Assembly: GCA_009869945.1 (NCBI GenBank)
Contig: WIXG01000029.1
Location: 124,001 to 188,000 of the forward strand
Source: Mesaphorura yosii
Taxonomy: Eukaryota; Arthropoda; Collembola; Poduromorpha; Tullbergiidae
Direction: 5' to 3'
Length of the DNA stretch: 64,000 nucleotides
Shown: positions 1 to 64,000 of the stretch, one piece after another
Position numbering within the stretch: the stretch's first letter is position 1
How the letters are laid out: each line of letters opens with the position of its first letter
Program-made: the position numbers and the translations under genes
Notes under the pieces: model-generated
Databases searched by the model: none
Told to the model about the DNA's origin: nothing
The model's input: the letters and a program-made list of their open reading frames with translations, nothing else

Positions 1-1034
1 AGTTGAACAACAGCCTTGTGTGATGGTGAATGCGAATTTTGTGAGTTGACTTGTCTGCATGTTTTAAAAATGCAAGAATTTACTACGTACGTTGTTGTAT
101 CAGACACAGCTATTTATATGGCTTCATTATTTGTCAACTTTTACTTGTTCTTTTGCACTATGTTGTACTTCTCGTGTTTCTTGTGTTTCTGAGATTAGAC
201 CCATGAGTCGAGTTTGGTGCTGGAGTTCTGTTAATATTAGTTTTGTTCTTGCTGTTGCTTCATTGGCGTCACCTTTGCACTTTATTTGCTTTAACATGGG
301 CGTACATTCAATGTCTCGTTCGCAAGTGCAAGCTGTAAGATAGCCAAAGCCAATATCACCACCTTAGGAATTTGGCAACGTTTATTGCCGTCGTCATCAG
401 ACCTTTGCTTCATGTCTCCAAAGCAAACATTTTGATGTTTATAGTTTTCACGGCTTATTTATATTTCGCAAAAGGTGTCTGCAACATTTTGTAATGGGAA
501 TTTTATATAAAATGTAAGGTGCCAAAAATGCAAACCCGGAGTCACTTTATTAAAATACAAGAGTTTTATTAAGAAAGCTCATCAATCACGCAGCACATAA
601 AATTTACGTGTGGGATGTCGAACTACGAGACACACAAACTTGATAGCAAATTTTTAACTAACCACGAGAGAGAAGCATGAAGCATGGACTAAGAAAATGA
701 TGCTGGATATTAACGAAATGCAAATGCGATGTCATTAAGAATTTTGAAATTGTTACTATGATCCAAGCACGGCATACTGTCATTAGAAATTTTTCCACAC
801 AGTGCACAATAGAATACACTGCGTTTGCGAAATGAGCGCATGGGTCCTCGGTTTTGTTGAGCGATTGGGCGATAGTGTGCGAACATTTCGACCAGCTTTA
901 TTTGCTTTATTTGAGGAGTCGTCAAGAGTCTTTCGTTTTCCCGCTTCCGGGATGTGAGTGAAAATCCTTCGCCTTCAATTAATTTGAGTCCTTTTAACTT
1001 TTTCGCAGGAAATGACAAGTGATTGAAAATATCC
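1..1034. other. Upstream region of myosin IX with a likely 5'UTR splice acceptor
   Basis: No gene is supported here. A pyrimidine-rich acceptor ends at 1008, 26 bases before the myosin IX start codon, so the coding exon probably begins at 1009 and is joined to a noncoding first exon further upstream or outside the window. A five-codon upstream reading frame (ATG at 1012, TGA ending 1026) lies between the acceptor and the main start. On the minus strand an open frame of 126 codons runs 1090-710, with two AATAAA signals (minus strand) at about 544-568; see the findings. The rest is AT-rich without recognisable features. Confidence 0.4.
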
Positions 1035-3813
1035 ATGATGGAAAACAACGGCCGCCACATCGTTCGTGTGTACGTTGGAGCTCTTTCCAACGATTACGAA
1101 GCGCTGTCCATCGAAGCCAGCAAGCACACGACGGCTTCGGAAATCATTCAGTGCATTATTCAGAGATTAGGCTTTACGAACGCAAGTAATTATGAGCTTG
1201 CCGAAGTGATTGGAAACTCCATTGGCCAGGAATGCAAAGAGAGAAGACTTGGGCCGTTCGAGTCGCCGGTTGCAGTCAAGCTGCTATGGCCGAAGGATTT
1301 CGGTGCAGACGCACTACTGACGAACGGCTCTACAGAGCTTGGAAACCATGCTTCTAGTGACTCTGCCTTTCCATCCAGCAACAGAAATGCTCAAAACACA
1401 TCCGTCTCATCTTCCACCAACGGGTTGGAAAAGTCGGGCAGCAGCAACAGTTGTGCTAACGCTGTTGCTGGAAGCGGAGACGAGTACCGATTCTGTCTTC
1501 GGGAAAAGGTTCACTCAGACTCGCTGTGGTCAGAAAACGTAACGATGGATCCACAAGTTATTAGAGACTATTTTTACCGGTTTCTTTATCAGCCGAAAGA
1601 TAAAGAATACCCTGATTTGTGCCAGTTGGCTGAACTGAACGAAGAAACTCTGCTGGAAAATCTGAAGTCACGATTTAATGGGGGGCACATTTACACTTAC
1701 GTGGGATCAATACTCATCGCTGTAAGTCTGCGCCAATTAATGGCCTTTTTTTTGCTTACCATTTGCATGCATATATATGACGGCAAAGATTTCATCTCCT
1801 CTCTTTTCGCATTTCAGGTGAATCCGTTCAAATTTCATCCAATTTACAACCCAAAATATGTTAAACTTTACCAAAATCGGCGGCGTGAGGAATTGCCTCC
1901 TCATATTTTTGCCATTGCTGATTCGGCATACCATACCATGCTGAAGGAACGGCGAAATCAATGCATTGTGATTAGTGGTGAGAGTGGTAAGTTTATTTTT
2001 TGCGAATCTTTGAAACACATCAATGTTGACAATTAGTTTTGAGATTAAAGAAACTTTTAATACATTGAATGAGGTACTGATCAGCCTAAATGTTGATGAC
2101 TAACCAAACGGTTTCCAGATTAACCTGTTTTGGATTTCTTCGACAGTGGCTCGATGTCTTCGTCAGTGCTGTGGCATTTTTCGTAGAAGGAGCGTTTTTC
2201 AGTGTTATGATCTTCCTTGGAATTGATCTTGGTGCAAATAAGGATAGTTTGGCTTCAGCTATCTTTATCGCATCATGTCTTTGCTTTGGTGACAGAAGCT
2301 GCAGAATGTTTTGGTTTTCATTTCTTTTGCTCTTTAGTAGGAATAATTACATATTCGCGATAACCGCCACTTGCCTGCAAGAAAACAAGAAACACTGCAT
2401 CTTAATATTACAATATTGTAATGAATTTATTCACTTACAATCCAGAAGGCTTCCGCAGCTTCTGCTTCTTCTTTCGAATCGAATCCTTCTCTGTGTATAA
2501 CAAATCCGACTTTACCGGAGTCCAATTCATTAGCAATGATCGTACTGTTTCTTGCCATATGATCAGCTAAAATGTCATGTTTTATTGCTACAGTTGTCCT
2601 CTTTCCGACGTAATATTCGAATTGACATCCTTACACATGTTGTCACGAACATACTTCAGCAGTCCATCAAGTGTAGTGCCAGCAGGCGCGAACATGACAA
2701 AGTAGAGGAGCCATTTCGTCTTTTTAAGATAAATACGGTAGGCCGCATCTGCGGGTTCATAAAACAACTTCTCCATTTCAGAAACTTGGCCAGCTGATGC
2801 TTCAGACCTTTGAGAATCCGGTTTGATCTTGGGAACTGTATTCCTTTTCAAGTTTTTCATCAATAACGGACGTACCATTACTTGCCTGTGTAAACAAAAT
2901 CATCCTTAGTTGCAATAGTAAACGCCTGAAGACCTGAACTCTATTTTTTTTTACTCAATTGTAACTTACGATTTGCACTGTTTTTGGCAAATGAGAGCAT
3001 GGCCGACTCCGTAGCGAAAGTTCTGTTGCAGTATGAGCACTTGTAGTTTTCTTCTTCCCCTTTAGCTTTTGCAACTGCTTCAGCATTCATCCGCTTATGG
3101 AACGACTTCGCAGCTATTTTGTTGTAATGCTCCACGCTTTTCTGCTTGGACTGTTCAATGGACTTATTCTTAGATTTACGGAGTTTGGAAAGGCATGATG
3201 TAGAATGGGACATAATGGTACTTCTTGCCACGCGTTTCGGAAGAGCTGTGGTTACTGGCACAGTGAAATTACAATCTTCCTTCAGACACTTGAAGTTACC
3301 AGACAAAGTTTCTTTGTAGTGTACATCTGTTTTGGGGTACTTGTGACACAAGAAGAAAAATTTTATTATCAAAATTATTAGTTTTCATTAATTTAACAAC
3401 TATGAACCACTTACTTCATCGTACGGATCCATTTTGTTGGCACTACTTACTTTAATTACGAAATTATCTGGCTAAAACACTGATTAGTTGGCAATTTCTC
3501 GCTGCTTACTGTAGTTGTGTTGCTGAACACCGATGACTGGGAAGTGAAGGTAAAAAAATAGAATTTGCGAGACTGGAGACTGCGACCACGCTTGACGTTC
3601 AACGACGTCTAGTACATAATTTTTTAAATATTATTTCGACTGGACTTAAACAACTCAATTGCAGGAGTTAATATTTATGGCTTTACTATTTCAGGCAGTG
3701 GAAAGACGGAGAGTACAAACTTTTTACTTCATCATCTGACTGCGCTGAGTCAGAAAGGGACGCATGGAAGTGGCGTGGAACAAACCATCCTGAGTGCTGG
3801 ACCCGTTCTTGAG
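1035..3813 (+). other. MYO9: Myosin IX exons 1-3: RA domain, start of motor, P-loop
   Basis: Exons 1035-1721, 1818-1986 and 3695-3813. Exon 1 encodes the Ras-association-like ubiquitin fold that marks class IX myosins ([11 protein letters not shown] to VKLLWPK), a Ser/Asn-rich spacer, and the start of the head ([18 protein letters not shown]). Exon 2 continues VNPFKF and stops within the P-loop (GES G|), which exon 3 completes as SGKTEST after the 1.7-kb intron 2. Exon 3 ends [13 protein letters not shown]. Intron 1 (1722-1817, 96 bp) is a multiple of three and has no in-frame stop, so reading through it keeps the frame open; comparison with the family shows ILIA joined directly to VNPFKF, so it is an intron. 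Confidence 0.93.
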
Positions 3814-6800
3814 GTACAACAGTTCTTCATTCTTACGTATTTCTTTCGAAATTATGCAGTTTGTCAAAATACCGTAAAAAGGCAATTTACGAATACTACG
3901 AAATTTAATTTGTAAAAATGATTTGAGCGCAGACATTTTCCGGCTTACTTCCTCATCACAGCGTCTTTCTAGAATTCCACTTGCGATTATTGTCATTCAT
4001 TCAATATTTCGTAAAACTTTTATTTTTTACTCTTTCATATTCACCGTACACTTGAAACATTCAAAGTAATTTATTGTAGTTTCTTCCTCTTCTCAATTCT
4101 CACCTTGAATCATTGCCATTTTACTATTCGTGCAATTGTTGTGAGTCTTGATTTTGTTCTTGGTGCGTCTCTCAAATAACAAGTTGGACGGACGTTGTAC
4201 ACAAATGTCTTTTCCCTTCTCATTCTCGTCATATTTTATTCTGGCCATCATTGTCTCTGCTTGTAATGAATGCGTTGTCCATTGACGTGCTGTTGTATAG
4301 CGTGAGGTATAATATTTCACTTCCTATGCTAGTGCTAGGCGAAAAGCATTTACTTTGACGATTGGCTTATCATAATAATCATTTAAGAGTTTTCGCGTTA
4401 AGCCATTGTCAATTAAATGAAGACACTAAGAGCTGCAGCTACAGGTGGAATGGACATTGAGCAACTGGTTGGGAGGGTAATTTGATACTTGAGCAATGCA
4501 AAAGGACTTGACTCCTTTCATTTGCATTTGGCATTGGGCATCGTCAAACTGTGTTCCCTTCTTTAGCGCAGATACGAAAAACTCGTCTTGGCAGCTTTAA
4601 ACGCTGCTAACAGGCTTGACTGCATGAACTTAAAGATTAAGTGTGTAAACGATAAGCAGGCTGTTAATTAACCTTGGCATCTGTAACATCAATTATATTA
4701 ATGATAATGGGTCCGAGTGCCAGTGCCATGCTTTCGATGCACACCAAATTCTCAATTCTCTCAGCATCTCTCAGTCGAGTGCAAAAGTACTAAGATGAAT
4801 TTTTCGCCTTCATACATGGCAAGCCAAGTCAGCAACAATTTGTTGACAAGATTTTTTCTACATTAAGCAATTGATCTCGATTTCGCTTCTGTCACCTGCA
4901 AAAAATGTTTGTCCTTTTGTCGCAAGATGAAAGCTCAACCGGGTTGACTAAATTTTCGCAAACTGGTTTACTGCGGTGAGTTTCGTCGGCAAACTTTGCA
5001 CATTGTCATGTTTAATTGATCAACTTGATAAAAGCTCTCTCGAATCATGTCGGGGCGCCGCATCAAGTCGGTCTTGATGTCGGAGGCATGGAGGTTGAGA
5101 AATGACAGGCAACCTGAAGGATATTAACTGGCTGAAGATGAAACATAATATAAAGGATGACATGTTTTCTCATTTGCACATTCCATTTCCTGCTTCTGCT
5201 TAGGTTTTCTGACTTGGCTTGTGTTTTAGGTTTAAGCGCTTGTGTATGGCCAGTTACAATAACATTCTTTGACATTGACGAATTCACATGTCTGTCTGCA
5301 AAATGTTGTAATTTGTCGCAATGTTATGAAAGCATATTGCCTTGCATTGCGTTGTGGTTAGCAAACCATGACCACCAGTCGCACACAATCGGACCAAAAA
5401 GTTATGCGTCTTATACATTTTTAAACCCGAATTATCATTTCTACTTTTTTGCAACTTTTGTAACCTGATATTCAATATTTGCGTTTGATCGTGTTCTCGA
5501 GTCACAAAGGAAGTATATGCTCGATGCTCAGCAGCAAGTACGGTCGATGGAACGGAACTTGGAAATGGCAGCAGCCATTACACGCTAACGCTTTCCCCAA
5601 CACGTGTGCCACAGTCCGAAAACAAGTATCCATTTTTTAAGCAAACAGGAGGACTTTTATGTCGTACATGGCCTGACTGTGGCGAGTGACATTGGAACCG
5701 CTGTGTGGGCGTGAGATACTCGGCACGTGTAAGATTTACATTGCGTTCCGATTATTTATTTGCCTTTTATCGAGACAGCGGCTTTCGCGTGTGTCCCCGG
5801 CTAGAAACTTTGTTCTTGAGGATCATCTAGATTGTTATGCACGTCATCTGGAATTGGCATTTGTAGTGTGTGCTTTTCGTTAACTTCGTTATGCGTAGTA
5901 CTTGACTGACTTTTCAATTCACAACAATGGGATGTATATTGTGTGAAGCTTAATGTAACCTACTGGGATAAGAAATATTGTTAACTCGAATTTTGTCGTT
6001 GGCAGTCTTCCTTGGCTACTTACTACTAGCACATATTTAAGATGAAATTGTTCTTGCTGCACTTTATTTTGCGCTTTAGGCCAAAGCTCTGAGTGATGTT
6101 GCACAAGCTTCATATTTTGGCGTAGGATGGAATTTTTTGCAGCATGACTGGGAAGACTGCGTAATGCATTTTGGTAGTTGCACGAATAAGATGGAAAGAT
6201 GACCATATTCGTCCGTGAGAGATTTCTCATTCCTTAACCACTTAATATAATTATTATAATGCAAGGTTTGCATTATTAATACCAGGTTGGCTTGCTTTGC
6301 TCGTAATGGAAACATAATACATATATGATGAATCTGCGTTTAGCGCAAGGCTCAAAACGCATTGCTTGCATTGTGCATCATTGTTGTAGTAAGCGCGTGT
6401 CGTATTAAAATGCAAATATCTACAGTGTTTGATTTCGACAACGCGAAACTAGTTTGGCGAGCGGCGAGGGTCGTTGTCTCCACACTTAAGACAATGTGTC
6501 TTGGCGTAGTCCAACAATGGCACGGTTCGTTTACCCGGTCGCGTTTGATTAGCAGAGGAACAGGCAGCACTGGACAGGCACTTAATTTATGGCGCGGGGC
6601 TAAAAGCGGTGTCTTGTTTTTGTATTGGCGTATGTCGTCTGCAAATGCGAATGGCGAATATCTCAATGGCGACACAATAACAAATGTATTGTCAACAGTC
6701 GTTGATTAAATCTGACCGTCACGAATTGCATCGAATCGGTTTTCGTTGCGTGGGCTAATCACTTGTCACAAATTGAAGGAATTCCTTTCCATATGAAGAA

Positions 6801-9800
6801 GGCTCGAATATTTGGCGCGACGTAATTGATTGTCTAATAAAATGCAAGTGTTCAATTCAATTCATTTAATGGTACCATATCGGCGCAGTGCAATCATTAT
6901 GCAAGTCATGCGGAGCAAATAGCAAAGAGCCAAATGTCGACAATCGTTTTATCCTCTGCTCGTAATTGCATCACAGGATTGTAATTGTCCGTATTCGCAA
7001 CTCAACTCTTTCTATCGCACCGCCGACAATAAATTGTTAACAGTAGGAGAGCGGAGACTCATAAAATTCTTCAAATTGCCAATAATCTTGATAATGGACG
7101 AATATTTTCCTAATAATATTATCAGATTAAAATTAAATGAATATGTTCCGCTGCGAATTCAGTAGGTGATTGTCGTGCATTACTCGAGCCATTACTCAGA
7201 TATCATGATGGTAATGGCCGCGAATTATTTTTAGGCGCCTCTCTCTGCATCCTAAATGAACATGAACAGGTTATTGTCATCACTGACTCCCACACGATCT
7301 TCTAACAAATTGCTTTACAGGTTAACTTCCATGCTTCAACTTAATGTATTGAACTCACGACTTCGAGAATGTGATTGATTGAAATCATTAACTCTTCAAG
7401 GCGATGCGAAAGCTTCTTTTTCATAATTGCATAATCGCAGTATGCAATGTACATGATGCTAAGATTGTCGAATTCATAAAATTAAGCTTCTTAAGGAGAA
7501 CGAGATAAAATAAATAAACCAAGAATCAAGAAAACGTCAATGAGCCTATCCGCCTGTCCACTGCGCTGTGAGTCCTCTATTCTGCTAACTAATTAGCAGA
7601 TTACATATCGCAAGTCCAAGAAATCTACATTAATACTCAATTAGTGTAATAGTATGTGTAATTGCACAATCTCCAGCTAATTTAATAAACCAATACCATA
7701 ATTGCGTAAATATTTCATCATAATTTACTTTACTCTAACACAATAACCAAGTTAATTTGATTACTCTTTGTAAGAAATCTTTCTTGTGTACAACCGAGGC
7801 CTACACTTTGGCTGAACATGACATTCGACATTGCCATGCACTTGAGCTGCCGTATGTCATGGTTGTGACTGACTGCAATTGTTTGCACTCGTAAATTGTA
7901 TGTCTAGCCTAATATGCATTTGGAATTACGCAATCGCCCAGTGTTGAGAGCAGTTTTCGGTTGTCCGTGTCTTTCGTTCTCTTATTGAGCATTGATAATT
8001 GGGACACGAACTCTAAATGTCTTTACTCCGATTTAGCCTACGAAGAACTAACAATTTCTCTACACACTCTTGAGGTATTGCTTATTACCGCAAAGGAACG
8101 TAGGTTTTTACGTAAACATTTGAAAGCTTCAGGCTTCAAATGAAATATTGACAATTTACTTGTTTACCCTGTGATGCCAGGTAAATTCAATAGATGAAAA
8201 ATTGTAAGGAGAAATTACACGGGCTTTATATAAATTCAAATTAACAATAATTGCGTTAATTAAATAATTTAATCATGCGCACGGCATGCTATATGACGGC
8301 TGCGTGTGCAGCGTGAGCGCATTTGGGAGACAATACAAGGTTAGCTCGCAATTGATACCCTTCAGTTGGCATAATATAATTATTGTCCTGATGTAAGTGA
8401 CACGATTTTGCGAAATCTTGGCCAAGTAGAAGCATACTTTTTCACAGAAATGGAAAGGAAACGCGCCTGTGCCAAATAAAATGTTATTTGTTGAGGACGC
8501 GGACTGCGGACGCGAAGGAAATGAGCTACCAACAAGCGAGTAACCAGCAATAAAATAATTTACACGTGTACTTGCTTTGTGTTATTGTATTTATTCAGAA
8601 ATATAGGTCGTGGGAATTCGTATACTCGCGTTCGCGAAAGAAAGAGTTGAGCGGAAAGGACGTCAAGCTCTGACGATTGACGATGACAGGAATATTGTGC
8701 GTTTTGATACCCGAGGGTAATTAAGTGGCTCAGATGCCAGATCGCCGTTCTACCAGAGTTGTGCGTAGTGCGCAATATTTACTCGTCACATTACCATGAT
8801 AGCTTTCCCATCCCATCCCGGCTTAAAGTACGCTGGAGATTTTGAAATAGGAGTTGGAGTAGCTGAATAGTATAAAGCGAGACATTTACTCATTCCATTA
8901 GTACACTTCGTGTAAAATAGCGTAACCACAAGCTGGTATATTTATACTTATAGGCTTTGTATGCTGAATTTCAACTAATCTCGTGTTCATCCGTGACACG
9001 ACGCGACGCACGAGGTGCGCTTCATTTCCTCTGTGCTTGCTCGCTTTTGGCGGAGATTAGTAGCTTGCCGACGACGACGGCATGTTACGAAGCGGCTCAA
9101 GTTTCTTCCTCGGAACTCCTTGTTGACTTTGAGTCTCACTTTACCTTAATTTGAATTCGTAGTGTAGCAGTTGAATTTGTGCGCACTGAAGCCCACCTTA
9201 TCAGCATTCTGTGAACGCGGAATGGAAAGGATGATCCCCATTTCATTTCCTACTTGCTGAAGGTTCAAGCCCGAATGCTCCAGAACCCAAGCCCAAAAGT
9301 CGAGTGAGCCTGAATAATGACATGGAAATGCCAAAGTTGACTCTTGCGTCTTGCCCAACGTGGACCATCAATCATAATAATGATACGAACTCAAGCATTT
9401 CCGTCTGACGACCAAAATCATAACGAATTCGGTACGCAAGACAAAGCCACTTCAATACGCCTACTTTCGACATGTGTGTAATTTAATAATAATGAAAGTA
9501 AAAGTAGAGTTCCAGAATCAAGAGAAGACGAAAGAGAATGGAAGTTGGAAATTGTTTTATTAGACTTGAGATCGGATCACTTTTTTCTACTTCCTTTCCT
9601 CATTTGTTAAATTTTCAAGCTCAACTGATTCTTCTCGTCGATTTTATACGTCGGCTTTTTTCAACCCTGCTTTCTCTTTCACGAAATATAATTCTTCCAT
9701 GTTCGCTGTGATGAGCTTTTAGGTTTCGCCTGGAGACTGGTTCAACTCTCGCATCTGACAACAGTGCTTAAAGGTCCAGAATTAGCTCCGATCCTGTTTG

Positions 9801-12800
9801 TGAATACAAATTGGTTCGGTTTAGGTCGCGGAATGTTAAATTGTGGAAAAAAACTTGTCAAAAATATGCGAGTTTAATATGCCCATGCGTTGTGGTTTGC
9901 CATGTTCTAACTGTGCTTCTACCATAAATTTGAGACTTCCATGAAATTACCTGTTCCTAAAGCACATTTTGACATCTGACCGTTAGCATATCTGCAGTTA
10001 TAGCATTAGTACAAGCTCTCGTCATATTCATTTCTAAAAATACACTATTTGGCTTCTTCTCAGTCGGAGATAAAAAAGGACACTCTACAGGCTTCGGCTT
10101 ATCATCCACCGCTGGGCTGATGCATTATATTCTCCATTAGTACAATATTGACAGATTTCTATTCTGCTGTGTATTTGGAGCGGATTTAGGTGGTGAAAGC
10201 AAAAGGGACTGGGAAAGGAAAAGACAGGAGTTTAGTTTACAACACGGTTGGGCCGCCCTTTCTTTCGCCGCATGTGCTCTCGTTCCCAATAGATTGCAAA
10301 TCTGTCTTGTATTTACTTGTAAATATTTGATTTGTTTTCTCCTCTGCTGAAAAATATTGCCTTCCTTTTTATCTTCACAGTCTGACTGCTTCCTTAGCAC
10401 TGCACTTCAACGTGCTTCTTTTCCCATCTCCTGATTGTGACAAGAGCTCTACGAGCTGTGAGTACGTTCGCAGACGAGACCATTATTATTATCAGATTAT
10501 GTGCCATTATGCACTGCATTGTGCTTGTGCTGACTTGTAGATGTGAATTCTATTGTGTGAACTTTTGCCATTTGCTATTCCCTTTTATTCGCTTCGTTTG
10601 CCAGTCGAACATCCGTCTTACAACGAAGAGAAGTCTGTCTGGAGTAGAGCTGGTTAAAAATACTCACACTTACGGAAAAGTGAGAAAGTATTTGAGTTTG
10701 AAATCACGTCTGTTGAATACTCCGACGGTCGACCTTTCCCTTGCGAAACAAGAACCTACGTCAACCTGCGAAGGGGAATTTAAATTCATATTTTTTGCAA
10801 ACGTTGTCTGAATTTAAGACTTGATGTGGAAAATACTGTTGGCCATTCTGGCCGTACAAATTGTTGCCAGTTTACTATGCCTGGACGTAAATCAATAATT
10901 TCATCAGCGACTCGGGCGAAGCATGCCCGGATGTTACCTATTTTTAATTTGTTCCATGATAAATAGCTCGCACACGACCGCCACACACGCAGTAAGAAAG
11001 GAAGCACATTTCTAAGTCACTGTTTGCTGGTTCCCCGTACTTTGTGAATGTGATGCCGTGCTCAAGAGACACGAATGACGCAAGAGATTTTATTTTAGTG
11101 ATGATATTATGAGTGCAAGGTAAATGGTAAAAGATGGAAAGCTCTTCTTTCTCTTCTCTCTCCATCTCCAATGATACCGCACAATCTCTACGGGCTTTGG
11201 TCGCTTTCTCTCTCACCGACGGTCTTTTAATCCAGTTTGCTTTCACTTTCGGGCGGCTTACGTGCGCCCAGCGCACACACGACTTTTACGTGGCATGATA
11301 AAGTTCGATGTATGGATCTCATTTTGCCAGATATTAGTGGCCCATAATAACTCAGCGAGTGAGCTTTTAATCAAACTGGGGAAGAGCACTCGCCCGTCGT
11401 GTGCCGTGCTACGAGTTGACAAAGGCAGCATTCGAGCGTCTGGTTTAAAGTGACGTAGTTCAGGTTATTTGGGTGACGCTATTTAAAGTGAATATGCCAT
11501 CAAACCACCAGAAATACAGCCCTTTGTACAAGATGTAAAAGGTCAGACTTGGTCCTCTCTGAAGTGGCCTGACATTCAATTTTTATACGTCCAAAATTCC
11601 AAATTTAAACTGCAGGCTGAGCATGGACACTGGTTTGGTTACAACATTGAGCCCAAGCCTTTATCTAGTAGAGGCAGTTTATCACAGCGTTGAAGAAGCG
11701 ACTGTTGGGAATAAACGCGAGTACTTGTTGTCACGAAGCATGGAGTTTCCTTTAGCGGTGGAAGTTATTTAATATGTTTGCAGAGTCGTCTTTGGCAAAT
11801 AGGATATTGCAAAATTGCGAGTATTTCCCGAAGTCTTTTAGCTTCGTTTCCCGTCAAACCATCAATGCGAAAGCCTGAAACCTGAACACCTGAAGCCAAA
11901 GACGCATCAAAATGACGTAACGAGTTGGAGAAAGAACTCGATTGAATTCACTTTGCTCAAACATTTGGATTGAGTCTGTCTTGAAAATTTCCACTTCCTC
12001 TGCCATGCCTTTGCACTGGGTTCTGGACAGCCGCTTGAGTGCAGCTCAGGAAATATGGAATTCAATTTGATTTGATTTTGTCTAGCACGCCAGTACGCTT
12101 TACACGAACACATGACGTGGTTCTGAGTTTTGGGTTCGAACTTTGCTTTGAAGGGCTTGAGACGCTTGAGCTCCAACCTGTTTGTGACGTGATTGATTTT
12201 TGTTCCACTCTTTTCCCTTTATTTTATAAGTTGGATGAAAGCTAAAGTGCGACTCCGTAAAATGTGTCACAACAGATTTTAAACACTTTCCTCAGTTGGC
12301 TGCCTCTGCTCTTTTCCTTTTCCGAGGCCTGAAAGATTATAATAATGCAAAGATGAATGCTGATTCCTCTGTCAAAATTCAATTGAATGGTGTTGCCATT
12401 GTTTGAGCGAGACTTGATCAAGATCATCCAACTCATGTGTTGAGCATGACGGAAGGATTCATAGCAGACACTCATTCATTTCTTACGAGACACCGTGCAC
12501 AGAGCGCGGTTAATAATATGGCCCATATTCTCCTGTCACGTTATTTTGACTGACTATGACTCCTCATTGTTGGTGTGTAGTCCCGTTACCCATTAACACA
12601 GCAGTCTGACACAGAGCCAGAGTAAAGACCTACTAATTCACAGTCACCCTGCACGGTACACATGGCAAGAAAATTGGTCTTATAGTTTTAATTCAAGTAA
12701 TTGGGTTAACCTATTATAAGTGCCCAATGCAGTATCGCATTTCGTCTTTCCTCCAAGCCACGAGTGAAGATGAAAGAGGCAAGAGCACGCTTAATATTTT

Positions 12801-15800
12801 TGATTTGATTAAAATCTCATTCACCTGTGCATTCATTCTCAGTGCTTCGCTCTCACTCCGTCGGTCGCTCGCCATGAAATCTGAAGTTCGTAGAGTAACT
12901 AATTGGATTAAGTGCAATATCCGATCAGGCTGCAGATACAAGGTTTTGTATCTTGACAGATGAAATCCCACGGGGAAGGATGCGTAATGCCCAGAAAGAA
13001 CCATTTGCGATTCACGGGCATTTTTAGAAGCTGTTCGAATTCTCACATTGGCTTTTTAGTACGCAATGCACTTTTCCCATAAAGTTGTTATCGCCAAATC
13101 ATTTGTCTTGTCCATGTTTCCTTTGTACGACTCGCATTGACTGACGCTACAGCGCTGACCGGACACTCGAAACTCCTTTTCGGAATCGAGTCAATTGAAT
13201 GGAAGCCGTAATCCAATCGACCGCCAGTGTCCTTGATAACTGGTGCAGTTTGATTGATTATGTTGCTGTAAGTAGGGAAAGAAGAACGAGCGAAGAGATA
13301 TAAAGTATAAAGGGATTATGCACAGCGTATTTACTCAAGCAATTTCGCAATAATCGCATCTCCAAGCCTGTAGGGACGCGATGATACGATGATGTATGAT
13401 GTGGCTGAAAGAAGTTTATTATTGTTTCTCGTTGTTGGTACGCGAGTGGTTGCCTCCTCGTTTGGCATTTATCACGGTTTGTTGGTCGCGTACTCAATTT
13501 TTTGCTGAAGATTCTCTGTTGTGCTTTTATCGTATTTGCGATTGTGAGCGATGTTGAGTCTGATTCTCTCGCCATTCGCGTTCTTCATAAAGTGCTTTGG
13601 TCTACTTGCTCATTGGGACATGAAATGACAATGTCCAGTCCAACAAACGCAGCAAGGCAGCATATTAACTATTAACCTAATCGCTCCTGTTGGCTTTTAT
13701 GCACACAACCACCACAACTGTAACGAAGCAATCTCAAGTTCACTCATCGGGAAGTTCACGCCTGTTTCTTTAAAAAGGTTTTGAGGTAATTGTTGAGTTA
13801 GTTTTGGTTTACTGTGCGGTTGGCATTTGTATTGTTGTTCCCACCACCGTAATTATAAAACCCCAAACGAAGCCAAAGCTAAGCAAGATTAGAGCTTCTT
13901 TTTTGGTGATGGTTATGAATTTCATAATTGCGCCGCACACTTCAGAACAAAAGTGACAGAGGACAATTAGACACGCTCTGAGGTTGTGTCGACCGTGCCA
14001 GCAGTTGATAAGCTTCAATTTGCTTTGTCAGAGAAAGTCAGCCCAATTATCATTGATTTCGTCCCGCCGCGTAGTGTTAATTTACTGGCAACTTGCTGGC
14101 AAGGACAATAAGATGATATGGATTCGAAAGATATTGGCACACAGGCAGCGTGTCGAATGCCAGAAGCACCATGACTTTGACTTACTTTCGGGTGTAGGAG
14201 GATCAGCTTGGTTTGGCAAAGCACGCCAGAAAGTGTGAAGTTACGCAATATTGACATTATAGAAATGGAGTTTCGCAGGTGTGACTATAAATGTTTTGGA
14301 TCACAGTCAAATTTGTAAATAGACCAACGATAAAAGGTCTCATTGAGAATTTATTCGAAACGATGATCCGTCAAGGCAGGCATCCACCACCCCTGCGCAG
14401 ATATTTTATCAGATTTACGATCTGGCCAAAGAAATCTTCCTGGTGGTCTGTTCTGGTTTTGGTTGTTGATACTACAATTTTTATTGTATGTTTTGGCATT
14501 CATCGTTGTCGCCAATCGTAGGTGCGGAGTCTGGAGCCTGTACAGTTATATTTTCATCACTCGCCATCGACGGTAAATGCTGCGCCACCAACCAGCGACA
14601 GTTTCGCATGGCTGAGCTGTGGAGGCGACTGCGTCTTGTAGAGCCTCGTAAAGGTTTAATAACTTCATTACACCGAATCGAATCGTACAAGAAGGCAGAA
14701 CGGCACATCTTTGAAGTCCAAGTCACATGTTTGCTGCGGTACCGCAGCTGCAGCTACTCGACTAATTAGACGACATGTATGTTTTACATATTTAATGAAC
14801 CCTCATTCAACTTCCCAGTAGCCACGAATTTGCCGTCGCCTAACGGAACTTGTAATATTTAATGAGTCCGTTCTTTTTGTCTTAAGTTCACATCTCAGCG
14901 ACCAGGGAAAATTATTGAAACGCTCGAGCCTAGTTTCTTAAAACAGTTAAAGTAATGGGCGAAGATCGCACTCAATTTGGACGTCATGCGCTCTCGTGTT
15001 ATTAGGTATTTTTTTTTATCGCCGTCCACCTCACGTAATTCTGAAAATTACAGTAATAATTGAAGAGCGAATAATACGGCGATGATTCTCATTTAAAAGT
15101 TTACGGTCATAGTTTGATTTCGTGTGCGGATTCTCAAGAAGCTTCAATTTTTACGATATTTTCTCTGAACAACGTATTAACTCGGTAACCCAAGTGCAAC
15201 AGAGGAATCATGAAATGCATTATCGTTCATCATGAACTCATTCGAATCATTTTTCTAATATTTCAGCACCTTCTGCTTGCTTGATTCTGTCGTGCATTTC
15301 AGACTAAAACGTATAAATTTAGGCCGAGTCGTAATAAGCGACCATCATGAACATTTGGCAGTGATTTTGGTATGTGCTCGGTGTTTCCTAAATACTAAAA
15401 TCTGGGTTAATTTTATTGCATCGATTCAGCTGTCATGTTGCATGCACTCCTGAAGTACATTCTCATCGTGTCGTGTCGTGACCCACTTCGTTCAAAAGTC
15501 ACAAGTGAACTCGAGGTATTTATAAGGTCATAAAAACTCTTAAATTCTTTGTCGCAACGCCATGAAAGATAAAATTCGGAGTCGAGCTGCCGAGTCGCGA
15601 CTCGTTAGTTTAATCAATAACTTCACCGTTACAATTACCCAAGTCGAAATGAATGAAGAGCGGTGGAATAAATCCCAAGCAGGAGGCAATGAAATTTATT
15701 ACGGTTGGAAATTTTATGCGATTTGTGCTTGTGCCGTTACAAAAACAAAATATCAGTGTCTTGTCTTTGGCACACTCTCAAATTTCCTGTGCCTGAAAAG

Positions 15801-18800
15801 AGTTAATGAATTATGAGTAGCGTGTAGCGAGAGGAGGAGTGGGAAATATTCTGAAATAGTTTTGCAATTTGATACAAATAACAAACCTGAATTCGTACCG
15901 TGTCCGTGATGGTGAGATGATGAGTTTTAGATTTTATTACCAAGTTGAAGCCTCTGATTGCGAGTTTATAAATTTTGGCACGAAAGTTGGTGTGTGTAAA
16001 CATCAACAAGCAGAGGCGTGACCCTGCATTCTCAAACGGGTTAAGTAGCAAATTATCAGACTAATGTGAGCTACTGCTTGCGTTACAACATGGTTGTGGA
16101 TTCGCATCTGCGAGCTGTGACTTCCAGAGAATTAATTGGTAGCGTATCATGTGTGTATTGATATTGGAAGTACACGGCTCCAGTTTGAACCAAATAAATT
16201 ATTTCTGCGTTATTTATGAAATTAGTCATATTTCTACACACTGTAAACACATGCTGACTGAATCCAAGAGAACCTTGACTTTACCAGCAAGAAGCCAGGA
16301 CACGCGATATTTCTCAATGCTGTTAATTTTATAAGCGACCTCCTGCACCGAATCAAAAGCAAACTTTTGCAAGCTGTAGAAAAAATTCTTGATTTCTGCA
16401 ATTTCTACATTGCAAGCTGTAGAAATTCCAAAATATTGGATTCCGAAAAACAACAAGCACATTAAAATTCGAAATGAATTGGGTCTGAATCTATCAAAAA
16501 TTAAAAGTGTGTTGAACTTTCTGTCTCGTATCCTAACTTATAACTCATTTGAGTCCATTGTTACTCGAGAAGGAGGCAATTACTTGAGATAAATTGCAGA
16601 CTGGCTATTTTGAGAAGTCGATGCGCAAATTAGTACTTGGCATGTGTTGGTTTGATGGCACGTAATTGCACTTTTCTTGGCACTGGCACACTTCATTTGG
16701 AATTTTATTCTTACGGCAAATTAAAACGCCTGCTGAATTTCGCAATTCTTTAAACGTTGCACTCGGACTCCGACAGCATGTGTACATGTTTTCATCTCGT
16801 GTTTATTTCAGCTGTACAAAGGAAATGCGATCTGCTTCTGTTGATTACTTTTTTCATCAACACATCAAATACCCGTTATCTTGTTTTTACACCGAGATTC
16901 TTTTTTGTTTCATTTGTAATTTGAGAAATTATCTCAACTTGTTTGCTCGAAGTTTACACCTCTTTGGCAGTACGAGCGCTGGACTGCAATGCTCCAGATG
17001 CGTCAAGAACTCGCTGCTCTCTCCTGTTCGCTTGCTGAATCGTACGTGCCTGCCCTAAATCGCAATCAGACTCCGGGCTTACGAAAATATTTTGTGTGCA
17101 GTTCGTTAGACCATCCATGCTTTTGCCTCATGGTGTTGATGCCACATGCTGGTCTTTTGTTTCACAAGAAACTAATAATCATTGTCAGCAGTTTTGCGCA
17201 TCCTTAACACATTACCATTGTATTGCATTGCTGAACTTGCAAAAATGTGCTGCAGCATCGTATTACATATTACGTAGCCAACCATTATTTCGCTCGAGCT
17301 CAGTTTGCGTAAAAAAATATTCCTTCAACTTCCTGTGTTTGCTGGTTCAGTAATTTTGGAATCCATTTATTAAAGTGTACTTTTAATTTGCTACTCCCGT
17401 CCATTTCCTCTCTTCTAATCAAAGCTAGGATAGCAAGCTCAGGGTTGAACTTTGCTTTTTGAATTTGTCAGTCCGCTGTGGTACAAGCTTCATGCCTTTT
17501 GTTATTGCAGCATGCTGGATATTTCGACTTTTATACTAACTGTTTTGTAGGAAACTGGAATAAAATGACTTGAAACGATTGCTGCTTAGAAATAAGGAGG
17601 CATGCATTCCCAAAAGGAAACTCATAATCACATTCAGGGCGGCTTGAAGGTTATATCAAATCAGTTAAATGGAGTGAACGTGTTACGATTTTCGCAACTG
17701 ACCATAAAATCGAATGCTATACGCGATGACACAGCAGGGCGAGTTATGAAATGCTTTGTGGCTACATGTGTAAGACGTGGGAGTCTTCCGAAGTAATAAT
17801 TACTAGTGATTGTTCGCCATTATTGTCCAACAACCTGCTGATAAAGGACGAGCAGGCAATATGTTGTGTTTCGAAAATGGCATAGACTCTCGACAATGCT
17901 TGAAATGTGCGACCTTCGCTGAAGATTTTGAGATGTTCTCTCTTGGGTGCGGTAGTCGCTTGTGCTTAATTGACCATAAGATCTAATAATCATTACCGTG
18001 CCTTTACAGATGCACGGCGGAGATGGAAATTAAAAGTATTTGTGGCTATCTTTTTTTGGCCATTTGAGATTACGGGATATGCCTCATTGATCACTGCACC
18101 AAATCATTATAATAAAGGAAAGGTCAGGCAAATCGATGGACCCAAACGATTGCAATTAACGTCCGCATGAACAGGTTAAACGGTTCTGAATTTCCTTGGC
18201 CTCATCTGCCAACCCACATTAGAATTAATTGTGCATGTTCGCAAATGCAGGCGGGTGGCTGAGCGACGGGTTCAAGACTGACATAAAAGTCTGCGTGTTG
18301 CATACTGAACGTCATTTCACAAGTTGAAATTGTTGTGTGGAGTGTCGTCTGTGCTTCTTCTTATTCTGACAGCAGTGTATTTATGCGTTGGTATGCGTCG
18401 ATTGTTGACAACAAAGTGAAATTTTTGTGAATGCAAGTGAGTAAGAAAAACTGAGCAGTCTGTCTGAATAATTTGCATTATTATCATTGGCACTGCCCAG
18501 CCATTCATTGTAATTCTTTCTTGTCATCGCCGTTGCGATTGCAATTTTTCTCGTAACACGCAACCAGACTCAGGCACAAGTACAAAGCTAAAGAGACACA
18601 CTGTTCTGTTTGTCTCGTCCTGATGCATAATGTAATAATGTTCACAATCATTCAACTAGTTTAAACTGTTGAAAATGAAAGTTAAATGTCTTCGTCGAGT
18701 TCTCAGTCGCGTGCATTCTGTGACGAATCTACTGAACGAATACGACTATGATTTGCTCGATTATCACCTGAACCAATGCGAGCGCGAAAATCACACCAGA

Positions 18801-21800
18801 ACCAGAACACAGTACTACGCACGGCTTGTAACTTGTCCCTTGTCTCGAGAGTGTAGTCTGCGTCTGATCGAGAAACCTTTTCGCTCTGTCGAAACCTGTA
18901 ATTTTGGAAATCGAACCATTAGCATAATAATGGCAATAAAATAATTTCATGTGACTTTTCATGACCTTCTGTTGTACTGTACCGGCATCGACCGATTTTT
19001 GATTAAATGCCAAATGAAAAGAATGCGAACATCGTCTGCTACATTGCTGCGCGTAAAGCGTGAAATAGTGCGTGTTCAACGGGCTCGGTGTCGGTATCGT
19101 ATTGGTTCGCCAAGCAAGCACATAGCGCATGCGTCTTGGAACTAATGTCTCAATAATTGTGCCAAATTGTCGGCTGCCCACTTCTTGATCGATTCGCATG
19201 AAAGATATAACTGCAGCTGAAAGTACCTGCTGCCCCGCAATAAAAAGCGGTACGTGTGTGCCGCGTATCAATTGTATGCCGTGCCACCAGACTACCCATT
19301 TTCGCAGAATAGCTTCATAAGCGCTGCATTTCACGCTATAAAATGGAAAAATAAAACATAAAATTGGTTAACCTACTTTGTGGTGGTGAAAATGAGCTGA
19401 TGGCCACGAGGATCGCGTAGGAATGCATAAAGCAATTGCAATCACTGTACCGATGTATTTGTTACAGCAATTTGTAATGCTGCACGAGATCTGCCTACAT
19501 TTGTATTGACGAGCACCGACACCGGTACAAGAATCATACTAGACGATGGATTGAAGGATTAAGGTGGTGGGCTGTTTTCTGATGAGAGAATATTATATGT
19601 TTATTATTATTAAAACCATTGTTGTAAGTTGTGAGTGTTATGTGTTATTATGAGTTTTTGTCGTTACTGTTTCTGTTTCTTCTTCGGTATTGTTATTCTA
19701 TTCAATATCGGAGCACAAAAGACTAATATGTAGGTTGTAGGTGGATTGATGCTGGCGCTGAACCTTTAGTAGGAAGGTAGAATTAAAATTACAATCAAGA
19801 AGGAAGAAGAGGTTTATGGATTCTTAACATGTGGCAGAATGAGCGAGCAAATAAAATAGTAGGCGATATTACAGCGGTTTGCCGTGGCGTGGATTAGGTT
19901 CTTGTAACTTGTAACACATATTTACTCTCGCTTCATTATGCACTTGCCATTATTTGTATGGAAGGATGGGCCCAATAATTTGTTGTTCTCTTTGTTTGAA
20001 TGGACCATAAGCGATGATGACATTTCCTAATCACAATAATGTGCAAATAATTTTCAACTGGTAACGAGTCCTCAGATCCGATGTCTTATCTGTACACGCG
20101 CTCGTATTTATGTTTGCACAATGATAAAATCAACTAAGAAAGTGCTCGGAAAGCGACAATGAATAAATTAACACAATGAAAGACGAGGCATCATTGATAT
20201 ATCCCACATTTCTTTTCTGTGGAACTAAATCCTGAAATGGCAACCGCTCCATGTCCAACCGCTAGTAATCAATCACGATCTCAAGTGGTTGGTTTAATTA
20301 CTTCTCGGTATTGCAAACTGCGTAATTACAGATCCATGACAGAAACGGGGGCCCTAATTTCTCATCTTTTCTCTGCTTACAGGCTTTTGGAAACGCGAAA
20401 ACAGCCCACAACAATAATTCAAGTCGATTTGGTAAATTCATTCAAGTCAGTTATCGAGAGAATGGAATGGTTCTCGGGTAAGTCCTTAAATATTTAAGTT
20501 TTGGCGATTCCAATTAGTGGAAGAAAAAGAAAACACGGGGTTTAGTGGGTCACGAATTCATTCGCCTTATTAAGCTTATTAGCGATTATTTGGTAAATCG
20601 TAATTTCGCGTTCCGCGTTCGTTTTGAACCCATGATTTTATGATGGATGGTCGTAATTGTCTCCTGGTTAAGTGCCTAAGCGTGTATGCCATAATCACAG
20701 TGCAATAATTCTCGGTAACCCAAAGAAAAACGCGCAATAAATTCTCGAGTGTCGAAAAATGAGGAAAAGGAAAGTTTAATTCTTCCTTCGTTCTGTAAAT
20801 TTTCAGACGAATTATATTTGTTTTAAAAATTACGAATTTGTGGTTTTCAGTGCTGTTAAATTTCACAACACGAAGCGCGAGTGCTGATTATGGTAATCGT
20901 CCTCTATCGCGTTGCGAGGTATCGCGTTGAGTTGAGTTTGAATGAAATGAGTCCCTGCGAGAATTAAAAGTGCGAGTGGCATGAGCTCTTATGATAATGC
21001 AATTAAATGTGCTAACTTTTTGCTGCTTCTTGCGCTTGCCATGTCAAAATGTTTGGGTTCCTGAAATGAATGGGGAAAAGCTGCGCCTTGTGCCTAGCCA
21101 TTTGAGAGGAATGGAGTTATTAAAGACGTACTCAAGAAACAAGTTTTGGACTCTCCACAAGAGAGATAATGATTGCGAGAAGCGATAAAAATCTGCAAAG
21201 AAATGTAAATAGTAAATATTACTTGGATACTAATGTTGGTTGGTGCTGTGTCGCGTCGAAGTTGAGAGCTAACTTTATTGCAAGCCGCATCCACAAAAGA
21301 CCAACCCAAGCAAGCGTTACCTTAATGAAATTGGGAAACGTAGAAGCAGTAAATTGTGCAGTCATCGTAAAGAGGGTAGACGGAGACGCGGAGGTATTTG
21401 GTATTGAAATCTGTGCATGTCATTTTAAGTGGATCGATCGTTAATTTCTTGTTAACGGCTTGACGTTTGACGCGCCCTTGACTTTGAAAAATATTGGCAT
21501 TAATTGAAGCCGTCAAGATGCCATTTTATGTCAGTGCCGTCACCGTCACTCTCGCAAAATGAGTGCGCACAAGAAACCCATGAACTAGATGAAGAATTGT
21601 TTTGAAGAATGATGTCACACTTTACAGCCCTCATTTCATGGCATTGATTCATGACACTTTAATTTGTGAGCTTATTATTGTTGCTAATTCGTGTGCAGGA
21701 TGAACACAAGCGCGTAATTATATTTTGGCCATGAGCACAAAATACCAAATTGTAATCGTCACGACTATGAACGTTAGGAACTGCACTGTCTCCCTTCCTT

Positions 21801-24800
21801 GACAATGAACTCGTCATCGCATTGCTGAAACTTCCGATTAAAACCTTTTGTTCTGATTCTTCGTTGCTAATATTGTCGACTTGTTTTGCTTTTCAGGGCG
21901 ATTGTTCAAAAGTACCTGTTGGAAAAATCACGTATCTGCTGCCAAGCGAAGAACGAGAGAAACTATCATGTCTTTTACTACCTGCTGGCCGGTGCCAGTG
22001 AGACAGAACGCGAAACATTAAATCTTCTCCCACCACACAAATACCATTATCTCAGTCAGGTAAAACACCTTTGCCACTTTGTCTGCTTCTTAACTTTCTA
22101 AGCCAAAGCCGACGCTAGCATGTGGCGTTACTTATGAGACCCGGTTCAAAGTTGGCACAACCTCGCCACGGTTCATTATTGGTTTAGGACATACAAATTC
22201 AATACAAACAATTAATCAATACACATTCACTTTCAAGAACCCTTTTCCTTTACTGCATCTTCCAAGATGGGCTCATCATAATTGAAATTGCAATTTACAT
22301 GTGTATTTGTGAAGTGTCATTTGTCTTGGAGCCTGCGAGCCACATTTGTATTCATCCGACACCACTTGCCAAGCCGTTTCCATTTCATTATTATGTTAGA
22401 GTGCTAGTATGTTAGTCGCGGCTGACATCGTAAATGAGGATTTATACCCTGCAACTGCGTTACGATGCAAACGACTTGAAGAATGTATGAGATATGGCTT
22501 GCTTGCCTGACACGTGCTTACGAAACGAATATTAATTACAGGCAAGATAAATAGCGAGTTACGAGATGAGAATATGTCATGGCAGTTGATGAGCCTTGAA
22601 ATTACGAATTTGATTTCAGAGATACGCTGTGCACGCAAATAGTCGAGACAGGAGAGGAGAGAATGTAAACATTTACAAGGTGGAGGAGAAAGATAAGTTC
22701 TTATAAATAATATACACACGCGCAGACCCTCCAAGCACCTGCCTAGAGTGCATGTCCGAAAGTCCATCGCTTCGCCATCGTTGACAGTGTATCAGTGTGC
22801 GTGACTCAGCGGCAATCGCTTCAAGGAGTGTGCAGCAGAAAGGTCACCAGTTTAGTCTGGCATGCGATTTCATGACGTTGAGCAGTAAGAATTTATGGCA
22901 GGCAGAAACATTTACGAATTAAAATCAGCTGAAATTTTATACAGTCCCTTTACGCTTTACGCTTCATTGTGTGCTATTAATTTCCAATTAGAATGATGAT
23001 TTCAGCTTCAACTTGTCATATATGACTGCGTGATTTCTGAACCAATTTGCTGCGCCATCAAAATCGACCCTGATTGATCTTGAAGGCTACGCTTGTCGTT
23101 ATTATTGACAAGGGACAAAATATGGGTTGACTGATAGAAGAGGATGATAGCAAATGGCTGTAGGACGGAATGACATCCTTGAGTATTCACGGCGACGATT
23201 CAGAGATTTTGTGATCATCTCATCGTAACTTTTTTACTTTTACTCATACACCTTTGCAGCGCACGGCCTTAGAGGAAAATCAATAATTTGTAATTAAAGA
23301 ACTTGACGACGAAAAGAGTCGAAGAGGGAACAGTCGCACATTCTAAAACTTTTCATTTCAGAGGATTCACTGACACTAATGCGTTAAAAACCGAAACACG
23401 ACACACATTTTAGAAGATGACATTTGACATTTCAACTCAGCGTTTGCGAGTGACGTGTGAAATTACAATTTTATATGTAAAGGTATGCGATGCGATGTTT
23501 TTGTGGCTGCCTACGTTTCCACTCTTGAGATTCTTTCATCTCTTTTCACATAATTCCTCGGTTCCTTCCATCTGAACTGCCATGGGAAATCAGGTATGCA
23601 GTGGTTTGTAGGGCTCTGGGTTAGTGAGTCTGGCAGCAGGAGCAGCTGGCACTCAAAAGTAATTTGAAGTTAGTTCGCTCGTTGCTCGGTAATTAAAATA
23701 ATACGTTGTAAATATTTTTAACCGAGTGTCCTTGCTGCCTGTCGCATCTCAGGCGGATAGTCATGTGAGTCGAGAGCTTATGAGCGGGACGAAACATATC
23801 CGAGCAGAAGAAAGTCCCAACTCCAGCCTGTTCCCTTTGATCTTTATAATTATAATTTTATCATGCTGAAGCTATGCTGCTGAGTTGGATTATTCAGTCC
23901 AGGAGAAAGTAAAATGATACGTGTGTACGTGTGCGCTGTGCTGCAGCGTTTGCACAATCAGCGAGCGCTATGCGGTTAGCAGCATGACTGAGTTTTCCAT
24001 TTCAAACGCGACATGACGATGATTATCAAAATGGAAAAGCAAACTACTCAGTCAGCGAAATGAAAGACGAAGATTTCACGTTTCGGCTTTTGCATGCCTA
24101 TAAATATGTAAAGTAAACAAGCTGACATGTTTCGTCTCTGCACTCTGCAGCAGCAAGTTTAGCTTACACTCCGCTTCCTTTGACACTGATACCGATAGAC
24201 TCCTCGCTCTTGATCCCTGTGTGAATGTAATACATGGACTAATTGTTGTTGAAACATGGAACGAAGGTACACAAACTGATGACGTTTATGATAACAATAT
24301 TATTTTTGGAATCTAAGGGCTCTGAACTAGAATACTAAAACTCTGTTGAAATTCCGTCCACGGGTTGGTTCCAATCTTACGCTCCGCTGGACGCAGGCGA
24401 AACCCACAACCACGAAAAAATACTAGAACTAAAAATACATTTAATAATGCCTTCAACAAGAATGCTTTATCATCTTCTTGTTTGGTGTCATGCAGTTGTC
24501 GTTCTTGACGTCTTATTTGCCCCCGTGTTATTGTCCTTCTTGTGTGAACTCATTCTCACGATCACGACCTAAGACTCAAGTGTTGTGCAGGTATTTGTTA
24601 GTACCAATGTGTACTGTATATTGCGATAAGCCGAGTTAGCTGATCCGACACAAAGGAGAAAAAGAGGACTATTTGAAGTCGTTTGAAGTAAATTGAATCG
24701 AACCATATCTCTTAACTCTTCCAGTCATTGACAAGTTTCTCTATTCTTTGACATTCTCCTTAGCTTTTATGTTGTAACCTTATATTCGGGACACAAACAA

Positions 24801-27800
24801 GTTGGTTAACGAAGTATTTTGATTTGATGATAACGGCGTAGCCGACTAGACCATGGAAGGTGATTTTCACGTGGAGTATGGAGCATTTATGTCCATTGAA
24901 GTAAACAATAAGAAATATTCATGCAATGACCGGAATGGATTAGAGAACATAAATTCAAGGCGATGAGACGCCGACACACGTGCACAGCACTGTAAACTTA
25001 ATGCTTAATGAAGATACGCGAAGTTAATGTTGTTAGTCTGGAATGGCATGTGAAACTAGAGCAGTTTCTATTTCCTAATCACAATTGTGCATCATATTCA
25101 TGCGTTGGCCGTCTTTATTCGAGCGATTTGGCTTATTCATACTATTTTCAATGAATATTAAAATGCCAGTGAATGTAGACTATAAATGATTCTCTGACGT
25201 CACTCGTGCCATTTCTCTTCTCTGGAACATCTGTAGTTTTTCCTCTCATTCCAGTCTGAGAATAGTTTCGTTTATTGTTGACCTTTCATCTTTCCAGAAG
25301 CAGTCTACATGAGTGCATTCTGAATGTGAAGATTTTAAAGAGCAGACACCAAACATTGAGCGTCGCATCTCAAGAATCAATATTAATTTATTTTGTTTAA
25401 TTTTCGTTGTTCTCAGTTCTCACAAATTCTAATTTAACGCTTTTCACCATCTTCATGCTTCATCAGCCATGCATTATTAGTCTGCGTCGTGCGTCAAGTT
25501 GCCTCCCAGTACAGTTCAAACCTGAACTATTTCACATTTGCTACTCGTGCTTAGTTGAAATGAAATTTATTAAACTGCATTCCATTCCAATCCAGAAATT
25601 TTACGAAACATGCCTGGCTCTTCTCACTCACTTCCCTGCTTGTCATCAAAATCGAGCGTATTTCTTCTTCAGACATGCCTTGTTGCCATCTACTGTACGA
25701 GGACTCCTGATTTTATTTCATTTTGTCACCCTCGGCCGTCAGTGTTGTGTCACCATTTACTGTCTTCCTCGTTCTCATCCGCTTGTTAAAGCAACTACGT
25801 CAGTAATCCATTGTGTGAGTTTCTTCAATTTATTTCACGTATGGCTTGAAGTACAAGAGTGAAGTCTCGAAAATGTCGACTCGACGACCTTGCCGCAGAG
25901 AAAAGGAGATGAGAAAAGATGTTGAAAGGAATATGGGAAAGAATGCAATACGGTAGATCTTGAACTGATTTTCCATCAATTCCTCTGAAGCAGGTGTATT
26001 CTACCAAAGGCATTAAGCTGGCTGATGCCAGAGTGTATTAAGAGCAGGCTTAAGCTCGAACTGTTTGAAAGGTTTCGTTCCTACATCCCGTCTCCTAATC
26101 TCAAAACTTGGTTTGCTTTTTCATCTCTGGCCTGGAGTCTGAGTGAGTCTCGTACGGTATTAGTTTCATGCCCTGCTCGACTCGAAATACAGCTCGAAAC
26201 GCAATTATTAGGTTGAATACGAAGCTTTACGGAATGCACCGTGAGAGCAAAGCAAAGTATTAAAAAGAACTTCTTAAATTTTCCTCAACTTTTCGGTGAA
26301 ACTGGAATCACAACAAAAGGCGATTATTTCTATTTTCTCTGCTGCGTATTTCTCGTGTACACATTTTCAAGGTTTACAAGTTTTTATCAATTCCAAAGAC
26401 CTTCATATTTTTATTTTCACCATTCCGAAATGAACATGAATACGTGTGTAATATTACACTCTATTAACCCAACCCGTCGCTAATAATTCGTGAACTTGAA
26501 CTCCCATTTTTACCTACTGCACTTCTCTGAAACATTCTCACAATGGAAAATGCAGGTACCAAAACCAGAGGTGATCGTAATTAAATTGTGTGCATGATTT
26601 ATTAAAATTACTCACATTCTTCATATTAAAATGGCCTGAAATTACACGTTATTTTGCTCGAAGGGTAAACATCTCACAGAAATTGAAAACTGGATTCCAT
26701 CCTGTGTGCTTGTTTTTCCTACCCTGAGAATCAAATGCAAATTCGTAATTGTGAGGCAGACGTGCCGTCAAATGTCAAAAGCTGTCTGGACATTCTACGC
26801 GTAGCTATCTAAAACCGTGAAACAATGCACGGTGATATGACAAGATATTTCGCATTGTCAAGGGTTGTTCATCGCACTGAAGAGTTAAAGTTGACATTTG
26901 GCAAATAAACCTTGTTCTGTTTTATGTTGGCAGAATGCAAATGAAAAGAAATCTGGCAAGATGCGTGATTTCAGGGCTTTCGTTCTCGGCTGCAATTGTG
27001 CAGAAGTTGTTTAATTTATTGGTTACCTGGTCCCCGGTCTTCATTCATTCGCTCTTCCCCCATTCGGAAGGGCAGGAATCTTTATAATCTTGTTTGCCGA
27101 ATGCTTTTGGTCATTGATTTATGACATGCAATTCGCCGGCGACTTGTGTATATGTGCATATCAGAACCGGGTGTCGGTAGTACTGCTTTGATGTTAATTA
27201 AAACATTCTCCGTTGAGATTTGTTGAATTAATTTAATTGTGCGTGCCATGTTCTTGTTTCGACGCTTAAGTAATTTACATGTTTCATTGTGATTTCAGAG
27301 TGGATGCTACACGCTAGACGGTGTCGACGAAAGTTACGAATTCTCACGTCTGAAGCAGTCAATGGAGATGGTTGGATTTGGTCCTGATAAACAAAAGAAA
27401 TTATTCTGTGTTCTGTCTGCTGTACTTCTTCTCGGTAAGCAGAATGCTTCAGTCAGAAATTGCCGACAATAGACGCAGGAATCCCAAGCATTTGAAAATA
27501 ACATGTAACATATTGCAGTATGATGTCAGAATTTTCTATAATCAATCATGGTACTTTTATGCTTTTATGGTGATGCTTACATGCAATAACTGCACACATG
27601 CTCGAAAATAGACACAGAAACTGAAGTTGATGTACGAGTTAATGTTCTTGTGTGGCAAGACGTTGCGCGCTCTGTGAATTAGTAATGTTGAAAGCATGAG
27701 ATTGATTGAGGTATTTCAATTCCGCGGATAAAACAACTTAGCGATTTAGTGCGCTTCATTGCAATAGAACAGCATTACCTTAGCATATGGTTGGAATAAA

Positions 27801-30800
27801 CAAAGATAATGGCGCAATTACCACGCCCAATTACAGTTAAACCTGCACAGATTTCTTATTCAAATGTGATCATATATTCTTAGCCTATTGTCGAAGCCAA
27901 TTAATGGAAAAATTTTCTACTCGGGCCGAACACACTCAAATATACAAATGCGTTAATGCAACAACGCAGATGGACAATTCCTAAAATAGATACATTCAAT
28001 CGCTTCTCGCTTGAGCCTGAAGCAACATTCATGTGCCATGTTTAGACTCGCATTTGAATGCCGCCAAGTCGTACTACTAAGTTTAAAAATTCTAGGTTTG
28101 AAAGTAGAAGTGAGCCATACGTACAATGCTTATACCGCATTGATATTGAGTGCAATTTCATTTCAATGACTAAAGTGATTTAAAATATTCAACAATGACT
28201 TACGTGACATGAATTCGGAATAAAGTGTTCGGTTGTGCCTAAGTCTAAGATAAATTGCAAATTAACACAAGATATCAATTTTGAATTTGTAAATAACTGA
28301 CATCGTCTGCGTGTTCCTATTGCGCAGGCCGTGATAATTTCGATAATATGCTGTTAACAATTTAGCATGACTCACATCAAAATTCTGTACTACTTTGCAG
28401 AAATTATTTCACTTAGTTAGATTTCACCGAATTCGCTGAGATTCGATCTAAAGGTTCACTTTCTTTTTTTCTCTCTAGGCAATATTCAATTTCAACCGAA
28501 GAAGTCATCCTACCACCACGACGAGTCGGTTCTCGTGAAGAATCCCGACATCCTCAGCATAATCTCGTCGCTACTCCGAGTCCCGGAAGAAACCCTGACT
28601 GCAGCTTTGACTTCAAAACGTGCTAAAGTATCTGGTGAAATGCTAGTCATCAATTACCGCCTGCCGGAGGTAAGACTGGAATATTGGTGGACGGAATACA
28701 AAGTAGTTCAAAGGTCAAATATATCTCAAGCCTACATTCAGCAATTTATGAACACCAGTTGCAAAAATGAGAAGACTTCCGAACTTACATTAAGTGATAA
28801 AATTGACTTTTTCGCCTTGGCTGCTGACATAACTGAGATAAAAAGTACTCGACTAATGACCAGACAAACGTGTTCCGTGCAGACGGACTCCTTGCTTTTC
28901 CATCGTACGTGAACTTCAGGTACATGAGTCTCACGTCCACGCACGTATGAAGTACCAAGTAAGGAATAAATCCGCAAACTCAGCTTTTATTCTCTAGTTT
29001 ATTATTTTCGTACTATTCGTTATTGCGTCATTCATGCGAGCACTTCAAATCGGTACTACGTCGGGGTATGTTAGTCGTCTAATTCTGTAGCGGTTAGCCA
29101 TGTGCTTTGTCTGGAACCCGGGACGAAGGAAAACTAGCCTTTCTTTGAAATATGGCTGAATTGAAGTCTTGCAAATTCATAGTCTTAACTTTCCAGACGT
29201 TTCGTTTAGCAGTTTCAAAACTTTCAAACCACTACAAAGTGAATGAATTTTAATAAACTCTATCATAATTAAGTGACGAACTATTTTTCTCATGTCGCAC
29301 GAGACATATGACGTAGAAAATTCTGTCGCCAACTCGGGCGAAAGTTTTAAATGATGATAATGATGAAGCGTAAAAGCAGATGAACAGGCGGAAACTATTT
29401 TTACCTTAAGCCTTCTAGTCGAAGAAACTTTTCATAGGATTTGCTAGGCACATTTTCAACAGGCCAACACAATTAGAGTAGCTTAAGCTTAAGGCCAACT
29501 TTATTCCTACAGGACGTCGACGCACGTCGAATTGCGCATTTGCCTTCAAAGAATGAGTTCCATAACTTGCGACTGAACATTCAGGACAAGATCAGGCGCC
29601 TACTATAGATTACATTATATCATACTTGCGATTCCAAATGAAGAAGCGCAGTGCACCTTTTCTGATGGCGAATGCTGACAGGTTTGTGAGAGTGGGCGTG
29701 AGATTTATGACCTACACTAACCTCAGACAATTGGACAATTCTGGTCAGGTAAGTAGTGCGTCGCCACCTGCACGGCTTAGGTGCAATGCGCACCCATCCA
29801 GAAACGGACATGTCATGCGAAGTTCATACTCTTGATGCTCCATTAACGAGAGAAATTTGAAGATAATTATGAGTTTCAAGTTGCAACAACAGAAGCCGAA
29901 AGGGCTTGTGCTGATACAGTTTCCATTTTACTTTTCGCAAGCCTTTCCTTATTAAGGAAGAGTTGTTGAAATTGCATAATGATGGCTTATGTCGGCTTCA
30001 GACACCAAAACACGTTGAAAGGACTTGAAAAAGGTGTGGTCCCGGTGACAGCTTTATTATCTCATGCACGACAGAGAAGGGAAAGATTTTACCTAATTGT
30101 CACTGTATTTGTGCACCAAGAGAATCTATTTTTATAATTTTATGACTTATTGTCCTCATAATTGTCATCCGTCTTCGCTCGCTCAATTCATTCATTTATG
30201 CATACTCCTAATTTGTATGGTATAATTTTGTCCATTGTTCAAACTCTAATTCTTTCTTGAGTATACTCACGTGAAGTCTCACTGTTAAGTTGTACCTTCT
30301 TCAGCTGTAATCAAGAAACTTTCCATTTTCGTGTAAAAGTCGAATTAAGAATTCCACAAATTGCATTCCTCGAGCGATACGATAGGCGGCTCGGCGGTTT
30401 CTTGGTCGCTTATTTAAACGCACAAACCAAAGACCTCTTTGATGACAAACCCCAATTTATTCTTAATCGGTTACCGGTATCCAATTAAATGCCACGTTCT
30501 TATCCAGACATCCTGGTTTCGCTTTTGCAGGCGATTGCTGCAAGGGATGCAATGGCCAAGTGCTTGTATGGTGCTGTGTTCGATTGGATCGTGCTGCAAG
30601 TGAATCACGCTCTGCTGAGCAAGAAGGACTCAAGCGGATCAGAAATGTCGGGCAATTCAATTGGAGTTCTTGATATTTTCGGGTTTGAGGATTTCGGTCA
30701 AACTAACAGGTAATTTATTCACTCAGAAAGCATGTGTCACAGTGACAGGGCCTTATCAATCTCATTCGTACGCAGTTTTGAGCAATTTTGCATCAACTAC

Positions 30801-33800
30801 GCCAACGAACATCTTCAGCAGTATTTTAACCATCATGTCTTCAAATACGAACAAGAAGAGTACAAGTGTGAGAAAATACGTTGGGCAAATATTGGTAAGG
30901 GATTTTGTCACAATTACAACTGTACTCAGTGAATGTTCATGAATTATTATCGACTTGTTGCAGGTTTCAGTGATAATACACCATGTCTCAGTTTGATTGA
31001 GGCGAAACCGACGGGTATCATTTGTATTCTGGATGACCAGTGCAAGTAAGTCTGAAAAATATCAGGTGATACAAATAAATGTGCTTTCAACTGAGATGCT
31101 AACTTTGCCTATTACCATTTATAGTTTTCCTGGCGCTACAAATGAGACACTTCTGCAGAAATTTAACTCTGTTCTCAAAGACCACGAGTTTTATGAAATT
31201 CCTCAAAAGAGAGAAGGAGCTTTTATTATACGCCACTATGCTGGAAAAGTCAAGTACCAGGTGAGTTCAAAGCTTTTACGCACACGAGGCATGAGGTCTT
31301 TCCAAATTCGGATTTCACGAGGCAACACTCTTAACAAGCACAATGTTCTAGCAAACAACTTTCTAATTAGAGCATGATCAAGTGTTTTTAGCTTTTCATC
31401 CACTTCCAATTAAAGTGTATAAGGGACTTAGACGTTCGTGCGTGGACTCGCGACTCACCTCGAGGCATTTGAAAAATGCTCCTACTTGCTCCATGATATT
31501 CTTAATTTAAACATGCTCGAATCTTAGCAAGCTGGTTATTAACTGGAAAACCAATTATTGGCATAAAAATAAGTAGAGCACGAAAGGATTGTTTACTCTA
31601 CTTTTAATCGTGTAGTAGGGCAAGCTTGCGTTCAATCTCAGCGGCAACTTTGTCCTGTTCCAATTTATTTATAACAATAGCAATGCTTCACTCCTTCGTT
31701 CTTTTGCGTTGGCCGACTTCTGTCCTGATGCCTTTACTCATGCAATTTGTCAGGTGTTGGAATTCCGAGAGAAAAATATGGACTTGATGCGTCACGACAT
31801 CGTCTCTGTTGTGAAGAACAGCAGCCTTGCATTTGTTCGTGAGTTGGTTGGAATTGATCCAGTGGCCGTATTCCGCTGGGCCATTATTCGTGCTTTCTTC
31901 AGAGCTTTGTTTGCTTTCCATGAGGCGGGCCGCCGCCAAAGGCTGGCCAAAGGTAAATGAGTCATAATTTTACTAGATTTCGATGGGGCTTTTCTATTTA
32001 CAGAAATATTGAAATTGTGTTCATTTTTAGCCAAGAGCTTAAATCGTGCATTTTCAAGTCCAGGACGAAGACGTTCCTCAAACAATGACCATTTACTCAA
32101 GTATGTCAATTTCTATTTTTAAATTACGAAAGATTGCTTATGGGTTGCGACTCGCGGGCGATTAAACTGTCTTCTCATGCGATTTTTGCCTTCATAACTA
32201 ATTTCTCCTTCTCAATGTTGAGGGACGCATAGCTAAGCGACAACCGAGTTACTAAATTTCTACTACTAACACAAGCAATTCAACTTCAGGTGCCTAATCC
32301 TTTCGTACTTGCTGTACTAAACTCAACTGAAATAGAGGTTCAAGTGTTGGGACAGGTTAACACTTAGTAGTGCGCTTAGACACTCTCTTCTATTCTCCAC
32401 GCGGTGATAGCAATTGTCTCATTATCTTTGCTTTCATCTTCTCTTGTAGCCTGCTTGTGACAATCTCGTCAGTAAACTTACGCGTAAATCGGATAGCGTA
32501 AGTTAATCTCTCGTACCTCTCTTTCTACATTTTCTACAAGAGTCTTCTGTAATGGGTTGAAATACTGAATGCTATTCGTTAATTAATACTCGTCTCCTGA
32601 CTGCACGAATTTTTTTCAAAGCTGATGCTTTCTTATGCTTCGCTTGGCTGGAATTGAAATTTGGTTATGGTAGTCTTATCTGAGTGCTGCACTTGCACTT
32701 TGTAGCGCTGACCTGAATTTGTCCGTTGGACATCATGAATGTTGTGCCCACCATCACAGTTACGCTACCAAATACAAACCGACTGCGCGTAGAACTGGGC
32801 ATCACAATGGTCGTCCGTACCCAGCATTAAACAACGCAAATCATTGCCCCAGCTCCAACCAACCAAGAGTCTCGAGTATGCCTTACGAAAATGGCTACGT
32901 CAATGGAAACGGTTCAAGTGAGCACTACAGGACGAATGGTGTACCTGTGGAGGAACATTTCGGACGCCATGGCTATCAAAACGGGCATGACCACAACAAT
33001 TGTTACGAAAAGTCAAATTCGGCTGTCGCGAACACTGAGAAGCTACACATGAGTCCTAGTCATTTCGCTCAAATTCAATCCGGCATTGAGTGTGATTCTT
33101 GCATCTGTTGTTTTGCAACCAGCATTGACATTCCAGGCTTCCCGACGCCCGGATCAACACCCACCGCTACTTTGTAATTTGATTTTTTGTTTGTCTTGCT
33201 ATTTTTTCTAATTTCTGCTATTTCTGTCGCTTTGATCCTTGCACTCACACTTGGAATGAATATCAGCATTTTATATTATTTTTGTAAGTTGTCACTACCT
33301 TAACCAATTTTGTAGCAATATGGTCTGGGGTGATACAGTCTGTTTCTAGAATTATTTGGAAACTTTGACAACGAGTACGCTTTTGGGATTATTGGGATAG
33401 CTCTTAAACTTCCTCAACTAATTTGAACCCCTGTTTGAACAGAAAAAATCGTTCATTTCGACTGCAACCTTTGGTTTCGGCGAGAATGAAAAATCTGGCG
33501 AGTGTGAAAACATTGGCTAGTCAGACAGCAGCAATGGGAGTCTCAAACAAATTCTACAATGCCAGAAAACAACCCATCTCGGTGTCTCAACAATTTCAAC
33601 AGTCGCTTCACTCTTTAATGATTACGTTGAACCAGGCTAATCCGTTCTTCATAAGATGCATCAAGTCCAACTCAGACAAAGTAAGTTTCTCCCATTGGAA
33701 TTCCGAGTCGGTAATCAGGTCATTGGGGAGGAAAACAAATTGTGATATTTCATCTTATCACTGCTCAAACTCTACTTCCTGATTACAGGCTCCATTGCAC

Positions 33801-36800
33801 GCAACAAGTTGTGTGTTTGTTGACATTCTCAATTTCATTCAGCTTCAGTAACAGCCTCACGCTTAATCTGAGTCACTTCTCTGCTTTTAGGGCCCCAACC
33901 ACTTTGACGACGAAATCGTTCAGCGACAACTTCGCTACACTGGAATGCTGGAAACTGTGCGAATACGACAAGCCGGCTACAACGTTCGGCTTGCCTTTGA
34001 CGAATTTGTACAACTCTACCGAATTTTGTTACCAAAAGGAATCGACAGGTAAAATCTGTGGAGCACAAATCTCGGCTATGAGGTACGAGAGAGAAACCGC
34101 ACTTTCGTTGCTCTTTTCAGTGACAGGGAGGACATAGAGAATTTCCTGAGCTCTCTTTCTCTTAATCATCATAATTACCAATTGGGGCGCACGAAGATAT
34201 TTCTTCGAGAAGTCGAAAAGATCAAACTTGATTACTTTTTGCACCAGCAAATAATGGCTAGCATTGTGTCAATTCAAAGATGGTATCGAACTAGTCTGGA
34301 GAGAAGGCATTTTATTCATATCAGAGAGGCTGTAATTCGCATTCAGGTAAACAATTGCCTAACGCACGGTGGTCCAACGAACTTAACCGATCACATCTTT
34401 CTGTTGTAGTCATATTTCCGAATGCTCCTTGCCCAAAAATTCGTGTCAAATCTTCGAATAAGGCATTTGGCTGCTACATATATTCAGAAAGTGTGGCGAG
34501 GGTACAGAGTCCGTAAATGGTATGAGTCGTTCCGGGAAACCTGTGTGCAATTTCAAGCCAGAGTGAGGGGATCATTCGCGAGACAACGATATCAGAATAT
34601 TGTGGAACAGCAACGCAAAGTTGCAAAAGAAACAGTAAGTAGTACTTTTTCAAGTGTTGCTACATGGTGCGATGTTTTCAAGTCAAATTGTTTATTCCTG
34701 CAGAAACTCTTGAGTGCTCTTCGAATAAAAGATGGCGATTCCCATTCGGCGCAGTCGTCTGATGAAGCATTCTTATCAAAGGGTTCGAGTCAGGAAGAAT
34801 TGAATGATCATCGCCACTGGCGCCACAGAAAGTTTGTCCTGCCTGATACCGGGGATTCAGACGAGTACGTGCACAAACATCAAGGTCTTTCTGTTTGATC
34901 CTTCATTAAATGTGTCTAATTTTGCAGGAGCAGTGGCGTTCATGAAGAAAGCGAGGGTGAATTGCCGCCAGTCCCACCAAGGCAAGGCCAAAGATACAGC
35001 ATTCCGCAAGCTTCCCATTTACCACAATGTTTAGCCGACTCAATGCCCGCGCTGACGTTGGCTCTTACATCAACTCCCTTTGCCGGCATGCAACACTTGG
35101 GTGGTCAACGGAACGGAAAACTTATTGCTTCTCGATCATCATCGGGTTCAACCAGTGGAACAGGAAGTAAAAGCAGTGCGAGCCCAACTCAAAGACAACG
35201 GAGTGTATCGCCAACTCCCAATAAGGAGTCTCAGATGTGAGGGGAATACGTCTTGTAAACTTAGAACACGCGTTATATCTCTAACTAGATGTAACTAACT
35301 ACCTCTACTTCATTTGCCATACAGAAATTCTAGTCAAAATCAACCTGGACCACCACCTCCGATTAAGGAAAGAACCAAAAAGAAACTGTCCTTGAAAGGT
35401 TTCAAAAACTCGAAGGATCAAGAGGAAGAGGAGGAATACGCTGGCAAAGAAGATCCTTATGAGAATATTTTAAGCAAGAATCCTTTCCATCGTGCGAAGA
35501 AGCACATCAAGACCTTTATAAGTATGATTGTCAATGACCGACTTTCGACCTCGAAAGCATCATTCTTCTTTCTCATTTTCAGGTGGAAGTAAAACAAAAC
35601 TGGAAAAACACGAAGCAGTGTTGCTTGACTCTGAAAGCGAGACAGAGGATACGGACACCCTCACATGTAAATCGTCGTCTTCATCTCAAACCCTCGACAG
35701 GGCTCCTTCTCTTCCCTCCGACGCTCAGGCTCTTGCTCACAACTTCCAGCAACTGAACTTAAACACTCAGAGTCGTCTCTCATTAGACTCAAAGCTCAAT
35801 CCTGACAGATCTGAACTCCATGTCAGGCAAACGAAATCTGTCCAGCTACCGTTGTACCAGCCATCTGCGTCACCCATACCGGAGGTTGATTTCGGCAAAG
35901 TAACTAGCGACAGAGCTGCCGACCTGACCGCATCAAGAAGCCAAGAAGAAGAGGATCCCGGTTTTGAAGATCGAATTGTGCCTCCGGCAAGGTTTCATCG
36001 TAAAATTAAACGAGAAGATACCGGTGCTTTCGGTGTGATTGCCAAAGCTCGTGCTGCAAAACGAGATGACCGTCCAAAATTGTTTTCGATGGGAACCTCT
36101 AGCGACAGTCGACGTGCAAGCGACGACCTGCTTGAAGACGCTGACTCCGATGTTCGACGTGATTCTGGAGATTCAAACAAGAGCAATCCAAGTGTGGGCG
36201 AGAGTCCATCAAATTCAAGCCAAGACTCTTTGTTCGAGTTAAATCGAACTGGTGGATTACAGTCCCCACTCGTCTTGACCCAGAGTCGCTCGTATGGATT
36301 TGCGCCTGCTGGAATTGGTTCGGCTCTCATTGGTTCAACAGGTACGAGATAGTATGAGATGTTCAACGCCTTGGGTTCTGATTGACCAGTATTGTTCTTT
36401 CGTGTAGCACACAATAAGCGGGGTCTGCGACCATCACATGATTTGGACGATACTGAAACGAGCTCCAGATCAGGATTGTCAACACCTGACTTCTTATCGA
36501 GTCGGGACGTTCGCAGAACAAAATCTGTATCCGACTCACGCCGAGGATATGTCGATAACGCTCTGATGGAAGTTTCCTCTGAGGAAATACTGGAGCCATT
36601 GAGCAAATTAGTGAGTGTTAGCAGCAGCTCGTCTTCAGTCTCACCACCTGGCAAAAAGTCGGGATATCATGTGCTGGACAAGGTTACTAAGTTCCACCGC
36701 GGAGACATTTGTTGCGGCTGCCGGAAGAACATGCACGTTCTATTTGCTCCTGGATATCGTTGCTATCTTTGCCATTTATTCTTCCACACGAAATGTGTGC

Positions 36801-39451
36801 AGAATGGAGCAGTCTACAATAAGCTTTGCCGAGTTGGGGGAGAAGTACTTGGCAGCAGCACTGCGGCAGGATTTGCTGGCCCGATTGATACAGAAACACC
36901 AGAAAATGCAGCCAGAAGCAGCAACGGCGCCGCAGGTCGAAAGAAGTATAGGAAGGGAAGTAAGAATCAAATGGATATGACAAAGCCTGGAAAGTTCAAC
37001 CTTACTGGAACATCGGAGTTTACCGATCGCACCGATCAAATTATTTCTGGAGTCAAAGAACTGCAATTAATGCAGGAATTTATTTCAAAAAAGGTATTCA
37101 ATTCGCCTGATTTTAGTAGACGAACAGCGGTGTTTAATCAGGGCCATTCTATGCTGTTTTCAGATCTATCAAGTCAGAAACAAAGACGGGGAAAAAGAAA
37201 ACGCCGTTGATCGAGTGTTTACTCAGGCCCTTCGTGAGTTCAAAGAATCACTGGTGTCAACTTTCAGCGTCGCCAGCAAATCCGGAAATGGCGCCATGCT
37301 ACTTAACATAAAATACAAGGATCTCATCGCAAACTTTGCAAATATAATGGAAACAGTGTGCAAGCACGAAGGGACTGGAAACGATTTCCCGACAACCATG
37401 GGCGTGAATGCGTTCCGCGGTTTCCTCAACGAATTTATGAATGCGCACCGCATTGACGAGAAGCCCAAAGGAGGCAATAAGGCTGGTCGAAATACGAAAG
37501 AGCGAAGAAAAGAGAGCAAACGCAACAAGCGTGGAAAGGCAGACGAAGTAATAATGCATTTGGGGCATTCATTTGTGTCGATGGTCATCAACATTCCAAC
37601 TGCTTGTGAGATCTGCTCGTCGTTTATCATGTGGCCACTTGAAAGAGGCGTTGTTTGTCAGAGTATGTAACATTAACATAATGTTTTGATAACTCAGGAA
37701 TTGGTTTAATGAGAATTTTCTTCTCAGAATGTAAGCTGGCATGTCACAAGAAATGCCATCTCAAAATCATGCAAGAGTGCCATGAGGGACAAGGAAGATC
37801 GAATAGCTCTGCTGGAAATGAAGGAGCTGTGTTTGGGGCTCCACTCCGCTTGTTGGCTGGACCAGATAACGGAATTCCAATTCTGGTTGAACAACTTGTC
37901 ACAGCGATAGAATTCTACGGTTTACGGATGGAAGGATTGTACAGGAAATCTGGTAGGTCACAACACATTCAAGTTCCTATTGTGATTAGAACAGGGGTTA
38001 AGTGAGGTGTTTTGGACAGGCGTTAGCTCAAAGGTGCGCGAATTGAAACAAGAGATCGAAGACGGGAAGGATATTTCGTGGGATGCATACCCAGTCCATG
38101 TTCTGACATCAGTTCTCAAAGCGTTCTTTCGAGAGATGCCAGAACCGCTCTTAAGCTTCGAACTATACGACGAGTTTGTTCGCGCTGCTGATCTTTCGCA
38201 ACCGGAGGACAGAGTTCACACGATTTTTGCGATATTGAAGAAGTTGCCAAAAATCAATTATGACCTTTTGGAGAGATTGGTGTTTCATCTAGTCAGGTAC
38301 GCTCACCTTCAAACTCTCTCATAGAAGAGTCTATCGAAATGTTGCACGTGTAACTGTAATTGCAGGGTGGCATTGTATGAAGACAAGAACCGAATGAACG
38401 CCAACTCTCTGGCGATTGTGTTTGCTCCGTGTATTCTCAGAACAAACAAAACTCGCCAGGTGCAGGAATCGTTGTCGGACATTAGTCGTCAAACGACATG
38501 CATCGAAACAATCTTGGCCGAGCAACTGAAGAAGGTTAAGGCGACACTCTCGAACATTGAATCTGTTGATTCTGCCACGCATTCCTTCTCCGTACGACTC
38601 AATTCCATCCGGAGCTCGAAGGTTTGTCGGATACCATTTGATAAATATTGACGATATAGAATATAATGCAAGTTACGTAATCATTTCATTCCCATTGGCA
38701 GATTCGCTCGCCTCCAGAAAGAAAGAAGCCAAGTACAGGCAGCACAGGATCCCTCAGCGAGGGAAGTAATGAGAAATCAATGAATGAATCAACAACTCCC
38801 GAGTCAATGAGTGCAGAGGAAGAAGAGGAGTATCTCACCAGGCACCTGCAACACTTACAAGACGTGAGTTTTATAGGTACAGAGATAATTTGCTCGGAGT
38901 TTGACTATGTTTGGTGTTTTAGGAGAAGGCGATGTTAACCTCCGTCCTTCCATCACTTTCGAGGACGCCGTCAGATGATGACATGCTATCAACCGATCCT
39001 GAAGTTGATAGTCCAGGTGGGAGCGTCGACGATCTTAACCTACATCACCATCTGCACGGGAGACGTTCGCCGTCTCCACGGAAGACAAGGGCTCAGTCGT
39101 TGCAATATTCCAAATCCGACGCGTTGTTCGTCGATTCCTTCAATGTGAGCAGACTCTCGCCGACGCTACGATTACCAGGTTTGAATGACTGATTACTTAT
39201 ATTGTATATATGATCCAACTAAAACGAATTTTCTAATAGCGACCTCACCTCTTTTACAAAATCTTGTAAAACATCGCGGGCCAATGCGCAAGCCACCATC
39301 GAGATTTGTTAGAAATCTGGCAGTCGTCGACTTTGGCGAAGGTGAGGGAGAAGAAGAGTCTTTTGAAGTTGACGGGGACGACGATGAAGAAGAAAGCGGG
39401 CCATCTATTGATCAGGCTAATGAAGACGAGGAAGAGCCCATTATGGTGTAA
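1035..39451 (+). CDS. MYO9: Myosin IX: unconventional myosin with RhoGAP tail (complete coding region)
   Basis: A single-headed actin motor that carries a Rho-inactivating GTPase-activating domain. I resolved 30 coding exons with consensus junctions; their phases all match, giving 2552 codons, close to the size of human MYO9A. Order: Ras-association domain (about residues 7-88), motor head with P-loop GESGSGKT (283-290), switch I NNNSSRF (335-341) and switch II DIFGFE (568-573), a long loop-2 insert (about 759-1000), four IQ motifs (about 1105-1205), a low-complexity linker, two C1 zinc fingers (from 1782 and 2059), RhoGAP (about 2125-2310) with arginine finger R2163 in GLYRKSG, and an acidic C-terminus ending at TAA 39449-39451. 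Two C1 domains resemble MYO9A rather than MYO9B. The first in-frame ATG is 1035. Exon coordinates are in the block entries below. Another gene is nested in intron 2. Confidence 0.95.
2318..3432 (-). CDS. Nested antisense gene, zinc-finger-like protein of unknown function
   Basis: Unrecognised five-exon gene lying entirely inside myosin IX intron 2 on the opposite strand. Exons in coding order: 3432-3415, 3339-2970, 2880-2635, 2566-2439, 2374-2318; phases match, giving 272 residues and TGA at 2320-2318. The start (MDPYDE) sits in a good context, caaaATGG. The protein has a C-x4-C...H-x3-C cluster (CLKEDC to HSTSC), a Lys/Ser-rich basic stretch, then a C2H2-like half-finger ([10 protein letters not shown]) in which Phe and Ser stand where the two zinc-binding His would be. 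The C-terminal half has no domain I know. Weakest junction: the exon 3 acceptor is the second of two AGs (tacacag then gcaag); using the first would end the protein at once. It might be a domesticated transposon zinc-finger gene; that is a guess. Confidence 0.62.
3814..20382 (+). other. Myosin IX intron 3, 16.6 kb, no gene recognised
   Basis: The intron separates the codons for VLE (donor at 3814) from AFGNAKT (acceptor at 20381-20382). It is AT-rich, with stops in all frames and only scattered short open frames lacking family resemblance. The longest is 201 codons on the minus strand, 19334-18729. A 16-bp direct repeat with a 10-bp hairpin sits at 16367-16427. I saw no tRNA, transposase, reverse transcriptase or long tandem repeat. 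Such length in a gene whose other introns are mostly under 100 bp suggests that it holds regulatory sequence, but no specific element could be named. Confidence 0.6.
16367..16427. repeat. Short direct repeat with an embedded 10-bp hairpin
   Basis: The 16-mer ttgcaagctgtagaaa occurs at 16367-16382 and again at 16410-16425. The second copy is part of an inverted repeat: aatttctaca (16400-16409) pairs perfectly with tgtagaaatt (16418-16427) around an 8-base loop. It lies in myosin intron 3. Likely a local duplication; no function is implied. Confidence 0.5.
20478..21896 (+). other. Myosin IX intron 4, nothing recognised
   Basis: AT-rich intron with donor gtaagt and acceptor tttcag. Only short unrelated open frames; no repeat or RNA gene seen. 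Confidence 0.5.
22060..27298 (+). other. Myosin IX intron 5, 5.2 kb, nothing recognised
   Basis: AT-rich intron. A 151-codon plus-strand open frame at 25407-25862 is pyrimidine-driven and hydrophobic throughout, with no family resemblance, so I do not call it a gene. No transposon, RNA gene or tandem array seen. Confidence 0.5.
27435..28478 (+). other. Myosin IX intron 6, nothing recognised
   Basis: AT-rich intron between gtaagc and a long T-rich tract ending ctctctag. No open frame or repeat of note. Confidence 0.5.
28670..30530 (+). other. Myosin IX intron 7, nothing recognised
   Basis: 1.9-kb intron with donor gtaaga and acceptor cttttgcag. Short open frames on both strands near 29620-29835 overlap one another and look like chance. 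No repeat or RNA gene seen. Confidence 0.5.
30531..31952 (+). other. MYO9: Myosin IX exons 8-12: switch II and lower motor
   Basis: Exons 30531-30709, 30776-30894, 30964-31045, 31125-31260 and 31754-31952. Exon 8 holds [15 protein letters not shown] and switch II (DIFGFE, residues 568-573). Exon 9 encodes [20 protein letters not shown], the relay helix region. Exons 10-11 carry the [11 protein letters not shown] and HYAGKVKYQ segments. Exon 12 matches the class IX sequence FREKNxDxMRxDIV...[18 protein letters not shown]. The intron 31261-31753 (493 bp) holds nothing recognisable. Confidence 0.94.
32031..33680 (+). other. MYO9: Myosin IX exons 13-15: long loop-2 insert and actin-binding helix
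   Basis: Exons 32031-32100, 32706-33173 and 33443-33680. Class IX myosins have a large insert in actin-binding loop 2; here it is formed by basic exon 13 ([10 protein letters not shown]), exon 14 (156 codons, rich in His, Asn, Gly, Tyr) and the start of exon 15. Exon 14 holds HHECCAHHH near its start and ECDSCICCF near its end. Its donor lies inside an in-frame stop: the spliced codon is TT|A (Leu), while unspliced RNA reads TTG TAA. Exon 15 returns to conserved head sequence ([26 protein letters not shown]). The 605-bp intron 32101-32705 shows nothing else. Confidence 0.9.
33891..34634 (+). other. MYO9: Myosin IX exons 16-18: converter and four IQ motifs
   Basis: Exons 33891-34048, 34121-34346 and 34410-34634. 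Exon 16 encodes [20 protein letters not shown], the SH1-helix region found in nearly all myosins. Exon 17 covers the converter ([11 protein letters not shown]). Four light-chain-binding IQ motifs follow: [44 protein letters not shown] and [15 protein letters not shown]. They would bind calmodulin or related light chains. Confidence 0.93.
34704..36341 (+). other. MYO9: Myosin IX exons 19-22: low-complexity linker
   Basis: Exons 34704-34864, 34928-35236, 35325-35521 and 35583-36341. The segment is Ser-, Pro- and charge-rich, with proline runs ([16 protein letters not shown]), an acidic run (DQEEEEEY) and many Ser/Asp pairs, so it is likely disordered and phosphorylated. No domain is seen. It links the neck to the C1-RhoGAP tail, as in other class IX myosins. 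Acceptance of the four exons rests on consensus splice sites and matching phases (GA|G, AT|A, A|GT, G|CA). Confidence 0.85.
36408..38621 (+). other. MYO9: Myosin IX exons 23-27: two C1 zinc fingers and RhoGAP domain
   Basis: Exons 36408-37093, 37164-37662, 37728-37952, 38020-38296 and 38366-38621. The first C1 (from residue 1782) has all Cys/His ligands but an expanded last spacing (C-x10-C rather than x7). The second (from H2059) follows the C1 pattern exactly: H-x12-C-x2-C-x13-C-x2-C-x4-H-x2-C-x7-C. It is split by intron 24. The RhoGAP domain follows directly: GLYRKSG carries the catalytic arginine finger (R2163), then [12 protein letters not shown] and [15 protein letters not shown]. This domain speeds GTP hydrolysis by Rho. 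Confidence 0.95.
38702..39451 (+). other. MYO9: Myosin IX exons 28-30: C-terminal tail
   Basis: Exons 38702-38863, 38923-39178 and 39240-39451. Ser/Thr- and acid-rich tail ([19 protein letters not shown]) that ends EDEEEPIMV before TAA. The exon 28 stretch [21 protein letters not shown] may form a short coiled coil. The C-terminal three residues IMV would fit a PDZ-binding end only loosely. Confidence 0.88.
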
Positions 39452-42400
39452 CTGGGAGATTCACGTGGACTTCATTTGAAGATTATTGAACAAATGCGAA
39501 AGTATTTATTTATAGTGTCACAAATACTAGAGCCCTAGTCTCGCTGGAGTTTTAACTTGATGGCTATAGTTAGTTTATGGACGAATAATGTTTACATGTG
39601 TATTTTTCTAGAACCTCACAAACGAAATGTGAAGGATTGTAGTTTTGAACTCATGTAAATATTCACCAACCACCGGGACCGAAAAATTTCTTCTCCTTTG
39701 TCCTTTTGACTTGTAAATACTCTTCTTATTTTTTAATTGTTACAAAGTGTTTTTCTATTTTTACCCCACACTTTCTTACGTTCTTTATCTTGCATCCAAC
39801 CTTCGTCAAACCCTCCTGCGGAAGATTTTATTCCAATTCCAAACACGGCGTAACGTAACTAGTTGAACAAGTTGTGTTATGATTCCTTAATACACACTAC
39901 CCTTGTGCCAAAAAGTTGATCCTTATTCTTGATGAACAAAAATGACAATTTACATAGTTTTGCATATATGTTATGAGACTGTGATTGAGAAATTACCGAG
40001 TTCGGAGATTTCTGGACTGCCGAGATATTGATTGATAACTTTCGAGGGGCACGTTTGATGTTTTACGTCCTTCTTGTGGTATTCATATAAAAGAACCAAG
40101 TTGAAATTAATATCTTTCCATAAAAATCAAATGAGCTAATCTTATGTGTATTCATATTGTAGTCGAGAAACCTGTGCCGTTCTTTCGAATCCATCCTGTT
40201 AGTCAGTTTTAAATTAACTCATATCTTATCTTGGATAAGAAAAATAAGAATACAGATATGTAATCTCGTGTTGAATATCAGAGTATTTAATAGTTGTAGT
40301 AAGTGACGAAAGGCTGCAAGGCGCAATTCGATCAAATTTTGTAGCAATTTTGCAATGTATTTACTTTGCATTCGTGCAGTCTTCATTTATCTTTCTACAA
40401 ATTCTACTATTTCATACAGATGCGATTTGTTTCTTTTAAGTAAAGGGCTGAGTTTCTGCAAACTTTATGTTTGCGGACCCAGTTTGTGCCTTGGCAGATG
40501 CAATGAACCAGCAGTGTAGTGACACTTCGAAAGCTAGCAGTGATGATCAGCGCAGAGCGTTATCTGTATTCTATTTTCAAACAATATTCCTATCAAAAAT
40601 ATTCTATTCCCCTATCACTAAAAGCATCATGTACCTATATCAGAGTTGTCCTGCACTTGTCCGCAAGTCTTCATAGGTTGTATCTTAAACATTACGATTA
40701 TTTTTGTTGTGTGATTCGTATATGTAATACTACAAGTAGTAAAGTCACAATGTGATTCCTGGAAACCATAGTTGGGAAATTGTGTTTACTCAATTTTCAT
40801 GCGTTAAGCTGTGAAGTGTCACACTCACTTGCATTGCATCATATTACAACTTGTAATTCTGAATTAGAATCATCAGCCATGTGATCTGTTGACACTGTTG
40901 CATTAGTTGGCGTTTTTCCCTCAGATTAATCAAGACATGATGCACCTTCATTAATGCAAATCACATGACCTGTGGCATTTGACACGGAATTTGCAATTTG
41001 TGCCGCAAGATAAAAAGGGACATGCTCATGCAGGATTGAATTAATTAATGCATGCACTATAATCAGGAAAACTGTGCTGCATATTTTATGGTAATTCGGG
41101 CACATATGAAGTGCTGATCTCCCACACATGCACCGAGGCAGTGTCGCAATTGAGTCCAAAAATATTGACCAAACTCATGTGCACTGAGGTCAGCGTGCCA
41201 CTGGTGCCACGGGACCCACGATTTTTAATGCAATGCGAGATGACTGAATTCTGGTTGCATAATTCGATTCGCCGAAGCACCAAAAAGCGTGCACGCACAA
41301 TAAGCATTATTGCAAAAGCCACCAAGCCAGATTCCCATGAAAAGATGACGTTTGGCCATTCGCTTCCTTTTCTCTTTCTCGAAATCATAAAATTTAATGA
41401 AGGAGGAAAAGGAGGTTAGTTACGCACATGCTCGTGTCAAAAAGGAAATGGAATCTTTTAAAAAGGAACTCAGAAATTGTGTAACGCATAAAATTTAATT
41501 GTATAACAATCAATTGTAAAGAATGAAAATGAATCTGATAGTAAATCTCTAACTTGCTTTACTTTTTACCTCCTAATCAAGAAAAGCCCTGCCTCTCCTT
41601 TGACCATTGTGCGAGTAAGTGGTTTTACAGCTCAGTTATCATCTTTCCCACTTCCACTCCTTTTGTATAGTCAGTTATTGCTTGATGTCACGATCAGTAT
41701 TTATGGCTGGCGAAGTTACAATGATATCCTTATACATTCAATCTTGCATAATTTATGACTATTTATGCGCAGTCAATGAATATTTACATAATAATTACGC
41801 ACAGAGGCTCCAATTCGCACTGTGGCTGTTCGATGCGTGGCCCAGAATGAAATGAATGCAGACGAATTAGCGTTTTTCTTGTTCATCAAGTTTTCAACCA
41901 GCAAGCCTGGGCTCGCTCCTCGCTTGAGTCGAGTTGTTCGCGATGAATACGGATGGATGGGGTGTGTTGTTGTCTTTAAGTTCCTAATGCCTATGTCCAC
42001 TTTGTGAAATTAATTTTTAATTTGTGCTATGCATTAAAATATTCAGAAATGTGGACCAACAATCCCAATCGCAATTAACGGCCATCAACCTGTTAATTGG
42101 CGAATTGGAATCGCAAAACAATAAGCTCGACAAGACTTGCAAATCGCAACGCAACGTGCACGTTGAAAATGAATTCATCTTTACTCTAAGTCAAGCCAAG
42201 CGTTGTCATCATTTAATTTTCTGTGCTGAAGGATAACTCGTACCTTTCATGCCGTCGGTGTAAAACAAGTTAAGGAAGTAAAAGGAAAGTAATTCATTCT
42301 GAAATGTGATATGATTTGGGACTATTCGAGTACACGCTGGCAGTGAGGATGGCAAGGAAGTACGTCGTTTTTGACAAAACGATGATTATGTAACACGGTG

Positions 42401-42772
42401 GACGCGTACAGTCGTTTAAGGCATTCGCCGTACCTTCTTCGTGTTCTGCGTCGGACGATGAAGTATCCAACCCTTTTAATTTGACTTCTTGCTTATTATT
42501 GCGGTGCCGTTGTGCATAATGGACTTATTGACCTGTCGTTTGCTGTGGCCACGCGTCGCCAGCAGGCCAGGCCAGGCATTGGGCAATTGGGAATGACGCG
42601 CACCTTTTGTGATCGCGATGTTGATGAGATGAATCACGGCGATAGGGAAAAGAACACTACTGAGAGAAGTCACAAGTGACTTAATTCGCTTGACTATTCA
42701 TTTTCGTTAATTTGAAGCAATATTGCTGATATTCGTCGGCGGACTCAATTTCCGCCCATCGGACAACTTTCA
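39452..42772. other. Myosin IX 3'UTR and intergenic region
   Basis: About 3.3 kb of AT-rich sequence between the myosin stop and the TATA box of the His-rich gene. The first part must be the myosin 3'UTR, but I found no exact AATAAA on the plus strand, only variants (for example AATAAG near 40245), so its 3' end is not placed. Open frames on both strands at 41086-41419 overlap each other and show no family features. No RNA gene or transposon seen. Confidence 0.45.
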
Positions 42773-42779
42773 TATAAAA
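42773..42779 (+). promoter_or_regulatory. TATA box of the His-rich cuticle-type gene
   Basis: The heptamer TATAAAA lies 84 bases upstream of the start codon, in the context catataaaag. Transcription would be expected to start about 30 bases downstream, giving a 5'UTR of roughly 50 bases. TATA boxes are common in stage-specific, highly expressed genes such as those for cuticle proteins. Confidence 0.7.
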
Positions 42780-42856
42780 GGGCTGGCAACATGGGACTTG
42801 AGCGTATTTGAATTTGCGATCATTGAGCAGATCGACGCACAGAGTGCTCGTTCACC

Positions 42857-43730
42857 ATGCAGAAAGCCGTTTTCATACTGGTGAGTTCTCCACTCTTCAT
42901 ACTTGTGAGAAAATCTGGACTTTCCAGGCTGAGTACACATCTCGTACTAGTTTGTTTGTGGGATTCTAATTTGTATGGACTTATTTTGCTTCCAGGTCTG
43001 CGGTCTCCTCGCCAGGGCTCAAGGCGAGCCGCCCGTCGTCGAAGCCACGTATGGCCCACCGGCAGCAGAGTATGGCGCGCCCGTCGTGGCCGCAGCGCCT
43101 GTTGCAGAAGTTGCCCCAGTTTACGGTCCACCCGCCGCTGAGTATGGGGCTCCCGTCGTTGCAGCAGCTCCAGTTTATGGGCCTCCAGTCGTAGAGGCAG
43201 CACCAGTATCAGTTGGCTACTCCGCTGGTTACGGATCTGGAGGTGGTGGATGGGGAGCCCCCGCACCCGTCATTGTGGAGTACGGCAAGACCACGTACTC
43301 GCACGGTCCTACCCGGGTCAAGCAGTACAACTACCACTCGTACAAGACAATTCCGACCCACACAGTCAAGCACTTCCAGCATCACTCAACCCAGCAGAAG
43401 AAGATCATACATCAGCACAACCAGCACGAGAAGGTTATTCACCAGCACAATCACCACCAGCACGTTCTGAAGGAGCACCACGTTCACAAGGTGCATCTCC
43501 ACAACCTGCATTTGCTGAAACATAACGTTCACCAGCACAATATCCACAAGCTTCATGTTCATCAACCAATCTACCACCAGAACGAGAAGCACGTCAAGAA
43601 GGTGACTGAGGAACACAAGACTCGCACAAGCGTTGGCGAAACATCGGAGCACAGGCACCAGTTCCACGAGTCGAAGACACACGCTGCTCCAATCTACAAG
43701 GTCCAGAGAGGCTGGGGATGGAGCCGCTGA
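42857..43730 (+). CDS. Secreted histidine-rich, cuticle-type structural protein
   Basis: Two exons, 42857-42880 and 42996-43730, encode 252 residues. Exon 1 holds only MQKAVFIL; the signal peptide (to about residue 17, MQKAVFILVCGLLARAQG) is split by the 115-bp intron, typical of arthropod cuticle genes. The mature protein has an Ala/Pro/Val/Tyr-rich part with two copies of YGPPAAEYGAPVVAAAP and shorter variants, a glycine-rich hinge (GYGSGGGGWG), and a strongly His-rich half with repeated HQHN and HxH motifs from 43380 to 43580. It lacks the Rebers-Riddiford chitin-binding consensus. A structural role in cuticle or another extracellular matrix is likely; His clusters could bind metal or react with quinones in cross-linking. 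The exact family is not recognised. Confidence 0.85.
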
Positions 43731-43858
43731 GGTTAAATAGTTAACCATCTTGTTTTATTCCCTGTTCATTATTACGGCGACTCATTTTTGTGATGTCTTT
43801 TGTTCTGCGCTGTTATTTCTGGTACGCCATCGCCAAAAGGCAGTATGGAATTGGTGGA

Positions 43859-43864
43859 AATAAA
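43859..43864 (+). terminator. Poly(A) signal of the His-rich gene
   Basis: Exact AATAAA, 129 bases after the TGA stop, in gaaataaacg. It is the first such signal downstream of the gene. Confidence 0.75.
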
Positions 43865-43888
43865 CGTTCGAATACGCTGCATTAAGGA

Positions 43889-43911
43889 TTTATTTGTGTT
43901 CACTCTTTATT
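43889..43911 (-). terminator. Poly(A) signals of the SUMO protease gene
   Basis: Two AATAAA hexamers on the minus strand (TTTATT on the plus strand) at 43889-43894 and 43906-43911. They are the first exact matches below the protease stop at 44398, implying a 3'UTR of about 500 bases. They lie 25-47 bases from the opposing poly(A) signal, so the two transcripts probably overlap tail to tail. Confidence 0.6.
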
Positions 43912-44397
43912 AAATACCTTTCACGTATTTCTGCAGTATAAATCACTTGCAAATGTAAAATACCGTGCTGGACACGGAATATGTACACAACGTATTTCAT
44001 TTTCAAGAGCTAAGATCACAACAGAACAGATGTCTTAACTGTATGAATTTGATCAACAGCCGCATACTGTATCGCTTGAGTTTCTTCTACACAATGCCAA
44101 CCTGACCAGCTACCCTTGCCATAACGTTACCGTTCTTGTCTAAATTATGCTCAGGTTCAGTCCAATAGACATAAGAGTAGTAATCTGTAACCTATTATCT
44201 CATAAACTATAAACATTAACAAACTTGGAGAGTAATTCGAATCCAACCGATAATTATGACGCTTGAAGATAAATGCTTACAAAAAGTACAAGTGAATTAG
44301 TAAAGTTAAGTTTACTGATATATGCGCTTCTTAAATCCGAAGTCCTTGTTGATGGTCGTGGATGATTGACTAAATTGACTTAATTTTGCTCTAGACA
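43912..44397 (-). other. 3'UTR of the SUMO protease gene
   Basis: AT-rich sequence between the protease stop codon and its first poly(A) signal. No open frame or repeat of note. Confidence 0.5.
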
Positions 44398-47300
44398 TCA
44401 TCCATTGACTGAGTGCTCAGAGATAGTACTCTCTTCTGTAGTTTCTTCCATTTCTGTTGTTTCCTGCTCTTCTGGTTGTGTGCTTTGTGATGAAAGCTGT
44501 CCCTGTTCCTCGTCTGCTGAATGTGCGTCTTGCGCAGCAGGGCTCTCCTGCTTGTTATCCGGTGGCAGCTGATTTTCTTCCGCGGTTGAGTACTCATTTG
44601 ACAGGAATTGGAGCTGAGGAAGGGTAGCCAAATGCTCCGGAGCTTCTTGTTTTACACGTTCAAGAATCGAATTGTATATTTCTTGTCGTCTTGTCCCCAA
44701 TACTGAGATGGGGAACCAATCTACCATGTCGTGAAGAGGTAGCGCAAATGAATAAATAGGATTTTTGAAAAATGCTTCTGCATATTGCAAAAGAAATATC
44801 CCACAATCACTAGAATTTGGTTGGAGTGGTACCATCGGCTGATACCCTGGAAAGGTATGCACGTCAAAGACTCGTTGTGCGCCTTTCTTTTCCTGTCAAA
44901 ATAGTCAGAATTATAAAAATTGAGAACACGTAGCCTGGCCTAGAAAGCCTACTGACAAATACCTGATATTCCATGTACAGGTAGTCTCGTAAATTCTTGT
45001 AAAGGATTCGGTGATTATCACCATTTACTGAGTCAAATATTAATATGCAAGGTTGTTTCATTCGAGGCCTATCGAGGTCCTCCAAGTCTGTATACTTTCG
45101 AAACTCCCCCTTGTCTGCAAAAAAGTCGGCTCTTTTAGATACGAGAATTTTACTCGTAGTATATACCTCATAACTGAAACCTACCTGCCCTAGCACTAGG
45201 TACGGTGGCTGGAAGTTTCCCTTGGCTTCCGGGAAATGCCAAGCGAATATTACGCCACTCTAATTTCTCTAAGCCATCATAGGTATGGGGTCCTTCCAGA
45301 CCAGGAAAACAAATTATCGCCAAATACCAATGTGCTCTAAAGTAAAGCAAATAACAATTACTAATGGGTCGTGAATTTTGTGGATAAGAAACTAGACAAC
45401 TTACTCCTCATTCACCGGCACAACTATAAAGTCTTTGCTAAACAAGTCAAACTTCTTGGTCCATTTCTTCACTCGTTGATGCTTTCTTTGTATCAACGGA
45501 ATCGAGGGATCCGTCTCAAAGCTGTAGGACTTTTTCTTTGAAGCCGTAGATAGTCTTTTGTAAAAGAAGGCCGAAAATATTTGTGTTTTACTTTTCAGCG
45601 GCTCGCTCAATCGAGAGTGGATCTCCATAAGCCAGTAATCGATAATTTGGTCGTTGAGGTACTGCCCCTCACCCAATGACAAGACATCAACGTTTGATAA
45701 TTCAAAAGTATGCCGCATTAAAAACCTAAATATTTTTCGAGCATGAAATCAAACAATAAAGTCATTCAAGCATCGCTGCCATTACAATGAAATGACTTTA
45801 TACTTACTTTTTCAATTCACCAGTGTATGCAGAAGTCGGAGTTTCACGGCATGCTAATTCGAGAACTTCTCCGGACTTCGAGAATTTTGGGGGCCGTGTT
45901 GGTGTGGAACCGTTCTCGTCCAAAAATGAAACGGGATTTGAGTCGTCTTTGCGTCTTTTAGCACCTTGTAAGTTACTTTTTGTCGATGCCTCTTCTAAGA
46001 GTTTAGAGTTAGCACTCTCTTCGCTTATTTCTTCAAGCAAGGGTAAACTCCGTTTTATAGCGTTTCCGTGAAAAAGTGAAAAGTCTTCACCATTTAACTT
46101 CAACATCACAAATAATTCCGGTTCATCTGCAAGTATTGTAAATAATTAATAAATACGAATCCCTCTTTCATGCACGAATTTTAAATTCATGATTAGCTAG
46201 TAGGTGGGATGCAACTCCTGTTGCAACTCCACGACAAAGTTCGCTGCTTACAGCAAGGTCTCGTGAGTGAGCATTCGATATGGTAAATTAAGCAATCGAT
46301 CTCCAACGAAAGATCATAGTCTGCTTAAAGGTTTCTTACCGCCAGTGCAAAACTCGGCGTCAGTCATTCCAAGATTTTCACGCAACCAATTGGCATGCTT
46401 GCCATCAACAGTGATGAACAAAATTGGGAATTTTTTTGATAAATGCCCTTGCATTTTTCGGACGTGATTCAAGACAATGACACAGTCCTTGATTACCTCT
46501 ATCAAGAGAACGACAATAAATTCCTTTTTCTTGCCACTGAGCAGGAGTTTGTAGTAAAAATTGATTTGCTCTTACCATTATTTTCAAAATGTGGTAATCC
46601 AAACAAAATTCCTTCCGTAGACACAGTGGCCATCAGTTTTCTTCCGTTTTCTTTTCCATTTTCAGGCAAAACTTCATAGGGTCCAACTCGTATGGAATCG
46701 CAAAGTATTGTTGCGAATTGGGTATGGGGAAGAGTATTGGATATGATCTGCTTAATTTTTTTAATTGCTGCAACAAACAAAATGGATAGTCATAAAGAAA
46801 TCCCATGACTCATGCACGCTTCAAAGTTTAAAAAAAACTTACAATCCTCTGGCGAAAACTCAACGTCTTGCTGTCCTTTGTCCATCCTAGTTTGATTCAA
46901 ATTCGACATCGGTGCTGGATAGGTAAGGGCTGTACTACCGTATTTTAAATTAGGGGCAGTTTCGAAACCCAAATTGCTCAGAGATGTGCTTGAGGATAAG
47001 TCACTTGTTTCGCTATCACTAGGTGTTTGACGTGTTTCTATTCCTCCGATTTGAAAAGTAGTGGAAGGTCTTTCGATTATTTCTAGGTCTTCACCAGAAA
47101 TGTCCACATACATAGGAGTTCTCGGTCCTCGACTCTAAAGAAGCATGAAGATGTTAGTTTACCGAGGTACAGTTCGAGGCTGGAGCCCACCAACTCGACT
47201 ACTTGACAAGATTTCTAATTCTTACCTTTGGTTTGTTATTTGAAGTCCTATTAACAGACACACGAGATGCTGGAGACACGGCGGGGTTTGCTCTTACTGC

Positions 47301-48357
47301 CTGTTTTCGGCGTCGAGAAGGCGTCAATGTAGGCAGGTTTGTTCCAATGCTAGGTATGTTTGTCGCCGAAATTGGAATGGGAGTAGTTGAAAGAGGCGGT
47401 ATGAGGGGAGGACGTGTTTGAATGCTCAAACCAGGCAAACCCGGATTGGTACTGAAATTATTGAATGTATGGTGATATCTTGGTGGTCTTGGCTTTAGCG
47501 TGCTATGAAATTCGCAAGCAATCAGATATCTCTCACTGCAAAACACATAATCTTGTCGTAAGGGCTTTATATCCAGATGAATTTCATCCTGGCCATCCTC
47601 ACGACGTGCTCGAGTAGCTTGCAATTCGAATGCTTCCCCTAAAGGAAAATCAGCAATAACGATGATGAACGGCTTCCCTCGAAATTTGTTGGCCATTTAA
47701 AATGAAAAGCGCAAATGTGTTGTTTATGCTTACATTTCGGCGCGGGACCAAAGACCACGAAATATTGAGGAATACCAACGTCGAGGCTTTTCGAATGATA
47801 GATAATGAGAGTTTTTGGAGATATTTTCACATCCGTTACGGGACAGTACTCCAAATCTTGAGCCTTGTTCGTCTCCCACCTATACCTCGCCACTTTCAGA
47901 CCAGAGTATTCATTCGGGATGGAATTCGGCAAAGTTATCCGCGATAGCCTGGTTATACTTAAATGCTGCTGAAGTATGTTGATTGTTAACGGTAGCTTCC
48001 AAAGATTGATAGATTGTTGTTCTTCAGTTTTTGACTCGTTCGCGGTCTTCAGTTGTGCCGCGTTCAGGTCGGTGGTACAGACACCAGGTCTATAGTTGTA
48101 ATCGTGGTATCCTTTAGGAAGGACCAAATGAGAGTGCCCAGTCACGAAGTTGATTTGTGGAACAAGTTGACTCACTGCTGGGGTTGATGGGAAACCACCT
48201 TCCTGGTGCCATTTAAAGCAAATATTAGTAAATCATTCAAATTAATTCAAAGATAAACTACAGACGACTTACCATAGTACTTAGCTTCCACGGACAAAGA
48301 ATGGCGGATCACTTCGGCCAGAGCTCCATCAAACCTCGGCTCCCATTTCTTTTGTTT
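44398..48357 (-). CDS. SENP6/SENP7 (Ulp2)-class SUMO-specific cysteine protease, 5' end unresolved
   Basis: A C48-family peptidase that removes SUMO, in this class mainly trimming poly-SUMO chains in the nucleus. Eleven exons in coding order: 48357-48273, 48177-47734, 47638-47226, 47134-46843, 46767-46576, 46498-46340, 46126-45808, 45725-45405, 45336-45185, 45114-44963, 44892-44398; phases agree and give 1007 residues. The N-terminal half is non-catalytic and partly disordered. The catalytic core begins GEGQYLNDQIIDYWL, then HQRVKKWTKKFDLFSKDF, catalytic His in AHWYLAIICFPG (45332-45330), Asp in CILIFDSV (45034-45032) and Cys in QPNSSDCGIFLLQYAE (44805-44803). An acidic Glu/Ser/Thr-rich tail ends at TGA. 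The core is split by 67-79-bp introns. No start codon is found in the most upstream exon, so at least one 5' exon is missing from the model. SENP6 and SENP7 cannot be told apart here. Confidence 0.92.
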
Positions 48358-49632
48358 CTGCAGAACATGAAGTACTTCGACTCGACCTCAATCTGCCCAA
48401 AGCACAAACTTTTAATTATCTGCGTATTAGCGACCAGATTTATGCTTTAGTTCTAATTAAATTATAGCCTGCGACTAGAAATTTTCATTTAATTCACGGT
48501 CAGCAGCCAGTGGTATGGCTTGGACAACGCCAACGAAAGCCGCCAAAGCGTTTGGACTAGTATTGCGACCAACGCGTCTTTACGATTATCGATCTCTTAA
48601 TTAAGAAATCGCTAATCGTAAAGACGCGTTAATTGCGACTTTTGCGACCGTCTTCTTTAGTACACTCAGCACTGTTTTCGTGAAAATTTGTTAGAGTAAT
48701 AGTAATAGAGGATTTAATGAATTGTGATGTACTTTCCAATAAATACCATTGAACAGGGGACGCTTTTCACGATCTATGAACTGAGCTACTTATTTAAGAA
48801 ATCTATCAAAATGAGTGCAAACTTGCAGTCCGATCCAGAAGGAGAGTTCGTACTTGATACTTGAAGCTTATGATTTTATAAAAGTTTTAAGCGTTACTCC
48901 TGTATTTCGACTTACAACTTGTTCGCAGATGATCTTGTGATCGCAGATCGTTCGTTGAAAATATTCACAGAATTCTGAATTCTTATCTGAAGAACTGAAG
49001 ACCTGAACAACTAATTTACACACCGCTTTGACACCTTTTCTTCTCTCATTAGTGATGGGTCTTTTAGACTAGAGAGTCTGCAATCGCTGTCCGCTCACTC
49101 CGCTGTCACTTTTGGTAACAAGATTGGAGCAGCCGAATATGATCAGTCAGAACCACAGCTCAGCAGCTTCACTTTTCTGAATGTGCTTTCACGTTGGTTC
49201 CTTTGCTTCAACTTTTACAAGTCCAGTAGGCTTTCATGCAGGTTGTCGCGTCTGTCTGGTGTGCTTGTCAGTCGCACTTTTCCTTTTTGTGTGTCCATCA
49301 TTTGCAAAAGCCGCAGCACTTCACTTTTATGTAGCACAGAATGATCGTACTTGCATTGGGTTGCGATGTGCTATTTTCTGTAGCTCGTACTCACTCGAGT
49401 TTGCCCTCGGACGCTTGCGTTCACCACATCCTTGTCTCCTATGATTTTGGATCACGGCCGGGAAAGAATTCAGTGTACAATTTGCAACTTTTTGAAAAGC
49501 GAAAGTTATGAAACCAACATCATAACTAAATTCGTAGGTATTTTAAGAAGGTTGTGCCAGAAATGGACATATAGAAGTTAAAAATTACGGCTGTAAATTC
49601 ATACTGACCACTGTGAAATCATAGATCACACA
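48358..49632. promoter_or_regulatory. Divergent promoter region between the SUMO protease and DNA-PKcs genes
   Basis: About 1.3 kb separates the most upstream protease exon (minus) from the DNA-PKcs start codon (plus). It must hold the missing 5' exon of the protease and both promoters. It contains the 60-bp palindrome at 48571-48630. A plus-strand open frame of 87 codons at 49181-49444 has a hydrophobic start but no resemblance to a known family and is not called. A three-codon upstream frame (ATG 49563, TAG) precedes the DNA-PKcs start. No TATA box stands out. Confidence 0.5.
48562..48639. repeat. Near-perfect 60-bp palindrome flanked by 8-bp direct repeats
   Basis: Arms 48571-48600 and 48601-48630 pair at 28 of 30 positions with no loop. 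The outer 18 bases of each arm (aacgcgtctttacgatta) match perfectly. Copies of attgcgac flank it at 48562-48569 and 48632-48639, each one base away from the arms. An 8-bp duplication flanking a foldback is what a hAT-type miniature element leaves, which is one reading; a protein-binding site in a shared promoter is another (it includes TATCGAT, close to the insect DRE motif). Confidence 0.75.
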
Positions 49633-52600
49633 ATGGAAGATTTAATTCAGCGGCTGGATGCCAATGGTGGGCATGACCCTGAGCAAGTATTTGAAATCAT
49701 TCACGAAGTCAACTCGTACTACCTGAACTTGGTTGACTACAGTAAAATAGGTGAGATATAATTCCACTAGTTTTCTCTTGCGAAGATAGCAGCCATGACA
49801 TGATTTTCTTCTTGAAATAGATCAGGATTTGGCTTGTACATTCCCACTAACCTCAAACGAAAATGAGGACTGCGGTGGGCTGCTGCATTTTCTCAAAGCC
49901 CAAATAACATTGAAACCACACGATAAGGCGAAGGAACAGGTTTACCAATTGCTATCATGGATAATTCAAAATTCAAAGATTCCGAGGCCCATTCTCCAGC
50001 AATACGTTGTGAGGTTTAAGGTAAATCCGTCAGTTATTTGAACTTTATGAGGTTCGTTGGACCAAGAAGTATGAAATCGAAATCTGTATAATTTCAGGAA
50101 ATAGCCGATCTTACTTGGAAAAATCAAAATGAACGATCCAAAATCCAAAATGCAGCACTAGAAGTTCTTATAAATATCATAAAGTATTTTGGGTCTCACT
50201 TTAAGTCTCACGAGTTGGAAGTGGCTCACTTGTACCAGAATCTGTTGGTTAATTCCGAGAGGTCATGTTTCCAGCCATCGGTACGAGGTCAAATGTTTCA
50301 TCTTCTTGGCCTATTAGCAAATTGTTACGCGAACGATATAATGGATAGGGAAGAGAAGTACAAGCAATTATTCAACCATCTTGTTTTGAAGTTGAAGGAA
50401 GAGGTATAAAGTAGTAGTATCTTACTACTAATTTGCTTAAACTTAATCCGATTATGTAAACTTGCCCATTTTTTTAAAGGTGGAATGTGAGCATCGTCAT
50501 TTGGAAGCCTCAATCCTACTTGGAACACTCCGTGCGCTCGACTCCTTTCTACATTCATTCGGATCCCGCCTTAATGCCACTTCTGAAAATATTCTTAAAC
50601 TTTATAGAAAGCTAGAGCAGATTGTCGATCCAAAATGCTCCATTGACCACAATGCGCAAGAAACAAATACGAGCAAGCTAAAGCGTCGAGAATTTCAACG
50701 GGCGGGATTGGAGCTGGTCTCAAATCATGGTTCACTATTTGCCAAGTACTTGGCCCAGTATCATGAGCAATGGTTCTCTGATCTGCTTTCATGGGTTAAG
50801 TCAAGCAATGTGGACGACATCCGTGTCGGAGTCAAAGCCATGTTTAAGTTTATAGAATCTGTGTCTTCATTTTACGGGAAGCCGGCTGGCTCGGGTGGAG
50901 ATGAAGCCAACTTCAGCTTAACTCCAGAAATCGATGAAGCTCGAACCAAAGCAGTGAATGTAAGATTAGCCATTAACCACAAAAGATCATTCAGTTTTCC
51001 TGAATAGTGAATGCTTGCTTATGTCCTGAAAAATACCAATTTCATTTTCTAGTTCTTCACGGAGAAATTTCGTAATACACTTGACAGTTCCGAGAGTCAC
51101 GCTCGCGAGATTACTATTGCTGTGAAGGGCTATGGTTTAATTGTTCAGATCTGTAAAAATGATACAAAGGGTAGCTTTGCTGACGATTTCATGTTTAAAC
51201 GGATCATGAAGCGAGTCGAGAGCATCCTGGGAGAGTAAGTATTCATAAACCTAAATCGGACTGCTATCAAGCCTGTCAAATGCGAGTGAAATATTGCATG
51301 GGTTTTCTGAAATAGAATGGATGTTCCGTCGGAGTCGAAGAGTAAATATGAAAAGTATGGTCCAGTGTCTTCGTTGCCCACATACGTGGAAGCAATTGGT
51401 CGCATCTTATCCTCGATGAGGATTCTAGATGAAGAGAGTTTGGCAACTTTTCAGAACCGTCTTCTTATCATCGAAGAACTGAGCATTTCACTAGTCACAC
51501 ATTTTCCAAGGCTAAGTGAGAAATATCGAGGTGCAGCGTACCACTCATTTAACGAAGTTTTGAAAAGCCTACACATGAGACACTATAAATGGTGTAGACC
51601 CTTTCTGGAAAAGGTCGTTCAAGAAGCCTTAACACACACAATTGCATCACTGACGAAGACCGAAGTAGACATCCTGACAGAGTCCTACTCCAGTGTAGGG
51701 AACGAGAAAGAACTGAAAAAGTTGAATTTACATACTGTACAATCGTACGTCAAATTCTGGGTTAATCTGACTAAACTCCCGACCCAGCATCCCGAAATAA
51801 CAATACTAACTTATGATGTCCTCATGCAATGGATGTTGGAAACTATCCGGAAATTAGATCTAACTCTGGACTTCGTAGATCCGGAAGAAGCAATGGAAGT
51901 GGATGATGCAAGTATTTTTTCATTTCAAGACCATGGCCATAAGACTTTCAATTTTTCTTTTATAACAGATCTCCATCGATCCAGTTTATAATACAAAAGC
52001 AACCACTGCACGCGACTTCCAATTGTTCATCAACTTGGTTGAGTTTATGGAGACATTTGTCAGCTTAGCCGATTCGAAACTCTTTTCGAAATGGGTTAGC
52101 GTATTTGTGGATGAGGCGATAACGTACGCAGAGAAGTTCCCCTTAGTTAGCGGATTTTACAAGATAATTGCTCTCACGTTTGACATGATCCGAAAAGCGG
52201 AAATATTTGAGGTAATTCTACTTTTCTCCTAGATGTAGTAGCCATCCTGTCATAAACAAAGGTTAGGAAATCTATAAATAAATATTTAAGTCATGGTTTA
52301 TGTACAGAATCTGGAAGAAGGAGACGGTGATGCTAATCAACTTCTAAAGAAGTGTAGTGAATTTGTGAAGACTCTTACAGCTAAAACTGACGAATTTCGA
52401 GATGATCTTCTGCTCTCAGTGTTAAATATTTGGCTTTTAGCGCCACATGAAATCATAGCACGACACTTCGTCGACTTAAGTGAAACAATGAAGGTATAAA
52501 CAACTTTAGAATCTGTGATGAGCTTCTAAAATTTATGTACTTTAATTTTTAATTTTGATGATTGAGTAGAAAGTCTTTCGAGTCGGTAGAACCTCGCTTG

Positions 52601-55245
52601 CCTTGGCTGCGCGTGGTGTTGATGCACTTGACCGATGGTTCCTGATTGATAAAATCAGCTCCAATGACATAGAACTCCTATTTGGCGAATTATTTCCGAT
52701 TTTGAAATCCTACTTTACAGCAGTCGGTGAGTTACGTATCTATGTTATGAATTCAATTTATTATAAAGCCACAAATTACCTTTCGAAATTTCAAATGCTT
52801 GCCATTTATCTCCTGATGCTCGCTTGCAGGCCAAGAAGAACTGCTAACGGACATAATCAAAATGCAGACCCCGAAAAGTAAGGTTAGCAGGGCAAGCAGT
52901 TTTAAAAAAGCGAAAGGTCATTTGCATCAGCGAAGAATTCAGCAAATGGCACAAGAAAAAGAAGACGTGTCCCTTCGAGATTTGCAATATTCAATATTGA
53001 AACTGTTCGGTTCATACGCACACCTCCTGAATCTTAATTCAATATGTGCTACGGACGCGCAGGTCCAGATGAATGTGGAGGAACGATTTCTCAAATATGA
53101 GATTCCATTCCAGGATATCAAGCCAGACCTATACTTAGGTACGCACCGAAAGCGCTGCAATGAGTAATAACACGTGCTATTGATATGCGTCTTCTGAATT
53201 TCCAGAAATTTTAGTGCCACGAATAAGTGACCTTTGTAAACTGGCGAGTGACAGGCAACTTCGTGCCTCTGCTTGCGAATGCTTGCATTCCATCATTCTG
53301 TACTTCCTTGGACATTGTAAGAACTAAAATACAATACATTATTTAGACATTTCAAGTTGAGTCCTCTTTATTTGTAATTTGCTTACAGCTGTGCGTTCAT
53401 CTAGTTCCGTGGGCCAAGGCGAGCTTTTCGTCAATATATTCAGCACAATGATGAAATTGTCTTGCGACAATGACACTGTTGTTCGCCAGTTGTTCAATCC
53501 ATTGACGATTCAAGTGGTTCATTGGTTCACAAGAAATGATGCCCAAAATTATGGAGACATTGTCCTGCAGTTGATTGCGGTATGCAAATTCTTTGCTGTA
53601 GCTCATTTCTAAATTTTGATCGATTAATCTCAAATGCAGGATTGCTTAGTGCAAACTGAGGACACGCACCTTCGCGATTTTTCGGCTGTGTGTATGTCGG
53701 AATTCTTCACTTGGTGCATGAAGCACAGCAATGGTTCAAAAGTGAGTGTAACTACCTTGAAATTTAAGATCTCAAATTGTTCATCTGTTCCAGTATTTTT
53801 ATGCTTTTCATGACCGATTAGGTTAAGCAAATAATGAAGACCCTATGTGGTATGGGCACACACTCAGCACCAAAATACAGGCAGGGTAAGATTTCTCGAA
53901 TAGTTTCATTTTCCGGTGTCATAAGTTCTGAGATCTCTTTTTACTTCAGGTTCGGTTCTTGCTTTCAATAGCATTTATCGAGAGTTTCGTGAGAACGAAG
54001 AATTAGTTAGCACGTACACTTTGCAACTCGTCTATTCCTTCATCGTTAGCTTGGGACTGCCGTACAGCGTATCCGGAGAAAGTATTTTAATAAAGTCGAC
54101 AGAACTCGCCATTCGCCACTTGGAAAGAATTTTACTAAAAAAGAAAGACAAATTCAATACAGTAAGTGCTAATTCGACTAAGATATCACTCAACGAGTTT
54201 TACTTCTATTTCTTAACTGTAGGACATTAGAGGAAGAAAATACCCCGCAGAGCTCAAAGGGCCGTGCTTAAAAGATTTAGTGAATTGGCTGCTTCGTCAG
54301 TGTGGCGAATCTTCCACCGCAATTGGTCGACAAGTTTGTATAGGCTTAGTTCATACGCTGGCACCAAAAATTCGGGGTATGTTGCACTTCTTCATTCTAG
54401 CATACGCCGCAATGGCTGAAGCAATCGTTGCATTTGCAGGCGTTAGAACAACGGAGGAGTTTTTATTTGGATTTGAGAAAGAAAATGACATACAAGGAAT
54501 ACTGAAGATTTGTGAAAGTTACCCTGAGCCTCCGGAAGGAAACACAATTGATTCTTGCAACCAGTTTGAACGTATGCTGAAGTTGCTGGATGCGTCTGTG
54601 GGCATCTATTTGGGACTTCTGGCTGCGGGCTATCCTATTGCCAAGTTGCTGGGTCTTGCTGAATCCAAATTCATCAAGAAAGTGGTGCTGTTTCTAGAAT
54701 TCGATACAACATTCTTCCGAGCCAATTCAACAGCATTTGCGTTCTTGGAAAAACTTGGGCAGCTGATGAACTCCGCCAATCAGTGTTTCAACCTGCAGTT
54801 CAAGCAATCGTATGTTAAACTGGGCTTGACGGTATCAAAAATGACGCCTGTAAATCATGAAATACTATTGACCACTTTGGATAAAGTCTGGCTCGGGATA
54901 TCAGAAGCAGTTAGCACGGACTTCACTTCAGAAATAAAGCAGCTAATGCAATTAAATCCAGCTGTAGCAGAGCCCACTCTGCAAGTTAATACGTCACAAA
55001 TTGAAGAGCTGATTATCAGCACAAATTGGTACCATGAGTTAATACGACATCATGGACTTATCAGTGTTATACCAGTCGAGGATATAAGAGCAGTAGCAGG
55101 TCAAATATGGAGTCACATATTGACGAGCCTATTCTACCAAAAAACTGGAAGAGATGGAGAAATGTGGGTCTCAAAACCTGTTAACTTCAAGCAGAGAGAA
55201 TTACTTCAGTCTCTTGCCAAATTATGCTTTGGTCTTGGACGGCAG
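49633..55245 (+). other. PRKDC: DNA-PKcs exons 1-16: N-terminal HEAT-repeat arm
   Basis: Exons 49633-49750, 49821-50020, 50098-50403, 50480-50959, 51053-51234, 51316-51907, 51969-52211, 52308-52493, 52570-52726, 52830-53138, 53206-53316, 53389-53579, 53640-53741, 53822-53885, 53950-54161 and 54223-55245. The product is alpha-helical, Leu-rich, without catalytic motifs, fitting the arm that contacts Ku and DNA. Exon 6 to 7 is ambiguous: either a GC-AG intron (donor gcaagt at 51908, acceptor ending 51968) or a GT-AG intron 51912-51984; both keep the frame. Exon 16 is by far the longest (1023 bp). Confidence 0.82.
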
Positions 55246-58200
55246 GTAAAGACAAAATGCTAATGATTATATGCGAAAGAAACTAATGTGATGTTGAATG
55301 CTTCTTCCAAAGGAAGGTGTAATTTCTGCCATATTCGATTCGACTCCCGTGTATATGGACACGATGGCAAAGACAAAGTTAACAAAGGGAGATGTTTTTC
55401 AACAAGTTCTGCTGCCCACATTTTGCTTCAGCGAACAGCTCGTCAACTTTCAATACCTTCTAACACAGACGAAGTTAGAAAATGTCGCTAGTCTCGTCCA
55501 GTCCATTCTTGCATTCATAAAGGACAACAAAGAACTTCGGAAGAGGTTATTTGTACTATGCAGCCAAACTGAATTTACCAACCTATTGCTCAAGTAAAAC
55601 ACTTCAATTTCAGGCATGGGAAACAGCTGGTCTCTTCAACTCTTGGTGTCTGGCAGCAGCTTCACCTGAACAGCGAGCCGAGCGTGCTGAGCCGAATCAT
55701 GTCTGGGTTGAGCTCTTTGGACTTTGACTTTTCTAAGAATTCCATGCAGCTGGCGACTTGGTGGAGCGGTCCCATGTTGATGGCAAACCCAAATTTAACT
55801 CTGAAGGAAAAGTCTGAGTTTATTCACTTCTTTGGATTGTTTGGACGTTCGTCAGACCCGGATGTCGTAAATACTTGCATGTATGTCCTGCATACTTCCC
55901 ACTAACATGAGGGAATGCTCACTAATTTTTTACTGAACTTGCAGCAAAGGGATGGAAGTTTTGGTGAAGCAAAGTTTGCATCCGTTGAATCACATTGATT
56001 GGACTCAAGAAGAGCAATACATTTCGAAAGTATTTTACAAAATGTTCTTCGTGTACGAATCCATGCCAGAAAACATGCGGTTGCTAGAAATCATTGTCAG
56101 ATACGTAATCAAGTCAACAATTCTGTGCGAGTCACTGCATGAAAGAAACTTGGAGAAAGGACTGGAACAGACAGAATCATCCACAAATGAACCCGAAAAC
56201 TTATGCGCAAGCGAAATTCGAAGTAGGCTCAGAAAGCTGATAACTGAGAATCATAAGGTCAATGAAGATATAAGGTTGCAGATCGTCGAAACGATTTTCA
56301 AGACAATTACTGATCCACAAAATTCAGAATACAGAATGAACCTTTCCGGAAATACATTCTGCTTAATTCCTGCGATTGGGGCCACGACAGACGCTGCTTT
56401 GAAGAAATTCTTCCGTCAAAAGATCTTGGCAATTATCGGTCTTGCTGTGCGTAGAAATATTTCATTGGGCTGCTACTCTATGCTATGCCAATGATCAATA
56501 TTTTTTATATAACAGGAAACCCCGGTGAAAGGCCTTGCATCCAAATCAGTCTGGAATCTAAAAACAATTGGAATGACCCTTGTTGAAATGTTGGCTTTAA
56601 GAACTCATTCCTCGTTTATTATTGGCAACGACCTGAACCAATGCTATGTGAAGCAGTTGAGTCCTGCTCAACTCCTCGAAGTTCAAAGTTCTAAGATCCC
56701 TGCCTCTGAAGACACTAAAATACTGTTTAGAAAGCTGATGAAAATTTCTCAAGGCTACCGCAACGTCCAAACTCCAGCACAACGGGACCAGCATGTCAGA
56801 GCTGCACATTTTAACTTCAATACAGCTTCATTTAACACAACAGTTGCACTTGCGACGGTTGCAAGTCTTAATGTCAAACAAATAACCGGGTTTGTTTTTG
56901 TCGACAACCACAAACGCGGAGATTTTATTTGGCCGAACATAGTTGACACAAAGATAGCGTACACCTATCCAATTGTGATGGATCCGGCCCTCAGTGAAAG
57001 GAAAATTGTTGAAGAAAAAACTGCTCGGAGCACTCCTCGTACGACTGAAATATCTTTTGAGCATAATCACCGGTTAGACAATTCCTTGTTTTTTGACAAC
57101 CAGTAATGTTTGCATCTTAGTTCGATGCAAACTATATTTTGAACTTGCTTTTACAGGGGCGTTGTGTCGGAAAGTAGCTTGGCGAATGATGCAAGCAGAT
57201 TCGACTTTACAACTTCAATTAAGGTAGCTACAAGTCCTTTCTATCAGAAAATTTTTGCTGGAATCAATCCTTACGACACCTCGAGACCTCGAGCGACGCC
57301 TCTGGCACCAGAAGGGACACTTGAATGGAGTCAAGTGAATGAGCACCCTTGCATGTTCTCGTTAATTCAAGCAATGAAGCAAATTACGTCTGCTTCCGTA
57401 AGAAGATATATCTACTAGGTTTAGTTTATTAAATGAGGATGAAACAATCTTGCAATACTTCTTCGTAGGCTGATGGAGGTGGCGCAGTCAATGCAATGGG
57501 AGTGGGAGTGGAATGGGTGAAAGTCTTAAAGTCTTTATTAGATAATCCAACCGTTCATGCAAACATAAAAGCTCTGATAATTGGTGCCATCATGAACTGC
57601 GACGAAGTATTCAAACCGTATGCTCTCCATTTTGTTGAACCGATCATCAAGTGCATACTTTCAGAAGCATTTCCCACATCAATGACAGCGACTACTTCCC
57701 AAGGATTGAACTACTTTGTTAAGGATATTGTAAGTTGGAGGAAAAACAGTACAAAAATGTTCCGCTAAGGCCCGGATACTTTTCTAGATCATTATGCTGC
57801 TTGGTTGGTCGGAAATTGTCAAGCTCGAGAAGAGTCAAGTGAAATCATTTCTGGAGTACTTTATCATTCGAATTGACAATCCGAGGAAAGATGTCCTTGA
57901 AAACAATTTACTATTGTTACAGTAAGCTTAAGTTCTGTGTCAATTATATGGACCATCGTGCTATCTCATGCATCCTAACTTCGTACAGGGCAATTTTAAC
58001 TCACTGGGTTAAAAATGAGATTCAAGACGGAATGCCTTATGATGAACGTCTGGTTCCCCATCATCTGATTGCTCAGGCACTGGAAAGAAGTGATTCGATA
58101 GCACTTGGATTGAATTTGACGAAGTATTTCTGCCTGAGCGGTATCCTGCCATGTGAATTGGACAATGTCGCAAAATTTGTTGACCTCATCTCCAATTCAT

Positions 58201-61200
58201 TCCGAAGCAGTATTAAGGCGATAAATTCTCTGGGTGGAGAAGCGGCGGGTCTTCTACTTAAGTAATCTTTAAATACGGTACACGACATAAGGAAGGTTTT
58301 CTAACAACAATTACATTGCTCTCAATTTCAGGGTGTTGGATTCGATGAATTACGCACACATTGATAAGGCTTTGAAACGAATGAAAGAAAAGAAACTGGA
58401 TCGAGAAAGAGGCCGCACGCAATCTTACCTTACCATTTTAAGCAACATCGGAAAGCATTATCTTCCATTCTTGATTCTATTTAAAAATGATGCCATGAGC
58501 TTCCTGAAAAATGCTGCAGTTCGAGATGAAGTCCTAAACATTCTTGTTGACATATTGCAAGAAGAGATTCGCAAAGAATCGAGTCAGGACAAGAAAGACC
58601 AACTCATGCTAAATCTTCACCGTGACTTAGAAGGAAGAGGAATATTTAATATGGAACTTAAGTGAGTAAACCTAATTTAGCCTAGTGCAGGTGCTTATGA
58701 GGCCCTTTGACTAACTCCGTGTGGTAATTTCAGAACTAATCTCAAACCTGGTGTCGAATACTTGTATATTGCCTCCACCACAAACTTAACGCTGAAGAGT
58801 TCCAAAGTGTTGCAGCTTCTGGGCTGGACTCAACAAGCGGAATTTGGCGACAGTGTGATCCGAGCCAGATATGCTACTGCTGTTTCTCGAATTTACTCTA
58901 AACGGGGGTAAGATGAACGATTAATTGCATTTGGCACTGTGTGAGTTGAGCCGCTGAACGTGATAATTTGGGTTTTCAGAGGGCATTCGAGTGATGACCC
59001 GATTTCTAGCAAATGCGAAAAATTATTAATTAGCTTGCTATTTGATGAAGATTTGGAAGTACAAAATGTTGTTCAAGAATTTTGGTCGAACAACTTAAAA
59101 AGTTGGGCAACTTCGCCCTCTCTGCTCCTGGAATTGATGGAAATCCTTGGTGACAATCCAAACGCAGTAGCAGTATTATTGGAACTTATGACGAAGCGTT
59201 GTTCTAGTTCCCCGGACTTTGTAAAGAACGTATTTGATAAGGATCTCGCTGACTGTGTATTTCAAAATTACGACATCAATACATCATGGAGAGGCCAGCA
59301 ATCTGCTATGCATCCTCTATTTGCCGAGTCATTATCCTCTTCACAAAGCCTTATCAACATATTTCCGAAGGCAATACAAAGCTCGCTTTTGAGCCAGAGG
59401 GCTGGTACCCAGTTGGGAATGAATGTACTTCGTTCTACGCTGAGAAACCTGCAATTCACTCAAACACAGGATCGGCCATATGCTCATGGTACTACTTCGC
59501 TCGCGTTTGAATAGTAGCTTTATATGGACTATAAGTTAACATTATATTTGTTAATGACTGTATCTATTATTTTAGGGTTCTCGCAATCACAAGGTGGTAG
59601 CATGCCAATGGATGAATCATTTGACTTCGATTTGGAGCCTACTGCCCCCACAAATTTAAATTCACCTCTTGACCAATCAAAACCACAAAACCCGCTGAAT
59701 TCCCTCCGCCGTCGATTTTACGAAAGATCCGAAACTCCTTTCTATGCACTCCGAGAATCAAAACGACAGCAAATTATAATCGAGTCTGATGTTGAAACCC
59801 TGAGGAAAAGAAGGAGCGGAGTAAAGCTGTCGAGATCCTACAGAATTGGGGAACTACCTGACATCAAGATGAAAAATGCAGACTTCTTAGCCACCATTAT
59901 TGCTTTGGTGAAGAAAGATGAAGAAATTGGTAAAACTTTGCTAGTTGTACTGGGCTCGGCTTTTCTCGACCAATTGAAGAAGAGAGTTGGAGCCGAAGCA
60001 TTTACTTTTCAAAACAATGCAAGCCTAGTCATTGATAAACTCTTTACTGATCACGGAGCTGAACTGAGTTCACAGTTCGCAGCAGCACTCCTGGAGATGT
60101 CGGCTACTGCAGAATTTTCTATAAAGCCTAACTTAGTCTCGAGTGTTTCAGAATTCTTCGGATTGGAACAAATTGGAATTTTGAAGTTAGAGAACGAAAT
60201 TTCCAATGCAAAGAGCAGCGATAATTCCGCTCCTCCAAAACGGCCAAGACTTTCAAATGGAACAAATGACATTGAAATATGGCTTCGATTAGGCGATCTG
60301 TACAAACACCTGGAAGATTTCGACACTGTGAGAAACGTTTTTTCTCATATTCGAGACTTACACGGAGACAACCAAAATAAGCAAGATTATTTTGAGAAAG
60401 CAAGAGAAGCGCTTTACTTGGAGAGTTTGTCAAAGTATTTAGAAGCACAAGAACGTTACGAAGAACTGTATCAACTTACATGTACAAGCGAAGGAGATCC
60501 ACTATTGCAGCAGCAATTTGATGATGCTATCTACAAGGTTCGAACTGGATGACCTGGATCAAGAAGGTAAATGAAATGAGCTAATTTTATTTCATTTCTG
60601 AGTAGGTTCTGGCGAGCATGTCTGACTGGGATGGCCAGTACTCCAGAACTCATCAATTTTATGCCAGCCATCAAGAAGAACTCCGAAACGATAGGTTAGT
60701 ACCTCACTCATTCGCTCGGCTCCTACTTTTTGTGTCTTAACATTGCGTTAAATGTTTGTTTGCAGTTACAGGACCAGAATACTTCCAAAACAGATACTGG
60801 CAGGAGTTCAAACGTTTCTCCGACACCTGATAGTGCCGGATGAAGGAGAAGAAAATGTGGGTTTATTTTCCGAATTTCTCCGAAACCTTAAGGAGGATGA
60901 GGATGAATGGAAAGCTGTTGCAGTAAGAACTCCAATCACAGAATATTTTTACGAGCAATTTTGATTTATATGCATAGACTTTTCGGTATATTTCAGGCTA
61001 AATTTCCGATAGACCTATCCATTTTGCACTTAATTGAGGATGATGACAATAAAAGTCGTGCACTCCTCGATACTGCCTGGGCTCGAGCTTTGGTTTCTTT
61101 TCAATCGTTCGAAAGGCTTGCGAAAAATGAAAAGAGGGATTGTTTTCTTGAGTTACAAAAATCGTCAACACTTTCGGATGCGCTGTCTTGGCTAACCACA

Positions 61201-64000
61201 TTGAGATATTCAGTTGGGAACATAGAGGAAAGAACTTGCTCCTTAGTTGAGAAATGGAGAAGATCCACTTCGTCAACAACAATGCCATTGCTCAACGCTG
61301 ACTTGCTTGTACCACAAAGATCGGCGATTCTACAATTGATGTCCGGAAAGTTGGAGAACCTGATGCTTGAGACAAAAGAAGAGCTCGTTGACGATATAGC
61401 CAGACTTCAATTTGAACAAAATTTGTGGGTTGTGAATCTTGCATCGGTTGATGGTAACGCTATCGTTGGGAATTATTACTTGGGTCACGCCAGAACGTTA
61501 GCTGAAGGTTGTGACGAAGAAGAATTACTTAAATGGAGGAATTCGCTCTGTAAGCTGTTAACAACATGTGCTTCGTCATACACCATGAAGGACTGGACAA
61601 AACAATGGACATCATCCTGGAAAAAGCTCAGTAAGTGCGAGAATTCGCCAACATCCCTTGTAAATTAACTTAGCAATAAAATGTATAAATTTGTGATATC
61701 ATTTAAAGGTAAGTTGGAAGGAGATGGTGATAACTCCAGGATTTGGGAAGTGCAGGGCGAACTGTTGCAAAGTATTATCCAGAAACTTACAAAGGGAAAG
61801 GAGGCACTTTCTAAGAGGACTGTAAACTCGATTGCGGAAGCTTTTGGTGCAAAAGAACCAATTGGGTGAGTGGACCTTCTCATGCAACGCCGAAAGACAT
61901 TTCAATTAATGTTTGATTGTTATACTCAAGGGAGTACAGTGCTCTGATGAATACCATTTTGAATGATGCTTTGTACCTCATCGGGAAGGCTACAGGGGAC
62001 GAAGAGTCAAACCACGATATCGTTTCAAATTCTCCGGAGACAGCACTAAAATTCTACCACCTTATTAAATCAATTATGGATGCATTCCCAGACAAATATG
62101 TGAAAAGTGAAGTACTTCATGAGCAGTTGCTGTTATGTTTGCTTCACGCCATGAAAGGCGGACAAGAAATGGCTCGCCAGCTATTTCCATACTGCTTTGG
62201 AATTCTGGAAAAGTTTCCCGACTTAATTGGCAGACTATCTCAGCAAGTACGGGCTTAATTCTACAACATTGCGAACGCTCAGTTATTCCATCAGCTAATT
62301 GTTGTTTGTAATGTAGATTATCAGTATTGAGGCTTGGATTTTTCTCCCGTGGCTGGATCAAATTGCAACGTACTACAAACACAAACCGCTACTGCGTCCT
62401 GTGCTTCAACCCATTCTTCAGAATATGATCAGGGAGTATCCTCAAGCCTTTCAGCTGCAGTACTCTGATCTGGACCTCATTACCAGGTACATTACACAGT
62501 CTTACTCATTGAATTCTATTTGAAGCGGCTTTCTTTGGCTTACTTCAGCTCTGGGTCTCCGCCTGTTCTTGCCCATTTTGAGAAGGCACTGAGGACTCTG
62601 GTTCTTCCACATGTGCTTCTAGGAAAATTGACTAGAAATGTCTATTCTTGTTCTACTACCGATCAACTTCGAACTCAATTAGATAAATTGATAAACACTT
62701 TACGGAATATTGAAGAAACGACAGACTATTTCGGACCAATTCATCAAGAATACGCACAAGAGGTTTGCCATTACGTCATTACGTGACCATTGATAGGTCT
62801 AAAATGTGGCTGACATTTTTCTAATTTCCAGATCCTTCCAAAATTGGACGCATTGCACCAAAAACTAGATAGTGGATCCATTGGAATACTAGATATTAAC
62901 CGAATTCGGGATGATTTAGTAAGAACTCTGGATCCGGCCCTCGAAGGATCAAGCCTTAAGAAAAGTAAGAAGTGAACCTAGCCCTCACGTCAAGCAAAAT
63001 CCAATTACAGTGCTCTTAACGATTTCTTTTCTTAGATATCTATGACAAGACTGGTAAACTGAAAGAGAATTTGAGCTTAAAGCATTTGTCCCCTTGGTTG
63101 GCAAAGTATCATTTTTCTTCATTTCCGGATGGAATTGAGCTGCCCGGCATATATCGTGGGATCAACAAGCCCGAATCAGCTATGCATCCCTACATTGTTT
63201 CGTTTGAGTCAACGGTAAGATATGGTAATCAGGCGCGCTTCATTTGCTTTCTCTGTGATTCTGAAACGAAATGTTCCCACAGGTCAAGGTTTATCAATCG
63301 ATGACGCGACCCATCGGTTTGACGCTTATGGCGAACAACGGCAAAAGATACAAGTTTCTACTCAAGTTTGGAGATGATCTGCGACAGGACAAAAGGCTGC
63401 AGCAATTATTTTCCCTCTTCAATCAAATATTGGCAAACGATTCAAAATCTAGGGCGCGAGGCTTGCGAATTCTCACATATGAAGTGAAACAAAGCAGTGA
63501 CATTTTCCATGCAATCTTTCCAGACTAACCAATCAGGCGCCTTCTTGTTTGTAGGTGATTCCTATGTCAAAGGAGTTTGGAATGATCGAACTTGTCGAGA
63601 AGACAAAATCTTTGAAAGATTTTATACTGAAGTCAGCCCAGTATGACGCCATTTATTCCAACTGTGCCAAGAAATACTCAGGTTTAATATCAAAAGGAAG
63701 CAAGAATTATGGCGAGTCGTACGGCATCTTTGCTGGAAGAAGCCGCAGTGAAGTTGAGGCGTGGTTTGATAAAGCCAGCAATACTCTTCCAACGACATTA
63801 TTCAGGTATTTCGACATCACTCAAAATTATATATCTGATGTTTTGATGAATATTTTCTTCATACAGTACAAACGTTAAACTCTTTGCTGAGTCTTCACTG
63901 TCCTATTTCTTGCTACGAGAAAAACTAATCCGGTCACACGCAACAATGTGCATCATTCACTATTTACTTGGAATTGGTGATAGACATTTGGATAATGTCA
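49633..64000 (+). CDS. PRKDC: DNA-dependent protein kinase catalytic subunit (DNA-PKcs), cut by window end
   Basis: The giant PI3K-like kinase that, with Ku, holds and processes DNA ends in non-homologous end joining. Start ATG 49633 in cacacaATGG. Forty exons with matching phases give 3851 codons before the window ends; the human protein is about 4130, so roughly 200-280 residues (end of kinase and FATC) lie outside. Identification rests on the C-terminal part: NPLNSLRRRF, SRSYRIGELPDIKM (human YRSYRHGDLPDIQI), kinase motif KFGDDLRQDKRLQQLF, PMSKEFGMIELVEKTKSLKDF, and catalytic loop GIGDRHLDN (Asp about residue 3845). The N-terminal two thirds are helical-repeat sequence without sharp motifs, as expected of HEAT-repeat arms. 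It is divergent from the SUMO protease upstream. Confidence 0.95.
55313..59488 (+). other. PRKDC: DNA-PKcs exons 17-27: middle helical region up to the SQ/TQ cluster
   Basis: Exons 55313-55545, 55614-55880, 55945-56446, 56516-57072, 57157-57397, 57469-57729, 57788-57921, 57989-58261, 58332-58661, 58734-58907 and 58980-59488. Some donors are weak (gttatt at 55546, gtgcgt at 56447, gttaga at 57073) and were chosen because they alone keep the frame. The end of exon 27 carries S/T-Q sites at about residues 2604, 2621, 2626, 2643 and 2645, which continue into exon 28. Confidence 0.8.
59576..62246 (+). other. PRKDC: DNA-PKcs exons 28-33: end of phospho-cluster and FAT region
   Basis: Exons 59576-60537, 60606-60694, 60766-60922, 60997-61630, 61709-61865 and 61931-62246. 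Exon 28 opens with FSQSQGG (sites about 2655 and 2657), then NPLNSLRRRF and YRIGELPDIKM, segments shared with vertebrate DNA-PKcs. The rest is helical FAT-domain sequence that wraps the kinase. Exon 29 is read as VLASMSDWDGQYS because SDW matches the vertebrate protein; another frame of the same bases is also open but would not join in phase. Confidence 0.85.
62317..64000 (+). other. PRKDC: DNA-PKcs exons 34-40: end of FAT region and PI3K-like kinase domain (partial)
   Basis: Exons 62317-62486, 62549-62762, 62832-62964, 63036-63214, 63283-63483, 63555-63805 and 63867 onward. Exon 37 includes LSPWLAKYH and ELPGIYRGINKP, matching the lead-in to the vertebrate kinase (CSPWMSDF, EIPGQYDG). Exon 38 has the ATP-binding lysine and KFGDDLRQD. 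Exon 39 has the helix GMIELVEKTKSLKDF. Exon 40 reaches the catalytic loop LLGIGDRHLDNV and is cut by the window end just before the DFG-type motif. Confidence 0.93.

Follow-up and report, generated by a model that had tools for sequence, protein, structure and literature searches.

Does an intron of a myosin gene house a second, working gene on the opposite strand? The question is raised by a locus of Mesaphorura yosii in a window of 64,000 nucleotides (the whole stretch analysed; contig WIXG01000029.1, positions 124,001 to 188,000) from an assembly of 93,006,257 bases in 1,127 contigs. A sequence-only reading had proposed there a five-exon antisense gene for a 272-residue protein, with a tandem acceptor as a possible regulated splice switch.

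The plus strand of the window contains a class IX myosin gene, which is the host of the antisense copy. Against the Pfam cut-offs, its RA (40.8 bits), motor (111.3 bits), IQ (26.9 bits) and RhoGAP (89 bits) domains passed, and its C1 domain scored 26.0 bits, just below the cut-off of 26.5. The gene has the domain set RA, motor, IQ, C1 and RhoGAP, which we take to be that of class IX myosins. The intron in question is the following:

1987 to 3694, plus strand: intron 2 of the class IX myosin host gene; it splits the P-loop GESGSGKT and has the copy antisense inside it

Removal of this intron, by joining position 1986 to 3695, restored GESGSGKT, and Pfam motor matches flank it on both sides (the 3' match, at 20.7 bits, is below the cut-off of 33.3). 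The placement of the chain inside an intron that splits the myosin P-loop was therefore correct.

Elsewhere in the window, we observed exons of a DNA-PKcs gene on the plus strand at 54223-60552 (Pfam DNAPKcs_CC5, E 1.3e-14; a DNAPKcs_CC1-2 match, E 3.3e-5, is below the cut-off) and an exon of a Ulp1-type (C48) protease on the minus strand at 44398-44895 (26 bits, cut-off 20.7). A plus-strand ORF of 259 codons at 42951-43730, rich in Pro/Val/Ala repeats (GPPAAEYGAPVV) and in His (HQHNHHQH), gave zero Pfam matches at E <= 0.01. The window gave no Rfam match at the gathering score and no tRNA.

The minus-strand chain itself exists as described. Exons 3432-3415, 3339-2970, 2880-2635, 2566-2439 and 2374-2318 join in phase into 272 codons and a stop, and the donors gtaagt, gtaagt, gtaagg and gtaagt are all present. 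Two tandem AGs, 5 nt apart, were found as well (exon starts 2885 and 2880), the second being an AAG five bases behind a CAG; use of the first leads to a short product of 131 codons that ends in ...ANRK, just after the half finger. The Cys/His clusters and degenerate fingers noted earlier do lie in an antisense, gene-derived sequence inside the myosin intron. At this site, 272 aa is the longest spliced ORF with GTAAG donors, and this length was reached by none of 200 dinucleotide shuffles (maximum 122) and by none of the 118 other equal-length stretches of the window (maximum 239), which rules out a chance origin. The chain is thus present beyond chance; what fails is its meaning as a gene.

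As DNA, window 2300-3450 gave zero other matches in the genome at E <= 0.001. Translated searches of the same genome, however, gave 37 rows with the 272-residue protein as query (with one extra C) and 101 rows with a paralog, L019. We pooled the rows with E <= 1e-3 (21 of the 37 and 75 of the 101, the weaker 16 and 26 being dropped), and these cluster to at least about 43 genome places, including the nested copy. The paralog DNA was compared by eye and with a purpose-written spliced protein aligner, whose breaks may be noise for distant paralogs.

From the paralog alignments, the family gene has four exons, and L019 (C11:274287-275689, minus strand) is open over 395 codons. Exon 1 encodes MDPFDK or similar. 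Exon 2 has C...C...H-x3-C invariant in nine rows of its alignment (A2), followed by a second finger that reads C-x2-C-x12-C-x3-C in L017, L018, L019, L021 and L023. Exon 3 is one long exon, and a third Cys/His module closes the last exon. The family layout, as predicted from sequence, would be a conserved core, W.LYFV...YYVGKRT...HDIL.DH...AEAFWI, with three metal-binding-like modules around it. A possible distant member, L071 (C107:178000-183000; weak match, E 0.0033), has a 352-codon open frame in which the core and the last module follow each other uninterrupted by the usual intron.

None of the family proteins scanned reached a Pfam cut-off, and the best zinc-finger match of the nested protein scored 17.2 bits against a cut-off of 27 (query with one extra C). 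At loose thresholds, in member tables without cut-offs, Pfam gave weak and scattered matches, including zinc fingers: OS-D in four of nine exon-2 members (best E 0.0016), CEP104_ZnF in two of the nine (best E 4.9e-4) and KTI12 in one of nine core members (E 0.0022). We rejected a known domain for the family on these grounds. The exon-2 profile matched zinc-finger chains among the Protein Data Bank sequences (best E 6.5e-7, Aart); the core profile (best E 0.19) and the other searches of these sequences (best E 0.033 and 0.2) gave nothing convincing. The C-terminal half of the protein, which had been left unassigned, can now be placed as a conserved block of a family of this genome, although its Pfam matches stay weak and scattered.

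Many of the examined copies of this family (group G000) look damaged. When 16 other paralog loci were aligned to L019, none was full length without a stop or a frameshift; L018 and L020 have one stop each and zero frameshifts. The scatter over about 43 places and the damage in many copies would suit a transposable-element relic that carries the family, a reading that is compatible with a pseudogene. We regard it as unlikely, because four copies, the nested one included, have no consistent inverted repeats around them, the family proteins scanned have no transposase domain, and the copies keep their introns and, for the pairs compared, are no more than 38 to 50% alike. A viral origin was also considered and rejected: a viral scan with L019, which detects close relatives only, was empty. 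Tentatively, this uncharacterised family of Cys/His-rich proteins may have spread over these about 43 places and may turn over fast, perhaps by a mobile or conflict-driven route.

The comparison with the paralogs gave the following map of the nested copy:

2120 to 3432, minus strand: whole decayed family copy, from spliced alignments with L019 and L017 and the last-exon ORF 2254-2120
3415 to 3432, minus strand: exon 1 homologue, MDPYDE (MDPFDK in L019), from paralog comparison
3340 to 3348, minus strand: the 9 nt (CHK) that open the exon 2 homologue; the family acceptor directly before them is lost (CTTCTTG)
2970 to 3348, minus strand: exon 2 homologue; module 1, C-x4-C...H-x3-C, is kept and the second finger is broken
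2993 to 3000, minus strand: frameshift 1, about two bases more than in the paralogs (near 2997 in the alignments)
2886 to 2969, minus strand: intron 2 homologue in phase 2, like that of the paralogs; its last bases are the first AG (L017 alignment)
2881 to 2885, minus strand: GCAAG between the tandem AGs; its skipping offsets frameshift 1
2439 to 2885, minus strand: exon 3 homologue, one continuous exon in the paralogs
2629 to 2634, minus strand: frameshift 2, about four bases short of the paralogs (near 2629 in the alignments)
2567 to 2634, minus strand: intron 3 of the chain, family coding sequence in another frame
2375 to 2438, minus strand: last intron, at the family position (L017 query)
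2120 to 2374, minus strand: last exon homologue; its frame shifts near 2326 and again near 2253
2318 to 2320, minus strand: stop codon of the chain, inside the family's last exon

Homology to the four-exon family (L019 type) runs over the whole length of the copy and is weakest at 2346-2236. Intron positions and phases agree with those of the family at intron 2 and at the last intron (L017 query). The chain has four introns, of which the paralogs share one and lack another; the acceptors of the remaining two are displaced. The proposed five-exon coding gene finds no support in this comparison, since the paralogs have four exons and the chain's intron 3 is family coding sequence.

At intron 1, the donor is kept and the acceptor lost: the acceptor used by the chain, CACAAG, falls 9 nt into exon 2 of the family, and in eight of the nine paralogs shown a YAG stands directly before xH (AAG in L023). 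The exon 2 homologue was recovered by the own-genome search with L019 at E 1.0e-13 over 3345-2944. Past frameshift 1, the family frame reads ICQKQCK, which contains Cys 3 and 4 of the second finger. The paralogs' acceptor of intron 2 corresponds to the first AG, and the chain needed the second because the 5-base skip offsets frameshift 1. We therefore rejected the regulated splice switch; its second AG compensates a frameshift in the second finger.

The stretch removed as intron 3 (YYVGKRT...HDIL.DH) is continuous coding sequence in eight of the 12 paralog loci printed (L017-L022, L026 and L031). Of the remaining four, L028 and L030 break the frame there, L029 has the second part only and L023 ends early. 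Against each of four paralogs, 0 of 2000 shuffles scored as well as the nested stretch, and the own-genome search matched the nested letters to the family over 2621-2436 (E 2.7e-11). Gain of intron 3 in the nested copy was rejected, as the stretch is coding in the paralogs.

Beyond the stop at 2318, the family's last exon continues in two other frames to about 2120. The ORF 2254-2120 keeps LIC....DHNTEKR..Y.K.H, and none of 2000 shuffles matched its score with any of four paralogs, in the case of L019 narrowly (score 50, best shuffle 49). The middle piece of this exon, 2346-2236, is weak: of 2000 shuffles, 0, 2, 335 and 1441 were as good against L020, L019, L017 and L018, respectively. The ligands of the last module are lost, the nested copy ending in ...KCHS where L017 has LICPLPNCEKDHN...KWHC, so that only module 1 of the three Cys/His modules keeps its ligands in frame.

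With L017, the closest paralog and the best-scoring query, the spliced alignment used only the family introns 2969-2886 and 2438-2375 and revealed four frameshifts, at about 2997, 2629, 2326 and 2253, and no in-frame stop; no open frame runs through all the family exons. The L019 query gave frameshifts at 3000, 2629, 2256 and 2243 plus one stop, and used other, short introns. The four breaks found with L017 are all indels in one assembly, for which sequencing or assembly error is a possible source, and one could argue that an intact family gene had its frame broken by assembly errors alone. We consider this very improbable: the breaks are accompanied by the lost intron-1 acceptor and the lost last-module ligands, and the host gene and the neighbours of the nested copy have long open frames.

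A working gene could also have evolved around the frameshifts, if a new 68-nt intron together with use of the second AG restored a 272-residue protein shorter than its relatives. The length of the chain bears on this point, and we ran the same GTAAG-donor thread search on 14 paralog loci. L018, L020 and L017 gave threads of 281, 243 and 204 aa, those of L018 and L017 just running to their single stop (codons 289 and 205); L019 gave 311, from a stretch that could not hold its whole length, and the ten other loci gave 38 to 167. With looser donors, the maximum for these ten was 232, as against 277 for the nested copy. The nested copy thus threads further than the other multiply broken copies, and the notion that any decayed copy threads as far is unsupported for copies with several breaks.

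An open chain with GTAAG-type donors that is longer than in all the shuffles and window stretches, and that also exceeds the threads of the ten other damaged loci, speaks for a working gene. Such a gene, however, would lack YYVGKRT..HDIL, a stretch that holds three of the five columns invariant in alignment A1, and would have lost Cys 3 and 4 of the second finger and the last Cys/His module. Its second AG is not the paralogs' acceptor, and its full exon model is shared with none of the relatives compared. We give more weight to the family match within intron 3, to the missing intron-1 acceptor and to the breaks in the last exon than to the threading length, and we judge a working gene improbable. 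The 272-residue long form steps around two of the frameshifts, and the protein and its splice switch are most likely the result of stringing exons around breaks.

The divergence of the nested copy from L017 was 0.379, 0.390 and 0.633 at the first, second and third codon positions (256 codons, 41% amino-acid identity), and the trend against L018 and L019 was alike. Protein constraint thus acted on the copy over a large part of its past. Taken together, intron 2 of the class IX myosin gene very probably contains, on its opposite strand, a duplicated and unprocessed pseudogene. A copy of a multi-copy four-exon family gene, introns included, would have come to sit in the host intron, and a long coding history would have been followed by decay through four frameshifts, one lost splice acceptor and lost zinc ligands.

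We infer that the nested copy would yield no working protein. Should it be transcribed, use of the first acceptor would give the product that ends at codon 131, and such a transcript would probably be degraded by nonsense-mediated decay. The sequence-only reading had also expected transcription of one gene to interfere with the other. For an antisense transcript of the relic that affects myosin IX by transcriptional interference, the locus offers its position and strand, and nested genes have been reported to interfere with each other in Drosophila (PMC8467205); we consider this effect extremely improbable here. The same paper states that the accumulation of intronic genes was at first attributed to large introns.

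The case illustrates that a decayed duplicate may pass for a gene with several exons and a splice switch, and that comparison with paralogs of the same genome can resolve the matter.

Among known systems, C2H2-type zinc fingers resemble the distant members L028 and L058, which have C-x4-C-x12-H-x3-H, but differ from the second finger of the five copies listed above, with its C-x2-C-x12-C-x3-C, and from the nested copy, which has only the first pair in frame. The antisense position in a myosin intron, described earlier as unusual, is real. Intronic genes are not rare in animals. In passages of PMC3786989, about 6% of Drosophila melanogaster genes are given as intronic, and PMC2878309 describes tandem splice sites with a spacing of 2 to 12 nt as frequent. 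By themselves, the position and the paired AG are therefore unsurprising. The gene 2mit, described in PMC3786989, is oriented opposite to timeless2, one of whose introns contains it, like the nested copy in its host; 2mit, however, is a working gene, whereas the nested copy looks broken.

The closest likeness is to duplicated (unprocessed) pseudogenes, which, in the relevant passages of PMC1810550, are recognised by an exon-intron structure common with the parent. By that criterion, the retained introns argue against a processed copy. The present case differs in that it derives from an uncharacterised family; it agrees with such pseudogenes in that the homology spans the intron positions and the frame carries frameshifts.
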